From positions 62,001-126,000 of the forward strand of contig NZ_RCNR01000001.1 of assembly GCF_009725985.1 (NCBI RefSeq): 64,000 nt of DNA, in the 5' to 3' direction. The position numbers and the translations under genes were made by a program. This DNA comes from Zobellia amurskyensis (GTDB taxonomy: Bacteria > Bacteroidota > Bacteroidia > Flavobacteriales > Flavobacteriaceae). Of this stretch, positions 1-64,000 are shown piece after piece (within the stretch, counting starts at the first letter, position 1; each line of letters opens with the position of its first letter). Below the pieces are notes generated by a model, which saw nothing but the letters and a program-made list of their open reading frames with translations, made no database searches and was not told the DNA's origin.

Positions 1-185
1 AGTTTCCAATCTATGTGTTTTGTGCTTTCACCGGGATTATAGATTTTATGTTCGGCAAACTCTGCGGAAAACCCATGAAACGGACTTTTGTGTATACCGC
101 TGATGAAGCCTTCCACTACTTGGTTGGCCAAAAGCTCTAAGTTTTGAAATAGTGTGGTTTTGTTTAATTCCGATTGCAGGTTCAT
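1..185 (-). CDS. DUF58 family protein, N-terminal part (runs off the window)
   Basis: An ATG at 185 opens a minus-strand frame with no stop down to base 1, giving the first 61 residues. It starts [20 protein letters not shown] and continues through [20 protein letters not shown] to [10 protein letters not shown]. This is the typical start of Bacteroidota DUF58 proteins, in which the phrase [15 protein letters not shown]...ESTKHIDWK is conserved. DUF58 proteins carry a vWA-like fold and usually sit beside MoxR-type AAA ATPases; the exact role is unknown. The gene follows trxA in the same direction, separated by a hairpin with T-runs, so it is probably a separate transcription unit. Identification rests on motif recognition of a fragment. 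Confidence 0.8.
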
Positions 186-245
186 GTTACTAAGATAGGC
201 ATTAAACGGAAACTGTAATTGAGCGGATGCGTCAGTTTAGGGCAT

Positions 246-276
246 AAAAAAATCCCACTAAAAGCGAGATTTTTTT
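246..276 (-). terminator. Rho-independent terminator after trxA
   Basis: A perfect 9-bp inverted repeat, AAAAAAATC and GATTTTTTT, flanks a 13-base loop just downstream of the trxA stop. The stem is AT-rich but both arms are A/T tracts, so it could work in either direction. Read on the minus strand it ends in seven T. Confidence 0.6.
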
Positions 277-306
277 ATAGTTCCCATTTTCAGGGAAGAA
301 TAAATA

Positions 307-624
307 TTATAAAGCTGCGTCAATCGCGTCTGTGTATACTTTCTTTGGGGAAACACCAACTTGACGATTAATGATCTCACCATTTTTAAATACCAATACA
401 GTTGGAATGTTACGCACACCGTACTTAGCAGCAAATTCTTGATTCGCATCAACATCTACTTTACCTACAACGGCCTTGCCTTCGTATTCTGAACTTACCT
501 CTTCAATGATTGGGCCTACCATTCTACAAGGTCCACACCAAGCTGCCCAAAAATCAACTACTACGGGTTTATCGCTTTTCAATACTACTTCATCAAAAGT
601 AGCGTCTGTTATTTCTAATGCCAT
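307..624 (-). CDS. trxA: Thioredoxin
   Basis: A 105-residue protein with the complete classical thioredoxin fold and no signal peptide, so it acts as a cytoplasmic disulfide reductase using electrons from thioredoxin reductase. The redox motif WCGPC lies at residues 29-33 (Cys30 and Cys33), preceded by VVVDFWAA, and the cis-proline loop reads RNIPTVLVF near residues 71-79. The length matches the family norm. The start is supported by a -7 promoter element 25-32 bases upstream. It lies downstream of dnaE on the same strand, but the 140-base gap and its own promoter suggest independent transcription. Confidence 0.97.
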   Translation of the reverse strand: MALEITDATFDEVVLKSDKPVVVDFWAAWCGPCRMVGPIIEEVSSEYEGKAVVGKVDVDANQEFAAKYGVRNIPTVLVFKNGEIINRQVGVSPKKVYTDAIDAAL

Positions 625-648
625 GATTTTCTGTTTTTAAATATTATA

Positions 649-656
649 CAAAGTTA
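649..656 (-). promoter_or_regulatory. Flavobacterial -7 promoter element for trxA
   Basis: Read on the minus strand, the sequence is TAACTTTG, which fits the Bacteroidota sigma-A -7 consensus TAnnTTTG. It sits about 25 bases before the trxA ATG and would give a short leader. No clear -33 TTTG was found at the usual spacing. Confidence 0.5.
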
Positions 657-764
657 GTCAAATATATGCCTGTTTCCTTACTAACGATACATTGCTTTTA
701 GCTATTGCGCTATCAATGTAATTTATGGGGTTAAAAATTGATATTTAAGCTGTAGCGGTCTGCC

Positions 765-3700
765 TTAGTTCAGTTTGTAATGAACTTCATTTTCCTTTAA
801 AGTGGCCAGTAGTTCACTACTTATCTGTACTTTTTGTTTTCTGCTCGTTAGACTTACTTTTATTTCTTCTTCCATCTCATAGACTATAAAATTAAGGGGG
901 TGGTTACCTTGGTGCGAAATAATAGTGTCTTTTAGTTGATGAATGTTTTCTTCTTTTAAATCGTCAATATTCAATTTGATAGTAAGTTTTTTAGCGTAGG
1001 CTTCCATTACCTCTTGAAGCAACATAAAACTATTGAACTGAATACGTGGGTCTCCTTTTTTACCAGTATCCCTGTTCGTCCACCCATCTTTAACAAAAAC
1101 CTTGATGTAGGCAAATGAATTGATCATAAGGAAATGGCGAAACCTAAGATATTCTTCGCCAAAAATCCTGAATTCAAACGATTCTGAGTAATCTTCTACT
1201 GTAAAAAGCGCCCAGCCTTTTCCGTTTTTGGAAACGCGGTGTTGCACATCGGTAATTACTCCGGCAAAGGCTAGTTCTCTATTTACTACCGTCTCAAGGT
1301 TATTTAAATGTGACAAGGATGCGTTGCAAAAAGCATCGATTTCTGTTTTGAAATCGTCCAACGGGTGACCTGAAATATATATACCCACTACTTCTTTTTC
1401 TCGGCGAAGTTTTTCCATGGTTCCCCATTCTTCACAAGGAGGCACTACAGGTTCGGGTATTTGCACATCGCTGGCATCACCAAAAAGACTTACTTGACTA
1501 GAGTTTTCGCTCTCTTGAAATTTGGCGCCATACTTTATGGTCTTCTCTAAGAATGTAACTCCGTCTCCTTCGTCATGAAAATATTGTGCTCTATGGGTGT
1601 CTCCAAAAGAATCGAAACCTCCGGCAACAGCTAAACTTTCAAAGGCTTTTTTGTTTGCGGCACGTAAATCTATTCGCTTTGCAAAATCAAAAACGGATTT
1701 AAACGTCCCGTCTTCTTTTCTGTTCTCTACAATGGTTTCTACTGCGCCACGGCCTACACCTTTAACGGCTCCCATTCCAAAACGGACGGCACCAGCATTG
1801 TTTACGGCAAATTTGTAGTAAGATTCATTTACATCCGGTCCAAGAACATCAAGACCCATTCGCTTACATTCCTCCATAAAGAAGGTTACCTGCTTTATGT
1901 CGTTCATATTATTGGATAGAACGGCCGCCATATATTCAGCAGGGTAGTGAGCCTTGCAATAGGCGGTTTGGTAAGCGATCCATGCGTAGCAAGTGGAGTG
2001 GGATTTATTAAATGCATACGCTGCAAATGCTTCCCAATCCTTCCAGATTTTCTCTAGCTTATCTGCTGCATGACCTTTAGCAGAAGCCTGTTCAATGAAC
2101 TTAGGCTTCATTTTGTCAAGAACGTGCTTTTGCTTTTTACCCATGGCCTTACGCAAAACATCGGCCTCACCTTTTGTAAAGTCGGCTAACTTTTGCGACA
2201 GGAGCATCACTTGCTCTTGGTATACCGTAATTCCGTAGGTCTCTGCTAAATATTCTTCACAGGCATCAAGATCATAAATAATCTCTTCGGTTCCGTGTTT
2301 ACGGGCAACGAAACTAGGTATGTATTCCATTGGGCCGGGGCGGTACAATGCGTTCATTGCAATAAGATCTGCAAAAACGGTAGGTTTTAGCGACCTCATG
2401 TGTTTTTGCATCCCGGGAGATTCATATTGGAATACCCCAACGGTTTCCCCGCGTTGAAACAATTCATATGTTTTTTCGTCGTCCAGCGGAAAACTCTCTG
2501 GGTCTAGCTCAATACCGTGTTTCGCCTTTACAATTTTAACGGTATCCTTAATAAGGGTCAATGTTTTTAACCCCAAGAAATCCATTTTTAGTAATCCGGC
2601 ATCTTCCACAACCGAGTTATCAAACTGCGTGCAGTACATTTCCGAATCCTTGGCGAGTGCCACGGGAACGAACTTCGTAATGTCGTCCGGTGTAATAATC
2701 ACCCCACAGGCATGGATACCTGTGTTTCGGACCGAGCCTTCTAAAATATAAGCTTGGTTCAAGGTTTCGGATTCCAGTCCGTCTCCTTCGGAGATATTCA
2801 GAAGCTCGTTTATTTTCTCAAGCTCTTCACTGTTAAACTTACTCTTTAATGTCTTTTCATCGATCCCAATTATCTTTTTTAGCTTGGACATGTTGGGAAT
2901 CAACTTTGCCATACGGTCAGCATCACCTAATGGTAAATCTAATGCTCTGGCCGTATCTCTAATTGAAGATTTGGCGGCCATGGTACCGTAAGTGATAATC
3001 TGGGCAACTTGGTTGGAGCCGTATTTATTAATAACGTAGTCCATTACGCGACTACGGCCTTCATCATCAAAGTCAATATCAATATCGGGCATACTTACAC
3101 GATCCGGATTCAAGAAACGCTCAAAAAGTAAATCGTACTTAATAGGATCTAAGTTCGTAATCCATAAGCAGTAGGCAACCGCGGAACCTGCAGCAGACCC
3201 ACGACCGGGACCTACGGATACATCCATAGCTCTTGCCGCCCTAATAAAATCTTCCACAATCAAGAAATAACCAGGGTAGCCGGTTTTTTCAATTACTTTA
3301 AGCTCAAAGTCCAGCCGCTCATCAATCTCTGGAGTAATTTCGCCATATCTTTTCTTCGCGCCTTCATAGGTAATATGACGTAGAAATTTATTCTCACCAC
3401 GTTTACCATTATCTAGTTTGTCTTCTTCAAATTGAAATTCTTCGGGAATATCAAAAGCGGGTAATAGTACATCTCGCGCCAAGGTGAAAGTTTCTACCTT
3501 GTCTACAATCTCTTGAATATTGATGATGGCTTCAGGAATATCCTTAAAAAGCTCCTTCATCTCGTCCGAAGACTTGAAGTAGTATTCTTGGTTAGGTAGC
3601 CCGTAACGATAGCCACGCCCACGACCTATTGGTGTGGCCTGTTTTTCTCCATCTTTAACACATAAAAGAATATCGTGTGCATGTGCATTTTCCTTTTCTG

Positions 3701-5201
3701 CGTAGTAAGTATTATTGGTGGCTACTAATTTTACGTTGTGTTTTTTGGCAAACTGAATCAATACTTGATTTACCCGGTCTTCATCTTCTTGACCGTGGCG
3801 CATTATTTCTATGTATAGATCATCACCAAAAGTTTCCTTCCACCAGATCAAAGCTTCTTCTGCTTGGTGTTCGCCAACGTTTAATACTTTGCTGGGAACT
3901 TCACCATACAGGTTACCTGTTAGGACCATCACGTCTTCCTTGTACTGCTCTATGACTTTTTTGTCGATACGAGGCACATAGTATTTTCCACTCACAAAGG
4001 CGATAGAAGACATTTTTGCCAAGTTCAAATACCCTTTTTTGGTTTTGGCGAGCATGACTATCTGGTAGCCATTGTCTTTTTGCGATTTGTTGGTATGATC
4101 TTCGCAGACTTGAAATTCACAGCCAATAATAGGGGTGATCTCTACTTCGGGTTCCGGTAATTCGTTTAAGGGTTCTTGTCCTTCTTCAAGCGTGCCGTTC
4201 TGGGTTGCTTCGTATCGTTTTAAATTGGCCTCGTTTCTTGCTACAACCCCTTTGTTGTGATTTAGTACACCATTAACAAAATGGAATGCTCCCATCATAT
4301 TCGCATGATCGGTCATGGCAACCGCTGGCATTTTTGCTTTTGCGGTATTGGCAATTAAATCTGGAATACTGGTAGTAGATTGAAGAATAGAAAACTGGGT
4401 GTGGTTATGCAAATGTGCAAAACTAGCCGATTCTAGCGTGGCAAGGTTTTCTTGAATCTCTTCTTGGGAAACACCGCCCGTGTCTTTGGCCCATAATGCA
4501 TCGGCTATTTTTTTCGATGCTTTTTTTAGGTTGATGTGTTTAAGGCCGATGAGCTGAATCTCCTGTGGATTAGCTTCAGAGAAGTTTTTGAAATAATCTG
4601 GTTGAACGTCTAATTGTTCGGCCGTATATTGATGCTTACGAATAAGCTCTAAGAAGCAACGTGTGGTTGCTTCAACATCGGCAGTGGCATTATGCGCCTC
4701 GCCAAAAGGTGCTCCAAACAAAAATTGATGTAATTCCGTTAGTGTGGGTAGCTTGAATTTACCACCTCTACCACCTGGAATTTGACATAATTGAGCCGTT
4801 TGTTCCGTACAAGTATCCAAAACGGGAAGTTCTTGTAATGGGTTCTCAACGCCCATGCGATGGAATTCGGCACCCATTATATTTAAATCAAATCCTACAT
4901 TCTGTCCAACAACAAATTTTGTCTTTGACATGGCTATGTTGAACTTTTCTAAAACCTCAGAAAGTGAGATTCCCTGCTGTTCGGCCAATTCTGTAGAGAT
5001 ACCGTGAATCTGTTCGGCATCATATGGAATATTGAATCCGTCTGGACGTACCAAATAATCTTCATGTTCAATGCACCGGCCCATTTCGTCGTGCAACTGC
5101 CAAGCAATCTGTATGCAACGGGGCCAGTTGTCCGTGTCGGTAATAGGGGCGTCCCAGCGCTTGGGAAGTCCGGTGGTTTCCGTATCAAAAATAAGGTACA
5201 T
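765..5201 (-). CDS. dnaE: DNA polymerase III alpha subunit with N-terminal proofreading exonuclease domain
   Basis: This 1478-residue replicative polymerase synthesises the chromosome. It is about 300 residues longer than E. coli DnaE because residues 1-180 form a DnaQ-like DEDD exonuclease (MYLIFDTETTGLP at the start, HNATADVEAT near residue 172). A PHP domain starts near residue 260 (FAHLHNHTQFS, AMTDHANMMG). The polymerase core includes GPGRGSAAGS and the metal-binding MPDIDIDF motif near residue 705. An OB-fold region lies near residues 1310-1360. Such exonuclease-fused DnaE proteins are usual in Bacteroidota, so proofreading can be in cis. The frame is intact. A 307-base gap separates it from the divergent rpsP. 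Confidence 0.96.
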   Translation of the reverse strand: MYLIFDTETTGLPKRWDAPITDTDNWPRCIQIAWQLHDEMGRCIEHEDYLVRPDGFNIPYDAEQIHGISTELAEQQGISLSEVLEKFNIAMSKTKFVVGQNVGFDLNIMGAEFHRMGVENPLQELPVLDTCTEQTAQLCQIPGGRGGKFKLPTLTELHQFLFGAPFGEAHNATADVEATTRCFLELIRKHQYTAEQLDVQPDYFKNFSEANPQEIQLIGLKHINLKKASKKIADALWAKDTGGVSQEEIQENLATLESASFAHLHNHTQFSILQSTTSIPDLIANTAKAKMPAVAMTDHANMMGAFHFVNGVLNHNKGVVARNEANLKRYEATQNGTLEEGQEPLNELPEPEVEITPIIGCEFQVCEDHTNKSQKDNGYQIVMLAKTKKGYLNLAKMSSIAFVSGKYYVPRIDKKVIEQYKEDVMVLTGNLYGEVPSKVLNVGEHQAEEALIWWKETFGDDLYIEIMRHGQEDEDRVNQVLIQFAKKHNVKLVATNNTYYAEKENAHAHDILLCVKDGEKQATPIGRGRGYRYGLPNQEYYFKSSDEMKELFKDIPEAIINIQEIVDKVETFTLARDVLLPAFDIPEEFQFEEDKLDNGKRGENKFLRHITYEGAKKRYGEITPEIDERLDFELKVIEKTGYPGYFLIVEDFIRAARAMDVSVGPGRGSAAGSAVAYCLWITNLDPIKYDLLFERFLNPDRVSMPDIDIDFDDEGRSRVMDYVINKYGSNQVAQIITYGTMAAKSSIRDTARALDLPLGDADRMAKLIPNMSKLKKIIGIDEKTLKSKFNSEELEKINELLNISEGDGLESETLNQAYILEGSVRNTGIHACGVIITPDDITKFVPVALAKDSEMYCTQFDNSVVEDAGLLKMDFLGLKTLTLIKDTVKIVKAKHGIELDPESFPLDDEKTYELFQRGETVGVFQYESPGMQKHMRSLKPTVFADLIAMNALYRPGPMEYIPSFVARKHGTEEIIYDLDACEEYLAETYGITVYQEQVMLLSQKLADFTKGEADVLRKAMGKKQKHVLDKMKPKFIEQASAKGHAADKLEKIWKDWEAFAAYAFNKSHSTCYAWIAYQTAYCKAHYPAEYMAAVLSNNMNDIKQVTFFMEECKRMGLDVLGPDVNESYYKFAVNNAGAVRFGMGAVKGVGRGAVETIVENRKEDGTFKSVFDFAKRIDLRAANKKAFESLAVAGGFDSFGDTHRAQYFHDEGDGVTFLEKTIKYGAKFQESENSSQVSLFGDASDVQIPEPVVPPCEEWGTMEKLRREKEVVGIYISGHPLDDFKTEIDAFCNASLSHLNNLETVVNRELAFAGVITDVQHRVSKNGKGWALFTVEDYSESFEFRIFGEEYLRFRHFLMINSFAYIKVFVKDGWTNRDTGKKGDPRIQFNSFMLLQEVMEAYAKKLTIKLNIDDLKEENIHQLKDTIISHQGNHPLNFIVYEMEEEIKVSLTSRKQKVQISSELLATLKENEVHYKLN

Positions 5202-5429
5202 AAAGACTTGTGTTTGTGCTTAAAAAAGAGACTATAAAATTAAGTAAAAAGAACGCTTTTAAAGGCAATGAGTTGTTAAGAGTTATTAACGTGTTCGTGA
5301 GTAATGCATCCCTTCTAAACAAACAGTTCATTATGTGTAAGTTATGTTTATTTCATCTTACCTTTGAAAAAAATAATGAAAGGAGTGTTTTTTATTATAA
5401 TCAAGTAGTATTACATCAAAAAGAAATTC

Positions 5430-5437
5430 TATATTTG
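5430..5437 (+). promoter_or_regulatory. Flavobacterial -7 promoter element for rpsP-rimM
   Basis: TATATTTG is an exact match to the TAnnTTTG consensus and is followed by GCACC, a common start-site context. Transcription would begin near 5444 and leave a leader of about 65 bases before rpsP. Confidence 0.65.
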
Positions 5438-5478
5438 CACCCCTTTTAAAGGGAAGATTTTAAAATGAATTAATAACA

Positions 5479-5493
5479 AGGGTCGGGCACCCT
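5479..5493 (+). promoter_or_regulatory. Small hairpin in the rpsP leader
   Basis: AGGGT, CGGGC, ACCCT forms a 5-bp stem with a 5-base loop ending 15 bases before the rpsP ATG. Ribosomal-protein operons are often autoregulated by S16 or similar proteins binding the leader. Whether this hairpin does so is inference; conservation in other flavobacterial rpsP leaders would support it. Confidence 0.35.
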
Positions 5494-5508
5494 ACAAATT
5501 AATGTGAT

Positions 5509-6054
5509 ATGCCAGTAAAAATTAGATTACAGAGACACGGTAAAAAAGGAAAACCATTTTATTGGATAGTTGCTGCAGATGCAAGAGCTAAAAGAGATGG
5601 TAAATTCTTGGAAAAATTGGGAATCTACAACCCAAATACCAACCCTGCTACTATTGAGTTAAACGTTGATAATTCAGTACAATGGTTGCAGAATGGTGCG
5701 CAACCAACAGATACCGCTAAAGCAATTCTTTCTTATAGAGGTGTACTTTTAAAGCATCACTTGTTAGGTGGCGTTCGTAAAGGTGCTTTAACTGAAGAAC
5801 AAGCTGAAGAGAAATTTACTGCTTGGTTAGAAGAAAAAGAAGGTAAGATCGCTTCTAAAGTAGGTGGTTTGGATAAAGAGAAAGCAGAAGCTAGAGCTGC
5901 TGCATTGAAAGCAGAGAAAGAGGTAAATGATAAGCGTGCTGCTGAAGCTGCCGCTGCTGCATTACCAGAAGCTGCGGAAGGTGAAGAGGCTGAAGTTGCT
6001 GCAACTGAAGAAGCTCCGTCTGTAGAGGCTGAAGCATCTAAGGAAGAAGAATAA
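5509..6054 (+). CDS. rpsP: 30S ribosomal protein S16 (bS16) with long C-terminal extension
   Basis: Residues 1 to about 85 are the universal S16 core: MPVKIRLQRHGKKGKPFYWI at the start and LEKLGIYNPNTNPATIELN in the middle. S16 binds 16S rRNA during assembly of the small subunit. The protein is 181 residues, about twice the usual 80-90. The tail is a charged, low-complexity Ala/Glu/Lys region ending in repeated EEA and AEA units, as is common in Bacteroidota S16. It is followed 16 bases later by rimM, the usual S16 maturation partner, so the two form an operon. Confidence 0.97.
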   Translation: MPVKIRLQRHGKKGKPFYWIVAADARAKRDGKFLEKLGIYNPNTNPATIELNVDNSVQWLQNGAQPTDTAKAILSYRGVLLKHHLLGGVRKGALTEEQAEEKFTAWLEEKEGKIASKVGGLDKEKAEARAAALKAEKEVNDKRAAEAAAAALPEAAEGEEAEVAATEEAPSVEAEASKEEE

Positions 6055-6070
6055 ATAAATCTAGAAACGA

Positions 6071-6601
6071 ATGCGTAAGGAAGATTGTTTCTACCTCGGT
6101 AAGATCGTTTCTAAATATAGTTTTAAGGGTGAGGTACTAGTTAAGCTAGATGCCGATGAACCTGAGATTTACGAAAACATGGAATCAGTTTTTGTCTTGA
6201 TGAAAGGCAATACACTGGTTCCATTTTTTATTGATAGATGTCGTCTGCATAAATCGGCGCTTTTGCGAATAGATTTTGAAGAGGTAAAAGACGAAGCATC
6301 TGCTGACCGTATTATGGGTCATGGACTTTATTTGCCCTTAGCGGCATTGCCTAAATTAGAAGGAGATAAATTCTACTTTCACGAAGTCATTGGTTTTGAT
6401 GTGTTAGATGACGTTCATGGGAATATTGGTAAAATAACCGGAGTGAACGATACTACGTCTCAGGCTATTTTTGAAATCGAAAAGGATGGGAAAGAGATTT
6501 TGGTACCCATCATAGATCAAATCGTGAAAAAAGTTGATCGCGAAAGTAAGGCCGTTCACGTAAGTACACCAGAAGGTCTTGTAGACTTATATTTAGGATA
6601 A
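6071..6601 (+). CDS. rimM: Ribosome maturation factor RimM
   Basis: RimM is a 16S processing factor that binds S19 and helps mature the 30S head. This 176-residue protein has the N-terminal RimM beta-barrel (YLGKIVSKYSFKGEVLVKLD, residues 8-27) and a C-terminal PRC-barrel (FYFHEVIGFDVLDDVHGNIG, then EILVPIIDQIVKKVD). Length and domain order are normal. It directly follows rpsP on the same strand and shares its promoter. Confidence 0.95.
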   Translation: MRKEDCFYLGKIVSKYSFKGEVLVKLDADEPEIYENMESVFVLMKGNTLVPFFIDRCRLHKSALLRIDFEEVKDEASADRIMGHGLYLPLAALPKLEGDKFYFHEVIGFDVLDDVHGNIGKITGVNDTTSQAIFEIEKDGKEILVPIIDQIVKKVDRESKAVHVSTPEGLVDLYLG

Positions 6602-6602
6602 A

Positions 6603-6624
6603 CCAGACCTGGTTTATAGTCTGG
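6603..6624 (+). terminator. Weak hairpin after rimM
   Basis: CCAGAC and GTCTGG form a 6-bp stem with a 10-base loop right after the rimM stop, in the short gap between convergent genes. The downstream T-run is short (CCCTTTTA), so this is a tentative terminator. Confidence 0.4.
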
Positions 6625-6643
6625 CATACCCTTTTACTTCAAT

Positions 6644-7687
6644 TTATTTTAGTGCCTTTTCACAAAAAGCTATACATTTTTGAACCTCTGCCACAGCATT
6701 AGACCCTTCGGGTATGTTGTACTCAAGCTCTACAGTGCCTGGAAAAGTGTACTTTTTATCGCGCATCAATTGTAACGCACTTTCAATTGGTGTGTCACCA
6801 CTTCCCCAAACCAGATTACCTTTACCATGCTCAGGAGTCTGTCTGTCTTTTAAGTGCATGCTCTTAATGTGTTCGTGCTTATTTTTTATAATATCTAAAG
6901 GAGCGGCATTACCTGCTGCTACAAAATGACCTAAATCTAGGTTTAAAGCATTATATTTTGATTGTTTTAAGGCTGTATCCCATAGGGTAGGGGTTTGTTG
7001 TTCATGACCATGATAAGCAACGTAAATACCGTGTTTTTTGGCAAAATTGCCCAGTCTAAGTGTTGTGGGGTCATCGCTTGGGTGTTCTACCGTAACATGG
7101 CTAGCACCTAAAACTTTTGCGGTTTTCATACCCCAATCGATGTCGGCATCAGAGTTGTTTTTTCCAAACGTATTCCTAGGCTTAAAGGCATATATGTTTA
7201 CACCGGCATCATTATACATTTTTCTGAATTTTTCAAACCTTTTCATATCGGCATTCTTTCGCCATTTCGTTACTTCATCATTGTAAGCAGCTTGTTCAGC
7301 CTGTATTTCTGCAAGTTCTTTAACTTCGTCATCGGTAATGCTACCACTTTTTTTCTTTTTCATCAAACCAGAAAATACGCTTCTGTTTAATTTATTTTCA
7401 GGTCTTCCGGCAAAAGTCTCTGCAGGGTCTCCAATTAATTCAATGGCGTTTATACCACAATCCAAAATATATTTCAGGGTGGCCTCTGCGCTTTGGTCTT
7501 CCATACTTCTAAATGAATAGGTAATGACACCTATCTGAACCCCATTAAATTTGGAGTTGGGTTTGTTATAATATTTTAATATGGATGGAGCTCCAAAAAG
7601 AGATGGAGTAATCAGCGTTGAGCCTGCTGCTACGGTTAGAGTGTTTCTTAAGAATTTACGCCTTCCGGACTTTGAATCGTTTTGCAT
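6644..7687 (-). CDS. Tat-exported sugar phosphate isomerase/epimerase-like TIM barrel
   Basis: A 347-residue protein of the xylose-isomerase-like TIM-barrel (AP endonuclease family 2) group. The N-terminus has a twin-arginine-type signal (GRRKFLRNTLTVAAG, residues 8-22), so it probably acts in the periplasm. The barrel starts at VQIGVITYSFRSM and contains NAIELIGDP, the strand HVTVEHPSDD, YVAYHGHEQQ, LNLDLGHFVAAG, HIKSMHLKDRQ and GTVELEYNIP; these His/Glu/Asp residues are the expected metal ligands. Related proteins are annotated as isomerases or epimerases, and some act on oxidised sugars, but the substrate cannot be read from sequence. It is divergent from a sulfatase and convergent with rimM. 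Confidence 0.82.
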   Translation of the reverse strand: MQNDSKSGRRKFLRNTLTVAAGSTLITPSLFGAPSILKYYNKPNSKFNGVQIGVITYSFRSMEDQSAEATLKYILDCGINAIELIGDPAETFAGRPENKLNRSVFSGLMKKKKSGSITDDEVKELAEIQAEQAAYNDEVTKWRKNADMKRFEKFRKMYNDAGVNIYAFKPRNTFGKNNSDADIDWGMKTAKVLGASHVTVEHPSDDPTTLRLGNFAKKHGIYVAYHGHEQQTPTLWDTALKQSKYNALNLDLGHFVAAGNAAPLDIIKNKHEHIKSMHLKDRQTPEHGKGNLVWGSGDTPIESALQLMRDKKYTFPGTVELEYNIPEGSNAVAEVQKCIAFCEKALK

Positions 7688-7833
7688 CGAGGTTTGTTTT
7701 ATATGTTTGATTGTATTCTAACCTTTGGTTTTTATGAAATGTACCGTCTATTTCAAAATTTGAGATTACCGTTAATAGGGTCAAAATATCCAAAGAAAAT
7801 TAAGTAATTTCATACCGACCAACAAGCTTTCAT

Positions 7834-9303
7834 ATGACATATCACAAAAGGAACTTCATTTTTTCTTTTTTCTTCAAACTAGTACTCATAAGTGTTTTTG
7901 GACTAATAGTATTTTCTTGTAAAGAATCGCAAAAACCGGTTACCGTCCAAACAGTTTCTTCTCCAAATATAATTTTAATTTTTACGGATGATCAAGGGTA
8001 TCAAGATGTTGGTGCCTTCGGTGCAGATGATATTGAGACGCCCAATCTGGATCAAATGGCTTTGGACGGAGCAAAATTAACGAACTATTACGCTGCGCAA
8101 GCGGTTTGTTCTGCATCAAGAGCAGGTATCTTAACGGGCTGCTACCCTAACAGAATTGGTATTCACAACGCTATGATGCCAAATAGCAAAGTAGGTTTGC
8201 ACCCTTCTGAAACCACGATAGCCGAAATGTTGAAGGCTGAAGGGTACAGCACGGGAATATTTGGAAAATGGCATTTGGGCGATCACGAAAATTTTCTCCC
8301 CACCAAAAATGGATTTGATGAATGGTTCGGTATTCCGTATTCTAATGATATGTGGCCTTTGCACCCACAGCAGGGACCTATTTTTAATTTTGGACCATTA
8401 CCACTTTATGAGAATGAAACCGTTATAGATACACTAACGGACCAGTCACAGTTAACTACCCAGATTACTGAACGCAGTGTAGATTTTATAAACAGGAATA
8501 AGGATACTCCGTTTTTCCTTTATGTAGCACATCCACAACCCCACGTTCCACTTTTTGTTTCGGATAAATTTAAAGGGAAATCAAAAAGAGGCCTTTACGG
8601 TGATGTTATTATGGAAATTGATTGGTCTACCGGTGAGATAATTGAAGCTCTAAAAAAGAACGGACTTAGTGAGAATACCATGGTTATCTTTACTTCGGAT
8701 AATGGTCCTTGGTTGTCCTATGGGAATCATTCGGGAAGTGCCCTTCCGTTTAGGGAAGGAAAGGGTACTGCTTGGGAAGGTGGGCAACGTGAACCGTTTA
8801 TTGTAAAATACCCTGCTAGGTTAAAAGCGGGGCAAGTCATAGAAACACCGGTCATGGCTATAGATATCCTCCCTACTATAGCCGAAATTACGGATGCCAG
8901 CTTACCCCAAAGTCTTATTGACGGCAAAAGTGTATGGAAAATACTCACGGGTGAATCTAAAGAGAGTCCGCAAGAAGCGTATTTCTTTTATTACCGGGTA
9001 AATGAACTTTTTGGAGTGCGTTATGGAAAATGGAAACTCTATTTTCCCCATCGCTACCGCACCATGAACGGACAAGAACCTGGCAAAGATGGATTACCTG
9101 GTGAATACCGAATGGTAGACTTAAAGGAAGTAGAATTGTATGACTTGGAAAATGACGTGGGCGAAACTACTAATGTGGCAAACGAAAACCCTGATGTTGT
9201 TGCTAAAATAGAAAGTCTATCGGATGGTATGAGAGTCCGGTTGGGAGATGCTTTAAAAGGGATAGAAGGAAAGGAAACAAGAAAAAGAGGAAGTGTAGAA
9301 TGA
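7834..9303 (+). CDS. Sulfatase, S1 family, lipoprotein
   Basis: This 489-residue sulfatase hydrolyses sulfate esters. The signal peptide ends at a lipobox (LIVFSC, Cys29), so it is probably membrane-anchored. The alkaline-phosphatase-like fold starts with PNIILIFTDDQGYQDVGAFG (metal-binding Asp pair at residues 52-53). The formylglycine site reads AVCSASRAGILTG with Cys92; Ala replaces the usual Pro of CxPxR. Further metal and sulfate residues are in KWHLGDHE and FTSDNGPW. It resembles the arylsulfatase A branch. It lies outside the main sulfatase cluster, and its last four bases (ATGA) overlap the start of trmN6, which suggests coupled translation. The substrate is unknown. Confidence 0.93.
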   Translation: MTYHKRNFIFSFFFKLVLISVFGLIVFSCKESQKPVTVQTVSSPNIILIFTDDQGYQDVGAFGADDIETPNLDQMALDGAKLTNYYAAQAVCSASRAGILTGCYPNRIGIHNAMMPNSKVGLHPSETTIAEMLKAEGYSTGIFGKWHLGDHENFLPTKNGFDEWFGIPYSNDMWPLHPQQGPIFNFGPLPLYENETVIDTLTDQSQLTTQITERSVDFINRNKDTPFFLYVAHPQPHVPLFVSDKFKGKSKRGLYGDVIMEIDWSTGEIIEALKKNGLSENTMVIFTSDNGPWLSYGNHSGSALPFREGKGTAWEGGQREPFIVKYPARLKAGQVIETPVMAIDILPTIAEITDASLPQSLIDGKSVWKILTGESKESPQEAYFFYYRVNELFGVRYGKWKLYFPHRYRTMNGQEPGKDGLPGEYRMVDLKEVELYDLENDVGETTNVANENPDVVAKIESLSDGMRVRLGDALKGIEGKETRKRGSVE

Positions 9304-10010
9304 AGCCATTCAAATTTAAACAATTTGCCATAGATCAAGATCGCTGTGCCATGAAGGTGGGTACAGATGGAGTATTATTGGGTGCTTGGGCATCTATTAA
9401 GAATAACCCAGAGTCTATTTTAGATATTGGAGCCGGTACGGGGTTGATAGCTTTGATGATGGCGCAACGTTGCTTTGCAGAGACTATTGATGCTCTAGAG
9501 ATCGATGAAGATGCGTATGAACAATGTGTATCTAATTTTGAAACCTCAGATTGGGGTGATAGACTTTTTTGTTACCATGCAGGTCTTGATGAGTTTGTTG
9601 ACGAGTGGGAAGATCCTTATGATTTGATAATCTCTAACCCGCCATTCTATTCAGAGGATGTTTCCAGTGGAGATGCCGCTCGCGATAATGCTAGACAAAA
9701 TCAATCATTACCGTTTGATGAGTTGTTGGAAGGTGTATCAAAACTAATGGCGCCCAATGGCTCGTTTGCAACCATTATTCCTTTTAAAGAAGAAGAAACC
9801 TTTTTGAAACTGGCTAATTCCTTTAAATTATACCCACAACGAATCACCCGTGTAAAAGGTACTCCTACTTCGGAGATTAAACGTAGTATGATGCAATTTG
9901 GTTTTGAGAAAGTTAGTGTGGATACGGACGAACTTACTATTGAATTGGGGAGACATAAGTATACTGAAGCTTATGTTGCACTTACGAAAGATTTTTATTT
10001 AAAAATGTAA
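9300..10010 (+). CDS. trmN6: tRNA1(Val) (adenine-37-N6)-methyltransferase
   Basis: A 236-residue SAM-dependent methyltransferase of the YfiC/TrmN6 type, which makes m6A at position 37 of tRNA-Val. The N-terminus FKFKQFAIDQDRCAMKVGTD is characteristic. The SAM loop follows (ILDIGAGTGLIALMMA, residues 41-56), and the catalytic NPPF motif sits in LIISNPPFYSED. Its start overlaps the stop of the upstream sulfatase by 4 bp, an odd pairing of a housekeeping gene with a catabolic one. The protein is full length. Confidence 0.9.
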   Translation: MKPFKFKQFAIDQDRCAMKVGTDGVLLGAWASIKNNPESILDIGAGTGLIALMMAQRCFAETIDALEIDEDAYEQCVSNFETSDWGDRLFCYHAGLDEFVDEWEDPYDLIISNPPFYSEDVSSGDAARDNARQNQSLPFDELLEGVSKLMAPNGSFATIIPFKEEETFLKLANSFKLYPQRITRVKGTPTSEIKRSMMQFGFEKVSVDTDELTIELGRHKYTEAYVALTKDFYLKM

Positions 10011-10042
10011 CAATTTGTGTTCATAATGTTACGTTTCATCTG

Positions 10043-10050
10043 TATATTTG
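10043..10050 (+). promoter_or_regulatory. Flavobacterial -7 promoter element for gcdH
   Basis: TATATTTG matches TAnnTTTG exactly and lies 15 bases before the ATG at 10066. Its last three bases are the TTG at 10048 that could be mistaken for a start codon, so it helps fix the true start at 10066. Confidence 0.6.
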
Positions 10051-10065
10051 ATTAAAATTCACCTT

Positions 10066-11244
10066 ATGAAACCTGATTTGTTCGAAGCGCCAGACTATTA
10101 CAATCTTGATGACCTTCTTTCTGAAGAACATAAATTGGTGCGTGATGCCGCACGACAGTGGGTAAAAAGGGATGTCTCGCCCATTATTGAGGAATATGCC
10201 CAAAAAGCGGAGTTCCCGAAACAAATTCTAGGTGGATTGGCAGAAATAGGTGCATTCGGACCTTATATTCCCGAGGAGTATGGAGGAGCGGGATTAGACC
10301 AGATTAGTTACGGACTTATTATGCAAGAGATAGAACGTGGCGATAGCGGTGTGCGTTCTACAGCTTCGGTACAGTCTTCATTGGTTATGTACCCTATTTA
10401 TACATACGGGTCAGAGGAACAAAAGAAAAAATATCTTCCCAAATTGGCCTCCGGCGAAATGATGGGTTGTTTTGGGCTTACGGAACCGAACCACGGCTCC
10501 AATCCTAGTGGAATGGAGACGAAATTCAAAGATAAGGGCGACCATTATTTGTTGAACGGTGCTAAACTGTGGATTTCCAATTCCCCTTTTGCGGACATTG
10601 CTGTGGTATGGGCCAAGAATGAGGAAGGTCGTATTCACGGGCTTATAGTAGAACGGGGTATGGAAGGATTTACAACACCGGAAACGCATAACAAATGGTC
10701 TTTGAGAGCATCTGCCACCGGCGAATTGATATTCGATAATGTCAAGGTTCCTAAGGAAAATCTGTTGCCAAACAAATCAGGTCTTGGTGCTCCGTTAGGG
10801 TGTTTGGATTCTGCCCGTTATGGTATTTCTTGGGGTGCAATTGGTGCGGCCATGGATTGTTATGATACCGCACTCAGGTATGCTAAAGAACGGGTACAGT
10901 TTGGGAAACCGATTGCCGCAACTCAATTACAGCAGAAAAAATTGGCTGAGATGATTACTGAAATCACTAAAGCCCAATTATTGGCATTCCGTTTAGGACA
11001 ATTAAAGAATGAAGGTAGGGCTACTACGGCTCAGATTTCTATGGCGAAACGAAACAATGTGGATATGGCCATTAAGATAGCCAGAGAAGCTAGACAAGTT
11101 TTAGGCGGAATGGGTATTACAGGCGAATATAGCATCATGCGCCATATGATGAACCTTGAAAGTGTAATTACTTATGAGGGTACTCATGATATTCATCTGT
11201 TGATTACCGGAATGGATATCACGGGCCATTCGGCATTTAAATAA
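10066..11244 (+). CDS. gcdH: Glutaryl-CoA dehydrogenase-like acyl-CoA dehydrogenase
   Basis: This 392-residue flavoprotein matches glutaryl-CoA dehydrogenase closely. Such enzymes oxidise and decarboxylate glutaryl-CoA to crotonyl-CoA in lysine and tryptophan breakdown. Diagnostic stretches are VRSTASVQSSLVMYPI (with the glutaryl-binding Arg), MMGCFGLTEPNHGSNPSGME, LNGAKLWISNSPFADI, the FAD contact QVLGGMGITGEYSIMRHMMN and the catalytic-base loop TYEGTHDIHLL. I chose the ATG at 10066 over a TTG at 10048 because the TTG lies inside a -7 promoter element and family members start near MKPDLFEAPDYY. It is transcribed independently of trmN6. Confidence 0.9.
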   Translation: MKPDLFEAPDYYNLDDLLSEEHKLVRDAARQWVKRDVSPIIEEYAQKAEFPKQILGGLAEIGAFGPYIPEEYGGAGLDQISYGLIMQEIERGDSGVRSTASVQSSLVMYPIYTYGSEEQKKKYLPKLASGEMMGCFGLTEPNHGSNPSGMETKFKDKGDHYLLNGAKLWISNSPFADIAVVWAKNEEGRIHGLIVERGMEGFTTPETHNKWSLRASATGELIFDNVKVPKENLLPNKSGLGAPLGCLDSARYGISWGAIGAAMDCYDTALRYAKERVQFGKPIAATQLQQKKLAEMITEITKAQLLAFRLGQLKNEGRATTAQISMAKRNNVDMAIKIAREARQVLGGMGITGEYSIMRHMMNLESVITYEGTHDIHLLITGMDITGHSAFK

Positions 11245-11583
11245 ATCAAACTAGAATTTTACTCATATGATTACCAGAAACTGGATATTCTTACGAATAT
11301 TTGGAACCTAAAAGCATGTGTCAGTTTTAAGGAATATGGTTACTTCTTCAGCGAAATTCTTAGTGCAAAACAGCCGAAAATATTCAAAAAGACGTTTTCA
11401 CAACACAAATTGGACGTTTCACATCATTTTTTTTCAGAATGAACACTGCCGCCGTAAGTTTACAGTGTTAATCAAACAGAAATAAAATTTTTCATTTTCA
11501 TATAGTGTTCTCGTAAAAGAGTCTTATCGAAACCGATGAGACTCTTTTTAGTTTACAGTGTTTCGTTTCTACTTATCTATATT
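11245..11583. other. Intergenic region between gcdH and the GH2 gene
   Basis: These 339 bases contain no convincing gene. They hold an inverted repeat AACACTG (11442-11448) with CAGTGTT (11463-11469), a direct repeat AGTTTACAGTGTT at 11457-11469 and 11550-11562, and a strong terminator between the two copies. Confidence 0.6.
11515..11548. terminator. Strong bidirectional terminator between gcdH and the GH2 gene
   Basis: AAAAGAGTCTTATCG pairs with CGATGAGACTCTTTT over 15 positions, with one T-G wobble and an AAAC loop. It ends in a T-run on the plus strand and in TTTT on the minus strand. It lies 36 bases past the GH2 stop, so it most likely ends GH2 transcription as well as read-through from gcdH. 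Confidence 0.85.
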
Positions 11584-14421
11584 TTAAAACTCAAAGGTTA
11601 GGTCTATACTAATAGGCTCATCATGATTTCCGAAGTAATTTTCTGAATTTCCTTGGGGACCCATTTTATCTCCTGTTTGAAATTTGGTTCCTATTGCAGG
11701 TACATTTTTAACAAAGGAGATGTCGCCTTCCGGAAAGTCCACAGAAACTCTATGATTAAGGTCTTCTTTTGGTTGCTGAGGGGTAAGCATTCGTAAAAAG
11801 GTGTTTTCAGAATTGCAATACACTGTAAAACCGTTGTTGTTTTTACCTTTTACATGCGCCCAGTACAGACTAGAAAAGAATCCTTTAAACTCTGGATATA
11901 CAAAACCTGACTCTCCGGTAACGGTATTGTTGTAATCATTTTCCCAAACTTGAAATTTGGTACCCTTCATTCTGTTCCGCCATACACGGTAGGGTCCGTC
12001 TCCTAGCCATTTCATGCCGCTAACTTCAGATTCCGGAAACGAGAATGTAATACCTTTGAATCCTTTCACTATTTTTTTGCCCTTAATTTCAACATATAGG
12101 TCCAACAGGCCGTTGGAGTGTACGCTCCATTTTATAACATCAGAGCTGTACTCTTTATGACTTGCCCATCCTGGAGATTTATCCGTCTTTTCAAAAACAG
12201 TTATGATCTCTACTTTGTCTTTAAGCTTATTTACATTTATAGATTCTATCTTGTCTTTATGGTCAAAAATAATAGGTCCATTAGTAAAGGGAATACTATT
12301 ATTCCCTTTTTTAACCTCTTGCAACAAGCTGGTTTCTTCTGAAAAGGTATATTGAATTCCGTTTGCTTCAACTTTTATTAATCCACCGCCAACAAGGGTT
12401 GTAACCGCTCCTTGTCCTGTCTTAATAATGTTACTTTTATTTATGTCATTTGGGACTTTATTTGGGTAACTCCATGTAAAAATTTCCAACCCATTATGGT
12501 CTGTAGCTGTCAAAAACAAAGCATCTGCAGATGGCCAATTTTCAGGTAAATCTACTTTGAACGCTCCTTTGGTTTCTGGTTTTAAATTTGGTAATTGAAC
12601 AGTGCTCTCAGAAAGCACTTCAACTTTGTCCGTTCCTTTTGGCCCATCAAACTGTACCCATTTAGCAACCATTTTAATCTCATTTAAATTGGTGAAATGA
12701 TATCTGTTTTCAACCCTAAAAACACCATTAAAATCTGATTTTATATAACGGTCTTCTATGTAAACTGGAGACCAAATTTCCTTAATACTGAAGTAACTAG
12801 CTTCTTTCTCACCATAAGGCCCCACGATACCATCGGCTGCATGATTGCCATCTGTGTCTAGTATTCCTTTTTTATCTGTTCGAACCACGGCTTCATCTGC
12901 AAAATCCCATAAGAAACCTCCGGCAGCTAATGGCATATTCCACATCTGTTTCCAATAATCATCTAGTCCGGAACCATGTCCACCATCATACAGACCATGT
13001 AAAAACTCGGTTGGGAAATATATTTTATCCTTAGCATAAGTATCATACGCAAAAACATGATAGCTAGGATAGTGCATGGTATTCGTTTTGTTAAAGATAT
13101 TCCAAGGGTGAATGACTTCTCTTTTTTGAATGTCCCACTTGGCATAGTCACCATCTAACTCTGTATTCCAGCCTGTTTCGTTTCCGTTGGCCCAAAGGAG
13201 AATAGAGGGGTGGTTTACGTCACGCACAATAGTTTCTTTTACTATTTTACGGCCTACTTTTGTATCCAAATGAGGTGAGTGCCATGTGCAGACTTCATCT
13301 ATAACAAAAAGCCCAAGCGAATCCGCAACATTTAAAAAGTGCTTGTCTGGAGGGTAATGAGACATACGAACGGCATTCATATTCATGTCTTTCATCATTT
13401 TTATATGCTCAATGCTTAGCTCTTTTGATGTAGTTCTTCCCGAGGAAGGATAGAAGGAATGACGATTTACGCCTTTGAATTTTATTCGTTGCCCGTTTAC
13501 GTAGATTCCGTCTCCCTCACGAACTTCAACCGTTCTGAAACCGATACGTTGCGTAGTTGTATGAAGCACTTCACCTTTTTTGTCCAGAAGTTCAATGTTC
13601 AAGAAGTATAGTTGAGGCGATTCCGGATTCCATGATTTTATGTCGTTTGCTTTTGAGGTAACATGCCACTTATCATTTTCTTTACTGATGTCAGTAGCGG
13701 CTAAATTTTGTATTTTTTTGTGATTAATATCAGATAGCGAAAGGCGAAGAGATTTAGCTTTTGTAGATACAGTGTAAATATCGGCTTCTAAGCTTCCATC
13801 TGCTTTAGCATTGATGGCAACCCGTTCAATATTTTCTTTAGGGGAAGCTTGTAAATAAACAGGTCTAAAAATTCCACCGAAAATCCAAAAATCTGCTTCT
13901 CTTTCTGCATGATTGATAGAGGTGTTGTAAGAGGCTTTGTTCACTTTGACTTCTAGCAAGTTTTTTTCGCCGTATTTCAGGAGTTTAGAAATCTCATACT
14001 TGAATTCATAAAAAGCCCCTTGGTGTATTTCGCCAGCCAGTTTTCCATTAATTTTTACCTCGGCATCTGTCATGACGCCTTCAAAAACAATTTTCACTTC
14101 CTTTTCATCCCAATTTTCTGGAACATCAAATTGATACTTGTAAAGCCCGTATTCGTTCTTACGCACCTTAAAATCATCTTTGCCATAGTTGTAGTTTCCA
14201 AATCCCTGCAATTCCCAACAAGAAGGAACACCAATAGTAGTCCATTTGCCACTGTTCATTCCGTCTGAACAAAAGAAATCCCAGCCTACCATATCATCTT
14301 TACCTTTACCTGATAGATAAACTTCTTGCGTTTCAATATCAGCTGGTTCTATTTTGGACTGCATGGCATTTACTCCAAAAAGAGATAGCCATAATAGTAT
14401 AAAAGTGGTGGTGGTTTTCAT
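11584..14421 (-). CDS. Glycoside hydrolase family 2, beta-galactosidase-like, secreted
   Basis: A 945-residue exo-acting retaining glycosidase with an N-terminal signal peptide (MKTTTTFILLWLSLFGVNAM). It has the GH2 layout: jelly-roll sugar-binding domain (GYKY/FDVPENW region near residues 95-105), an immunoglobulin-like domain, the TIM barrel from about residue 300 (IKFKGVNRHSFYP, NMNAVRMSHYPPDKHFL) and C-terminal beta-domains. The acid/base is Glu415 in LLWANGNETGWN and the likely nucleophile is Glu472 in FPTEFLHG. Known family activities include beta-galactosidase, beta-mannosidase and beta-glucuronidase; with GH110 and sulfatases around it, beta-galactosidase on a desulfated galactan is the best guess. 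It is divergent from a candidate membrane-bound regulator. Confidence 0.9.
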   Translation of the reverse strand: MKTTTTFILLWLSLFGVNAMQSKIEPADIETQEVYLSGKGKDDMVGWDFFCSDGMNSGKWTTIGVPSCWELQGFGNYNYGKDDFKVRKNEYGLYKYQFDVPENWDEKEVKIVFEGVMTDAEVKINGKLAGEIHQGAFYEFKYEISKLLKYGEKNLLEVKVNKASYNTSINHAEREADFWIFGGIFRPVYLQASPKENIERVAINAKADGSLEADIYTVSTKAKSLRLSLSDINHKKIQNLAATDISKENDKWHVTSKANDIKSWNPESPQLYFLNIELLDKKGEVLHTTTQRIGFRTVEVREGDGIYVNGQRIKFKGVNRHSFYPSSGRTTSKELSIEHIKMMKDMNMNAVRMSHYPPDKHFLNVADSLGLFVIDEVCTWHSPHLDTKVGRKIVKETIVRDVNHPSILLWANGNETGWNTELDGDYAKWDIQKREVIHPWNIFNKTNTMHYPSYHVFAYDTYAKDKIYFPTEFLHGLYDGGHGSGLDDYWKQMWNMPLAAGGFLWDFADEAVVRTDKKGILDTDGNHAADGIVGPYGEKEASYFSIKEIWSPVYIEDRYIKSDFNGVFRVENRYHFTNLNEIKMVAKWVQFDGPKGTDKVEVLSESTVQLPNLKPETKGAFKVDLPENWPSADALFLTATDHNGLEIFTWSYPNKVPNDINKSNIIKTGQGAVTTLVGGGLIKVEANGIQYTFSEETSLLQEVKKGNNSIPFTNGPIIFDHKDKIESINVNKLKDKVEIITVFEKTDKSPGWASHKEYSSDVIKWSVHSNGLLDLYVEIKGKKIVKGFKGITFSFPESEVSGMKWLGDGPYRVWRNRMKGTKFQVWENDYNNTVTGESGFVYPEFKGFFSSLYWAHVKGKNNNGFTVYCNSENTFLRMLTPQQPKEDLNHRVSVDFPEGDISFVKNVPAIGTKFQTGDKMGPQGNSENYFGNHDEPISIDLTFEF

Positions 14422-14627
14422 GAGTTCAATTTTTAATTTAATAGTGTCCGGCCTTTCCTATATGCTTAAAAGAGACTTTTGTAATAGTGTTGCCTTTCTA
14501 AAAAGGGAATTAAAATGATTGTAACAAATGTATGTTTCACACTTTATTATTTGTACTTTAACCTCTCTTTAACGGTAGCTATAACGGTTAAACTTGTCTT
14601 GTAGCTGCCTATTTTACGGTATTCTTC

Positions 14628-15779
14628 ATGCAACTGACGGAAAAGATAGAACAACAGGTAGTTTCTAGAATAAAGGATAGTGAGACCTTTAAAAATGCGC
14701 CAACAAGCAGAGGATTGTTGCAATATCTCTATGAAGCTACAAAGAGGGGAGAGCATTTAAAAGAGGCTGTAATAGAATTGGAATTTTTTAGAAATGATGA
14801 GAACCAAGAGAAGAACAATCCTAGGGTAAGGGTTAATATTTACAACCTTAGAAAAAAGCTGACGGCATATTACGAAACGGAGGGTAGTACAGATAGCTGG
14901 CAATTAAAAATAGATAAGGGTCAGTATAAAGTTCGATTTATAAAAAGACAAGCTCCGGCAGGTTGGATGCAAAAGGTAACTTGGTCACAAATGCTTCCTT
15001 ATGTTTTATTGCTTGTTGCTCTGGTAATATTGGTGGTTACCAACATACCATCAAAAACACCATTGTTATGGAAGTCGTTTTTAGATTCCGATAAATCTAC
15101 GAACCTGATTCTAGGAGATCATTTTGGTGCCATGGGAGAAACAATGACCGGAGGTAGGGGGTGGACTAGAGATTTTGAGATAAATAGCGTTGATGAATTT
15201 TATGATTTACTCGAGGTAAAACCCGAATTACAAGGTGTGCTTCACCCCGCAAATTATAGTTATACCACTCGGATGGCGGCTATGGCAACCCAGCAGTTTC
15301 AACAGTTTTTTCAAGCAAATGACAAGCAGTTTTCTATTCGATTTTCTACCCAAACTACGCTGCCTGAAATTAAGGAAGGTAATGCCATTTATGCGGGCCC
15401 GATAAAAAATGAAAATCAATTTATCGGCTTTTTTAATGATGCTAATCCGTACTTTAATCTATCAGGAAAAACCTTAAAATTAAGTGGTCATCCAATACTA
15501 AAGGATAGCTTATTTACTTTTGGTACTTCTTTGGTGGACCAAGAATATGCTATTGTAGCAAAGTATCCTAGTATTGGTAATTCAGAACATTTTGTATTCT
15601 TTTCGCAACACGATATAGGTGTAAGCGCAACGGTTGAATACTTTACGAACAACGACAACCTTCAGAAGTTTGAAGAGACATATCTGAAGGGCCACAAATA
15701 CTTTACAGCACTATTCAAAGTTAAAGGTCAGAATAGGGTTGACACCGATTTAAAACTTGAAATGGTGGTCGGGTTTTGA
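14628..15779 (+). CDS. Candidate membrane-bound regulator: winged-helix-like domain, one membrane helix, periplasmic domain
   Basis: I do not recognise this 383-residue protein as a named family. Residues 1-105 resemble the winged-helix-like N-terminal module found in some TolB-like and adenylate-cyclase-like proteins: SRGLLQYLYEATKRGEHLKE, then NPRVRVNIYNLRKKLTAYYE, then the IDKGQYKVRF strand. A single hydrophobic helix follows (about residues 122-140, MLPYVLLLVALVILVV), with positive residues before it, so the N-terminus should be cytoplasmic. Residues 145-383 would be periplasmic and show no recognised enzyme motif. The layout resembles ToxR/CadC one-component regulators. It is divergent from GH2 (206-base gap) and convergent with a sulfatase (15-base gap). 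Regulation of this locus is inference. Confidence 0.6.
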   Translation: MQLTEKIEQQVVSRIKDSETFKNAPTSRGLLQYLYEATKRGEHLKEAVIELEFFRNDENQEKNNPRVRVNIYNLRKKLTAYYETEGSTDSWQLKIDKGQYKVRFIKRQAPAGWMQKVTWSQMLPYVLLLVALVILVVTNIPSKTPLLWKSFLDSDKSTNLILGDHFGAMGETMTGGRGWTRDFEINSVDEFYDLLEVKPELQGVLHPANYSYTTRMAAMATQQFQQFFQANDKQFSIRFSTQTTLPEIKEGNAIYAGPIKNENQFIGFFNDANPYFNLSGKTLKLSGHPILKDSLFTFGTSLVDQEYAIVAKYPSIGNSEHFVFFSQHDIGVSATVEYFTNNDNLQKFEETYLKGHKYFTALFKVKGQNRVDTDLKLEMVVGF

Positions 15780-15794
15780 ACAGTTAACTGAGTT

Positions 15795-17300
15795 TTATTT
15801 ACTCATAGCTCGTATAATTTTCTCCATCTCAACTTTTGAAGGACGAGGTCTTTTTCTGAATGAATTGGATTTTCCCGTCTCACGATCAAACTCATCTGGT
15901 GTTCTAAACGCTGGTAAGCTATCTTTTGAGGCTTTCCTAATGCTATTCATTTCAGTTCGTAACTCTACTAACTTTTTATTATGCTCAGGGTCTAACGCCA
16001 AGTTTTTAAGTTCATAAGGGTCATTGACCACATCGTATAGTTCTTCTTCCAGTCTTGGCGTAACAAAACAGGCCAATTGCGCCTCGTTAAGCTCGCCTTT
16101 TTTCTTTAGCTCCTGCATAGATTTAAATGTTCCGCCAATGAATGCATCCGCAGAAGGAGTATTGGGTAAATCCGTATAGAAGTTACGTATGTATTTAAAA
16201 TCTTCTGTACGTACGGCTCGGGTGTAATCTTCGTAATCATGCCAGTGGTCTTCGGCATAAATGATATCTCTGGTTTTTGCTTTTGTGTTTTCTAGCAATG
16301 GAGAGAAATCTTCACCTTCAAAACTTGGTAACGTTTCTAAATTCGCAAGTTTTAAGAATGTTGGAGCTATGTCTATTGAGCTTACCAAGTTGGTATTAAC
16401 CGAATTAGATTCTACTTCATTTGGCCATTTTACAATCCATGGTGTTTTTATACCCCCATCATAAAGTGTGGTCTTATCACGAGGGAAAGGTCTACCGTTA
16501 TCACTAATAAACAAAATCATAGTATTGTCTGAAACCCCTTGTCTATCTAGTTCCGCAACTACTTCACCTACATAATTATCTAGGCGGGTAATCTCATTGT
16601 AATAGTGCGCAAAGTCTTCACGTACTTCTTTAGTGTCTGGAAAATAAGGTGGAAGTACCACATCTTCCAATACATGTGGGTTGTCAATGATATCTTCGGT
16701 ATAAGGTCTATGCGGGTCAACTGCGGCAAGCCATAAAAAGAAAGGTTGGTCTTGTGGCCTTTGCTTAAGCACAGGTATCCATTCTTCGCAACCACTGCCG
16801 TTGCCCGTCTGTTTTGTTTTTTCGCCCGTAGGCGATAACTGAAAACCGTGTGTGCCAACATCCTTTACGAGGTCAAAACGGTTTTTAATAGAATCCCCCA
16901 AGTGCCATTTTCCCGCTTGTGCCGTCCAGTATCCAGATTTTTTAAGCTCTTCTACAAAAGTTATCCTGTCTGAAGGTAATGGCCAGTGTAGTTGCTCTGC
17001 ATCCGTATTGTGCGGGTATAAACCAGTTATAATACTGGTTCTACTCGGGCTACACGAACTGGCGGTCAAGAAGGCATTGTCAAAACGCATACCGTCTTTC
17101 GCTAGTTGGTCTATATTGGGAGTTTTTATGTTTGGGTGTCCGTAAGCACCGCTATCATCCCAAGCCATGTCATCGGCAATAATAAGAATAATATTAGGGC
17201 GTTCCTCGGTAACTTTCGCCTCTTCTTTTTTCTTTTCTGCACAGGAAGAAAGAAGTAAAAGACCTATTGAAAGAATAGATAAAGTATAGTTTTTGTACAT
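15795..17300 (-). CDS. Sulfatase, S1 family, lipoprotein
   Basis: A 501-residue sulfatase with a lipobox (LLLLSSC, Cys20). The metal-binding start is RPNIILIIADDMAWDDSGAYG, and the formylglycine motif is SSCSPSRTSIITG with Cys83. Substrate and metal residues follow in AQAGKWHLGDS and FISDNGRPFP. It groups by eye with the sulfatases at 33124 and 58441, which share the GAYG...TPNID spacing and a C-terminal arginine-rich end. It is the last gene of a three-sulfatase operon and starts 6 bases after the stop of the sulfatase-SMP-30 fusion. The position it desulfates cannot be told from sequence. Confidence 0.93.
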   Translation of the reverse strand: MYKNYTLSILSIGLLLLSSCAEKKKEEAKVTEERPNIILIIADDMAWDDSGAYGHPNIKTPNIDQLAKDGMRFDNAFLTASSCSPSRTSIITGLYPHNTDAEQLHWPLPSDRITFVEELKKSGYWTAQAGKWHLGDSIKNRFDLVKDVGTHGFQLSPTGEKTKQTGNGSGCEEWIPVLKQRPQDQPFFLWLAAVDPHRPYTEDIIDNPHVLEDVVLPPYFPDTKEVREDFAHYYNEITRLDNYVGEVVAELDRQGVSDNTMILFISDNGRPFPRDKTTLYDGGIKTPWIVKWPNEVESNSVNTNLVSSIDIAPTFLKLANLETLPSFEGEDFSPLLENTKAKTRDIIYAEDHWHDYEDYTRAVRTEDFKYIRNFYTDLPNTPSADAFIGGTFKSMQELKKKGELNEAQLACFVTPRLEEELYDVVNDPYELKNLALDPEHNKKLVELRTEMNSIRKASKDSLPAFRTPDEFDRETGKSNSFRKRPRPSKVEMEKIIRAMSK

Positions 17301-17306
17301 GGTGGT

Positions 17307-19580
17307 TTATTTGGAATAGGGCCTTAGGTTTACTCTTAAAAGGTAATCATCTGCGGTTATAAATAAATATCTTCCGTCATCGCTAAATTCGCAATTGCCT
17401 GTATTTTTATCGGTTCTGATGGTTCCCAAATGTTTTCCTGTGGGAGAAATTACCAAAACGCCATCAGGTCCTGCCAAGAAAATATTTCCTTTGTCATCAA
17501 TCTTCATTCCATCGGGAGACTGTTTGCTAATACTTGCTTTGTGCAGTTCGGTAGCATCAAAAAATATTCTTTTATTGGTTACTTTTCCATCACCTACAAT
17601 ATCATAGGCCAGGATTTTTGGTTGCTTTTTGAAAGAATCGGCAACATAAAGGGTTTTGTTGTCATTAGATACTGCGATGCCATTTGGAGCTTCTATAGAA
17701 TCATCCAAAAGAATCAACTCTTTATTCTTGCTCAAGAAATAAACACCGTTAAAACCAATAGCGCTTTTACCATCACCTAACCCAAAAGCAGGGTCTGTAA
17801 AATAAAGGTTTCCGTTACTATCATAATCCAGGTCATTGGGAGAATTGAATATCTTCCCTTTGTAATCGGTTACTATAGGAGTGAATTTAGGACGAAGCGA
17901 ATCTTGCAAGCTCGTAAGTTTACTGATTCTACGGTCGCCGACTTGGCAAATCACTAAATCCCCCTGCGGATCAAGAATAAGTCCGTTAGAACCCTTTCCT
18001 GTATTGCCATTTGCGATTCCCGTACCTCCCGAAGGGGACATGTACAAGCTGAGCCCGTCTAAATTATGCCACTGGTAAATTTTGTTCTCGGGAACATCGG
18101 AGAAAATAAGTTTTTGCTCTTTAGGAAGCCATACCGGACCTTCTGACCAATTGAAGCCTTCGGCAACTAGTTCGATGCGGGCGTGTTTTGATACCAACGA
18201 ATCAAACTCTGGCGCTAGACGTTCAATCCAGCCATACGTTGGATATTTTCTTAACGAATCTAAAACCGTTTTAAATTTTTTCTTGAGCTGTTTTTCTTTA
18301 GAAGATAGTTTGTTAGATGGCAACGAATCGTTTTCCAGAACATCTTTTTTGGTGTTATAGAATCTACCGTCTCCGTAAAGTTTATAGTTTTCGTTTAGTA
18401 CGAATTCTGCTGGCGCGAATTGTTTTTTGTCCCAACCCGGTTTAGGGTCGTAACTCATAAATACCCAGTCTCTACGTTGTACAGGTTCTTCTTTTAAAAC
18501 AGGTAGAAAACTTTCCCCATCTGGCGCAAAACCGGAAGGGATAGGGGTATTTGTAGCTTCAAGAATAGTTGGCATAAAATCAATAGCATCAATGAATTCG
18601 TTTGATGCAGTACCTTCTTTAATATGACCTGGCCAGTTGGCAATAAAAGGAACTTTAATACCAGCTTCGGTCGTTAGGCCTTTACCACCTTGAACCGTCC
18701 GATCTCCCATCTTGGAGAAAATGGTTTGGTGTGTACCATTATCGGAATACAACATCAAAAGTGTGTCTTCACGAAGTCCTTTCTTTTCAAGATTATCTAC
18801 AATATCTCCAATAATTTTATCTAAATACTCCACCATATCCTTGAAGTATATGGTTTCATCATTCAATCTTTTTTCAGCATATTTCCAATCGCCGCTGTTC
18901 GGTGTTGGATTGAAAGGACCATGTGTCAATGCCATAGGGTAGTACACGAAAAACGGTTTATCCGATTGACGGTCAACAAAATCGTTTAAATATTCCGAGA
19001 AAATGTCCGGGCCATATTTACCATCTGTTTCCTTTAGGAACTCTCCATTTTGATAAATAGTTGGATTGGCAAAACGGGAGCCTTTATCCTCTGTATGAAA
19101 CGCGTGAAACATGCTGTATTCGTCAAAACCAGCATCCTCTACTTTCATACCAATACCTCTTCTATGTTCGCCTCCAGGATATCCCGGTGGGTCATAACTC
19201 TGTAGTTGCCATTTACCCACCATACAAGTAGCGTAACCAGCATCTTGCATGATATGGCCAAACGTTTTTTGTTTTGGATTTAAAATTCCAAAAGCTTCCC
19301 AATTCCTAAAATTATACTGCCCAGTCATAAGTTTTACGCGAGTGGGAGTACATAACGGCTGTGCATAGGCCTGATTGAACTGCATGCCAGTTGCGGCAAG
19401 CTTATCAATATTTGGAGTGTCATAAGATGTGCCTCCATAACTGCCAATTCCTTCGTATCCTAGGTCATCAACCATGATCAGGATTACGTTCGGGCGTTTT
19501 TCTGAGTTGCTCTTGTTCGCTTTTTGGGCGTAACAGGAAACCGATAAGAAGAGGCTTAGAAGAAAATAAATGGTTTTCAT
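17307..19580 (-). CDS. Sulfatase fused to an SMP-30/gluconolactonase-like beta-propeller
   Basis: A 757-residue two-domain secreted protein. Residues 1-18 are a signal peptide (MKTIYFLLSLFLSVSCYAQ). Residues 28-440 are an S1 sulfatase: RPNVILIMVDDLGYEGIGSY, formylglycine motif PLCTPTRVKLMTG with Cys77, VGKWQLQSYD and LYSDNGTH. Residues about 466-757 match the SMP-30/gluconolactonase/LRE fold: WSEGPVWLPKEQKLIFSDVP, SNGLILDPQGDLVICQ, FNSPNDLDYDSNGNLYFTDP and EAPNGIAVSNDNKTLYVADS carry the metal-binding Glu/Asn/Asp pattern. The two domains are in one uninterrupted frame. The natural reading is that one protein removes sulfate and opens a sugar lactone, but the propeller could also only bind glycan. 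It is the middle gene of a three-sulfatase operon. Confidence 0.9.
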   Translation of the reverse strand: MKTIYFLLSLFLSVSCYAQKANKSNSEKRPNVILIMVDDLGYEGIGSYGGTSYDTPNIDKLAATGMQFNQAYAQPLCTPTRVKLMTGQYNFRNWEAFGILNPKQKTFGHIMQDAGYATCMVGKWQLQSYDPPGYPGGEHRRGIGMKVEDAGFDEYSMFHAFHTEDKGSRFANPTIYQNGEFLKETDGKYGPDIFSEYLNDFVDRQSDKPFFVYYPMALTHGPFNPTPNSGDWKYAEKRLNDETIYFKDMVEYLDKIIGDIVDNLEKKGLREDTLLMLYSDNGTHQTIFSKMGDRTVQGGKGLTTEAGIKVPFIANWPGHIKEGTASNEFIDAIDFMPTILEATNTPIPSGFAPDGESFLPVLKEEPVQRRDWVFMSYDPKPGWDKKQFAPAEFVLNENYKLYGDGRFYNTKKDVLENDSLPSNKLSSKEKQLKKKFKTVLDSLRKYPTYGWIERLAPEFDSLVSKHARIELVAEGFNWSEGPVWLPKEQKLIFSDVPENKIYQWHNLDGLSLYMSPSGGTGIANGNTGKGSNGLILDPQGDLVICQVGDRRISKLTSLQDSLRPKFTPIVTDYKGKIFNSPNDLDYDSNGNLYFTDPAFGLGDGKSAIGFNGVYFLSKNKELILLDDSIEAPNGIAVSNDNKTLYVADSFKKQPKILAYDIVGDGKVTNKRIFFDATELHKASISKQSPDGMKIDDKGNIFLAGPDGVLVISPTGKHLGTIRTDKNTGNCEFSDDGRYLFITADDYLLRVNLRPYSK

Positions 19581-19625
19581 AGGGTATGCAATGGTTTAAT
19601 TATTGGTTGGTTTCAAAATCAATAG

Positions 19626-21104
19626 CTACTCGAAAGGGAAAAGTTCAGATTTTTCACTTGCGCTTTCCATGATTTGCCTTATTTCTTTTTCTATTTCTGG
19701 ATGTTCATTGGCAACATTGTTGGTTTCAGATGGGTCATTAGCCAAATTATAAAGTTCAAATTGACCTTGTGGTTTTTTGTTGAAATTGTAAATAACCCCT
19801 TTCCAATCCCCTTTTCTAACGGCTTTACGTCCTTTTTGAATAGGAAATTCCCAGTACAGATATTTATGTTGTTTTTGACCTTCCTTGCCCAGAAGTGTGG
19901 GTAGAAAAGAAATACCATCGCTAGTTGCCGGAACATCTATATTGGTGATTTCACCTAATGTTGGCATAACATCCCAAAATGCAGAAACATGGTCAGAAGT
20001 TGATCCGGCTTTAATTTTATTTGGCCAGACTACCAGAAAAGGTGAACGAACACCACCTTCATACAGGTCTCTTTTAATTCCTCTTAGACCCCCGGCACTA
20101 TTAAAGAATTCAGGGTCAGCACCGCCTTCGGCATGAGGGCCGTTATCACTTGCAAACATGACAATGGTGTTGTCCGTAATGCCCAGTTCATCTAGTTTAT
20201 CTAAAATCTGTCCAACATAAACATCCATACGGTACACCATAGAAGCAAAGACCGCATGGGGCTTTAGCTGTGAAGCATATTCCATTTGAACAATATCAGG
20301 ACCGTAGTCCGATGTAAAGTCATTCTCTGTCGTATATGGCGTTTCCTGAAATTTGTCCTTAAACTTATCAAATATGGAATCCTTGGGTGAAATCAGTTCT
20401 GCATGGGGTAGGACAAAAGGAACATAAGCAAAAAAGGGCCTTTCTTTATTGGCTTCGATAAAAGCCAAAGTTGCTTCCTGAATTTTATCTGGAGCGTAAG
20501 TTTCGGTCTTTGTCCAGTCGTTACCATCAAGTAAGATTTTTTCTTCATTGTGCCACAAATGAGAAGGATAGTATCTGTGGGCCATTCGTTGGCAATTGTA
20601 TCCATAAAACTCATCAAAACCTTGAGCAACGGGGTCGCCTTCCGTTCCAATGAAACCTAATCCCCATTTTCCAAAAGCGCCTGTGGTATAGCCCGCTTTT
20701 TTCATTAGCTCGGCAATGGTTACGGAATTTCCGGGTAATGGTGTTTGCCCTTCGCCTTCAAGTTCTTTATTTCCTCTAATAGGCGTGTGGCCAGTATGTT
20801 GTCCGGTCATTAGCGAAGATCGTGCAGGAGCGCATACAGGAGCGCCACTGTAATGTTGTGTGAATTTTATACCTCTGGCAGCTAGTTCGTCAATACGGGG
20901 CGTTTCAAACTTTTCCTGTCCGTATGAACTCAAGTCGCCATAACCAAGGTCGTCGGCTAAAATATAAATGATGTTCGGTTTCTGTTTCTTTTCTGGTGAT
21001 GCAGTTTCGTTTACATTTTTCGTTTCTTCTTTGCAGGAGCCCAAGCTTAAAAGCAAGGAAGAAGTAAAAAAGAATGCTAAGTAATGGGCAAAACGTAATC
21101 TCAT
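19626..21104 (-). CDS. Sulfatase, S1 family, arylsulfatase-like lipoprotein
   Basis: A 492-residue sulfatase with lipobox LLSLGSC (Cys24). The fold starts at KPNIIYILADDLGYGDLSSY and the formylglycine motif is APVCAPARSSLMTG with Cys91, followed by TGHTPIRGN as in arylsulfatase A and N-acetylgalactosamine-6-sulfatase types. KWGLGFIG and FASDNGPHAEGG supply other active-site residues. The C-terminus ends in ESASEKSELFPFE. It is the first gene of a minus-strand operon with the sulfatase-SMP-30 fusion and a third sulfatase, 45 bases upstream of the fusion gene. A CATAAAC element lies about 130 bases before its start. Confidence 0.93.
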   Translation of the reverse strand: MRLRFAHYLAFFFTSSLLLSLGSCKEETKNVNETASPEKKQKPNIIYILADDLGYGDLSSYGQEKFETPRIDELAARGIKFTQHYSGAPVCAPARSSLMTGQHTGHTPIRGNKELEGEGQTPLPGNSVTIAELMKKAGYTTGAFGKWGLGFIGTEGDPVAQGFDEFYGYNCQRMAHRYYPSHLWHNEEKILLDGNDWTKTETYAPDKIQEATLAFIEANKERPFFAYVPFVLPHAELISPKDSIFDKFKDKFQETPYTTENDFTSDYGPDIVQMEYASQLKPHAVFASMVYRMDVYVGQILDKLDELGITDNTIVMFASDNGPHAEGGADPEFFNSAGGLRGIKRDLYEGGVRSPFLVVWPNKIKAGSTSDHVSAFWDVMPTLGEITNIDVPATSDGISFLPTLLGKEGQKQHKYLYWEFPIQKGRKAVRKGDWKGVIYNFNKKPQGQFELYNLANDPSETNNVANEHPEIEKEIRQIMESASEKSELFPFE

Positions 21105-21401
21105 AATAATATGGCTTAATTGTTAAAATTGACAGGATCAATTTTCGGCTTGATAGCTATTTAATACAGCTACACTATTGGTTTAATAGCCTATAAGTTA
21201 AAGCACTTAGCAATGTACTTATTTTACATCTTATAGTTTATGCCTTTGATCATCTGTTGCATACTTAAAGCAAATTGATCATATCATTTGTAGATTATGT
21301 ACTCCACAATACATTTCTTGTACTCTTATGTACATCTGTTCTTTTGTATCATTTTACCTTTAAGGATTGCTCCTTATGAGTTCTAATTCAATCAAAATTT
21401 A
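21105..21401. other. Divergent promoter region between a sulfatase operon and the outer-membrane receptor
   Basis: These 297 bases are strongly AT-rich and hold no convincing gene. Read on the minus strand they contain CATAAAC at 21236-21242, a motif also found upstream of other operons here. The sequences around 21214-21232 and 21298-21345 have repeated TGTAC/GTACA-like words, which may be operator half-sites. Confidence 0.45.
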
Positions 21402-24134
21402 ATGGTGCATTTTCAAAAAGGAAAGGCAGGTCTCCTTTTTCTCTTCTTTATATTTTTTACATCTACACAGGCACAATCTTCGGAAGCTATTTCTGGCAAA
21501 GTGCTCTCTGAGGGTCAGGAGCCTCTGGAAGCAGTTGCCGTGGTTTTACTAAGTGTTAAGGATTCTACGTATGTAGAGTATACGATTACTGATGTAAATG
21601 GTGAGTTTAAAATATCTGAAGCGCAAAAAGGAGATTATATTTTAAATATTTCTTCTTTAGGATATATCTCTTTGTACAAGAACATAACCTACACGGGTGA
21701 AGCTCTTACGTTTGGAAACCTTACACTAGTGGAGGATACCTATGAATTGGAAGGGGTTACATTAACGGCAGTGGTGCCTGTACAAATCAAACAGGATACT
21801 ATAGCTTTTAATACCAATTCTTTTAAAGTGGATGCAGATGATAATTTAGAGGAATTGTTGAATAAAATTCCAGGCTTGGAGATTGATTCCGGCGGAAAGG
21901 TGAATGCACAAGGTAACGAGGTAACCAAAATTATGATCGATGGAAAGGAGTTCTTTGGGGGCGACCCATCCATAGTACTAAAAAACTTATCTGCAGATGC
22001 TATTGCTAATGTTGAGATTATAGATAAAAAAAGTGATGAATCTGAGCTTACCGGTGTGGCAGACGGAAACAAGGAAGTGGTCATTAATTTTACGTTGAAG
22101 GAATCCCGGAAGAACAATGGTTTTGGAAAGGTTTCTGCAGGAGGCGTATTGGATAACCGGTATTTTGGAAATCTTAATTACAATAAATTCTCTTCTAAGA
22201 CTCAGTTTTCTGTCATTGGTAAAATCAATAACATCAATATAACGGGTTCAAATATCCAAGACTTTTTAAAGAATGCAGATGGAGTGGACGGTGATGGAGA
22301 CGATGAGGAAGAAGAGCAGAACTCCGCACAAAAAACAAAAAGCTTAAGTGGATATTTAAATACAGGTGTGGCAGGGGTAAATGTGGGGCATGAGTTTAAA
22401 GAAAAGGAATCCTTAAACGGAGATTATTTCTATAACTATTCTAAAAACGATGGTTCTTCTGTGTCAAAACGCATCACTTTTTCCAATGCCAATAACTTTG
22501 ATTATGTAGCCGAAAATGAATATGTGAACACTAAGAACGATCACAATCTTAATTTAGATTACAAGAACAAGTCCAACCCTAACAATAGTTTAATCATCAA
22601 AGGACAATTAATGTCTGATGTTATTAATAGCTATTCTAATCGTATGGGGCGCTATTTTAAAGAGGAAGAACTAAGTACTAAAAATGACAACCTATCTACT
22701 GTAGATAGAGATAGAAAAAGAGCCAATTTGGGTATTAATTTTTATCAAAAGCTGAGAAAAAAGGGTAGAAGTCTAGCTACTGGACTTAAAACTAATTTTA
22801 ATCGGTCTACTATGAAGAACGATCAAAATACTTTAATCACTAGGCAGATAAATACCCCAAAAGAATCTGTGAAAGAGCTGAATACCATCCGTGATCAAAA
22901 ACTGAATACTTCGGCTGTTAATTTTAACTTCAAATATACTGAGCCCTTAGGAGGCAACCATTACGTGAAGTTGGAGTCGTACATGGGGAATAAAATTGAT
23001 AAGGAAAATGTTTATCAGAATAAGATAACTGTAGCCGCAAAGAACGAAGAAGAGATTTTAAAGTACGATTACGACCACAACGAAAATAATTATCAAACCA
23101 GATTGGCCCATAGTTATACCGCAGGGAAAATTAATACGTATGCAGCAATGGAACTGCAAGATATTGTACGTTCTTTTGGTGTTGTAGACGAAGCAGCTAC
23201 AGTAACGGATAGGTTATTCGTTAATCCTATGGCTACGGTACAATACATTCCTAAAAGGGGGCGTAAGTGCAGATTAAGTTATAAAAAGAACATTCGTACG
23301 CCACAACCAACCGAGAGTTCTACGGTGGTTAATGATTTAAATCCGTTTTCCATCCGAAAGGGGAATCCAAATTTGGTTTCGGAAAAGATAGATGCGTTGA
23401 CTTTATCTGCCGTTGTCCACGATTTTAAATCGTCTTTTAGTTTTAATACACGAGTACAATTTCAATATACAAAAGACGCCATCATCAAAAGTGTTGATGT
23501 GGATGAGGATTATGTTAGAACCTTGAGCTATCAGAATAACGGAATCAAACGTAGACTGAATACTACATTAGGTTTTAGCCAGAAAATAAAAAATTTGGGG
23601 CTACGCTACTCTGTTCGAAACCGAAATTTCTTCAATACAAATAATGCGATTATCAATTTTCAGCTTAATGAAGTTACTTCAAAAGATTTTCTAATCAGCG
23701 CAACGCTAGAGAACAATAATAAAGGCGTCATAGATTTAAAGGCAGGGGCAACTTATAGCGTAAATAACACCTCTTTTTCAATAGAGCGAGATTTGGACCG
23801 GAAGTATACCAAACAGCAGTATTTTTCAATGTTGGATTGTGATTTGTCTAAGAAAGTGAACTTCAATACCCAGTTTGACTATTTTATTTATACCGATAAT
23901 GCTTTTGCTTCAAGTGAAAACATTCCCTTATGGAACGCCACAGTATCGTATGCCTTCTCAAAACAGAATAGCCATGTTGTAAAGTTATTGTTTATTGATT
24001 TGTTTGATAAGAACATAGACATCTATAGGCGTAGTACCACCAACTATTTTGAAGAAACTACGTCTGAAAGTTTAGGACGCTATTTTATAGTTAGTTATAT
24101 GCATAAGCTTAACAACAGACCTAGAAAAGGGTAA
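21402..24134 (+). CDS. TonB-dependent receptor-like outer-membrane beta-barrel protein
   Basis: A 910-residue outer-membrane protein. After a signal peptide (MVHFQKGKAGLLFLFFIFFT...) comes a carboxypeptidase-regulatory-like beta-sandwich (SGKVLSEGQEPLEAVAVVLL, residues 30-49). A plug-like segment follows (NKIPGLEIDSGGKVNAQGNE, then IMIDGKEFFGGDPSIVLKNL), and then a long beta-barrel ending near the C-terminus. This fits the OMP_b-brl_3 group, common in Bacteroidota, rather than classic SusC. The ligand is unknown. It is the only large gene pointing the opposite way within the sulfatase cluster and has no SusD partner beside it. A protein, peptide or small-molecule role unrelated to the glycan cannot be excluded. 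Confidence 0.85.
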   Translation: MVHFQKGKAGLLFLFFIFFTSTQAQSSEAISGKVLSEGQEPLEAVAVVLLSVKDSTYVEYTITDVNGEFKISEAQKGDYILNISSLGYISLYKNITYTGEALTFGNLTLVEDTYELEGVTLTAVVPVQIKQDTIAFNTNSFKVDADDNLEELLNKIPGLEIDSGGKVNAQGNEVTKIMIDGKEFFGGDPSIVLKNLSADAIANVEIIDKKSDESELTGVADGNKEVVINFTLKESRKNNGFGKVSAGGVLDNRYFGNLNYNKFSSKTQFSVIGKINNINITGSNIQDFLKNADGVDGDGDDEEEEQNSAQKTKSLSGYLNTGVAGVNVGHEFKEKESLNGDYFYNYSKNDGSSVSKRITFSNANNFDYVAENEYVNTKNDHNLNLDYKNKSNPNNSLIIKGQLMSDVINSYSNRMGRYFKEEELSTKNDNLSTVDRDRKRANLGINFYQKLRKKGRSLATGLKTNFNRSTMKNDQNTLITRQINTPKESVKELNTIRDQKLNTSAVNFNFKYTEPLGGNHYVKLESYMGNKIDKENVYQNKITVAAKNEEEILKYDYDHNENNYQTRLAHSYTAGKINTYAAMELQDIVRSFGVVDEAATVTDRLFVNPMATVQYIPKRGRKCRLSYKKNIRTPQPTESSTVVNDLNPFSIRKGNPNLVSEKIDALTLSAVVHDFKSSFSFNTRVQFQYTKDAIIKSVDVDEDYVRTLSYQNNGIKRRLNTTLGFSQKIKNLGLRYSVRNRNFFNTNNAIINFQLNEVTSKDFLISATLENNNKGVIDLKAGATYSVNNTSFSIERDLDRKYTKQQYFSMLDCDLSKKVNFNTQFDYFIYTDNAFASSENIPLWNATVSYAFSKQNSHVVKLLFIDLFDKNIDIYRRSTTNYFEETTSESLGRYFIVSYMHKLNNRPRKG

Positions 24135-24151
24135 ATGTAACTGAAGAACAA

Positions 24152-24181
24152 AAAAAGCCCCCAGAAACTCGTAATCTGGGG
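24152..24181 (-). terminator. Terminator of the GH110-sulfatase operon
   Basis: On the minus strand, CCCCAGA and TCTGGGG pair over 7 bp around a 9-base loop, followed by CTTTTTTT. It sits 42 bases after the stop of the sulfatase at 24223. The plus strand lacks a T-run, so it mainly serves the minus-strand operon. Confidence 0.8.
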
Positions 24182-24222
24182 ACTTAAACAAACTAACTAA
24201 TGTGAAAAACACACTAACACAA

Positions 24223-25695
24223 CTACTTTAAACTTTCTTTGTATCCTTGAACTGCCTTTTTAAAGCCTATTTCTTCACCGTCTACCATCCTTTGGTATTC
24301 TTCTGGTCTTTCTTCTTTTACCCATTTTAGGGCATCTACAGAAATAGCATGCTCAGGATGGTATATGGTGTTTACGGGTTTCATTTCTTTATCATAGGCC
24401 AAGGTCTTGGCTCGCATTTTCTGAAGTACATCTACGTACTTTGGATTCTCTGCTAAATTGTGCAGTTCTTGTGGATCGTTTTTAAGATTATATAATTCTT
24501 CTTTGTCTTTATTGGGTGCGAAGAACAGTTTCTGACTTTCGTTAAGTTTGCCTTCGGCCTTTAAGGCACGCATTCGGTGCACCGCAGGGCGATAAAACTC
24601 TAAATAAGCTTGCTCTGCATCAAAAGGAACCTCGGGCTTGTCATTGCGAATGTATTTCCACTCTCCCGAAGTAATGGCGCGGGATTTTTCTTCTATCTCG
24701 TCCCAAAGGTCACGTGCTCCGTAGACAAACTCACGTTTAAAATTAGAGTCGAATATAGGTTTTCCGGTCATGTATTCAGGAACGTCTACTTGGGCAAAAT
24801 CCAATACGGTTGCCGTAATATCCGTTGCGGAAACCACATCTTTTCTAACTTGACCTGCTTTTAAATCTTTAGGATAATACACAAGTAGCGGAATGTGCAA
24901 TCCCGGATCTTGTAAATATCCTTTTCCGCGAATGTTGCAACGGCCATTGTCACCAATGAAAATAACAACGGTATTATCGGCCATTCCTTTGTCTTCCAAT
25001 TCTTGGAAAATCATACCTACTTCATTGTCTAAAAACTCTATCTGGTCTAGATATTTAGCCCAATCCAAACGAATTATTGGGTCATCAGCCATAAATTCAG
25101 GCAATTCCACATCTGCAGGGTCTACAGGGTGTTTTGAGTTTTCGCGAACCTCGTCCCACCAATCACCTCTGTGACTAGATACTAATTGAATCTGCGCAAA
25201 AAATGGTTGGTCTGTTTTCTCAAAAGTATCGTACTTGTCAAAAATCCCAAATTGAGTCTTTCCATCCCAAGGGCCAATGGGTTCGTGCTTAAAATTAGCA
25301 TCTATTTTTCGTCCTTTTCCCATTACACCATGATGGCCTAAAATAGTGGTGTAACCAGCTTCTCTTAACCAATAAGTAAATGGTTTGAATTGTTCGTCCA
25401 ACGGCACATCTCTATTGCTACGGTGGTGATGCGCATTTATTTTAACCTGATGTGTTCCCGTTAGCATAGCAGAACGGCTAGGTGAGCAAATAGGGTTGGT
25501 TACAAAGCAGTTTTCGAATTTAACGCCTTCCTCTGCCATCTTGTTCAGATTGGGAGTTTTGACACCTTTCATGCCGTAGCACTCAAGGTCAACACTCATA
25601 TCTTCGGCCATAAGCCAGATAATATTTGGTTGTTCTTGAGCAAAAGTCAAACAGGTAAATAATAAATAAATACCAGTCGTTATTATTTGTTTCAT
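24223..25695 (-). CDS. Sulfatase, S1 family, heparan N-sulfatase-like branch
   Basis: A 490-residue secreted sulfatase with signal peptide MKQIITTGIYLLFTCLTFAQ. The first metal motif is NIIWLMAEDMSVDLECYG, with Glu-Asp in place of the usual Asp-Asp. The formylglycine motif is NPICSPSRSAMLTG with Cys70, followed by HQVKINAHHHRSN. FIGDNGRCNIRGKG gives the later metal site. This arrangement is typical of proteins often labelled heparan N-sulfatase, although the true substrate here is probably an algal glycan. It is a close paralogue of the sulfatase at 49691. It is the last gene of the GH110-led operon, 43 bases after the sulfatase at 25739, and is followed by a terminator. Confidence 0.92.
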   Translation of the reverse strand: MKQIITTGIYLLFTCLTFAQEQPNIIWLMAEDMSVDLECYGMKGVKTPNLNKMAEEGVKFENCFVTNPICSPSRSAMLTGTHQVKINAHHHRSNRDVPLDEQFKPFTYWLREAGYTTILGHHGVMGKGRKIDANFKHEPIGPWDGKTQFGIFDKYDTFEKTDQPFFAQIQLVSSHRGDWWDEVRENSKHPVDPADVELPEFMADDPIIRLDWAKYLDQIEFLDNEVGMIFQELEDKGMADNTVVIFIGDNGRCNIRGKGYLQDPGLHIPLLVYYPKDLKAGQVRKDVVSATDITATVLDFAQVDVPEYMTGKPIFDSNFKREFVYGARDLWDEIEEKSRAITSGEWKYIRNDKPEVPFDAEQAYLEFYRPAVHRMRALKAEGKLNESQKLFFAPNKDKEELYNLKNDPQELHNLAENPKYVDVLQKMRAKTLAYDKEMKPVNTIYHPEHAISVDALKWVKEERPEEYQRMVDGEEIGFKKAVQGYKESLK

Positions 25696-25738
25696 TCGTT
25701 TGTTTTTGATTTTCTATGTGTCTCGTTGTATAGCTTAT

Positions 25739-27079
25739 CTAAAACTCAGGAACAGCTTCTTTCTCCCATTTTATAAGCCGTTTCTTCATTTTCTTTGCTT
25801 GGTCAACTTCTATATCGATGAGGTTTTTAGATTCGCTTCTGTCGTTTTTGGTATTGAACAAGTCATGTCTGCCGCTATGGTATTTAACCATCTTCCAATC
25901 ACCGTTCATAATGGCAGTATATTGGTCTTCATAGCTTCGGAAGAAAAACAGATTGCGTTCCTTGAACTTTTTTCCTTTAAGCAAAGGCATCAAACTCTTG
26001 CCTTGAATATCTTTTATCTTTGGTTTTTTACCTGAAGCTATCTCAACCAAAGTTGGAAAAAGATCTAGAGATTGTACAGGAACATCGCATGAAATGCCAG
26101 GCATAGTAACTCCTGGGTAAGAAATAATGAAAGGAACTCGGGCACCACCCTCGCCTAAAGTGTTACCACCTGTTTTTCCTCCAGATAGCGGGGCGTTGCT
26201 AAAATAACCTCCTTGGTCAGATAGAAGAATAACTACCGTGTTCTCCGCTATGCCTTTTTCATCTAGTGCCTTTCTAACTTTCCCTACGGATTCATCCATA
26301 GCGCTGACCATTGCAGCGTACTCAGCATCTTTGCCTGATAAACCTTCTTTTTTATAGCGCTCAATCCAATCAGTACGACCAATGTGTGGACCATGTACGT
26401 TATAGTACCAAAGCGACAACATAAAGGGTTGTTCTTTATTATATTCCGTTATGAACTTCTCCGCTCCATCGGTTAAAACATCTGTTAGGTAAGTTCCTTC
26501 TGGTGAATCCGCTAACGGATTTCCTGTTTTAAAGAACGGCGCATAGTAATTTCCAGGATGACCGTGGTCTCCTGTGCCGTACTGGGCATCAAAACCTTGA
26601 TGTACCGGATGGTATTTTTCACTGCCTAAATGCCATTTGCCAATAAACATGTTGTAATAACCAAATTCTTTGAGTCGCTCAGCATATGTGACTTCTTCCA
26701 ACGGCAACCAATTTCTAGACGGCATCTGAACGGGGTCCGTGGGCCATAAATTAAATTCTCCTCCGGCTACATTATTTTTAGCTGCTTTTTCTTTACTGTC
26801 GATAATATGACGAGGCATTTGAAAACGTACCGGTTCTTTGCCTGTTAAAAGCGATGCTCTACTTGGACTGCAAGTAGGAGTAGCAATATAGGCACGGTTG
26901 AAATTGAAGCCGTCTTTTTTGAGTTGGTCAATATTAGGTGTGTGGAATTTAGAATTTCTAAAGCCAACATCGGCCCAACCATAATCATCTACAAAGAGCA
27001 ATACAATGTTGGGTTGTTCTTGAGCTATGCCTTTAATTATGCCGATAAATAGGGCTGCTAAAAGAAAGATGTTTTTCAT
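25739..27079 (-). CDS. Sulfatase, S1 family, secreted
   Basis: A 446-residue sulfatase with signal peptide MKNIFLLAALFIGIIKGIAQ. Key motifs are PNIVLLFVDDYGWADVGFRN, the formylglycine site TPTCSPSRASLLTG with Cys70, then KEPVRFQMPRH, IGKWHLGSEKYH and LLSDQGGYFSNAPLSGGKTG. It is the shortest sulfatase in the window, lacking an added C-terminal domain. It resembles the one at 56923 in the DVGF and KWH regions. It lies between two other sulfatases in the GH110-led operon, 15 bases after the PA14-bearing one. Confidence 0.92.
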   Translation of the reverse strand: MKNIFLLAALFIGIIKGIAQEQPNIVLLFVDDYGWADVGFRNSKFHTPNIDQLKKDGFNFNRAYIATPTCSPSRASLLTGKEPVRFQMPRHIIDSKEKAAKNNVAGGEFNLWPTDPVQMPSRNWLPLEEVTYAERLKEFGYYNMFIGKWHLGSEKYHPVHQGFDAQYGTGDHGHPGNYYAPFFKTGNPLADSPEGTYLTDVLTDGAEKFITEYNKEQPFMLSLWYYNVHGPHIGRTDWIERYKKEGLSGKDAEYAAMVSAMDESVGKVRKALDEKGIAENTVVILLSDQGGYFSNAPLSGGKTGGNTLGEGGARVPFIISYPGVTMPGISCDVPVQSLDLFPTLVEIASGKKPKIKDIQGKSLMPLLKGKKFKERNLFFFRSYEDQYTAIMNGDWKMVKYHSGRHDLFNTKNDRSESKNLIDIEVDQAKKMKKRLIKWEKEAVPEF

Positions 27080-27094
27080 TTGACTAGTATCTTT

Positions 27095-29212
27095 TTAATT
27101 GATGGAGTAAAATGCCGACTCAGGTATTGGGCCTTTCTTAATAGATGGTCCGCTCCACTGTATGTCTAGGGTATTTGTTGCACCTGCGTTCTTTTTGGAA
27201 TAAATCCGTATAGGATGATAACCTGCTTTTAAGTTCATAGTCCCTTCTTTAATAGAATCGACTATGTAGCCGTAATCGGCATCAATAGCACTTGCTTCAT
27301 GAATGCGGACAAAAGCATTGTTGGAAGATTTTAAAGAAAAGGTATAACTACCTTCTGTTGGGACTTTGATAAAACCTTCAAATAGAAAAATATCGCCTTT
27401 CTCTTTTATCTGTGCTAGGTTGGGTGTGCCGGATTTGCCACTCGCTACAGGGGTTAAACCATCCACTTTAGGTAGCCAAGGTGTGTTGTTTTTAAACGCA
27501 CTCCACTTCAATCCACTGTTTGGATTATGTAATGAAACTGCAGGAACTACAGCGTTGTCATAAGGTCTTGCCGCATTCGTATCGGGCATACGTACTTGAA
27601 GCACCCGTTCTTTCATCTGTACTTGTAGCGCCTCCATATTTGGTAGGGTGGCCAAGTTTAAGGTTTGATGTGTGTCTTCCACAACATTGTAAAATTCAAA
27701 GTCGTCATCCGCACTTTGAATGTTGTAGCGAAGGCCAACAATATCCCCTTCGCGCATCATTTGCATCTGCTTTCGTAGTCTACCACGATTATTGGGTGCA
27801 AATTCTTCGTATTCCGGTGTTTTTCCACTTTGGTTGTACTCTACATAAATAAGGCTTTCTTGTTGCTTTCCGTTTCCGGTTAAAATGGGTAATAGGGAAA
27901 CACCATCGCTATTTACAGGAGCTGTGTAACCTGCGGCCTCGGTAAATGTGGGGAGCCAGTCATAAGCAATACTTGGTGATTCTATAACTTGGTCAGCAGG
28001 AATTTTGGTTGGCCAACGTGCAATTAAAGGAGTGCGTTCCCCACCTTCGAGCACATCTCTTTTGATGCCGTCAAAAGGTCCGAAACTATTAAAGAAATCG
28101 GCGGCATATTCTTCCTCCAGATAAGACTCCATGGAAGGGCCGTTGTCCGAATTAAAAACAACTAATGTATTTTCATCAATTTGAAGGTCTTTCAGCAACT
28201 GAAGTAAATCGCCCACTTCATTGTCAATTCGTCTTGTACTACTCGCATAACGTTTATAAACGTCTGGCCAAGCAACCTCTGGAGAACTTGGGTCTTTATC
28301 ATGGTCGTAAGTAACATTGGCGTAATCAGGATGAATGAACGAATCAACTTCACCTGAAGCTGTGTTAATCATATTTCCTGGTTTTCCAACCCATTGCAAT
28401 CCGCCATTTAAACCTCCTCCCTCGGGGTAGGCTTGTGTTGCGAGTTCTAAAACGGCGTGAGGCGTATCAAAAGCCAAGTACATAAAGAAAGGTTCGCTTT
28501 CTTTTTTATCTTTTACCTGTTCTACAATCCATTTTTTAGCAACGGCTGTCCATAAATCCCCTGTATAACACTTGTCCAGCCCTTTACTTACTTCATTTTT
28601 ATTTTCGTAAACTTCTTTTTTTCCGCGATACACACCTTCAACGGGGTAATGCTCATGACCATCCCTATGGCGCATATAGCCATAGTAGTAATCAAAACCT
28701 CTATTGTTTGGGTGTGCAGGCCATGAATCGCCATCTTCTGACCATTTGCTGGAGCCTTGAAGCCCCCATTTACCAATTGCGGCCGTTTTGTAACCTGCGC
28801 GCTGCATTATGTTGCCAAGCGTGTTATTGTCCGCTAAAGCTTTGTCAAACTGGCTATCGCGGACATTGGCATGTCCTTGACTAACTCCTAATAGCACAGA
28901 TGAGCGTGATGGCGCGCAAACCGGTGCCGCCGTGTAATGATTGGTAAGCATAGCACCTTCCGAAGCCATTTTGTCCAAATGTGGGGTTAATGCATTAGGC
29001 TCGCTACGGTCATCTGTTTCTTTTCTTTGGTTTTGAAAGAACGCCCCAATGTCTCCATACCCCAAATCATCCGTAAGAATATAGATGATGTTTGGTTTGT
29101 TTACGGTTTCAACTACTTTAGCAGGCATTGATTCTTCTTGGGCGAAAGAACCAGAACCCATACTGAATAGCACTAGTGTTAAAAATCGTAAGGCAGCTTT
29201 TGAATATACCAT
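27095..29212 (-). CDS. Sulfatase with C-terminal PA14-like carbohydrate-binding domain
   Basis: A 705-residue secreted protein with a signal peptide (residues 1-24). Residues 35-560 are an S1 sulfatase: KPNIIYILTDDLGYGDIGAF, formylglycine motif APVCAPSRSSVLLG with Cys99, IGKWGLQGSS and FNSDNGPSMESY. The C-terminal 100 residues (about 605-705) form a beta-rich module: FEGFIKVPTEGSYTFSLKSS, then LKAGYHPIRIYSKKNAGATN and TLDIQWSGPSIKKGPIPES. Together these match PA14-like domains, which often bind glycans. The added module could hold the enzyme on polysaccharide. It sits 31 bases after the GH110 at 29244 in the same operon. Confidence 0.9.
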   Translation of the reverse strand: MVYSKAALRFLTLVLFSMGSGSFAQEESMPAKVVETVNKPNIIYILTDDLGYGDIGAFFQNQRKETDDRSEPNALTPHLDKMASEGAMLTNHYTAAPVCAPSRSSVLLGVSQGHANVRDSQFDKALADNNTLGNIMQRAGYKTAAIGKWGLQGSSKWSEDGDSWPAHPNNRGFDYYYGYMRHRDGHEHYPVEGVYRGKKEVYENKNEVSKGLDKCYTGDLWTAVAKKWIVEQVKDKKESEPFFMYLAFDTPHAVLELATQAYPEGGGLNGGLQWVGKPGNMINTASGEVDSFIHPDYANVTYDHDKDPSSPEVAWPDVYKRYASSTRRIDNEVGDLLQLLKDLQIDENTLVVFNSDNGPSMESYLEEEYAADFFNSFGPFDGIKRDVLEGGERTPLIARWPTKIPADQVIESPSIAYDWLPTFTEAAGYTAPVNSDGVSLLPILTGNGKQQESLIYVEYNQSGKTPEYEEFAPNNRGRLRKQMQMMREGDIVGLRYNIQSADDDFEFYNVVEDTHQTLNLATLPNMEALQVQMKERVLQVRMPDTNAARPYDNAVVPAVSLHNPNSGLKWSAFKNNTPWLPKVDGLTPVASGKSGTPNLAQIKEKGDIFLFEGFIKVPTEGSYTFSLKSSNNAFVRIHEASAIDADYGYIVDSIKEGTMNLKAGYHPIRIYSKKNAGATNTLDIQWSGPSIKKGPIPESAFYSIN

Positions 29213-29243
29213 GAAATGTATTTCTGTTTACTATAGTGTTATG

Positions 29244-31127
29244 TTAGCGGAATTTTAATTTTGGCAGAGAATCATCGGTCTCTAGAATATTTTTTGCCTT
29301 TCCCTTGTATTCATTTTTCTTGAAAACTATGTTTTTGGAGGCTTTTACTTTAATGGCGGGATTATCTGGGTGCAACATTGGAAAAGTTCCTGAATTGGTA
29401 ATGGTGTTTCCCTCAAATAATAGTCCGTCTACATTGGAAATTTCCAATATCATATTATCAAACTGATTGAATTCGTTATCAATTATCCGAATATTTTTAA
29501 AGGCGATGTTGTTATTGTCATCATCGGTAACAAAACGAATTACCCCTCTATCAAATCCGCTATGTTGACTGTCTTGAAACGTGTTATTTCTAATAATAAG
29601 ATTGGCAGCGTTGCCCGATTCAAACCAATGGCTACTCTCTACAGGAACTAAGATAGCTTCCATTTCCGTACTGAAGAAATTATTTTCAATCAAGGTTTTT
29701 TTAGGATTGGATATCAATAAGCCACGAGCCCTATTCCGACTTATATTACAGTTCTGTACCAATAAATCCGGGTAGCCTTCTAAGTTTTCAATAAGGTCAC
29801 CAACTTTTAAAGTTGAAGGTAGGTTTTCATTGAACGTAATAATCTGATACCTCCCATTGATAGGGGTAATACTTTTTAAAGTAAGATGATCGTAACCAAA
29901 AAATGATTTCTGAAGATCTACCAACCCAATAGTGTCGTTCACCTTTCCTATGGCAAAACCTTGTTGTTGCGCATGGCCCATGCGAACCCCAATGCTGTTA
30001 TCACCTAAAACATCAATTACCTCTTGGTATGTGCCGTGAACGTTAGTGGCATCGTCCAACTGATTGTTAAAGGTGCAATTTTTAAGAACAACTTTACCCC
30101 TGCATCCTACAAAATGAGTGGCATCAGCAGAAGTAGATACCATTCTGCCATGAGAAGGTTTTACATGAAAACCATCTAAAATAAGGTCAGAAGAATTTTC
30201 AGCAATCAAACCCATACCGCCAGCGTGGTGCACGGTTACATTATTTGCATTGAAACCATCTGTGCCAGTAATACGAAACGCTGGGGCCAAACGGTTTAGA
30301 CTTTGGTCTCCTTTGCAAACCATAATCATACCTACGGGAGGTAGTTTTTTTCTGTGATTATAGATGCGAACCGTTCCAGGTTCTATTTCTACAACTTTTA
30401 GATTATTCTCTTTACCCCTCACTTTTTCTGCTTTGGAACGTGGGTCTACTTTGTATTTGTATTTTATTTTGTCAACATTATGCTGCACTTTTAAGTTGCG
30501 TACAGTGGTGATGGATGTATATGATTCAGTGTCAAAAGCAATTGCTTCTCTTTTTGGGTCATAGAGAATAGATTGCCCAAGATCATGCTCATAGTATTCC
30601 TTTAGGAAAATCAGTTGCTCGTTTCTGATTTCATAGGGATACTCATCAGAGAAGTGAATATCAAACGTGTTGTTTTTTTCATCGTTGGCTACAATTGTTC
30701 CTTCACTATGGAAGGGCATGGCCCAGTCTATGGTTACATTCTGTACGGTAATATCCTCTGAACCTTCAATGAGAAAAGGAATCATTCTACCATGGTAGAT
30801 AAAGGTGGAACCTTGGCCGTCAATTGTCAGGTTTTTAAAACCTAGAAGAGGCAAGGCTGTTTTAGCCATAACATCATCGTGATTAGAAATACGGGTGAAG
30901 CGTTCGTATGCTTTATCCGGATAAAAATGATAAGTGCCTTTTTCAAATTTTATTTCTGAAATGGGCTCTTTATCCGCAACCATTATCCGTGCTAAAACTG
31001 CTGGCGTTGCATCCTCAGAAATAGAAGTAGTGAAAAGTACGCTCTCACCACTTTTGTTTTGAGCGATTACATTTGTTGAAATAATGGCTAATATAAGAAC
31101 GGACCAACGGGCTATAATTTTCTGCAT
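29244..31127 (-). CDS. Glycoside hydrolase family 110, alpha-1,3-galactosidase-like
   Basis: A 627-residue right-handed parallel beta-helix with signal peptide MQKIIARWSVLILAIISTNVIA. The GH110 signature is clear: Asp335 in SADATHFVGCRG and Asp358-Asp359 in QLDDATNVHGTY. Their spacing (23 and 24 residues) equals that of the catalytic aspartates in characterised GH110 enzymes. Those enzymes remove terminal alpha-1,3-galactose with inversion, including from marine galactans. Repeated rungs such as NLIIRNNTFQDS and NIRIIDNEFNQF run to the C-terminus. It starts a four-gene operon with three sulfatases and is a paralogue of the gene at 31288, so the two may split substrates by sulfation or branching. 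Confidence 0.9.
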   Translation of the reverse strand: MQKIIARWSVLILAIISTNVIAQNKSGESVLFTTSISEDATPAVLARIMVADKEPISEIKFEKGTYHFYPDKAYERFTRISNHDDVMAKTALPLLGFKNLTIDGQGSTFIYHGRMIPFLIEGSEDITVQNVTIDWAMPFHSEGTIVANDEKNNTFDIHFSDEYPYEIRNEQLIFLKEYYEHDLGQSILYDPKREAIAFDTESYTSITTVRNLKVQHNVDKIKYKYKVDPRSKAEKVRGKENNLKVVEIEPGTVRIYNHRKKLPPVGMIMVCKGDQSLNRLAPAFRITGTDGFNANNVTVHHAGGMGLIAENSSDLILDGFHVKPSHGRMVSTSADATHFVGCRGKVVLKNCTFNNQLDDATNVHGTYQEVIDVLGDNSIGVRMGHAQQQGFAIGKVNDTIGLVDLQKSFFGYDHLTLKSITPINGRYQIITFNENLPSTLKVGDLIENLEGYPDLLVQNCNISRNRARGLLISNPKKTLIENNFFSTEMEAILVPVESSHWFESGNAANLIIRNNTFQDSQHSGFDRGVIRFVTDDDNNNIAFKNIRIIDNEFNQFDNMILEISNVDGLLFEGNTITNSGTFPMLHPDNPAIKVKASKNIVFKKNEYKGKAKNILETDDSLPKLKFR

Positions 31128-31287
31128 AAGGTGTCTGGTGTTTAATAAAAGTATTTAGTACAAGCCAAATTATAGGTTCATTACATTTTCTTTGTCGCTA
31201 GGGGTAAATATTATGTCTTTGTTCATTCAAGCCCCTGTTTTTCGGTCTAAATCAATTAAAAATTGAGCTTTAAAAGTATGGACACGG

Positions 31288-33114
31288 CTATTTCTTAAGT
31301 TTTGTAAACCCTTTATTTTTTTTGAATTTCAAATTTTTGGCGGATGTCTCATCGGATAAAAGAACCTTCTCCGTGCCTCCTGTGTAAGTGTTGTCAAAGA
31401 TTTCTACATGGTCACAATTCTTAAAATCGAATTGATGCGCGTTTGGATATAACGGAGCGGAACCGGACACTTGTTCAATTACGTTACCGGAAAAGATGAG
31501 TCCGTCTACACGGTCCGCCCAAACAATTCGGTTGTCAAAAGTTTTTATGTTGTTATTGATGAACCTTATGTTGCGGTCGTATGTTTCGGTCTGGTTGAAA
31601 GTCTTTCCAAGGCGTGGAGTGATATTTAAAATAGCATGTTCCATTCCGCTGTAAGCACAATATTCAAAATTATTATTCTGAATCAGTACATCTTCTACCG
31701 CACCGGATTCATACCAAAAATAAGTTTCGCCCCTAAAGAATATAGAGGACATCATAGAGGAAAAATTGTTGTTCTCTATGACGGTTTTTAAAGGTGTTTT
31801 TAGCACAATATTTCTTGCTCTATGGTCTTTTATAGTACAACCACGCATGGTAAAAGTGGGGTTCCATGTTTTGTTTTCTAGGATATCGCCTTCGGCTAAA
31901 TTATCTGGAAGTTCATCTTTAAATACGATGTCCGAGTACTTATCGTTAACAACAGAAACACTAGTTACCACATTTTCAGAAGCTCTTTTGGGACTAGGCT
32001 GCTGAATGAACCATATCTCATCGCCCGAAGCGGCAAATTCAAATCCCATTTGTTCAAAATGCTGAAGAGATACTCGTACCGTACGGATATCCAAAATTTT
32101 ATCTATAACAACATAGGTGCCATGTACATTGGTACCATCATCTAACATATGTTTAAAAGTGGAATCCTCAATAAGGATGTCACCTTTGCAATTAGCAAAA
32201 TGCGTAGCATCCGCAATGGTAGAAACCACCCGGTCTGAACCTTCTCGAACATAAATACCACAATTGTTGATGGTAATATTTTCGGTTCGTTCAAATAGAA
32301 AACCCATCCCCAAGGCGTGATGAATAGTTATATCTTCTAGAAGAACATCTTTGGAAGACGTAATTTGAAAAGCAGGGGCGTAGCGGTTGTGATCATGGTC
32401 TCCCTTTGAGTTTAAAATTGAACCTACAGTTGGGTATTGTTTTAAATGTTCATGAAAACGAAGTACTCCATTAGGGCGTTTTTCTACCCAGCGTGGTCTA
32501 CTGCTCATGTCCCATGCGCCATGGGAAACCCGTTTGTGTTCTGCATTAAAGGCGAGCGTACTTCCCAATTCAGGAAATGCAAATCCATCTATATTTGGAA
32601 AGAGTATACGTTCGTTCTTCAGCTCCCAAGAAAACCCTTCAGTAAAAGGCTTGATGTCTCGCCAACCTTCGGTTTCATTAACGGCAAGCACTTCACCTTG
32701 GAATAAAAAGGGAATATCCCAGTCCATTTTTAAGTTTTTTACGGTAAGTTTTTTGCAATTTATAATTTGGAAAGGAGCAACCTGACCATGAAAAAGAAAT
32801 TCGGCGCCATTACCCTCTATCGTTACAGAATCAAAATCTTCAAACAGAAAAATGATGTTCTTGAGTCCGTTGCCATGATTGGTAATGTAGGAGTAGCGCT
32901 GAGCGGCATAGTCCGGTAAAAATTTATAAATACCTTTCTCAAAAACTAAAGTCAGATTTTTGTCAGTTACCTTTTCTAGGGCTTTGCGAACCAAAGGCGT
33001 CATGTCCTCAGCTTCGGGTTGGATGTGAATGGTCTGCTGAGCCGATAGTGTATACATCCCTAAACACAAAATAGCGCTCAGGTATAGTGTTTTTATAGAT
33101 TTAAAATGAGTCAT
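31288..33114 (-). CDS. Glycoside hydrolase family 110, alpha-1,3-galactosidase-like (second copy)
   Basis: A 608-residue paralogue of the neighbouring GH110. Residues 1-25 are a signal peptide (LYLSAILCLGMYTLSA). The catalytic signature is retained: Asp302 in IADATHFANCKG and Asp325-Asp326 in MLDDGTNVHGTY. Beta-helix rungs include VLIQNNNFEYCAYSG and IRFINNNIKTFDNR. The two copies differ widely outside the signature, so this is an old duplication or independent recruitment rather than a recent tandem copy. It lies 9 bases after the sulfatase at 33124 in the same direction and 160 bases before the other GH110. Confidence 0.9.
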   Translation of the reverse strand: MTHFKSIKTLYLSAILCLGMYTLSAQQTIHIQPEAEDMTPLVRKALEKVTDKNLTLVFEKGIYKFLPDYAAQRYSYITNHGNGLKNIIFLFEDFDSVTIEGNGAEFLFHGQVAPFQIINCKKLTVKNLKMDWDIPFLFQGEVLAVNETEGWRDIKPFTEGFSWELKNERILFPNIDGFAFPELGSTLAFNAEHKRVSHGAWDMSSRPRWVEKRPNGVLRFHEHLKQYPTVGSILNSKGDHDHNRYAPAFQITSSKDVLLEDITIHHALGMGFLFERTENITINNCGIYVREGSDRVVSTIADATHFANCKGDILIEDSTFKHMLDDGTNVHGTYVVIDKILDIRTVRVSLQHFEQMGFEFAASGDEIWFIQQPSPKRASENVVTSVSVVNDKYSDIVFKDELPDNLAEGDILENKTWNPTFTMRGCTIKDHRARNIVLKTPLKTVIENNNFSSMMSSIFFRGETYFWYESGAVEDVLIQNNNFEYCAYSGMEHAILNITPRLGKTFNQTETYDRNIRFINNNIKTFDNRIVWADRVDGLIFSGNVIEQVSGSAPLYPNAHQFDFKNCDHVEIFDNTYTGGTEKVLLSDETSAKNLKFKKNKGFTKLKK

Positions 33115-33123
33115 ATGTATTTT

Positions 33124-34605
33124 TTAGAGGTTGACACCAGTACCTTGAAGTGAGTTATCATGATCCCATGTAATGAGCCATGGGTCTTTGGTTTCTTTTT
33201 GAAAGGCTTTCATTTTTGTTTTCAAACCCTCTAGCACATTGGCGTAGTTTGGGTCGGTGGCCAAGTTGTTACTTTCATCTGGGTCTTTAGATAGATCGAA
33301 TAGTTCAAATTCAGGCCTGAAGAGGTAATCTTTAACTTTGCGTTTTCCAAAGTATTCTTTTTCGCTTCGGTAAACCTCCTGCCAAGTGGATGCAGCCCAT
33401 AGGTCCGAGGCAAATGGATATTCTTGCCGCCAAGCAATATTGCGGATAAGCTTGTAGTTTTTATCCCTTACGACTCGCATAGGGTAATACATTGTAATTT
33501 CATGAAAGGTATGCGAAGCATAAACTTCATCCCATCCTTTTGGGTTTTCTTGGCTCATTATTTTCTTGAACGATTTGCCATGGAAATCATTGGAATCATA
33601 GGAGATTTCCGCCATGTCCAAAATAGTAGGGGTAAGGTCTGTCCATGATATTAGAGCATTGTTAACAGAACCTCCTTTTATGTTAGCCAACGGATCTTTA
33701 ATGATACAAGGTAATTTAATACCTGGCTCGTAAACTGTGGTCTTTGCACCCGGAAAAGCCATTCCGTTATCCGAAATATAAATGACGATGGTGTTTTTGT
33801 CTTTGCCCGTATCTTTCAGCATTTTCATGAGCTTACCAAAACCTTGGTCTATTCTTGAAATACTCTGGTAGTATTGTGCAATTTCTTCACGACTTTCTTG
33901 GCTATCCGGTAGGAAACTTGGGACCACAACATCTTTTGGGTCGTACGTAACCGTTTCAACGCCGTTGTAACCTTCTTTTTTATTCCCAAAGCTATTCGGT
34001 AGGTTCCATGGGTCTGACTCAAACGGAGCGCCACGGTGTGGGTCATCCGTGCAAAAATAGAGAAAGAAAGGTTTGTCAGAATTAAGGACATCTTTACATT
34101 GTTCGGCCATTTCTACCGTATTTCTAGGGTCCGCTTCTAGAACTTTTTGAAAATGATAAACTGATTCTGGCGCAACGTGGTATTTACCAATTCTTGCCGT
34201 TTCATATCCTGAATTTTCAAGAAGAACGGGAAGGGATTTTATATTGTCGTAACTGCTAAAGTGATGATAATCATGAACGTGACCATAAGAACCGGTAGCA
34301 TGACCATAAAGACCGGTAAGTATAACAGACCTGCTTGCGGCACAACTGGCACTGGTGCAATACGCATTGTCAAAACGAACACCTTCCGCTGCAAGTTGAT
34401 CTAAGTTTGGTGTTTTTATAACTTTATTTCCATAGGCGCCAATAGCATCTGTGCCGTGATCATCGGAAACGAACAGAATAATGTTTGGGGCATTAGTGGT
34501 CTTGGTAATTTCCTTTTCTTCGGATTTCTTTTCTTCGGTTGAGCAGCCTGTAAGGGTGGTTAGGGCCATTAAAATGGAAAAACTATACTTTACAATTGTT
34601 TTCAT
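33124..34605 (-). CDS. Sulfatase, S1 family, lipoprotein
   Basis: A 493-residue sulfatase with lipobox TTLTGC (Cys21). Motifs are APNIILFVSDDHGTDAIGAY, the formylglycine site SASCAASRSVILTG with Cys88, then YGHATGSYGHVHDYHH, IGKYHVAPESVY and YISDNGMAFPG. Ala replaces the usual Pro in the CxPxR core, an exchange the maturation machinery tolerates elsewhere. It uses Lys-Tyr-His rather than Lys-Trp-His at the sulfate-binding site. It leads a two-gene unit with the GH110 at 31288. A CATAAAC element lies about 75 bases upstream of its start. Confidence 0.92.
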   Translation of the reverse strand: MKTIVKYSFSILMALTTLTGCSTEEKKSEEKEITKTTNAPNIILFVSDDHGTDAIGAYGNKVIKTPNLDQLAAEGVRFDNAYCTSASCAASRSVILTGLYGHATGSYGHVHDYHHFSSYDNIKSLPVLLENSGYETARIGKYHVAPESVYHFQKVLEADPRNTVEMAEQCKDVLNSDKPFFLYFCTDDPHRGAPFESDPWNLPNSFGNKKEGYNGVETVTYDPKDVVVPSFLPDSQESREEIAQYYQSISRIDQGFGKLMKMLKDTGKDKNTIVIYISDNGMAFPGAKTTVYEPGIKLPCIIKDPLANIKGGSVNNALISWTDLTPTILDMAEISYDSNDFHGKSFKKIMSQENPKGWDEVYASHTFHEITMYYPMRVVRDKNYKLIRNIAWRQEYPFASDLWAASTWQEVYRSEKEYFGKRKVKDYLFRPEFELFDLSKDPDESNNLATDPNYANVLEGLKTKMKAFQKETKDPWLITWDHDNSLQGTGVNL

Positions 34606-34770
34606 GCGAATTACTTTTCTGTTTTTTGCACAATGAAATACAAAGAAGGGATTTATTCCACGGACCTATGTGCTTTGTAGTTTATGAAATGTATGTGCCA
34701 GTACAAAATGTGCGCTAACCCAGTACTATAAGTGAATGATAACTAAATTAAGTCTCTAATAAACGCAGCT

Positions 34771-37700
34771 TCATTGAGCTGAAGTTCTGTAAAACTGAAG
34801 GCTGTCATTGTTGTTACTTATAACCAATAACTTCCCGTACTTTTTATTGCTTAAGGTTTTGATATGTCTGGTCTGCTTATCTAGCATAAACCCCGATTGG
34901 GTAGTAGGTGTTTCTTTAAAGTTACCACCTCCCATATTTCTTAGAAGTGTTCCATAACCTGCATCGTAACGTCCTAGTTCGGTATTGGCGTCATAGAAAT
35001 TTTCTCCAAGTAGTAAGTCTAACTTCCCGTCTTGATCAAAATCTAATTTATGAATGGCATTTACCGTAGAGAATTGTGCAATGGTGGGTAGGGGAGTAAG
35101 TTTGAATTTCTTGTTTCCGAGATTTTCAATGAAACAACTTCTGAATTCGTAAGCTTTTAAGGTCTTAGCAGTATTAAGTTCTTCTGGTAAAAATATTTCT
35201 TTAAAGTCGGCTTGGGCAAAAGCGCTATATGTAGAGAATTTTTTGCGGAGATACACCATTTGTTTCTCTAGCAGGCTTTTTGAAGAAAAAACATGTTCTT
35301 TCCCTTTAATAAAATGAGTAGTGACTCCTTCTGGCCAACCATTTTTGTCAAAATCGGCATAATACATCTGTACAGGTCCTTTTTCAGTTGCCCTCAATTT
35401 TGAGTTCAGCCCAAGATTTCCCGCTACCAAATCAATGTCACCATCATTATCAAAATCTCCGTATTCTACTGTATTCCACCAACCATTTGAAAGCTGTAAG
35501 GAATTGGCCTCCGGGTTAGCTTCGCTAAGATGTCCGTTGGAGTTATAATATATTTTAATGGGCATCCATTCACCTACTAGCACAAGGTCTTGCCAATCAT
35601 CTCCATTTAAATCGACCCATTTTGCAGAAGTAACCATTCCGCATTTCTCATAAAGCTTTTGGGACGAAGCATCTATCGTGAAATTACCTTTCCCATCGTT
35701 TTTAAGAAGATAGGAATCTGGCGAAGAACCATATTTTCCAGGAACGGAGCGTGAGGATATAAAAATATCACTATCTCCATCTTTGTCAAAGTCAGCGATA
35801 GCCAAGTCCGAAACAGTCGTATATATTTCAGGGAAATTACCTTGTTTTGTAAAGTTGCCCCTTCCGTCGTTTATATAAAGCCGAGTAAGACTTTTTGGGT
35901 CGGGTTTTATTTCTTGATTACTGCCGCTGCCAACAATTAGATCTAAATGACCATCTCCATTAACGTCTACAAATTCTGCAGCAGTATCTTCAGAAGCGGA
36001 ATCGGTTTTTAGGGCTTTTGATGTGGATTGGACAAATTTGCCATTGGATCGTTGTAAATAGATTTCAGAAGATTGGTTTAGCGCTCCACCAACGAAAAAG
36101 TCATCCAAGCCATCATTGTTGAGGTCGCCAACTGCAATAGGAGCTCCCCATGTGGAGTTCATATGTGGTATCAAATGTTCTCTATTAAACTCATAAAACC
36201 GATTTTCCTCGTGCCGATAGTCAATATTTAATTCGCTATTATTGACTAGGGTAAATAGCGTTTCTGATTTTTTCCCCGTTTCTGACTTTAAAAGCGAAGT
36301 ATTTTCTTGGGCAATGTTCAATATTTGACCCGAAGCAACGTCCGTTAAAATAGTTTGTTCTTTATTTGGCCATTGTACCAAAATAGTATCTATAACGGTG
36401 TTTTTGGCAACTGAAAAATTTAAATATGGAGGAGGAGATGACAAATATCCTCTGACATTCAATAGCTCTTGATATTGCTTTTGACCTTTATTTTTTAGAG
36501 TGACTTTAGAACCTATACCGAAAGCATTCCCAGGCTTACCGCTTAGTTTTATTCTCAAGTAGTCTTTGTTTAAACTATCGTTTTCAAGCGTATTGTTTTT
36601 TAAGATAGATGCTTTTTCGTTTAAATTGTTGATTACCAAATCTAAATCGCCATCATTGTCTAGGTCGGTATACGTAGCACCGTTTGAGAAACCTTTTTTT
36701 GTGCCGCCCCATTCAGTAGATTTATTTGAAAAGGTGAGGTCATTATTATTTTTGAAGAAGAAATTCTGCAAAGGATAGCTTGGCATTTTATCCGTTAGGG
36801 CTTCGCTATAATCATAATTTCCAGATCGTAATTGGTTTTGAACTTCATCGCCAGAAAGGAACTGCATATAGTCCATATCATTACTTCGTCTAAAAATACC
36901 GTTGGTAATGAAAATATCTTTTTGCCCGTCCATATCAAAGTCATTAGCTAAAACAGACCAGCTCCAATCTGTGGCTTCAATGCCGGATAGTCTTGCTATT
37001 TCGCTAAAGTGCTCACCGTTTCTATTCAGTTGAAAAGTGTTGTGTGCATATTGATGCTGGTACCCAAAAGACAGTTTGTAGTTGAAAATGGCGTATGAAT
37101 CTTCGCCATGCGATGCTTTTAGAATTTCTGGCTCATAAGCTTGCATATCCAAAGACAAAATATCCGGTAGACCATCATTGTTCAAATCGGCAATATCGTT
37201 ACCCATAGAAAACCGGCTGGTGTGTTTTAAACGAGATTCTAAATCTTCTGTAAACGTACCATCTCCGTTATTGATGTAGAGGTAATCGTCCTCATAGAAG
37301 TCGTTACCAATGTAAATATCAGGATAACCATCTTTGTTGATATCAGCAGTACTAATACCCAATCCAAACCCTAGAGGACTGCTATAAATACCGGATTCTT
37401 TAGTGACGTCTGTAAATTTATCACCGTCATTTCTAAATAACTTATCGCCATAGGGACTAGAAATCAAACGCTTTTCCGCACGAGGAAGTACACCGTCGTT
37501 AAAATTTGAATGCGTCATGATATACGCATCAAGATCACCATCTAAATCATAATCAAAAAATGCAGTTTGTGTGGTAGCACCTTTCACGGTTAGACCCAGC
37601 TCATTAGCACTTTCCTTGAATTTAGGAGAGCCATTCTCATCATTTCCTAGGTTGATGAAAAGAAGGTTGTGTCCGTTGTTACCTAAAATCTCTCCAATCT

Positions 37701-38112
37701 GACTTACATAGATATCCAATTTCCCATCTCCATTAACATCAGCAAAAGTTACTCCTGTGTACCAGGCATTTTCATCGCCACCAGTGCCGCTATTATTGGT
37801 GATATCTGTAAACTCAAAACCACCTTTGTTGAGATATAGCCTGTTTTTAATTTGATTACCGGTAAAATAGATATCATCAAGACCATCACCATTTAAATCT
37901 CCTGCTGCCACCCCGCCACCATTGTAAAAGTACATGTAAGAGAATAGGTTTAACTTTTTGGATGCTTCAACAGAATTGCTGAAATCTACGCCGGTAGTTT
38001 CGCTGGAAATCTCTTGGAAGAGTGTATTTTTCTTAGGTTTTATTTCCAGCTCTTTTTTTTCTTGGCACGATACAATGAGTGCCGCAACCAAGATGAATAG
38101 CATTGATTTCAT
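34771..38112 (-). CDS. Large surface lipoprotein with FG-GAP/VCBS repeats and ASPIC/UnbV domain
   Basis: A 1113-residue protein. I place the start at 38112, 14 codons inside the longest frame, because the lipoprotein signal MKSMLFILVAALIVSC (Cys16) starts there. Many calcium-binding FG-GAP repeats follow: DLNGDGLDDIYFTGN, DVNGDGKLDIYVS, DYDLDGDLDAYI and DINKDGYPDIYIGN. An ASPIC/UnbV-type beta-domain sits near residues 530-590 (NAFGIGSKVTLKNKG, VRGYLSSPPPYLNFSV), followed by a second set of FG-GAP repeats. This suggests a seven-bladed beta-propeller pair anchored at the cell surface. No enzyme motif is seen; glycan or protein binding is likely. It lies between two sulfatases, 67 bases after the one at 38180. 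Confidence 0.85.
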   Translation of the reverse strand: MKSMLFILVAALIVSCQEKKELEIKPKKNTLFQEISSETTGVDFSNSVEASKKLNLFSYMYFYNGGGVAAGDLNGDGLDDIYFTGNQIKNRLYLNKGGFEFTDITNNSGTGGDENAWYTGVTFADVNGDGKLDIYVSQIGEILGNNGHNLLFINLGNDENGSPKFKESANELGLTVKGATTQTAFFDYDLDGDLDAYIMTHSNFNDGVLPRAEKRLISSPYGDKLFRNDGDKFTDVTKESGIYSSPLGFGLGISTADINKDGYPDIYIGNDFYEDDYLYINNGDGTFTEDLESRLKHTSRFSMGNDIADLNNDGLPDILSLDMQAYEPEILKASHGEDSYAIFNYKLSFGYQHQYAHNTFQLNRNGEHFSEIARLSGIEATDWSWSVLANDFDMDGQKDIFITNGIFRRSNDMDYMQFLSGDEVQNQLRSGNYDYSEALTDKMPSYPLQNFFFKNNNDLTFSNKSTEWGGTKKGFSNGATYTDLDNDGDLDLVINNLNEKASILKNNTLENDSLNKDYLRIKLSGKPGNAFGIGSKVTLKNKGQKQYQELLNVRGYLSSPPPYLNFSVAKNTVIDTILVQWPNKEQTILTDVASGQILNIAQENTSLLKSETGKKSETLFTLVNNSELNIDYRHEENRFYEFNREHLIPHMNSTWGAPIAVGDLNNDGLDDFFVGGALNQSSEIYLQRSNGKFVQSTSKALKTDSASEDTAAEFVDVNGDGHLDLIVGSGSNQEIKPDPKSLTRLYINDGRGNFTKQGNFPEIYTTVSDLAIADFDKDGDSDIFISSRSVPGKYGSSPDSYLLKNDGKGNFTIDASSQKLYEKCGMVTSAKWVDLNGDDWQDLVLVGEWMPIKIYYNSNGHLSEANPEANSLQLSNGWWNTVEYGDFDNDGDIDLVAGNLGLNSKLRATEKGPVQMYYADFDKNGWPEGVTTHFIKGKEHVFSSKSLLEKQMVYLRKKFSTYSAFAQADFKEIFLPEELNTAKTLKAYEFRSCFIENLGNKKFKLTPLPTIAQFSTVNAIHKLDFDQDGKLDLLLGENFYDANTELGRYDAGYGTLLRNMGGGNFKETPTTQSGFMLDKQTRHIKTLSNKKYGKLLVISNNNDSLQFYRTSAQ

Positions 38113-38179
38113 CACTATAAAAGAAAAATTACGTCCAAAAGAAGGTGAGGGCATGTGTTTGATTTACGAGAGGTGCTTT

Positions 38180-39709
38180 TTATCGTTTTACGGAATATCC
38201 TTGTTCGCGATAAGCCTCTAAAATAGTACTCATTTCTTGTATTATATCAGGGTGCGCTTCAAAAATATTATTTCTTTGCTCAGAATCTTTGTTCATATCA
38301 AAAAGTAGGGCAGGCGTATCAAAATCTTTGTATCCTCTTAGTTTTAAATAGAAATCTGGCATTTTACCTTGCCCGCCCGAAGGCTTGTTAATGTACAACC
38401 ACTTTCCTTTTCTTAATCCCCAAAGATCTTTGTAAGTATTATGCACTGTTGCTTCGCGGAGTGGGCTTTTGTATTTTTTTCCTTTTAAAAGAGGTAACAG
38501 GTTATAGCTGTCTGGTGCCGCATTTTCTGGAATTGATGTCTTTGTGATTTTAGCTAAAGTAGCCATAATATCTACTTGGGAAATAACTTCCTCAGAAACA
38601 GTTCCGGCTTTTATATGGTTAGGCCATTTAATAACGAAAGGAACATGGTGACCACCTTCCCATACATCTCGTTTTAAACCTCTAAAATCGCCCATACTGA
38701 AATGGTTATACTTTTCGGCACGCTCATAAGCGTATCTTTCAGGGCCATTATCCGAAGTAAAAATTACTATGGTATTATCTTCAAACCCATTTGTTTTTAG
38801 GGCTTTTAATACTTGTCCTGCAACCCAATCTGTTTGAACCATAAAATCGCCATAACCACCAGCTTCTGAAGTGCCATCAAACTCATCATTTGGTATAATT
38901 GGTGCATGTGGTGAAGGGAGTGCTAAATACAGGAAAAAGGGCTTTTCTTTATCCTGTTTTCCTATCCATGCTTCCGTTTTTTTAGTTAATGTGGGCAATA
39001 CGGTATACGGGTCCCAACCTTTTACTTTTGGCCCTGGGCGTGAGTCCCAGTCTTCTTCTTTTACCTCTCTTTCAAATTCATTGAATTCAAAAAAATCATT
39101 TGGGGCCGTCACAAATCTATCGTTCTCAACCCAAGCATAGGGGGGGAAGTTGATGGTTCCATCTCCAAAATAATAATCGAACCCTCTATCTAGTGGTCCT
39201 CCGGTTAATGGTTCTTCCCAATCAATATCTTCTACTAAATAGACTTTATGTGTTTTATTCCAATAAGTTCTTTCTCCGGAAGGTTCTTTGTTTATAAAAT
39301 TCCAATTAAAGCCTAGATGCCACTTTCCAATTGCAGCAGTTTCGTAACCGTTATTTTTCAGTATTTCTGGAAGCGTAACATCCGATTCATTAAAGAACGG
39401 AGGCCCAAAAGAATTTACAATACCGTGTTGTCTTCTCCAGTGATATGTGCCGGTGAGCAATGCATATCTACTTGGTGAGCAAATACCCGAAGAACTATGG
39501 GCGTCTGTAAAGCGCATTCCCTCTGAAGCTAGTTTGTTAAGGTAGGGCGTGGGTATTTTAGAATTTTTGTTTTGGCACTGTAGATCGCCATAACCCATAT
39601 CATCTGCATAAATTATTACGATGTTGGGTTGTTGAGAGTAGGTTTGGGTGATTGCCACTAAAGTAAAAAACGTGGTGAGCAAAACTAGTCTTCTCTTGTA
39701 GATTTTCAT
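38180..39709 (-). CDS. Sulfatase, S1 family, secreted
   Basis: A 509-residue sulfatase with signal peptide [25 protein letters not shown]. Motifs are [19 protein letters not shown], the formylglycine site [14 protein letters not shown] with Cys77, [31 protein letters not shown] and [20 protein letters not shown]. The [11 protein letters not shown] stretch after the active-site Arg is typical of one arylsulfatase branch. It follows SusD1 but is separated from it by a terminator-like hairpin, so it may have its own promoter. The FG-GAP lipoprotein gene follows on the same strand. Confidence 0.93.
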
Positions 39710-39767
39710 ATTCTGACTGTCAAATGGAGGTTGAAAATACTATTAATTTTTGGTAAAGACTTAAGAA

Positions 39768-39801
39768 AAAAGCCAGTGGACTATGAAGTCAACTGGCTTT
39801 T
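39768..39801 (-). terminator. Terminator after SusD1
   Basis: AAAAGCCAGT pairs with ACTGGCTTTT over 10 bp, and an inner GACT/AGTC stem extends it around an ATGA loop. Both strands have A/T tracts. It lies 67 bases past the SusD stop and likely ends the susC1-susD1 transcript, perhaps partially. Confidence 0.8.
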
Positions 39802-39867
39802 AAGAAAAACTAACTCAACATTTTTAACAAAAACAGATATGTTAATGTTCTCATGTTTTTAATACGA

Positions 39868-41406
39868 TTAGTAATCTGGATTTTGCTCAAGTGCGTTATT
39901 CTTGTCAATTGCACTTTGTGGCAATGGCCATTTGTAATGTTTTGGTAAGAATACCCTGTTGGCATCTACGTGAGAATCATAAAAACCATTCAAAACTTCT
40001 TCAGCGATACCCCAACGTTTTAGGTCAAAATAACGAAGACCTTCAAAACCGAATTCATATCTACGTTCATTACGAACAGCCTCGCGAAGCTCGCCTACGT
40101 CTGTAGTAGTTATTGCTGGATATGAACCTGTATCGCCAACTGCAACACCATAAGCTCTTGCTCTTACTTCATTGATGGCATCTAATACAGAAGTATCAAC
40201 ACTACCAGATTCTATTTTCCCTTCGGCGTACATCAGAAGAACATCTGCATAGCGAATGTGAATGTAATCCGTTCCTTCTGTGAAATTCTGAACTAATGAA
40301 GCTCTTGTTTGCGGAGAAGTCCATTTTAATAATCCAAAACCAGATAATGTTTTTTGCTCAATTTCTGGATTCCATTCGCCCACTTGTACTATTTTACTCA
40401 ATCTTGGGTCACGGTTTTCCAAAGGATTGGCTTCGTCATAGAGAGGAGACTCATCTATTGGTAATCCATCAGTAGCTTCAAAAGCGTCTACGAAATCTTC
40501 GGTTGGTTTTAGGGTTCCCCAAAAACCTAACATGATTTCACTACCTCTATCCTGGAATTCGCCAGGGGCACTTGAGTATTTGGTAGAGAAAATTATTTCA
40601 GGGTTGTCTGTTTGTCCACCATCAATGAAAAGGTCTTCGTAATTGGTTGATAGCATAAAGCTGCCACCATCCATTACAGCTTTTGCCGCTACAGCTGCTT
40701 CGGCATATTTTCCTTGGTAAAGGTATGTTCTTGCCAATAAAGCATTGGCAGAGCCTTTAACGACGTAACCATCGCTGTAAGAAGCTTCAGGTAGATTTGC
40801 AACTGCAAACTCAAGGTCTTTTTCAATCTGAGCAAACACTTCAGACTCAGGAGCTTTTGGTAAATCCTGATTTTCTAAAGTTGTTGGTTCTATTCTAAGA
40901 GGTACATCTCCATAAGTAGTAACCAGATTGTAGTAGAAAAAAGCACGTAAGGTACTTACTTGGGCTTTCCAGTTGTTTAGTTTATCAGCTTCAATGTTCT
41001 CAACCTGATCTATGTTAGCTAAAAAGAAATTACAAGTTTGGATTCCTTTGTAACATACACTATAAAGTTGAGCGATTGCACCATTAGTTCCACCAGAGGT
41101 AGGTGTAGCGGTACCATCTATTATTTCTCTAAACCCGTAATTAAACGTCTGATAACAATCGTCTGTAAGGGCATCCCAGTTTGGCTTAATGGTTGGAGGC
41201 CAGCCGCCATCGGCTCGAATAGCCAGCATATTCTGCTGAAGATTACTATAAACACCTGTTAAGGCCAATTCTGCATCCTGTTCAGTCTGCCAAAACGATT
41301 CGGAAGATAACTGAGAAGAAGGCTGTTTGTCTAAAAAGTCGGAATCGCACGAACTTATCGTAATCCCCAAAAAGGATAGTGCGATTAATATGGTTGTCTT
41401 TTTCAT
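39868..41406 (-). CDS. SusD-like surface glycan-binding lipoprotein (pair 1)
   Basis: A 512-residue SusD/RagB family lipoprotein (lipobox GITISSC, Cys20; SDFLDKQPSSQLSSESFWQT follows). SusD proteins cap the SusC barrel and help deliver oligosaccharides for import. Typical features are the TPR-like helices (NALLARTYLYQGKYAEAAVA, residues about 223-242) and the C-terminal block IRYADVLLMYAEGK...NEVRARAYG, then RNERRYEFGFEGLRYFDLKR and ALEQNPDY. It lies 22 bases downstream of its SusC partner. Glycan specificity cannot be read from sequence; the company of GH110 and sulfatases suggests a sulfated galactan. Confidence 0.95.
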   Translation of the reverse strand: MKKTTILIALSFLGITISSCDSDFLDKQPSSQLSSESFWQTEQDAELALTGVYSNLQQNMLAIRADGGWPPTIKPNWDALTDDCYQTFNYGFREIIDGTATPTSGGTNGAIAQLYSVCYKGIQTCNFFLANIDQVENIEADKLNNWKAQVSTLRAFFYYNLVTTYGDVPLRIEPTTLENQDLPKAPESEVFAQIEKDLEFAVANLPEASYSDGYVVKGSANALLARTYLYQGKYAEAAVAAKAVMDGGSFMLSTNYEDLFIDGGQTDNPEIIFSTKYSSAPGEFQDRGSEIMLGFWGTLKPTEDFVDAFEATDGLPIDESPLYDEANPLENRDPRLSKIVQVGEWNPEIEQKTLSGFGLLKWTSPQTRASLVQNFTEGTDYIHIRYADVLLMYAEGKIESGSVDTSVLDAINEVRARAYGVAVGDTGSYPAITTTDVGELREAVRNERRYEFGFEGLRYFDLKRWGIAEEVLNGFYDSHVDANRVFLPKHYKWPLPQSAIDKNNALEQNPDY

Positions 41407-41428
41407 TTCTATATTATTTTATGATTGA

Positions 41429-44400
41429 CTAAAATGTCATGTTTACACCTAAGGTTAATGTTTTTCTAAAAGGGTAGGCATCTACACCATTAGCCTCTGG
41501 ATCTACATCAATAGGATAATCTTTTTGAAAAGTTAGGTAGTTTTCAGCTGCGAAATAAAATCTTAGCTTGTTGAACGGGGTTTTGTCCAATACATCTGCA
41601 GGTAGTGAATACCCCATTGTAACGTTTCTTAATCTTAAATAAGAAGTATCCCATAACCAGAATGAGTTGTTGTATACTGTAGATCTGCGTGTTTCGGCAG
41701 TTTCATAATATACAGCTGGCAATCTAGAGTTTCTGTTGTCAGGAGTCCATGCTTCAGTTAACCAAGCTTTATCCGTACCACCATCTTGTCTGAAAGGGTC
41801 ACGAGCAATATAGTTTTTGGTTCCTTCTACACCTTCCCAAAACATTCTAAAATCAAGGCTCTTGTAATTTACAGAAAGATTAAGCCCATATACAAAAGCA
41901 GGATATCTGCCATCTATGTGAATACGGTCATCACCATCAATAACATTATCGCCATTCTGATCTTTAAGTTTAATGAAACCTACTTTACCAGGTTGTGGCT
42001 GTACAGCGGAATTAGCTATTTCATCTTCATCTTGGAAATACCCATCTGCTTCCCACATATACCAATCTTCAAAAGCATAACCTTCTTGGTTAATGTTTCT
42101 GTCCTCAATTCCTGGTTCACCAAAAGTCTTTAAACGGTTTTTAAACCAAGACACATTTCCGTTAATACTATAACGTAAGTCATCGTTAATGCTGTTGTTA
42201 TGGCCAATTACAATGTCCCAACCTTTATTGGTCATGGCACCTTGGTTAACTACAGGAGGGTTTAATCCACTACTTTCATCAACTTGTAATTGTCTTAAAA
42301 TATCTACCGTTTCTTTCACGTAATAATCAACAGAACCATATAGTTTTCTGTTGAATAGGCTGAAATCTACCCCAAAGTCAGTTACTGTTGTAGTTTCCCA
42401 AGTAATATCAGAATCAACTAAACTTCTTAGGCCAACACCTGCAAGAACGCTGCTTCCAAAAGGATATCCGAATTGATCAAAAGATAAAGTAGATTGGTAA
42501 GGGTATATACCAGAATTTAGCTCGTCATCCTGTACATCTATACCAATGTTTTGGTTACCTAATTGACCCCATGAACCTCTAAGCTTTAATTCACTTACAG
42601 CTTCAATATCTTGAAATAAATCTTCTTTGTCCAATCTCCAACCAGCAGAAACTGATGGGAAAATACCCAGTCTATTACCTTTAGCAAAACGAGAGCTAAT
42701 ATCTCCCCTTAAGTTAGCTTCAATAAGATACTTTTCTTTGTAGTTGTAGTTGGCTCTACCAAAGAAACTCTGAATAGCCCAGCTTTCAGAAAAACCTGTA
42801 GTAAACTGGTTTTCAGAATTTACACCTTCTAAATCCGTAATGTTACGGTTTGGAATACCGGTTCTTTGTGATCTTGTAAAATTACGGTCAAACCCTTCTT
42901 GGCTATACCCTCCTAAAACTTTGAAGTCATGGTCGCCTATTAATTTGGAATAGGTAAGTGTAGAGAATAATGTGGTTTGCTTGCTCCAAACATTGTCAAC
43001 GGTTAGTTGAGAAGGATCACGAGTTGTTCTTAAGTACTCACCCGTTCTATAGTTATACTCGTCGTATTGTATACGTTGGTTTTTGTAGTAGTCATAATCA
43101 AACTTATATGCTCCTTTTGTACTCCAAACCAAATCATCTGAAAGCTTAACATCAAAAAAGAGGTTACCATTAAAGTTATATTGATTTAAAACTTCACCAT
43201 CCTGTACTTCAAGTTCTGCAATAGGGTTGTTTCTTGTAAATCCTTCATCAAAACCAGGAAATTGAGAGTCTGTTCCGGAAAAAGCTTTACCGGAATAATG
43301 TCCTGTGCCATCTAAGGTGTATACACCCCAAGTTGGTCTAACTCTAAATAAATTGAATAAGCCGGATTCTGTACCGGCTTGTTGAGGCCCACTTGTTTTA
43401 GAGGCTACGCCAGATACGGTACCACCTACGGTAAGCTTTTCTCCTATATCTGATTTTACACTCATAAAGAAGTTGTTCTTCTTAAACCCTGAAGAACGAA
43501 TGATACCGGGCTGATCCCAGTTACCAACTGAAATATTATAACTTGTACCATCAATAGCACCACTTGCCGTTACTACATGGCGTTGTACAATAGGTGTTCT
43601 AGAAGCCTCGTCAAACCAGTTTGTATTAGGGAAAGCTGGGTTACCTTGGTTATTTCTATAGGCATCAATCACGTCTTGAGGATATGGATTTGCAGAGGCA
43701 CCAGGAGTATTTATCAACGCTTGGTTCATCAACGTCATATAATCGGCAGAGTTTGATATCATTTGAGGAACCTTGGTAAAGGTTTCTGTTGATACACTTC
43801 CGTTATATTCAATTTTAAAGGTGTTGTTGCCGCCAGTTTTAGTGGTAACTAATATAACACCATTTGCTGCTCTGGAACCGTAAATGGCAGCGGAGGAAGC
43901 ATCTTTTAATACGGATATAGAACCGATTACCGATGGGTCTAAATCCTGTAGATTACCTTCTACTCCGTCAATCAATACTAAAGGCGAGTTGCTACTGCCA
44001 AAAGAGTTAAGACCACGAATCTTAATATTTAGTCCTTCATTACCTGGAGCACCACTGTTTTGTGAAATCTGTAGACCTGCTGCTTGTCCCTGAAGTGCTT
44101 GAAACGCGTTTTGAACGTTTCTGTCTTCCAGAGCTTCTTCGTCTACAGCGGTTACCGAACCGGTAAGGTTTACTCTTTTTTGTTGGCCGTAACCTACTAC
44201 AACTACTTCTTCTAGTTTACTTGCATCTTCGGCAAGCGAAACAGTAATTGTAGACTGTCCGTTCACAGGAATTTCTTGTGTGGAAAAGCCGATGTAACTA
44301 AATACTAAAGTCGCATCGTTAGAAGCGGAGATGGAATAATTTCCATCAAAATCTGTTTGTGTACCAGTTGTGGTTCCTTTTACTAGAACGTTAGCTCCCG

Positions 44401-44548
44401 GCAAGGGCATTCCCGTATCGTCTGAAACGGTACCGCTAACTGTGCCATCTTGGGCGTGTAATTGTACCGTAGCTAGCAGGAGCCCTAAAAAGGATAGTCC
44501 TAACCGCAGTAAAAAGGGTTTCTGGGTCGATTGTTTTTTTTGTTTCAT
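41429..44548 (-). CDS. SusC-like TonB-dependent outer-membrane transporter (pair 1)
   Basis: A 1039-residue SusC/RagA family transporter. The signal peptide ends near residue 32 (LLLATVQLHAQ). A carboxypeptidase-regulatory-like domain follows (GTVSGTVSDDTGMPLPGANV), then the TonB-box-like EEVVVVGYGQQKRVNLTGSV near residue 115. The plug domain includes IKIRGLNSFGSSNSPLVLID and KDASSAAIYGSRAANGVI, and the long beta-barrel ends in FRKTLTLGVNMTF. It imports oligosaccharides using TonB energy, together with SusD1. The 337 bases upstream hold an 18-bp element shared with another operon of this locus. Confidence 0.95.
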   Translation of the reverse strand: MKQKKQSTQKPFLLRLGLSFLGLLLATVQLHAQDGTVSGTVSDDTGMPLPGANVLVKGTTTGTQTDFDGNYSISASNDATLVFSYIGFSTQEIPVNGQSTITVSLAEDASKLEEVVVVGYGQQKRVNLTGSVTAVDEEALEDRNVQNAFQALQGQAAGLQISQNSGAPGNEGLNIKIRGLNSFGSSNSPLVLIDGVEGNLQDLDPSVIGSISVLKDASSAAIYGSRAANGVILVTTKTGGNNTFKIEYNGSVSTETFTKVPQMISNSADYMTLMNQALINTPGASANPYPQDVIDAYRNNQGNPAFPNTNWFDEASRTPIVQRHVVTASGAIDGTSYNISVGNWDQPGIIRSSGFKKNNFFMSVKSDIGEKLTVGGTVSGVASKTSGPQQAGTESGLFNLFRVRPTWGVYTLDGTGHYSGKAFSGTDSQFPGFDEGFTRNNPIAELEVQDGEVLNQYNFNGNLFFDVKLSDDLVWSTKGAYKFDYDYYKNQRIQYDEYNYRTGEYLRTTRDPSQLTVDNVWSKQTTLFSTLTYSKLIGDHDFKVLGGYSQEGFDRNFTRSQRTGIPNRNITDLEGVNSENQFTTGFSESWAIQSFFGRANYNYKEKYLIEANLRGDISSRFAKGNRLGIFPSVSAGWRLDKEDLFQDIEAVSELKLRGSWGQLGNQNIGIDVQDDELNSGIYPYQSTLSFDQFGYPFGSSVLAGVGLRSLVDSDITWETTTVTDFGVDFSLFNRKLYGSVDYYVKETVDILRQLQVDESSGLNPPVVNQGAMTNKGWDIVIGHNNSINDDLRYSINGNVSWFKNRLKTFGEPGIEDRNINQEGYAFEDWYMWEADGYFQDEDEIANSAVQPQPGKVGFIKLKDQNGDNVIDGDDRIHIDGRYPAFVYGLNLSVNYKSLDFRMFWEGVEGTKNYIARDPFRQDGGTDKAWLTEAWTPDNRNSRLPAVYYETAETRRSTVYNNSFWLWDTSYLRLRNVTMGYSLPADVLDKTPFNKLRFYFAAENYLTFQKDYPIDVDPEANGVDAYPFRKTLTLGVNMTF

Positions 44549-44727
44549 AAGTTAACTTGAGAGTTTTGAGTTAAGAAAAGCTAATATAGTGTTAAAAGTG
44601 CTAATTTAGTTTGGAGGTTGCTTTAGAAGCATAACAAATGGTCTTGAATATGAAACAAATGATCTAATCTATTTATAGTTGAAAACCCTGTTTTTTATTA
44701 TGGGTCACATTGTTTCTGACTCACTAA

Positions 44728-44735
44728 CAAAGTTA
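44728..44735 (-). promoter_or_regulatory. Possible -7 promoter element for susC1
   Basis: Read on the minus strand the sequence is TAACTTTG, identical to the element before trxA. It would leave a leader of about 170 bases before susC1. No clear -33 element was found. Confidence 0.35.
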
Positions 44736-44771
44736 TAGCTCTTCAAATATGGTTTATGGGACGTATAGTAA

Positions 44772-44789
44772 TGTCTCTCTCAGTAAATT
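44772..44789 (-). promoter_or_regulatory. Shared 18-bp element, copy upstream of susC1
   Basis: On the plus strand it reads TGTCTCTCTCAGTAAATT. It matches 17 of 18 bases with the copy at 51343-51360, and both lie upstream of minus-strand operons in the same orientation. It is likely a binding site for a common regulator (inference). Confidence 0.5.
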
Positions 44790-44885
44790 GAATGTATTTC
44801 TCCGTCCGGCAACACAATTATGTGTATGCCCGATATAAAATTTAAATATGTTCTGAAGCTATTTTATTGCTAGGGAGTGTAAAGT

Positions 44886-45806
44886 TTAATGAGAAAAGCT
44901 ATCTACGTCTTTATAAGCATTTATAACCGCTTGTTCTCCTTCTTTGTCAGGCCTTGAGTTGCCGTGTTCCATACCTAAAATACCATTGTAGCCTTTTTCT
45001 TTAATGAATTTTAGTACATTCCAGAAGTTGATTTCTCCTGTAGTAGGTTCATTTCGGCCAGGATTATCACCAATTTGTATATAAGCGATTTCATCCCAAC
45101 AGGCTTCCATATTGGGTATAAGATTACCTTCTTGGATTTGTTGATGATATATATCGAAAAGAATTTTACAAGAAGGAGAGTTTACTGCTTTACAGATTTC
45201 ATAGGCTTGTGGCGAGTCTGTTAAGAAAGCTCCTGGATGATTGAAAAAGTTTAAAGGCTCGAGCACCATTGTTAGGTTGTGTGGTTCAAAAATTGCCGAA
45301 GCCTGTTTGAGCGTTTCAATAACATTCGCCCGTTGATAGCCTTCTTTTATTTTTGGGGCCACATTACCGGGTACAACGGTCATCCATTTGGCATTCACCC
45401 GCTTTGCTACTTCAACCGATTCTTTGCAATGCGCTAGAAAGGCTTTTCTGTTTTCTGGATCTCCTGAAGCTACGTGGCCTTCTTTTAAAAATACGGCTAC
45501 GAACACACCCATCTCAATGCCTCTTTTTTGCATGGTCTGGGCCATTTTTTCCTGTACGGCTACATCTCGGGTACGCATTTTATTATCCTCAAAAGCAGTG
45601 AAACCTTGATCGGCCATAAAATTCAATTGGTCAACAGGGTCTTCGCCCGCATGGTTTTCGAACATGCCCAAATGTGGAGCATATTTTAAGTTGAATTTAT
45701 AAGAGGCTTTTAATGGAGTGAGGGACGAGGCATATGATAGCCCCGAACCCATTGAAATTGCTCCTGTAGATAATGCTGTTTTTTGTATAAAATTCCGTCT
45801 CTTCAT
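44886..45806 (-). CDS. Tat-exported hydroxypyruvate isomerase-like TIM barrel
   Basis: A 306-residue xylose-isomerase-like TIM-barrel protein. The N-terminus has a twin-arginine signal (KRRNFIQKTALSTGAISMGS), so it should act in the periplasm. The barrel includes YAPHLGMFENHAG, MADQGFTAFEDNKM, WMTVVPGNVAPK, MVLEPLNFFNHPGAF, CKILFDIYHQQIQEG, AYIQIGDNPGRNEPTTGEIN and ILGMEHGNSRPD; the Glu, Asp, His and Glu residues are the usual metal ligands. Relatives are annotated as hydroxypyruvate isomerase. Here it ends an operon with a GMC oxidoreductase and its small subunit, so a ketosugar from that oxidation is a plausible substrate (inference). Confidence 0.82.
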   Translation of the reverse strand: MKRRNFIQKTALSTGAISMGSGLSYASSLTPLKASYKFNLKYAPHLGMFENHAGEDPVDQLNFMADQGFTAFEDNKMRTRDVAVQEKMAQTMQKRGIEMGVFVAVFLKEGHVASGDPENRKAFLAHCKESVEVAKRVNAKWMTVVPGNVAPKIKEGYQRANVIETLKQASAIFEPHNLTMVLEPLNFFNHPGAFLTDSPQAYEICKAVNSPSCKILFDIYHQQIQEGNLIPNMEACWDEIAYIQIGDNPGRNEPTTGEINFWNVLKFIKEKGYNGILGMEHGNSRPDKEGEQAVINAYKDVDSFSH

Positions 45807-45855
45807 TGCACGTACTTTGCTTTAGGTAAAATGGTTTTATTGGTTGAATCTTGGA

Positions 45856-46419
45856 TTAGATAGACCAAGCTTTTCCTCCTGTTAATTCATCTAAATCACC
45901 ACAGGGTATATATTGTCCGGGAATAGAATCATAAGCCAGTACTTGCTCGCCAACATACTCTGTGCATTTATAGCCCCAAATGGTCAGGTCGCGAAGTTTT
46001 TTAGCAAAAGGAACTCCTTTCGCCTTTTTATCGGTTAAGGCCTTCAGCATTTCTGGAGCAATGTCTTTTGCAGTCAGGTCGCTTTTGTTTTCTTTTTTTG
46101 AACTTTCTAGTGCGTTTACGGCCAACTTGTCAAGCGTAGTTTTGAACTGATCTTGCTGATTGGGAGGCATCACCTCGTTTGCAAAACTGTCCAGAAAAAC
46201 GTGAACATTTACTTCCGATGCTGATAACGTGTCGGTTTTAGGGAGTATGCTATCTATTGCGCCTATGAGAACCGTACCTTGGTCTTGATCAAGAAATTGC
46301 GGTGCCCAAGCAGCAGCTTTAGTGTCGGTACAACTTTGTAAAACACTCATGAATGTCGGTGCGGCTACTACGTAACCCATTGACATTCCTATTTGCATCA
46401 ATGCTTTTCTTCTATCCAT
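45856..46419 (-). CDS. Gluconate 2-dehydrogenase subunit 3-like protein
   Basis: A 187-residue protein of the gluconate 2-dehydrogenase subunit 3 group, the small partner of membrane GMC-type dehydrogenases. The N-terminus (MDRRKALMQIGMSMGYVVAA) has a twin-arginine-type signal. The body shows the family pattern IDSILPKTDTLSASEVNVHV, FLDSFANEVMPP and FAKKLRDLTIWGYKCTEYVG. The GMC gene lies immediately upstream (2-base gap). Since that protein has no signal peptide of its own, this subunit probably carries it through the Tat system. No cytochrome c subunit is seen nearby. Confidence 0.85.
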   Translation of the reverse strand: MDRRKALMQIGMSMGYVVAAPTFMSVLQSCTDTKAAAWAPQFLDQDQGTVLIGAIDSILPKTDTLSASEVNVHVFLDSFANEVMPPNQQDQFKTTLDKLAVNALESSKKENKSDLTAKDIAPEMLKALTDKKAKGVPFAKKLRDLTIWGYKCTEYVGEQVLAYDSIPGQYIPCGDLDELTGGKAWSI

Positions 46420-46421
46420 GA

Positions 46422-48134
46422 TTATATATTTCCTTTTTTAAGTTCTTCTACTGCGTGATTGGCGGCTCTTGCCGAAAATGCCATGTAAGTTAATGATGGA
46501 TTTACACAACTTGATGAAGCCATAAAGGCACCATCGGTTACATAAACATTAGGTACTTCATGTACTTGATTGTGGCCGTTCAAAACCGAAGTTTTTGGGT
46601 CTCTTCCCATACGGGTAGTTCCCATTTCATGAATTCCATGACCAATATTGTAAGAACTGTTATGGGTATTGATATCTCTCGCTCCTGCTTTTTTTAGCAT
46701 TTCTGCGGCTTGAACTACGATGTCTTCACGCATTTTAAACTCATTGTCACGTATTTCGGCATCAAAAGTTACGGTTGGTAATCCCCAGCCATCTAAATTG
46801 TCATAGTCTAGCGTCATACGATTGTCTTGGTACGGTAAGATTTCACCAAAACCACCTACGCCCATAGTCCAGCCGCCAGGTTTTAGAATAGCCTCTTTTA
46901 GCTCGGCTCCCATGGCAAGTTCTGCAACAGAATCTTTCCAATTTTTACGACTTGCACCTCCCTGGTATCCAAATCCTCGTAAATAGTCTTTACTTTTTGA
47001 TTTGATGTCGATGTTCTTAAAACGTGGAATATACACACCACCTGGTCTTCGACCTTTATAATACTTGTCATCAAAACCATCAAACTTACCGTTGGCTCCT
47101 GCGCCTAAATGGTGGTCCATGATGTTTCTCCCCAGTTGGTCAGAATCATTACCCATTCCGTTAGGAAAACGTTCCGATTTTGATTGCATAAGAATGGAAG
47201 CCGATGCAATTGCGGATGCACATAAGAAAATGACCTTCGCCTTAAATACAAACTCTTCTTTTGTCAAATGGTCAATAACCTTAACACCAGTTGCTTTTTT
47301 TGTATCAGGGTCATAAATAACCTCGGTTACAATGGAATCTGGTCTAAGGGTGAGATTTCCTGTGCGTTCCGCAGCCGGTAATGTAGATGAATTACTGCTG
47401 AAGTATCCTCCAAATGGGCATCCTCTTGAACAGCGATTTCTAAACTGACATTTGGTACGTCCTTCAAACTCTTTGTCACCCGTTATGTGAGCAATTCGGC
47501 CTGAAGTAACCACTCTGCCATCCAAATTTTCGTAAACCTGGTCTCTAAAATGTTGTTCTACACAGTTCAAATCCATCATGGGTAAAAACTGTCCATCTGG
47601 TAATTGGCTCAGTCCCATTTTTTCACCTGAAACCCCAATGTAGGTTTCCACCTTATCGTACCACGGAGCAATGTCTTTGTAGCGAACGGGCCAGTCAACA
47701 CCATGACCATCAATTTTATTGGCTTCAAAATCAATTTCACTCCAACGGTAACTATGTCGCCCCCATGTTATTGAACGGCCGCCAACATGGTAGCCCCTCA
47801 TCCAGTTAAAGGGCTTGGTTTCGTTATAGGGGTGTTCTAGGTCGTTCACGAACCACTTATAGGAATCCGAGCTTTTCCCTTTATTCGTTCTACTTTGTTT
47901 GGGTCGTTTAGCTTTCTCTTCAATAGAAAGTTCAAGGCCATGCTTAAAGTCCCAATCGTCCATATGGGCTGTGGTGTAGTCTTTAATATGCTCCACCATT
48001 CTGCCACGTTCTAGCATCAGGGTTTTTAAACCGTTTTCGCATAGTTCTTTGGCAGCCCAGCCTCCGCTGACACCGGTACCTACCACAATGGCATCATAGG
48101 AACTTTGTTCTTCGTTAAAATAAAATTTGCTCAT
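46422..48134 (-). CDS. GMC-family FAD-dependent sugar oxidoreductase
   Basis: A 570-residue glucose-methanol-choline oxidoreductase. The FAD-binding motif GTGVSGG is at residues 19-25 within YDAIVVGTGVSGGWAAKEL, and ERGRMVEHI follows. The middle has WGRHSYRWSEIDFEANK and a Cys-rich segment CQFRNRCSRGCPFGGYFSSN. The C-terminal part has the catalytic His region (NIGHGIHEMGTTRMG) and VYVTDGAFMASSSCVNPSLT. Family members oxidise sugars or sugar acids, some at C3 to give 3-keto-glycosides. It lacks a signal peptide and probably hitchhikes with the Tat-signal small subunit encoded 2 bases downstream. The GH29 gene is just upstream in the operon. Confidence 0.9.
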   Translation of the reverse strand: MSKFYFNEEQSSYDAIVVGTGVSGGWAAKELCENGLKTLMLERGRMVEHIKDYTTAHMDDWDFKHGLELSIEEKAKRPKQSRTNKGKSSDSYKWFVNDLEHPYNETKPFNWMRGYHVGGRSITWGRHSYRWSEIDFEANKIDGHGVDWPVRYKDIAPWYDKVETYIGVSGEKMGLSQLPDGQFLPMMDLNCVEQHFRDQVYENLDGRVVTSGRIAHITGDKEFEGRTKCQFRNRCSRGCPFGGYFSSNSSTLPAAERTGNLTLRPDSIVTEVIYDPDTKKATGVKVIDHLTKEEFVFKAKVIFLCASAIASASILMQSKSERFPNGMGNDSDQLGRNIMDHHLGAGANGKFDGFDDKYYKGRRPGGVYIPRFKNIDIKSKSKDYLRGFGYQGGASRKNWKDSVAELAMGAELKEAILKPGGWTMGVGGFGEILPYQDNRMTLDYDNLDGWGLPTVTFDAEIRDNEFKMREDIVVQAAEMLKKAGARDINTHNSSYNIGHGIHEMGTTRMGRDPKTSVLNGHNQVHEVPNVYVTDGAFMASSSCVNPSLTYMAFSARAANHAVEELKKGNI

Positions 48135-48173
48135 TTTTTATATTTTGAAAATAGGTTTGGATTGTTTTCTTTT

Positions 48174-49676
48174 TTATTTGAATTTAATTCGAAAGACATA
48201 AGCGGCCTCGCAGGGCTTTGTACCCTCAACGGTGATGGTAAGTCCTTTGCCAGTTTGTTTCCACTTCATACTGTTTTTACCGCTTATGAATTCTACAGAT
48301 GCTATTTTTTTTGATGTATTGGGATTGTTTTTTGCTAGGGATTTAATAGTGAATTCCCCGTCTTTTGGCCAACCTAATGAGGTAGCATAAAGAGTTTCTC
48401 CTTTGGTAGTAAACCGAAAGTCTTCCGGACCGGATTCTTTATTTTTCTTTTCGGAATGATGACCCGTTTCTACTTTTGTAGGTCCTTCTCCAAAGATGTT
48501 CCATGGCCTAGTGTCGTAAATTGCTTCGCCGTTAAGACTTAGCCAAGCACCCATTTCATTTAATATCTTTTTTGCTTCATCGGGAATGGTACCATCTGCT
48601 TTAGGACCTATATTCAATAATAAACATCCGTTCTTGCTTACAATATCTATCAATTCATCAAGCAGGTAATTTGAGGTTTTATACTCTTCATTGGTTACAT
48701 AGCCCCAAGAAATTTTCCCTATTGAGGTATCTGTTTGCCAAGGGTATTTGTAGATGCCATCCATACGGCCGCGTTCAATATCTAAAACAATGAGGTCTTC
48801 AGGAAAGGATTTGTTTCTCATGTTTTTGTCCTGAAAAACAACACCTTTATTCCATTCTTCGCCTTTGTTATAGTAATAGGCCAATATTTTTTTATGCATT
48901 ACCTCAAAACCAGGTTTGTCCAATCCAAAATCAAACCACAGCAAATCAGGTTCATAATTGTCAATAATATCTGTAGTACGGTTCCACCATTGGTTCAGGA
49001 ATTTTTTAGTCGGTAAGGTATCATTACCTATCGGTTCGCCATACAGGTCATAAAATTCAGGGTTGTTGGTGTCCCAAGTAGGGTCATCTTTTCTATAATA
49101 AATTCTGTGCAGCGCAAAATGTGATGATGCGCCAAACTTCATTCCGTTGGCTTTGACCGCATCAGCAAGCAAGCGCATAACATCTTTTTTTGGTCCGGTG
49201 TCCTTCACGTTCCATCGGGTGTGCTTAGAAGCGTACATAGCGTAACCGTCATGATGTTCTGCAACAGGCACTACATAACGGGCTCCTGCATTTTTGAATA
49301 ATGTTGCCCATTGGTTGGCATCAAACTTTTCAGCTTTAAAATCAGGTATAAAATCTTTGTAACCGAATTTTGAAGGGTCGCCATAATGTTCACGGTGATA
49401 GGTATAGGGCTTTTTGCCGCCTTTGGACCATTTGTAATCATATATGCCTTTTGGATATTTTTCACTACTGTAAGCGGGTACGGCATAAGGTCCCCAGTGC
49501 AAGAAAATACCAAATTTAGCATCGCGGAACCATTCGGGAATTTCATATCCGGCTCTAATGGATTCCCATTCTGGTTGAAATTTCTCAGGTTTAAGTTGTG
49601 CCTGCAAAGCGGTTATCCCCATGAAAAGTAAAAGGGTAGTCGCGATTTTTTGTACAAGCTTGATTTTTGTTGTCAT
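48174..49676 (-). CDS. Glycoside hydrolase family 29, alpha-L-fucosidase-like, secreted
   Basis: A 500-residue retaining alpha-L-fucosidase-type enzyme with signal peptide MTTKIKLVQKIATTLLLFMGITALQA. The catalytic barrel begins WFRDAKFGIFLHWGPYAVPA, with substrate residues in VVPVAEHHDGYAMYASKHTR and WNVKDTGPKKDV. The nucleophile is Asp249 in DLLWFDFGLD. A C-terminal beta-domain follows from about residue 390. GH29 enzymes remove alpha-L-fucose, and some remove related sugars. It is the second gene of an operon: sulfatase, GH29, GMC oxidoreductase, small subunit, TIM barrel. This implies fucose or a fucose-like sugar in the target glycan. Confidence 0.93.
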   Translation of the reverse strand: MTTKIKLVQKIATTLLLFMGITALQAQLKPEKFQPEWESIRAGYEIPEWFRDAKFGIFLHWGPYAVPAYSSEKYPKGIYDYKWSKGGKKPYTYHREHYGDPSKFGYKDFIPDFKAEKFDANQWATLFKNAGARYVVPVAEHHDGYAMYASKHTRWNVKDTGPKKDVMRLLADAVKANGMKFGASSHFALHRIYYRKDDPTWDTNNPEFYDLYGEPIGNDTLPTKKFLNQWWNRTTDIIDNYEPDLLWFDFGLDKPGFEVMHKKILAYYYNKGEEWNKGVVFQDKNMRNKSFPEDLIVLDIERGRMDGIYKYPWQTDTSIGKISWGYVTNEEYKTSNYLLDELIDIVSKNGCLLLNIGPKADGTIPDEAKKILNEMGAWLSLNGEAIYDTRPWNIFGEGPTKVETGHHSEKKNKESGPEDFRFTTKGETLYATSLGWPKDGEFTIKSLAKNNPNTSKKIASVEFISGKNSMKWKQTGKGLTITVEGTKPCEAAYVFRIKFK

Positions 49677-49690
49677 TCTGAATTTTGGCT

Positions 49691-51268
49691 TTAATTCTTT
49701 TTCTTCTTTTTGATAATGCCAATTTCAGGACGAGGTATATCTTCTGAAGCTCCTCTCATAACATAAGGTTCCCATTTTTTGCGGGCCTTTTGCCATTCTT
49801 GAAGTGTTTTTGTAGGATACCATGAAGGCCAGCCTGTACGGTTAAAATCGTATTTTTTTTGGTTTTTGGCTACCCATTCATCCACTGTTGAAAAAGGGTT
49901 TTTATCAGGAAAAACGCCAAGGGCTCTAAACTCTTCACTTACACCTTGGTCTTTGATGACATTGGTGCGCCAGTTTTGAAGTTCGGCCAGTAGCTCTTTT
50001 TTCACAGAGCTATATTCGGGGTTATCGGCTACATTGTCTACCTCAAATGTGTCTTTTTGTAGGTCATATAGCTCAATTTTGGGTTTTATTGGGGCAAAGA
50101 AGGCAGCTTGCTCGGGAGTAAGTTCTCCTTTGAGGTACATGATACTCATTTCGGCAAGTACGGGATAGGCGTTTTCCTTGTACTGGTTGTACTGCAAGTA
50201 CGGCCTTTCGGGCATTAAGTTTAGAATGAGTTTGTAATCTTTTGACCGTATGGAACGCATGGCATCATGGGTTTCGTCCATCTTATCACGAGCTGCAAAA
50301 GTGTATTTCCTATTTTTTATCTCATCACCTAAAAGATTTTTTCCATGTAAAGGTACTGGAGGGATGATATTGGCTGCGGAAAGTATAGTGGCATCAATAT
50401 CCAAAGACATAACTAAATCTTCATTTACTTGACCAGGTTTTATTTTTCCAGGCCACCGCATAATCATGGGTATTCTGGTTCCACCGTCATATAAGAATTG
50501 TTTACCTCTAATATGGCAACGACCATGGTCGCCAATAAAAAAGACAATAGTATTATCGGCAAGACCTTCATCTTTAAGTCGTTTTAACAAAGCACCTACT
50601 TCTTGGTCCACCAATTGCATTTGTTCAAGGCCGTTGGCCCAATCACGGCGAACAAAAGGAGTGTCTGCATAGTAGGGTGGAAGTTCAACATCTTTTATAT
50701 CAATAGGCCTTTCTGGGTCACGGTTCCAAGACCGGTGGGTACCTCCAAAGGTAATCCTGGCAAAGAAAGGTTGGCCGGGTTCGCGGTCTGCCCAGTCATT
50801 GGTGTTCATAAAAAGTTCTTCCTTGGTGTCGGGAAGAAAATTCATATCGGTCTTCCAACTCATCAAAGTGGTAAAATACCCAGCTTCTTCAAATAATTTT
50901 GGAATGGGTTTTATGCCATAGGGTAAGGCCTGTTTATTGTGCTCACGATGCTGGTTTGCTCCAATATAGTTTTGATGGAAACCGGTCATCATTGCAGAAC
51001 GAGAGGTTGAGCAAACGGGTGACGTTGTAAAAGCTTTGTTATAACGAATACCCTCCGAAGCCAATTGGTCTATATGTGGGGTGGAGATACCTTTTGTGCC
51101 ATAGCAGGATAAATCCGGACTCCAATCTTCTATGGTGATCCATAGTATATTTGGGCGACTGTCAACTGTTTCTGTTTTCTCTTTTTTAGAGCTATCTCCA
51201 CAGGAGGAAAGTATAAGAGAGCAAATACATAATAACGGGAGACTAAACTTTTTAACCGACAGAATCAT
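49691..51268 (-). CDS. Sulfatase, S1 family, heparan N-sulfatase-like lipoprotein
   Basis: A 525-residue sulfatase with lipobox LILSSC (Cys23). The first metal motif is NILWITIEDWSPDLSCYG, with Glu-Asp instead of Asp-Asp. The formylglycine motif is SPVCSTSRSAMMTG with Cys86; Thr takes the usual Pro place. HQNYIGANQHREHN and FIGDHGRCHIRGKQ follow. It is a close paralogue of the sulfatase at 24223. It starts the GH29-GMC operon, and its upstream region holds the 18-bp shared element and a CATAAAC word, so it is likely co-regulated with susC1. Confidence 0.92.
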   Translation of the reverse strand: MILSVKKFSLPLLCICSLILSSCGDSSKKEKTETVDSRPNILWITIEDWSPDLSCYGTKGISTPHIDQLASEGIRYNKAFTTSPVCSTSRSAMMTGFHQNYIGANQHREHNKQALPYGIKPIPKLFEEAGYFTTLMSWKTDMNFLPDTKEELFMNTNDWADREPGQPFFARITFGGTHRSWNRDPERPIDIKDVELPPYYADTPFVRRDWANGLEQMQLVDQEVGALLKRLKDEGLADNTIVFFIGDHGRCHIRGKQFLYDGGTRIPMIMRWPGKIKPGQVNEDLVMSLDIDATILSAANIIPPVPLHGKNLLGDEIKNRKYTFAARDKMDETHDAMRSIRSKDYKLILNLMPERPYLQYNQYKENAYPVLAEMSIMYLKGELTPEQAAFFAPIKPKIELYDLQKDTFEVDNVADNPEYSSVKKELLAELQNWRTNVIKDQGVSEEFRALGVFPDKNPFSTVDEWVAKNQKKYDFNRTGWPSWYPTKTLQEWQKARKKWEPYVMRGASEDIPRPEIGIIKKKKKN

Positions 51269-51332
51269 ATAGGTTGTGAATTATATCTGATATCAAATAA
51301 AACCTAAATGCAGTAAAGCTGTGTATGTGTCT

Positions 51333-51360
51333 GTTTATGTATTGTCTCTCTCTGTAAATT
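51333..51360 (-). promoter_or_regulatory. CATAAAC word and 18-bp shared element upstream of the GH29-GMC operon
   Basis: On the plus strand, GTTTATG (51333-51339) is followed by TGTCTCTCTCTGTAAATT (51343-51360). The second part matches the susC1 copy at 17 of 18 bases. It lies about 65-90 bases before the sulfatase start, a suitable place for an operator. Confidence 0.5.
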
Positions 51361-51377
51361 AGGAACCTGCTTTAGAA

Positions 51378-52823
51378 TTACTCATTATAAAAGTCTGAAA
51401 TAATATTTCTAGCCCCTTTTTGATAATCCCATAGATAATCACCGGTTACATTAACGCACTTTTGACTAATATGATGCGGAAGCACGGAAACTAGAGGGTA
51501 GCCTATTTTGGATTTGACCATTCCTAAATGCTGTAGGTATTTTTCTTCTGTGATATCTTTTTCGGCATTTCCTCCTATATGGTCCAAGTTAATGCCACGA
51601 CCGGGAGAAGATTTATAAGAGATTTCATAATGGGTCTTTACACGGGCAGGCCAATCATACTTGTCATTTAGCCAAACATCATTGGTTCTGGTAACGTCGG
51701 TAAACTTGGTAAAGAAAATGTCCGGAACATGAAACTCCATTTCAATAGTTTCATCTATGCCTTTTGCCGCTTTATATAATTCCTTGTGTATGTGCAACAT
51801 GTCTGATTTTGTGTTGTACGACATGTCAATTTTGAATTTCCGTACGCCCATTTTATGAAATCGGTCAATAGTCTCAGAAGCATATTCAAAAATATCGGCT
51901 TTCGGATTTAGCCATCGTACTCCTTTGTCATATTCGGTATTACCTTGTGCCCTAAAAGCACCCAAGAGGTTTGGATTGCGCTGAGCAATAGTGCTGGCAC
52001 CATGTATTTTTGGAAAAGCAATCCATAAGCCAGGAGTGAAGCCTTTCTCATTTATGAGGTCCATGGTCTTTCTAAAATCAGGAAATTTCTTCGGATCGGG
52101 ATTCCATGAACCATATCCAGAATTTAAAGAGCCGTCAGGGAATTGGCCCCAACCGTGGTCTAATGTCATTTTTCCTTTGGGATAGCCGTATTCAACTATT
52201 TTATCTAAGTACTTCGCTACAAAATTGTGATTTAATATATTGAAGTGCCCTTTGGGTATATTGGATTGTATCTTCTGTTCTACCCAGGTGCAATACTCCA
52301 CATCTGCCCAAAAGTGAGGATACACTTTATAAGGTTGAATGTTTAGACGTTGCATCATTTTGGTGTTGTAAGTTTTCCATGCTTCCTCGCCATTACCGCT
52401 TTCATCAATAAAAAGTTCTTGTCCATTTGGAACGTTTATGGTCAAAGTTTCTTTTCCATCAAAACTAAATGTAGAATTTTCAAAACCAAACGTGGTCATG
52501 AAGCCTATGAATTTACCTGCGGCATCTCTGATAATGGGTGAACCGCTCATGCCACTTGCGGGAACAGTAAATGGGTTGTGAGTGAAAGCACCGCTTAGAA
52601 AATAATAGGCATCACCTCCTTTTTGAGCAGCGGTACCATCACTGTTGTAGGGGCAGAATAAAGGTTTGGTTACTTTTATCTTCACCTTTTCACCTTCGTT
52701 AGTATTCTTTTTATTCGAAAACTCATAATGTGGGGAAGCTACTTGTGCCGCCAACGGACCTGATATTCCGGCTAAGGCAATACCCATACCTGCTTTTTTG
52801 ATAAAATTTCTTCTGTTCTTCAT
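51378..52823 (-). CDS. Putative alpha-glycosidase, GH31/GH36-like TIM barrel, Tat-exported
   Basis: A 481-residue protein with a twin-arginine signal (NRRNFIKKAGMGIALAG). An N-terminal beta-sandwich precedes a barrel with GH31/GH36-clan features: KMTLDHGWGQFPDGSLNSGY, WNPDPKKFPDFRKTMDLINE and KGFTPGLWIAFPKIHG. The likely nucleophile is Asp333 in RKFKIDMSYN, and the acid/base may be an Asp in DVTRTNDVWLNDKYDW. The family assignment is by motif resemblance only; alpha-galactosidase activity would suit the locus. It starts 7 bases after the stop of the beta-propeller gene and is probably the last gene of the susC2 operon. Confidence 0.65.
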   Translation of the reverse strand: MKNRRNFIKKAGMGIALAGISGPLAAQVASPHYEFSNKKNTNEGEKVKIKVTKPLFCPYNSDGTAAQKGGDAYYFLSGAFTHNPFTVPASGMSGSPIIRDAAGKFIGFMTTFGFENSTFSFDGKETLTINVPNGQELFIDESGNGEEAWKTYNTKMMQRLNIQPYKVYPHFWADVEYCTWVEQKIQSNIPKGHFNILNHNFVAKYLDKIVEYGYPKGKMTLDHGWGQFPDGSLNSGYGSWNPDPKKFPDFRKTMDLINEKGFTPGLWIAFPKIHGASTIAQRNPNLLGAFRAQGNTEYDKGVRWLNPKADIFEYASETIDRFHKMGVRKFKIDMSYNTKSDMLHIHKELYKAAKGIDETIEMEFHVPDIFFTKFTDVTRTNDVWLNDKYDWPARVKTHYEISYKSSPGRGINLDHIGGNAEKDITEEKYLQHLGMVKSKIGYPLVSVLPHHISQKCVNVTGDYLWDYQKGARNIISDFYNE

Positions 52824-52830
52824 TTTGATG

Positions 52831-54543
52831 CTATTCTTGAAGTGTGATTGTTTTGATGAAATTCACAGGCTTATGAGCTTTAGAGGTAATTGTACTTTTT
52901 ACAGTGTAAGTGGCTCCTTTTTGCAGTTTTATTTTGTTTGAAAGTGAAACCGTGGTTTCTTGAAAAGGTTTTATTGGAGAAATTGTTCCAGAAGCTAAAA
53001 TCTGTTCCTTTCCGTCATTTACAAGGGTGAGCTTAAGGTTGGTACTCGTAGAAGTAACTTGTCCAAAATTTTCAACCTTTACGGCTATATCATATCCAGA
53101 GGCTGTCTTTTTGAAAACAGGGGCCCGGGCAGATAGAATTGGGTTGAGGTATTCTACTTCTGGCAAACGGGTATAGCCAAAAAGCAATTTTCCGTTTTTG
53201 TCTTTGCCCAATAGTTTTCCTGCAAAATTGTCGTCAGTAAGGCCATTGCCTTTTCCGTCAAAAACGAGGATGAGGTCTTTGCCTGATTTTTCGGATCTGG
53301 ATATTTTGCTTCCCTTTCCGAAGTTTACTTCTTCCGAAGCACCGAAGCGCAATGAGCCTAAATCAATGTCGGTTTGCGGATTAAAATCGTTTTCGGCTTC
53401 AATTTTAAGTCGGATTTCTTTTGTGCTTGAGGTAATTTTTTTATCGTTTAAAACGGTCAACAGCTTTTCCTTTCTAAGGGGTACGACAATGAGTTTTGAA
53501 CTGTGATTATCGTTGGGGAGATCTTCGTATTTTAAGGTGTCGATTACCGCAAAGTTGGCGGCAATGGCCCTTCCTTTTTCATCTTGTAGTATACGGATAC
53601 GCTCGTATTTATGCCAACCTTCATTTATCCCATTTTCATGAACCGAAATACCGGGCATATAAGCTTCTCCTGGCTCTACTTTCCAATCTACACCATCTTT
53701 TGAACGTAAGTACCATGCAATTCTTCCCAGCCAATCGTTCACGATAAGATGGTATTGTACATGGTCTTTCCAGACTACAGGGTCTTCATATTTGCCTTCT
53801 ACAGGAGGATAGACAGATTTTTCTCCTATCATATTCCATTTGGCTAGACCATTTTTGCTGAAGTATGGGTAGCCGTGGCGGTTTACCATAAGAAATGAAC
53901 CGTCCTCGCGTTGCGCAAAAGTACAGTTGTGCATAAAATTTGAAGCATTTGAGGTCTTGCGGTCACGTTTGTCGAATTCAAATTCCCCTTCTCGCCACGG
54001 ACCGTTAATGTGTTGTGCCACATAATATTTGTCGATTACGTAAAGCACATAACGCCCTTTTTTTGTCACATACCATGTAGGGTTATGACCATGACCTACT
54101 TCTCCAGCAATTTTAAAGGGGCCAAAGGGAGATTCCGAAACACCATGTACAACACGACTATCATGGTAGGACATATGGCCTTTCTCGGCATTTTCGGGCC
54201 AACGGCAAACGAACAGATGGTATTTCCCATCTTCTTTTTGGAGTAAGGTATTTCCGCCCCAATAAGACCAAAGGGGACTTTCAATCCCGTTATTAATATC
54301 TCTGGGGATTACATTTTTAGAACCCCAAGTATCTGAAGTTATACCGCCTAAATCTGGCATGGGTAAAAAACGGTCCATGAAGCGGCCTCCTAAAACAAGG
54401 TTGTTCCATTCTTTGGGTCGTTCTCTTTCTACCACCATTTCACTGGCTTTCTTTTTTTGCTTCTCCAATTCAGTTTTTTGCTGAGATTGAATTGATGAGA
54501 GATTGAGAAAGGCTAGGACAAGAAAAAGGTAGTTCTGTTTCAT
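52831..54543 (-). CDS. GH43-like beta-propeller protein with C-terminal CARDB-like domain
   Basis: A 570-residue secreted protein (signal peptide MKQNYLFLVLAFLNLSSIQS). Residues about 60-370 look like a five-bladed propeller of the GH43/GH117/GH32 type: LWSYWGGNTLLQKEDGKYHL, VVHGVSESPFGPFKIAGEVG, GHNPTWYVTKKGRYVLYVID and KYEDPVVWKDHVQYHLIVND. Residues about 480-570 resemble a CARDB-type beta-sandwich (GYDIAVKVENFGQVTSTSTN). I cannot assign a numbered glycosidase family or a catalytic triad with confidence. It lies between the SGNH esterase gene (13 bases upstream) and the GH31/36-like gene. Confidence 0.65.
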   Translation of the reverse strand: MKQNYLFLVLAFLNLSSIQSQQKTELEKQKKKASEMVVERERPKEWNNLVLGGRFMDRFLPMPDLGGITSDTWGSKNVIPRDINNGIESPLWSYWGGNTLLQKEDGKYHLFVCRWPENAEKGHMSYHDSRVVHGVSESPFGPFKIAGEVGHGHNPTWYVTKKGRYVLYVIDKYYVAQHINGPWREGEFEFDKRDRKTSNASNFMHNCTFAQREDGSFLMVNRHGYPYFSKNGLAKWNMIGEKSVYPPVEGKYEDPVVWKDHVQYHLIVNDWLGRIAWYLRSKDGVDWKVEPGEAYMPGISVHENGINEGWHKYERIRILQDEKGRAIAANFAVIDTLKYEDLPNDNHSSKLIVVPLRKEKLLTVLNDKKITSSTKEIRLKIEAENDFNPQTDIDLGSLRFGASEEVNFGKGSKISRSEKSGKDLILVFDGKGNGLTDDNFAGKLLGKDKNGKLLFGYTRLPEVEYLNPILSARAPVFKKTASGYDIAVKVENFGQVTSTSTNLKLTLVNDGKEQILASGTISPIKPFQETTVSLSNKIKLQKGATYTVKSTITSKAHKPVNFIKTITLQE

Positions 54544-54556
54544 TTTAAAGGTGGTT

Positions 54557-55309
54557 CTATTCTGTAATCAATTTTTGGATATCGGCATCAAGTGCTTTGA
54601 ACATTAGCAAATGTCCTTCTGCATTGGGGTGCAGGTAATCAGGCATAAGTTCCTTGTTGACCTTTCCATTCTCATCAACATATTCAGAGCTGATGTCTAT
54701 ATAATGGATTTTTGAATTCTTTTTTGGGAAGGAAGAAAGCAATTTGTTCGTTGCCTTGTTAATATTATCTCTGTGATTGGGTTTATAACCATAAGGAAGA
54801 ATACCCATGAGTAGAATTTCGGTATTCGGTAGTTTTTGGTTTAACAGGCTGCATATTTTGTAAATACCATTGGCCAGTTCTTCTGGGGTGCTTATGTTCA
54901 GGTAATGGTTTCCGTCCGTGTTATTTGTACCAATGAGAACAACCGCTACTTTGGGATTGATACCTTCTAAGGTGCCATTTTCGATGCGCCATATAACATT
55001 CTCGGTACGGTCACCACTGATACCCATATCTACGGTGCGGTACCGATCTAAGTACTTCGTCCAAACCTCTTTTCGGTCTTCTTTTTCCAACGTGTGAAAA
55101 ATGGAATTGCCCACCAAAATCAGTTCGGGGTTAGATTTAAGTCGACTTTTAATAGTCTCGTGCCGTTTGTTCCACCATTCCGCATCTAGTTGAACGGATT
55201 GGGCTGCCGGGTTTTCCTTTGGTGGGTCAAGTTTCGCGCTAGAACACGATGTTAGTAGGCATATGAGTAAAAAGGGTAGGATGTGACCGGGTTTGATTTT
55301 GTTAGCCAT
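54557..55309 (-). CDS. SGNH/GDSL-type esterase lipoprotein
   Basis: A 250-residue SGNH hydrolase. I start it at 55309 rather than the longer frame at 55372. The shorter protein begins MANKIKPGHILPFLLICLLT with a lipobox ending in SC, and it clears the stop of the upstream sulfatase by 16 bases. The four blocks are visible: LVGNSIF (Ser), MGISGDRTENVIW (Gly), VLIGTNNTDG (Asn) and MPDYLHPNAEGH (Asp/His). Such enzymes remove acetyl or other acyl groups from glycans. It lies between a sulfatase and the beta-propeller gene in the susC2 operon, which suggests the glycan carries acyl groups as well as sulfate. Confidence 0.87.
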   Translation of the reverse strand: MANKIKPGHILPFLLICLLTSCSSAKLDPPKENPAAQSVQLDAEWWNKRHETIKSRLKSNPELILVGNSIFHTLEKEDRKEVWTKYLDRYRTVDMGISGDRTENVIWRIENGTLEGINPKVAVVLIGTNNTDGNHYLNISTPEELANGIYKICSLLNQKLPNTEILLMGILPYGYKPNHRDNINKATNKLLSSFPKKNSKIHYIDISSEYVDENGKVNKELMPDYLHPNAEGHLLMFKALDADIQKLITE

Positions 55310-55325
55310 AATTGTCAACTTGGTT

Positions 55326-56894
55326 TTAGACTTTCTTTTGAATTGGGCCAATACCATTTTCCCAGTTTTCATTACATTCCTTAAAAAGTATCGCTTTTAA
55401 TTTTTTAGTTTTTTCAGGATGCTCTTGGGCCAAGTCATTTACTTCTTCGTAATCATCGGGAAGATAATAGAGTTGGAAAACATCTTCCTTCAGAAAATAT
55501 CGGAGCTTCCATCCTTCTTGGGTGACCAAGGCGGGCCCCATTTTAGAGCTATAAACGGTATAATCACGGAGTTTAGGCGTGCCGCCGAATAGTACCTGTG
55601 CATAAGAAACCCCATCTTTTTCATCGCGCGGGGGTACACCTACGATCTCGGCTAGGGTATTCAAAAAGTCATAGTTGCTTACCATTTGGTCCGAAACCGT
55701 ACCGGCTTTTATGTGGTCTTTCCAGTACCAGAATAGGGGAACGCGAACCCCGCCTTCCCAGTTGTCGCGTTTTTTTCCCGACATACCGTCATTGCCGTCA
55801 AAAATATCACCGGCAACGCGACTGTTGAAGCGTGTGGTGATATTATCAAATTCTTCTCCTTTTACATTGACGTTGTTTTTTGAGGTACGCCCTTTTTCGG
55901 GGTAATAAATTTCATGTCCGTTGTCGGAAGTAAAGACAATGATAGTGTTGTCAAGAATTTCCATGTCTTCGAGTTTGGAATAAATTCGGCCCACATCGTC
56001 ATCCAACATCTTTACCATAGAAGCATATTCTTTTTCCCATTGGGTCAAGTTGGGGTTATAGGCTAATTCAGGATGTACCTCGGGAACCATGGTCGGCCCG
56101 TGGGGCAACTGTGTAGGGAAATAGATAAAGAAGGGTTTATTTGTTTTTCTGGGGTGGTTGGCTTCCATAAAACCCAACATTTTTTCCATGATAATATGCT
56201 CGGAATAGACGGCTTTACCTTTCATGTTCCAGCGGTCCTTGAAATTTTCGGGAGAGTCGTATTCTGTGGTTTTGGCACAATCTACATGGGTATTTCCTGG
56301 GATTTCCACTTTTTTGCCATCTTCAAAAAGAAAAGGAGGATAAAATCCATGACAGCGGAGATGGTCATAATACCCAAAATGATGGTCCCAACCATGGCGT
56401 TCCATACGTTCCGGAGTAGTAGCAAAACCCCATTCCAATTTACCAAATTGTCCTGTGGTATATCCTGCATTTTGGGCAATTTCGCCCAAGAATACTTCGT
56501 CCTTTTCGGCGGGAAGTGCCACCTTGTGAATTTTAGCCTTGATTTCGTCTAGAGTGAGTCCGTTATCCAATTCCTTATAAATACCCGCTTTTACAATGGT
56601 CATGGCATCGCCTCCATGGCAGTCGTGCATTCCGGTTAATAGGCTGGCCCTTGCCGGAGCACAATACATAGCGCCATAAGCTCTTTCAAACTGCAAGCCT
56701 TCTGAAGCAAGCTTATCAATATTAGGCGTAGTCAGCATCTTTTGTCCGTAAGTACCGAGCATGCCGCGCCCCATGTCATCCGCATAAATAAGAACAATAT
56801 TTGGTTTTTGAACCTCTTTTTTCTGGGCCCATGAAGTTGGTAGGGTTAAAAGAATTAGAATGATATTAACCAGAAATTTTTTTGAGAAGCACAT
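55326..56894 (-). CDS. Sulfatase, S1 family, secreted
   Basis: A 522-residue sulfatase with signal peptide MCFSKKFLVNIILILLTLPTSWA. Motifs are KPNIVLIYADDMGRGMLGTY, the formylglycine site AMYCAPARASLLTG with Cys78, MHDCHGGDAMTIVKAG, FGKLEWGFATTPE and FTSDNGHEIYYPEKG. An insert between the second metal site and GRTSKNNVNVKG makes it slightly longer than average. Lys-Leu-Glu replaces the usual Lys-Trp-His/Gly sulfate-binding segment, so its site preference may differ. It is the third of three consecutive sulfatases in the susC2 operon, 28 bases after the one at 56923. Confidence 0.92.
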   Translation of the reverse strand: MCFSKKFLVNIILILLTLPTSWAQKKEVQKPNIVLIYADDMGRGMLGTYGQKMLTTPNIDKLASEGLQFERAYGAMYCAPARASLLTGMHDCHGGDAMTIVKAGIYKELDNGLTLDEIKAKIHKVALPAEKDEVFLGEIAQNAGYTTGQFGKLEWGFATTPERMERHGWDHHFGYYDHLRCHGFYPPFLFEDGKKVEIPGNTHVDCAKTTEYDSPENFKDRWNMKGKAVYSEHIIMEKMLGFMEANHPRKTNKPFFIYFPTQLPHGPTMVPEVHPELAYNPNLTQWEKEYASMVKMLDDDVGRIYSKLEDMEILDNTIIVFTSDNGHEIYYPEKGRTSKNNVNVKGEEFDNITTRFNSRVAGDIFDGNDGMSGKKRDNWEGGVRVPLFWYWKDHIKAGTVSDQMVSNYDFLNTLAEIVGVPPRDEKDGVSYAQVLFGGTPKLRDYTVYSSKMGPALVTQEGWKLRYFLKEDVFQLYYLPDDYEEVNDLAQEHPEKTKKLKAILFKECNENWENGIGPIQKKV

Positions 56895-56922
56895 TGTATA
56901 TTGCTGATTTATTGGTTTTAGT

Positions 56923-58440
56923 CTATTTTGAGAGGATGGAATTTAGAGGTAGAGGTACTTCATTCATTGTTCGCCAAGTTACTAGTTCATCAAGTAAGTT
57001 TTGAGCTAGTTTTGAATCTTCTTGGGCCAAGTTCTTAGTCTCCTTCGGGTCGCTCTTTAAGTTGTAAAGTTCCAGTTTTCCATCAGCTAAAAATTGAATT
57101 AGTTTATAATCTCCTTTTCTGATTACGGAACAAGTGCCGTTTTTGTATTGGCTTGCCAAATGCCAGAATAAGGGGCGTTCTTTAAAACTGTTTTTGTCTT
57201 TTTGAAATAGGGGAGTAAGTGATTTGCCATCAAGCTGCCCTTTGTAATCAATGTTGGCTGCATCCATTAATGTTGGAAAATAATCGGTAACGGAAATTGG
57301 AATCTTCGTTCTTCTGGCTTTTACCTTGCCGGGCCAATGGATTAAAGCAGGAACTTTTATTCCGCCTTCATAAATTTCGCCCTTGGAACCTCTTAAATTT
57401 AAATTCTCAGAAGCAATACCATGATACCCATTATCCGAAGTAATGATAATCAATGTATTTTCTTCTAAGTTGTTCTTTTTTAGGTAGGACATGATTCTTC
57501 CAATATTCTCATCCATAGATTGTACCATGGTAGCGTAACTTGCCATTCGTTCTTTGTTTTTACCTATGCCTTGACCCGTAATGGGATCACCAGGTTTTTT
57601 CATGTATTTATCAAAGAGCTCGTCGTTTCTGTTCTTTATGGGGCGATGTACCGCATAGAAATGAAGGTTGACCAAGAACGGGGCGTTTTTATGGTTGTCC
57701 ATAAATTCAATGGCATCGCTGGCAAGTCGGTCCGTGAGCCATTCGTCATCAGGTTTTGGAGATATAAAAGGATTACTGAATGGTGCGCGATATCCTCCAC
57801 GTTCGCTTTTGTAACCGCCCTCTTCCAAAGCGGGGTCTCCACGAAAAGTTCCGCCAACATTTTTAATAAAGCCCCTCCCTTCCGGATAATACTGTTTTAC
57901 GGCTGGTGTCTTATGATTTTCTACCCAAGTGAAATCTCCGGGTTGAGGTTGATTCAATTTTTGTTGGATGGGCCAGTCCATTGCCAGTTCTTTTTCTGGA
58001 TAGGGTCCCACAATATGCCATTTTCCTAAGTGGATGGATTTATAACCAGCAGTTGCCAGAGGTTCGGCGTAAATAGGGTGTTCTTTACCAACCGTCCACC
58101 TAGAGAATATGTTCTCTTGATCATCACCTCTCTCTAGTACGGGAACAGTGTAAACACCAGTTCGGAAAGATTGTTTTCCAGTAAAAAGAGCAGCTCTGGA
58201 AGGTGAGCATGTGGGATACATGTAGGCATTGTTAAATACCAAGCTCTCTTTGGCCAAAGCATCTAATGCCGGTGTCTCAAAATATGTTGAACCGTTAAAG
58301 CCTACATCGGCATAGCCGAGGTCGTCCACAAGAACAAAAATGATATTGGGCTGCTTTTCTTGTGCCCAGTTGAATAAGGGACACATCAAAAAAGCAAGAA
58401 GGTATACAGAACATTTTTTTGGAAATTTTGAACGTAGCAT
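56923..58440 (-). CDS. Sulfatase, S1 family, secreted
   Basis: A 505-residue sulfatase with a signal peptide ending near residue 26 (LLAFLMCPLFNWAQ). Motifs are QPNIIFVLVDDLGYADVGFN, the formylglycine site YPTCSPSRAALFTG with Cys78, KQSFRTGVYTVPVLERGD, LGKWHIVGPYP and ITSDNGYHGIASENLNLRG. It resembles the sulfatase at 25739. The upstream sulfatase's stop codon immediately abuts its start, so the two are probably translationally coupled. It is the second of three sulfatases in the susC2 operon. Confidence 0.93.
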   Translation of the reverse strand: MLRSKFPKKCSVYLLAFLMCPLFNWAQEKQPNIIFVLVDDLGYADVGFNGSTYFETPALDALAKESLVFNNAYMYPTCSPSRAALFTGKQSFRTGVYTVPVLERGDDQENIFSRWTVGKEHPIYAEPLATAGYKSIHLGKWHIVGPYPEKELAMDWPIQQKLNQPQPGDFTWVENHKTPAVKQYYPEGRGFIKNVGGTFRGDPALEEGGYKSERGGYRAPFSNPFISPKPDDEWLTDRLASDAIEFMDNHKNAPFLVNLHFYAVHRPIKNRNDELFDKYMKKPGDPITGQGIGKNKERMASYATMVQSMDENIGRIMSYLKKNNLEENTLIIITSDNGYHGIASENLNLRGSKGEIYEGGIKVPALIHWPGKVKARRTKIPISVTDYFPTLMDAANIDYKGQLDGKSLTPLFQKDKNSFKERPLFWHLASQYKNGTCSVIRKGDYKLIQFLADGKLELYNLKSDPKETKNLAQEDSKLAQNLLDELVTWRTMNEVPLPLNSILSK

Positions 58441-59997
58441 TTATTCCGTTTTTTTAGTGTACTTAAGAGGTGTTATACGTTTACCCGTTTTATAATCTAA
58501 TCGCCTTCCATAATAGATATAATTATCAAAAACCTCTCCTTTGCCTAAAGTTCTAGGATCGCCCTGTGCTATGAGTTCGGTTTCCATTTGGGTACGAAGC
58601 TTTGTAATGACCTCCGCATTTTCTGGTCGATCGGCGAGGTTGTCGATGCAATGGGGGTCTTTTTGAATATTGTAAAGTTCGTGCTCCGGCCTCTTATCAA
58701 AATTCATCTCAAAGAAGTGATATTCGTCATCGTCCGGTTTTAGGGAAGTGATATAACTCTTGGTAGGGGAACCGTCGGTATTCATAAAACCATATTCCGG
58801 ATTGCCAACGGGCCATCTTTCAGGTTGTATATTATGGACATATAGGAGGGAATCATTTCTAATGGCCCTAACGGGATAAGCAAGGTCAATTCCATCTTCG
58901 TTAGATCTGCCAACATCATGCCGTTCTTTTCCCAAAAGGACATGGTCTCGGGCTGCATCAATCCTACCTGATTCTGCAGTAAAAAGTTGCTTTGTGATAC
59001 TGCTTCCCGTCATTTGTTGATGAGGAGTTTCTCCGGCTACTTCCATAAACGTGGGGGCAAAATCAGAAAAGCTAACGAAATCGCTCACGGTTCGCCCAGA
59101 AATAATCTTTCCTTTCCAATACGCAATAAGGGGTATATGAAAACCTTCTTCATAAATCTGACCTTTTACCCTTGGGAAAGGCATACCATGATCGGAAGTT
59201 ATAATTACCAAGGTGTTTTTTAATAATCCTTTTTCCTCGAGAGCTTTAATTGCTTTACCCACATGAGTATCGAACCATTCCACTTCATTGGCATAATCCA
59301 ATAAATCACCACGAACAATATCATTATCTGGATAGAATGGAGGAACATCTGCTTCCTCTAGCTTTCGCCCTGCTTTTTTCCAAGAATCCAATTCGTAAAA
59401 ACGATGTGGTTCCTTAGTTCCCAACCAAAAACAAAATGGAGAGTCTTTAGAACCTTCGTTTAGAAAAGCCTCAAAATTTGCTGCATAATCAACATCGGTG
59501 ATTCCTTTGTACGGGGGTTCAAGTTTGATAGTGTTGTACTCTGGCCCAGCAGGATTGTCTTTGGTGTCATATACTCCAGGTCCCCATCCTTTACCCGTAT
59601 ACCCTACGCGATAGCCCTTTTGGGCCAATAACTGAGGATAGGTTCTGAATTCTAGCGGAAAGCGACCATTATGGTCTGCCGCTTCCTTAAGCTGCCAACT
59701 ATACTTGCCCGTTAAAATACAGGCACGTGCAGGAGAGCATTTGGGGTTACCGTTGTAAGCATTTTGAAATACTACGCCTTCTTTGGCTAAATTGTCTATT
59801 GCCGGTGTGTTGATAAATGTATCGCCATAGGCGCCGAAACTTTTCATAGAGGCATCATCTGCAATACAGAATAGAATGTTTGGACGCTCTGCTTTTACAA
59901 TAGGCTTCTCATCAGTAGGATTCGTCAAAAGTGTTAACACCCCAACGAGACCGAATTTTAGAATGGATTGAAAAATTTGAAAAGCATATGTTATCAT
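58441..59997 (-). CDS. Sulfatase, S1 family, secreted
   Basis: A 518-residue sulfatase. The N-terminus (ITYAFQIFQSILKFGLVGVL) is a signal peptide or membrane anchor without a clear lipobox. Motifs are RPNILFCIADDASMKSFGAY, the formylglycine site NPKCSPARACILTG with Cys87, KYSWQLKEAADHNG, YTGKGWGPGVYD and ITSDHGMPFPRVKG. It has an active-site Lys-Gly-Trp in place of the common Lys-Trp-His. Together with 15795 and 33124 it forms a recognisable subgroup (GAYG spacing, MPFP or RPFP after the second metal motif). It is the first sulfatase after the DUF5018-like gene, 73 bases downstream. Confidence 0.92.
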   Translation of the reverse strand: MITYAFQIFQSILKFGLVGVLTLLTNPTDEKPIVKAERPNILFCIADDASMKSFGAYGDTFINTPAIDNLAKEGVVFQNAYNGNPKCSPARACILTGKYSWQLKEAADHNGRFPLEFRTYPQLLAQKGYRVGYTGKGWGPGVYDTKDNPAGPEYNTIKLEPPYKGITDVDYAANFEAFLNEGSKDSPFCFWLGTKEPHRFYELDSWKKAGRKLEEADVPPFYPDNDIVRGDLLDYANEVEWFDTHVGKAIKALEEKGLLKNTLVIITSDHGMPFPRVKGQIYEEGFHIPLIAYWKGKIISGRTVSDFVSFSDFAPTFMEVAGETPHQQMTGSSITKQLFTAESGRIDAARDHVLLGKERHDVGRSNEDGIDLAYPVRAIRNDSLLYVHNIQPERWPVGNPEYGFMNTDGSPTKSYITSLKPDDDEYHFFEMNFDKRPEHELYNIQKDPHCIDNLADRPENAEVITKLRTQMETELIAQGDPRTLGKGEVFDNYIYYGRRLDYKTGKRITPLKYTKKTE

Positions 59998-60070
59998 AAT
60001 CCTGATTTTTACAAGAAAGTTACAAATAGTTTAAAGCGATAGGGGCCATTTATTAAATAAAACACACACC

Positions 60071-60535
60071 CTATTTATTGAATCCTGAAATAGTCAAACT
60101 CCAGATAACCTTAGTGCCATCTGCTGCGGTAACCACATAGCTGAGATTACTATTGCTAAAATCGCCTATTTCGCCCAGCGCAGGAGCTCCATTTGATGGA
60201 GCCAATGTGGCCGCCGTAGAAATATCGGCATAGCCTACCAATTCAGAAAGGCTTACCTGCGTACGTATTTCCTCTGGGAAGTCACCACTGGCATCGGGTA
60301 CCGTAATAGTGCAGGTTATCTTTTGGTTGTCAGCATCTATAGTCGTTTCCGTATCTAGTTGAATTACCTGTAGGCGGTTGTAATCTTGGGTGCCATCTAT
60401 CCACCTATATTCAAATCTAAAATTGGTGATTTCGGCATCGCTAAAGGCAGGGAGTTCTTCCAAATCCGATTTTAAGCAAGAGGTCATTGTTATGCCTACA
60501 AACAGGAACATCAAATATTTTATATGTTTTTTCAT
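60071..60535 (-). CDS. DUF5018-like surface lipoprotein, possible glycan-binding protein
   Basis: A 154-residue lipoprotein (lipobox GITMTSC, Cys20). The body is beta-rich: AEITNFRFEYRWIDG, LDTETTIDADNQKITCTITV and NLSYVVTAADGTKVIWSLTI. This resembles DUF5018-type domains often encoded next to SusD in Bacteroidota loci and thought to help bind glycan at the surface. It is short, with one beta-sandwich only. It lies 28 bases after SusD2 and 73 bases before the first sulfatase of the operon. Its function is inferred from position. Confidence 0.7.
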   Translation of the reverse strand: MKKHIKYLMFLFVGITMTSCLKSDLEELPAFSDAEITNFRFEYRWIDGTQDYNRLQVIQLDTETTIDADNQKITCTITVPDASGDFPEEIRTQVSLSELVGYADISTAATLAPSNGAPALGEIGDFSNSNLSYVVTAADGTKVIWSLTISGFNK

Positions 60536-60563
60536 CGTATGAGATTTTGTGTTGTGCGTTAAT

Positions 60564-62366
60564 TTACCAACCCGGATTTTGGTCTAATCTTTCATTAAGT
60601 ATGCGCTCATTTTCAGGAACGGGAAACAAGTAGCGCCTTGTTGAAAAACGCTTTTTCTGATTGCCCGGTTTTAGTACCACGGGTACGCTTTCAAAGCTTT
60701 TACCATCTTCGGCAATCTCAAAAAAGGTATATTCTTTGTCGTTTAATTCTGAAATGATACCGCCACCTTCTTCTTTGCCCCATCTCAATAAAGACCAATA
60801 CCTGTCGTTCTCAAAAAACAGTTCTACACGACGCTCTATTTTATACCATTCCCAAACTTGGTCTAGCGTCATTCCTGCCATAAGTTCTGGTAGTTGACCG
60901 TGTTGAACCCTTGTTTTGTTGATATATTCCACAGCAGTTTCGGCATCATTTAAACGAAGCATAACTTCAGCATAATTTAAATAGGCGCGACCTAATCTTG
61001 TAATGACCTGATGGTAGTTTGTAAAGTTTACGGCCTTATACCCTTCAATATCATAGATGCCTTTTCTGATGAAGTAACCAGAAATGGTAGAGGCTCCTGT
61101 TCCCTTGGTACTTTGGGCATAGTGCATATTACCTCCAAGTCTAGTGGTAACGGTATTCGTGAAAAGCTGAGAAGAATCTTGTACTATAGAGGCAAAGAAA
61201 CGTGCATCACGGTGTTCGTTATAAATGGCATCCGAAAGAAAACCTCCGTTTGCTTCAAAATCTTGATAGTATGATGTTTCATTCCATCTCTTTGCTACTC
61301 CGTCTGTATCTTCTACCAAATAATCATCAACTAAATCTGTGGAAGGCATTGCAGTTGTCCAACCCAAAAAAGATTCGGTGAGGTTTGGTGTTCCTTCGGT
61401 TTTTGCAACCTCCATATTGGGCACAATACGTTGCATTGGCGTCAATACACAAAGGGTAGCGTCTATATTCGTGTATAGTCCTAGAATGATTTCCGATGAG
61501 CTTAAAGCCCTGTCATAATCATTGAATATTTCACCATAATTAGTATCCAAACCATAACCTAATGCAAAAAGGTCTTCGCTTGCTTTCTTGGAAATATTGT
61601 AATAGTTTTCTTTACCACCTTCTATATAGGCTGCACCGTGTAAGGCAATCTCTGCTAACATGGCATAAGCGGCCCCTTTTGTAAGTTCTCCGGCTTCTAC
61701 ACTACTGGAAACAGGTAAATCTAAAGCAGCTTCTTGAAGATCTTTAATGATAAAATCATAGGTTTCTTTGATGGTCTCCGTTCTGGGGAGTTTTAAATCA
61801 TCTTCCTGCGTAAGAACCCTATCTACAATAACATACTTGCCGAACAAACGTGCTTTTGAGTAATACATAAGTGCACGTAGCATCTTGCCTTGAGCTATTA
61901 ATTTAGGTTTAATGTTTTCAGGAATACCTTCCGAAGCAGCGGTTTTCTCAATGATCAAATTACAATCACGAATTACTTCAAAAGAATTTTGTTTAATGGG
62001 AGATTTTAAGCCTAAAGGGGCGTTCCCATAGAAATAATAGGAGTTGTTTTTGGCCCAGCCAGCATCATAGAACTGATCTATAAGGTCTAAGGCTACTTTG
62101 TTGGCATTTACCAGTACTGTGTTATCTGTATAGTCATCATTACCGGCGCCGCCACCTTTTGGGTCTGGGTCTTCTGGGTTGACCAATAATTCCGGGAGCA
62201 CGGAATTGTAAGTGTTATAAATAAATCCTTGAGCAAGATTGGCATCGCTCCACACATCTTGTTCGGTGTACTTGTCTAAGGGTTCGGTGTTTAAAAGGTC
62301 GTCACTACATGAGAAACTCACGAAGGCGATCGAAATAGAAAACAGGGTTATATATATGTTTTTCAT
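60564..62366 (-). CDS. SusD-like surface glycan-binding lipoprotein (pair 2)
   Basis: A 600-residue SusD/RagB lipoprotein. I start it at 62366, where MKNIYITLFSISIAFVSFSC gives a clean lipoprotein signal, rather than nine codons further up in the SusC coding region. The N-terminus SDDLLNTEPLDKYTEQDVWS is typical. TPR-like helices include KLIAQGKMLRALMYYSKARL and GAAYAMLAEIALHG. The C-terminal block is RLGRAYLNYAEVMLRLNDAE, YKIERRVELFFENDRYWSLL and LDQNPGW. It is larger than SusD1 and only distantly related, so the two pairs probably take up different oligosaccharides. It starts 16 bases past the SusC2 stop. Confidence 0.94.
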   Translation of the reverse strand: MKNIYITLFSISIAFVSFSCSDDLLNTEPLDKYTEQDVWSDANLAQGFIYNTYNSVLPELLVNPEDPDPKGGGAGNDDYTDNTVLVNANKVALDLIDQFYDAGWAKNNSYYFYGNAPLGLKSPIKQNSFEVIRDCNLIIEKTAASEGIPENIKPKLIAQGKMLRALMYYSKARLFGKYVIVDRVLTQEDDLKLPRTETIKETYDFIIKDLQEAALDLPVSSSVEAGELTKGAAYAMLAEIALHGAAYIEGGKENYYNISKKASEDLFALGYGLDTNYGEIFNDYDRALSSSEIILGLYTNIDATLCVLTPMQRIVPNMEVAKTEGTPNLTESFLGWTTAMPSTDLVDDYLVEDTDGVAKRWNETSYYQDFEANGGFLSDAIYNEHRDARFFASIVQDSSQLFTNTVTTRLGGNMHYAQSTKGTGASTISGYFIRKGIYDIEGYKAVNFTNYHQVITRLGRAYLNYAEVMLRLNDAETAVEYINKTRVQHGQLPELMAGMTLDQVWEWYKIERRVELFFENDRYWSLLRWGKEEGGGIISELNDKEYTFFEIAEDGKSFESVPVVLKPGNQKKRFSTRRYLFPVPENERILNERLDQNPGW

Positions 62367-62382
62367 TGCTAATTTTTTAGAA

Positions 62383-64000
62383 TTAAAATCCAAGATTTAC
62401 ACCAAAGGAATAGGTGCGTTGTACTGGGTATCCATAACTGTTTATACCATTGTTTCCAGCTTGTACCTGTTCAGGGTCAAAGAAATCTTTCACGGGTGAA
62501 ATAGTGAATAAGTTGGTTCCACTTGCAAATACTTTGCACGAAGAAATCCATTTATTGTCAGCTAAGAATGTTTTCTTTAAGTCATAACCAAGTTGAATGT
62601 TTTTCAGTCTAAAATATTTGGCATTCTTCAAGAAGAAATCTGATGGATTGCTAACAATATCATTATTACCCCCATTTACACCTACCGAGGTTACTGGCCT
62701 TGGGTAAATTGCATCTGTATTTTCCGGAGACCAATAATCTAGCTGATAATTGTACGTAAGTCTTTTTGCCTCTGCAGCAATAAAGCGATCAAAACCAATA
62801 TATCGGTTTCCAGCACCTTGGAAAAGGCCGTTCATAAACCAACCTTTATAGCTCATATTAAAATCTATACCATAGGTAAGATGAGGTTGGGAAGGAAGAC
62901 CAACAAGTCTTTTGTCCTGTTCGTCTATTTTACCATCTCCGTTAGAATCAACATATTTAATATCGCCGCCCTGAGTTTCCGTAGAACTCAATAAACGCGG
63001 GTTGTTCAGTATTTCTTGATCGCTCTGGTACAACCCATCGGTTACGAAGATTTTTCCACCTTGCCAGTAATCGGTTCTATGGGTTTCTCTTGTATACGGG
63101 TTGTTCAGGGTAGCCTCATTTTCAGTATCTAATTGTTCCCATAGTTGGTCAAAATAAGAGACATTTCCTCCTAATCCGAATTTGAACTCATTTATACTGC
63201 CTTTATACCGAAGCGAAAGTTCGTACCCAGCTCTACGTTGTTTTGAACCAGAGCGAATTTGAGGTAATGGCTTTCCTAATGGTTGGGAATAGACATTTTG
63301 TGGACTTACTAAAAATCCGGTAGTGAGGTAATAGAAATATTCTAACGTTCCACTGAATTTATCTCCGAAAGTAGAAAAATCCAACCCGTAGTTAAAGGAC
63401 TCTCTATTGTACCAAGTAAGTTCATCTGGGTTTACCAAGTTACCTTCTGAATACCCGTTTACCAAAGAGTTGCCAATGGTGTATACACCAGATTCAAGAT
63501 TGTAGACCGGAACGTAACCAAATCTGTTTACTCCTTCTGAAACTCCTGTTTTACCATAAGAACTTCTTAATTTCAAAGAGTTGATGATATTATCTTCCTT
63601 GAGTTTTTGCATAAAGCCTTCTTCTGCAATGTTCCAAGCAAAAGACATGGCAGGAAAGAATCCCCATCTTTTTTTAGGGGCAAAGTTGTCATTACCGTCA
63701 TAACGACCACTAAGCTCAATAATGTACTTGTAATCAAAGTCATATTTTAAACGGAAAACATAACCTGCATTGGCAGCCTCGCTTTCGCTTCCATCATTGT
63801 CTTTTCCTACGGCCGGACCGGCAAAAAGTTGATCTACTGCCCCGGATAAATAATTTCTTCTAGAAGCTCCTAAGTTGGCATAGTTGCTCGTAGTCTGATT
63901 GTAAACAAAAGTGGCATCAAGACCATGCATGCCAAAAGTTCTTGAATAGGATGCGCTAGATTCAAAATACAATCTATTGCTGTAGTATGAATTTAAGCTT
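62383..64000 (-). CDS. SusC-like TonB-dependent transporter (pair 2), C-terminal part, runs off the window
   Basis: The frame is open to base 64000 and continues beyond it, so only the last 539 or so residues are seen. They form the C-terminal half of a SusC barrel: YKYIIELSGRYDGNDNFAPK, KRWGFFPAMSFAWNIAEEGF, LKLRSSYGKTGVSEGVNRFG, ESFNYGLDFSTFGDKFSGTL, DSNGDGKIDEQDKRLVGLPS and the terminal VQRTYSFGVNLGF. N-terminal plug and TonB-box regions lie outside. Together with SusD2 it would import the glycan for the downstream sulfatases and esterase. Confidence 0.94.
   Translation of the reverse strand, partial: SLNSYYSNRLYFESSASYSRTFGMHGLDATFVYNQTTSNYANLGASRRNYLSGAVDQLFAGPAVGKDNDGSESEAANAGYVFRLKYDFDYKYIIELSGRYDGNDNFAPKKRWGFFPAMSFAWNIAEEGFMQKLKEDNIINSLKLRSSYGKTGVSEGVNRFGYVPVYNLESGVYTIGNSLVNGYSEGNLVNPDELTWYNRESFNYGLDFSTFGDKFSGTLEYFYYLTTGFLVSPQNVYSQPLGKPLPQIRSGSKQRRAGYELSLRYKGSINEFKFGLGGNVSYFDQLWEQLDTENEATLNNPYTRETHRTDYWQGGKIFVTDGLYQSDQEILNNPRLLSSTETQGGDIKYVDSNGDGKIDEQDKRLVGLPSQPHLTYGIDFNMSYKGWFMNGLFQGAGNRYIGFDRFIAAEAKRLTYNYQLDYWSPENTDAIYPRPVTSVGVNGGNNDIVSNPSDFFLKNAKYFRLKNIQLGYDLKKTFLADNKWISSCKVFASGTNLFTISPVKDFFDPEQVQAGNNGINSYGYPVQRTYSFGVNLGF

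Follow-up and report, generated by a model that had tools for sequence, protein, structure and literature searches.

A predicted transmembrane winged-helix regulator and its candidate operator beside a GH2 gene in Zobellia

The regulator gene and its protein

The window, which is the whole 64,000-nucleotide stretch of DNA analysed here (G000:C1:62001-126000), belongs to the 5.1 Mb genome of the seaweed-associated marine bacterium Zobellia amurskyensis. Its genes include 13 sulfatases, two GLAA-B (GH110-type) barrel proteins, a GH29 fucosidase, a SusC/SusD pair and a second SusD, a set that suggests a sulfated, fucose-containing glycan as the substrate. A 1127-aa FG-GAP/UnbV-ASPIC protein is also encoded within the sulfatase locus (34771-38154). 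Two large proteins without a confident Pfam family are encoded at 51378-52823 (weak Melibiase match, E 8e-4) and at 52831-54543 (weak CARDB match, E 6e-4; relatives in L042 and L048). The regulator studied here is encoded by an open reading frame of 383 residues on the forward strand, separated from a GH2 gene by a divergent gap of 206 bp, all as the first-pass annotation had described. The genes and predicted features of this part of the window are the following.

11584-14421, reverse strand: GH2 glycoside hydrolase gene, predicted direct target (Pfam GH2 domains; operator at close homologs)
14525-14532, reverse strand: predicted Bacteroidota -7 element TACATTTG of the GH2 gene, 39 bp from the operator core
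14568-14592, forward strand: predicted operator TTTAACGGTAGCTATAACGGTTAAA, a period-12 direct repeat with its core at 14572-14591 (Zobellia footprint; upstream of 49/87 family members; single exact copy in the window)
14628-15779, forward strand: predicted one-component transmembrane regulator gene, 383 aa (ORF list; family alignment A1)
14628-14945, forward strand: predicted cytoplasmic OmpR-type winged-helix DNA-binding domain, residues 1-106 (weak Trans_reg_C match; model; SaeR DNA-binding domain, Z 6.7)
14823-14876, forward strand: predicted recognition helix, residues 66-83 (DSSP on the model; invariant columns)
14991-15047, forward strand: predicted single membrane helix, residues 122-140 (hydrophobicity maximum; helix 119-138 in the model)
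15048-15776, forward strand: presumed periplasmic sensor domain, residues 141-383 (model with pLDDT 91.2 and pTM 0.89; structure alignments)
15795-17300, reverse strand: convergent sulfatase gene, 15 bp from the regulator, a neighbour and no predicted target (not adjacent in L037-L039)

The N-terminal module, described earlier as winged-helix-like, is predicted to be an OmpR-type winged helix spanning residues about 6-105. In Pfam, Trans_reg_C matches residues 25-80 weakly, with E 0.12 and 12.9 bits for the full-length protein and E 0.012 and 16.2 bits for residues 1-121. Both scores lie below the gathering score of 26.2, so that the regulator is not a listed ToxR/CadC member by sequence model. 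At E<=1 the same Pfam family is found in 22 of the 32 members compared, the best match reaching 1.8e-4. The full-length AlphaFold2 model (pLDDT 85.1, pTM 0.61) contains a predicted DNA-binding helix, on which the earlier claim depended, at residues 66-83, followed by strands 91-95 and 102-106 that form a two-stranded wing. Residues 6-104 align with the DNA-binding domain of SaeR, an OmpR-family protein, over 88 residues (Z 6.7, rmsd 3.6). This Z score is middling and consistent with the Trans_reg_C alignment, and together they place the modelled N-terminus in the OmpR-type winged-helix fold. R68, L74, R75 and Y81 in the helix and G98 in the wing are invariant in 32/32 members (alignment A1).

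The strongest hydrophobic 19-mer of the protein starts at residue 122 (Kyte-Doolittle mean 2.6), where a membrane helix at about 122-140 had been proposed, and hydrophobicity at this helix reaches at least 1.6 in 75 of 85 members, a set that includes six N-terminal-only relatives. The charge bias around the helix is not clear-cut in the window protein, which has one K/R residue before it and two after; the family means are 2.9 and 1.7. The presumed topology would place the C-terminus in the periplasm. Neither Pfam nor NCBIfam finds a receiver, a kinase or another signalling domain in the regulator, a sequence search of the PDB returned nothing, and a phage collection held no match. There is good support for an architecture in which a one-component regulator is anchored in the membrane and has a presumed sensor in the periplasm.

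The C-terminal 243 residues match nothing in Pfam or NCBIfam, in line with the domain of about 240 residues without an enzyme motif that had been annotated. Modelled alone from 69 sequences, the domain reaches a pLDDT of 91.2 and a pTM of 0.89; the underlying alignment A2 holds 69 of 70 non-redundant members, L161, in which an internal stop is reported, being left out. Foldseek returned no match at E <= 0.001 for the regulator models, and the fold assignment rests on a second structure alignment, limited to the families in its candidate lists. In that alignment the domain resembles BcsB (Z 11.3, rmsd 3.2 over 163 residues) and the N-terminal domain of GH67 alpha-glucuronidase (Z 11.1, rmsd 2.8 over 124 residues), with further matches to GH115 (Z 9.5), an archaeal S-layer anchoring domain (Z 8.9), GH84 (Z 9.4), GH138 (Z 8.6) and GH20 (Z about 6). 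The regulator domain thus has its fold in common with BcsB and with the N-terminal domains of GH67, GH115 and GH84, at about 8-16% identity. Unlike in these glycoside hydrolases, it follows a membrane helix, is a presumed sensor and lacks a catalytic barrel. The S-layer and GH138 matches imply that the fold is not specific to uronic-acid enzymes, and a modelled fold common to this domain and GH67-type domains does not establish a common ligand.

The predicted operator and its targets

From the aligned upstream regions of Zobellia emerged a conserved block, TTTAACGGTAGCTATAACGGTTAAA, at 14568-14592, and blocks related to it precede many paralogs. It is a direct repeat with a period of 12 bp, ACNGT-N6-AACNGTTAA, counted across the family as the pattern ACNGTNNNNNNAACNGTTAA. 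Exact copies lie upstream of 49 of the 87 family members, with one mismatch in 5 more; the 87 include partial members and six N-terminal-only ones, and the pattern was derived partly from sequences among them, the members fetched later being the fairer test. The 49 fall in 19 genera, and many are Zobellia copies. Among 1620 random windows from the same loci there was no exact copy and one mismatch in 3, and upstream regions of other genes gave 3 exact copies in 544, with one mismatch in 4. A site of this kind across the family backs the prediction that the regulators bind DNA. Four further exact sites in the family neighbourhoods all lie at family members or at genes beside them: those in L041 and L153 belong to members with wrongly called starts, that in L045 precedes two co-directional genes and the regulator, and that in L057 precedes a GH16 gene beside the regulator.

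The pattern is not rare genome-wide, and its weight therefore comes from its position. A genome-wide search was rejected as a target list, as in most of the 36 genomes exact matches are about as frequent as by chance; the own genome has 3 against 2 for the reversed-pattern control, and 1-3 are still present in 13 of the 15 genomes that lacked a family match in the window-protein search. Twelve sites outside known family neighbourhoods were picked for inspection, and nine were chance-like, seven being intragenic and two having no relevant open reading frame nearby. The three that made sense were GH2 pairs in G001 and G003 and a GH16 gene in G005, which lies with its site far from the paralog. 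Two of the three exact sites of the own genome are at family members. The third (G000:C29:42537-42556; L187 7538) precedes a GH16 gene (L187 6408-7289) with no regulator nearby, and the same site precedes a 95% identical GH16 gene beside the regulator of L057, in G007. At L187 6239-6328, a stretch of 30 residues that may be left over from the C-terminus of a family member (E 0.017, with a tiny database) gives no more than a hint of a lost paralogue near the C29 gene. No TAnnTTTG occurs at the GH16 sites in the stretch examined.

The GH2 gene is tied to the operator by comparison of ten genomes, nine of the genus and G018. Close GH2 homologs carry the operator in all ten. In eight of them the homolog (79-100%) adjoins the regulator with the exact operator between divergent genes, the copy in G018 containing one internal stop codon. 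In the other two, the Zobellia genomes G001 and G003, no GH2 gene lies beside the regulator, the adjacent operator has decayed, and tandem GH2 homologs (66-67%) are found as a distant pair behind ACGGTAGTTATAACGGTTAA, with TAACTTTA at exactly 39 bp. This pattern suggests that GH2 is the conserved target and that the regulator can act at a distance. Distant GH2 homologs (37-40%) in G000, G003 and G007 have no exact site nearby among the sites listed. Within the window, the predicted targets are the GH2 gene and the regulator gene itself, whose start codon lies 36 bp from the operator core on the side opposite to GH2.

The -7 consensus of Bacteroidota is TAnnTTTG. On the divergent side, a distance of exactly 39 bp separates TAnnTTT[AG] from the core in 20 of 23 sites of the window's operator subtype (18 of 21 beside a regulator and the 2 distant GH2 sites), and no other offset between 20 and 69 has more than 1. 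These cases span several genera (the window, L041, L042, L125, L129, L133, L152 and others), near-identical Zobellia rows included. In a second, DUF1553-type subtype, TATATT lies exactly 32 bp away in 14 of 15; the subtypes were set by the operator spacer after the sites were seen, and the TATATT pattern was likewise chosen afterwards. When the subtypes are pooled (50 segments, the two distant GH2 sites among them), peaks remain at 39 (20) and 32 (7), and any other offset from 10 to 79 has at most 2. Such an arrangement, in which the site precedes the promoter and keeps a fixed phase to the -7 element, is consistent with activation.

The family and its gene neighbourhoods

The window protein was matched in 16 of 99 genomes, its own included. 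Eight genomes of the same genus, and another one from the family, carry the open reading frame uninterrupted (76-96% identity), and Zobellia barbeyronii has a 96% ortholog of the regulator. Searched with a family profile, 397 genomes of the taxonomic family yield 30 with members (3 of them with the N-terminal domain only) and 395 genomes of the phylum yield 15 (3 of them with that domain only), the own genome being included in both counts. Several genomes carry two to six copies. In the own genome the second paralog (L032, G000:C8:110599-111789) is divergent from a PSCyt1/DUF1549/DUF1553 gene followed by DUF1501, and an L-arabinose isomerase gene lies downstream of it; divergent pairs of this kind, with a DUF1553-type gene, recur in other Flavobacteriaceae. 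Two members, L063 9313-10497 and L050 10481-11679, are broken by stop codons or a frame break, and the operator of L063 is intact.

Relatives also occur farther away. Ones that match over most of the length lie on two Persicobacter replicons (41% and 26% identity), and Catenovulum adriaticum, an alga-associated gammaproteobacterium, has another at 22%, annotated as a helix-turn-helix protein. None of these three plasmid-borne relatives has the exact site, the best having 1 and 2 mismatches in Persicobacter and 2 in Catenovulum. N-terminal matches were found in Rhizobium, Sinorhizobium and other plasmid records, most of the matches listed covering about residues 1-125, and two Granulicella records also match the regulator search. 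Similar N-termini are known from Acidobacteria. Among 18 mostly distant members (L148, L155-L171), only L164 has an exact site, and 11-bp self-repeats upstream of these members look enriched, at 7.28 against 6.39 in shuffles. The winged helix of the regulator also occurs with different C-terminal parts in L149, L150, L151, L172 and L173; TPR repeats take the place of the GH67N/BcsB-like domain in L149, L151 and L172 and are weak in L150, L173 lying outside the scan. A related site with 2 mismatches is present at L149, L172 and L173. A sulfatase gene is divergent from L150, which suggests a role related to that of the regulator family.

Of the 87 members, some of them partial, 82 are divergent from their upstream neighbour. 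Pfam scans were run on 68 neighbour proteins, of which two come from Persicobacter and 66 remain of the 82 after near-identical or repeated ones (16) were dropped. At E<=1e-5 the 68 include at least 8 GH2, at least 6 GH3, at least 5 3-keto-disaccharide hydrolase, at least 4 glucuronate isomerase, at least 3 sulfatase, at least 2 GH88, at least 1 GH115 and at least 1 alginate lyase proteins, so that at least about 30 are enzymes of sugar or sulfate-ester breakdown. PSCyt/DUF1549/DUF1553 proteins account for at least 14 of the 68, and at least 10 contain carboxypeptidase-regulatory-like domains, which are common in SusC-like and other outer-membrane proteins. The UxaC, GH88, GH115 and alginate lyase neighbours, taken with the GH67-like fold of the C-terminal domain, give no more than a hint of the signal.

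Proposed mechanism and comparison with known systems

The preferred reading, to which a probability of roughly 0.8 is given, is that the regulator is a one-component transmembrane transcription activator of the GH2 gene acting through 14568-14592. It draws on the domain layout, the family-wide site, the fixed -7-like spacing and the linkage of the site to GH2. The winged helix would lie in the cytoplasm, joined by a single helix across the inner membrane to a C-terminal domain that would sense a periplasmic signal, most likely an oligosaccharide or sugar released by glycan breakdown. Once activated, the regulator would bind, probably as a dimer, the tandem half-sites AACNGT-N6-AACNGTTAA that stand 12 bp apart at 14568-14592, and would bring RNA polymerase to the promoter of GH2, with its -7 element 39 bp away. 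It probably controls its own gene as well.

The same protein could instead repress the divergent GH2 promoter and be relieved by a ligand at the periplasmic domain; with its own start codon 36 bp away, it might from the same site also shut off its own promoter. This is unlikely, as the site keeps a constant distance from the predicted -7 element, lying upstream of it and not on top of it, and the GH2 promoter has by eye no clear -33 element, as expected under activation. That the repeat might belong to an unrelated factor and be left unbound by the regulator protein draws on the fact that the link between site and protein is one of location, exact sites occurring also in genomes without a family match. 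It is hard to reconcile with exact sites upstream of the family in 19 genera, whatever the divergent gene (GH2, DUF1553, UxaC or others), and it is considered highly improbable. Least credible is a periplasmic part that serves as an enzyme or as a structural piece of the cell envelope, with a degenerate winged helix. The fold is indeed found in BcsB and in accessory domains of enzymes; the invariance of R68, L74, R75 and G98 in 32/32 members and the lack of any enzyme family match in Pfam and NCBIfam speak against it, and it is given almost no weight.

A broader role, as master regulator of the whole sulfatase/GH29/SusCD locus, was implied when the gene was annotated as the regulator of the locus. 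It is the only regulator-like gene there, as had been noted: Pfam scans of 38 of the 46 open reading frames of at least 100 aa, mostly at a cut-off of 1e-5 (the other 8 overlap longer ones), revealed no other regulator family, the one regulator match being at chance level (Autoind_bind, E 0.18). SusC-like genes adjoin some family members elsewhere. A looser half-site pattern (TAACGGT-N5-TAACGGT-like) has 15 matches in the window at up to 3 mismatches where 4.65 are expected, about three times the shuffle frequency and a number not reached in 100 shuffles; only the match at 14570 is exact, and a 2-mismatch copy (44425-44443) lies inside the SusC gene. Against such a role, the window contains a single exact operator, in the gap that separates the regulator from GH2, and even at up to 2 mismatches none is found in the region 44549-44885 before SusC, which had been put forward as a target. 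Elsewhere in the window there are ten matches with 2 mismatches, a number expected by chance, and these fall within called genes. In L037, L038 and L039 the GH2-regulator pair is kept beside different genes, the sulfatase not being adjacent. Control of the whole locus is accordingly rated very unlikely; the regulator and GH2 are read as a cassette within a larger locus, rather than as including its master regulator, and a product of the same glycan could nonetheless be what the regulator senses.

Control of glycan loci in Bacteroidota is usually attributed to hybrid two-component systems, SusR or ECF sigma/anti-sigma pairs, and a one-component membrane regulator had been annotated as a different design. 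This is partly borne out. The single-protein layout is unlike HTCS, SusR and ECF systems; transmembrane transcription regulators were already reported as enriched in Bacteroidota in the available text of a 2023 survey (PMC10269533). According to the same text, about 72% of those of Bacteroides are hybrid histidine kinases, and DNA-binding domains were identified with Pfam models (PMC10269533); the present family would probably have gone undetected by these. In Zobellia galactanivorans, induced regulators include one- and two-component proteins, as stated in the available part of an expression study (PMC5613140), and the corresponding part of a study on fresh algae describes sulfatase and fucosidase loci (PMC9296495). 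The portions of these three papers at hand contain no description of this protein type (PMC10269533, PMC5613140, PMC9296495). A literature search gave no glycan-locus regulator of this type in the titles and abstract openings found; one may exist in print.

The family looks like a widespread kind of sugar switch, so far undescribed. A more far-reaching proposal, held tentatively and at a little under even odds, is that it forms an undescribed class of Bacteroidota glycan regulators: transmembrane winged-helix activators whose sensor domain, related to the N-terminal domain of alpha-glucuronidase, would detect breakdown products in the periplasm, whose shared operator of 12-bp period would keep a set distance from the promoter, and which would have been copied among sugar pathways (GH2, GH3, UxaC, GH88 and DUF1549/DUF1553 clusters). 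If so, it would let marine Flavobacteriaceae pass a signal from the periplasm to a promoter through one protein. The predicted operator, promoter spacing and targets make each step testable, and the divergent layout would help to match such sensors with the degradation genes under their control.

Like the HTCS and SusR systems of Bacteroidota as generally known, the regulator family would couple periplasmic sensing across the membrane to DNA binding, with glycan genes nearby. The histidine kinase, receiver and AraC-type combination of HTCS is absent from the 383-aa protein in Pfam and NCBIfam; the regulator has no histidine kinase, receiver or Y_Y_Y domain and carries an N-terminal winged helix in place of an AraC-type domain. 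Pfam likewise finds in it no SusR helix-turn-helix, sigma-70 region 2/4 or FecR-type partner. The closer likeness is to ToxR and CadC, in which an N-terminal OmpR-type winged helix is followed by one membrane helix and a C-terminal sensor, an order repeated in the regulator, where no receiver or kinase was found. This likeness is one of domain layout. The regulator differs from both in a Trans_reg_C score under the Pfam cut-off, in a presumed sugar-locus role and in a predicted operator of its own, and from ToxR in having a convergent sulfatase gene rather than a partner gene directly downstream. A ToxS-type membrane partner in that position is not universal, CadC having none. The regulator is best described, with good sequence support, as a predicted transmembrane regulator that appears new as a family with its own operator and targets and is ordinary in its overall concept.
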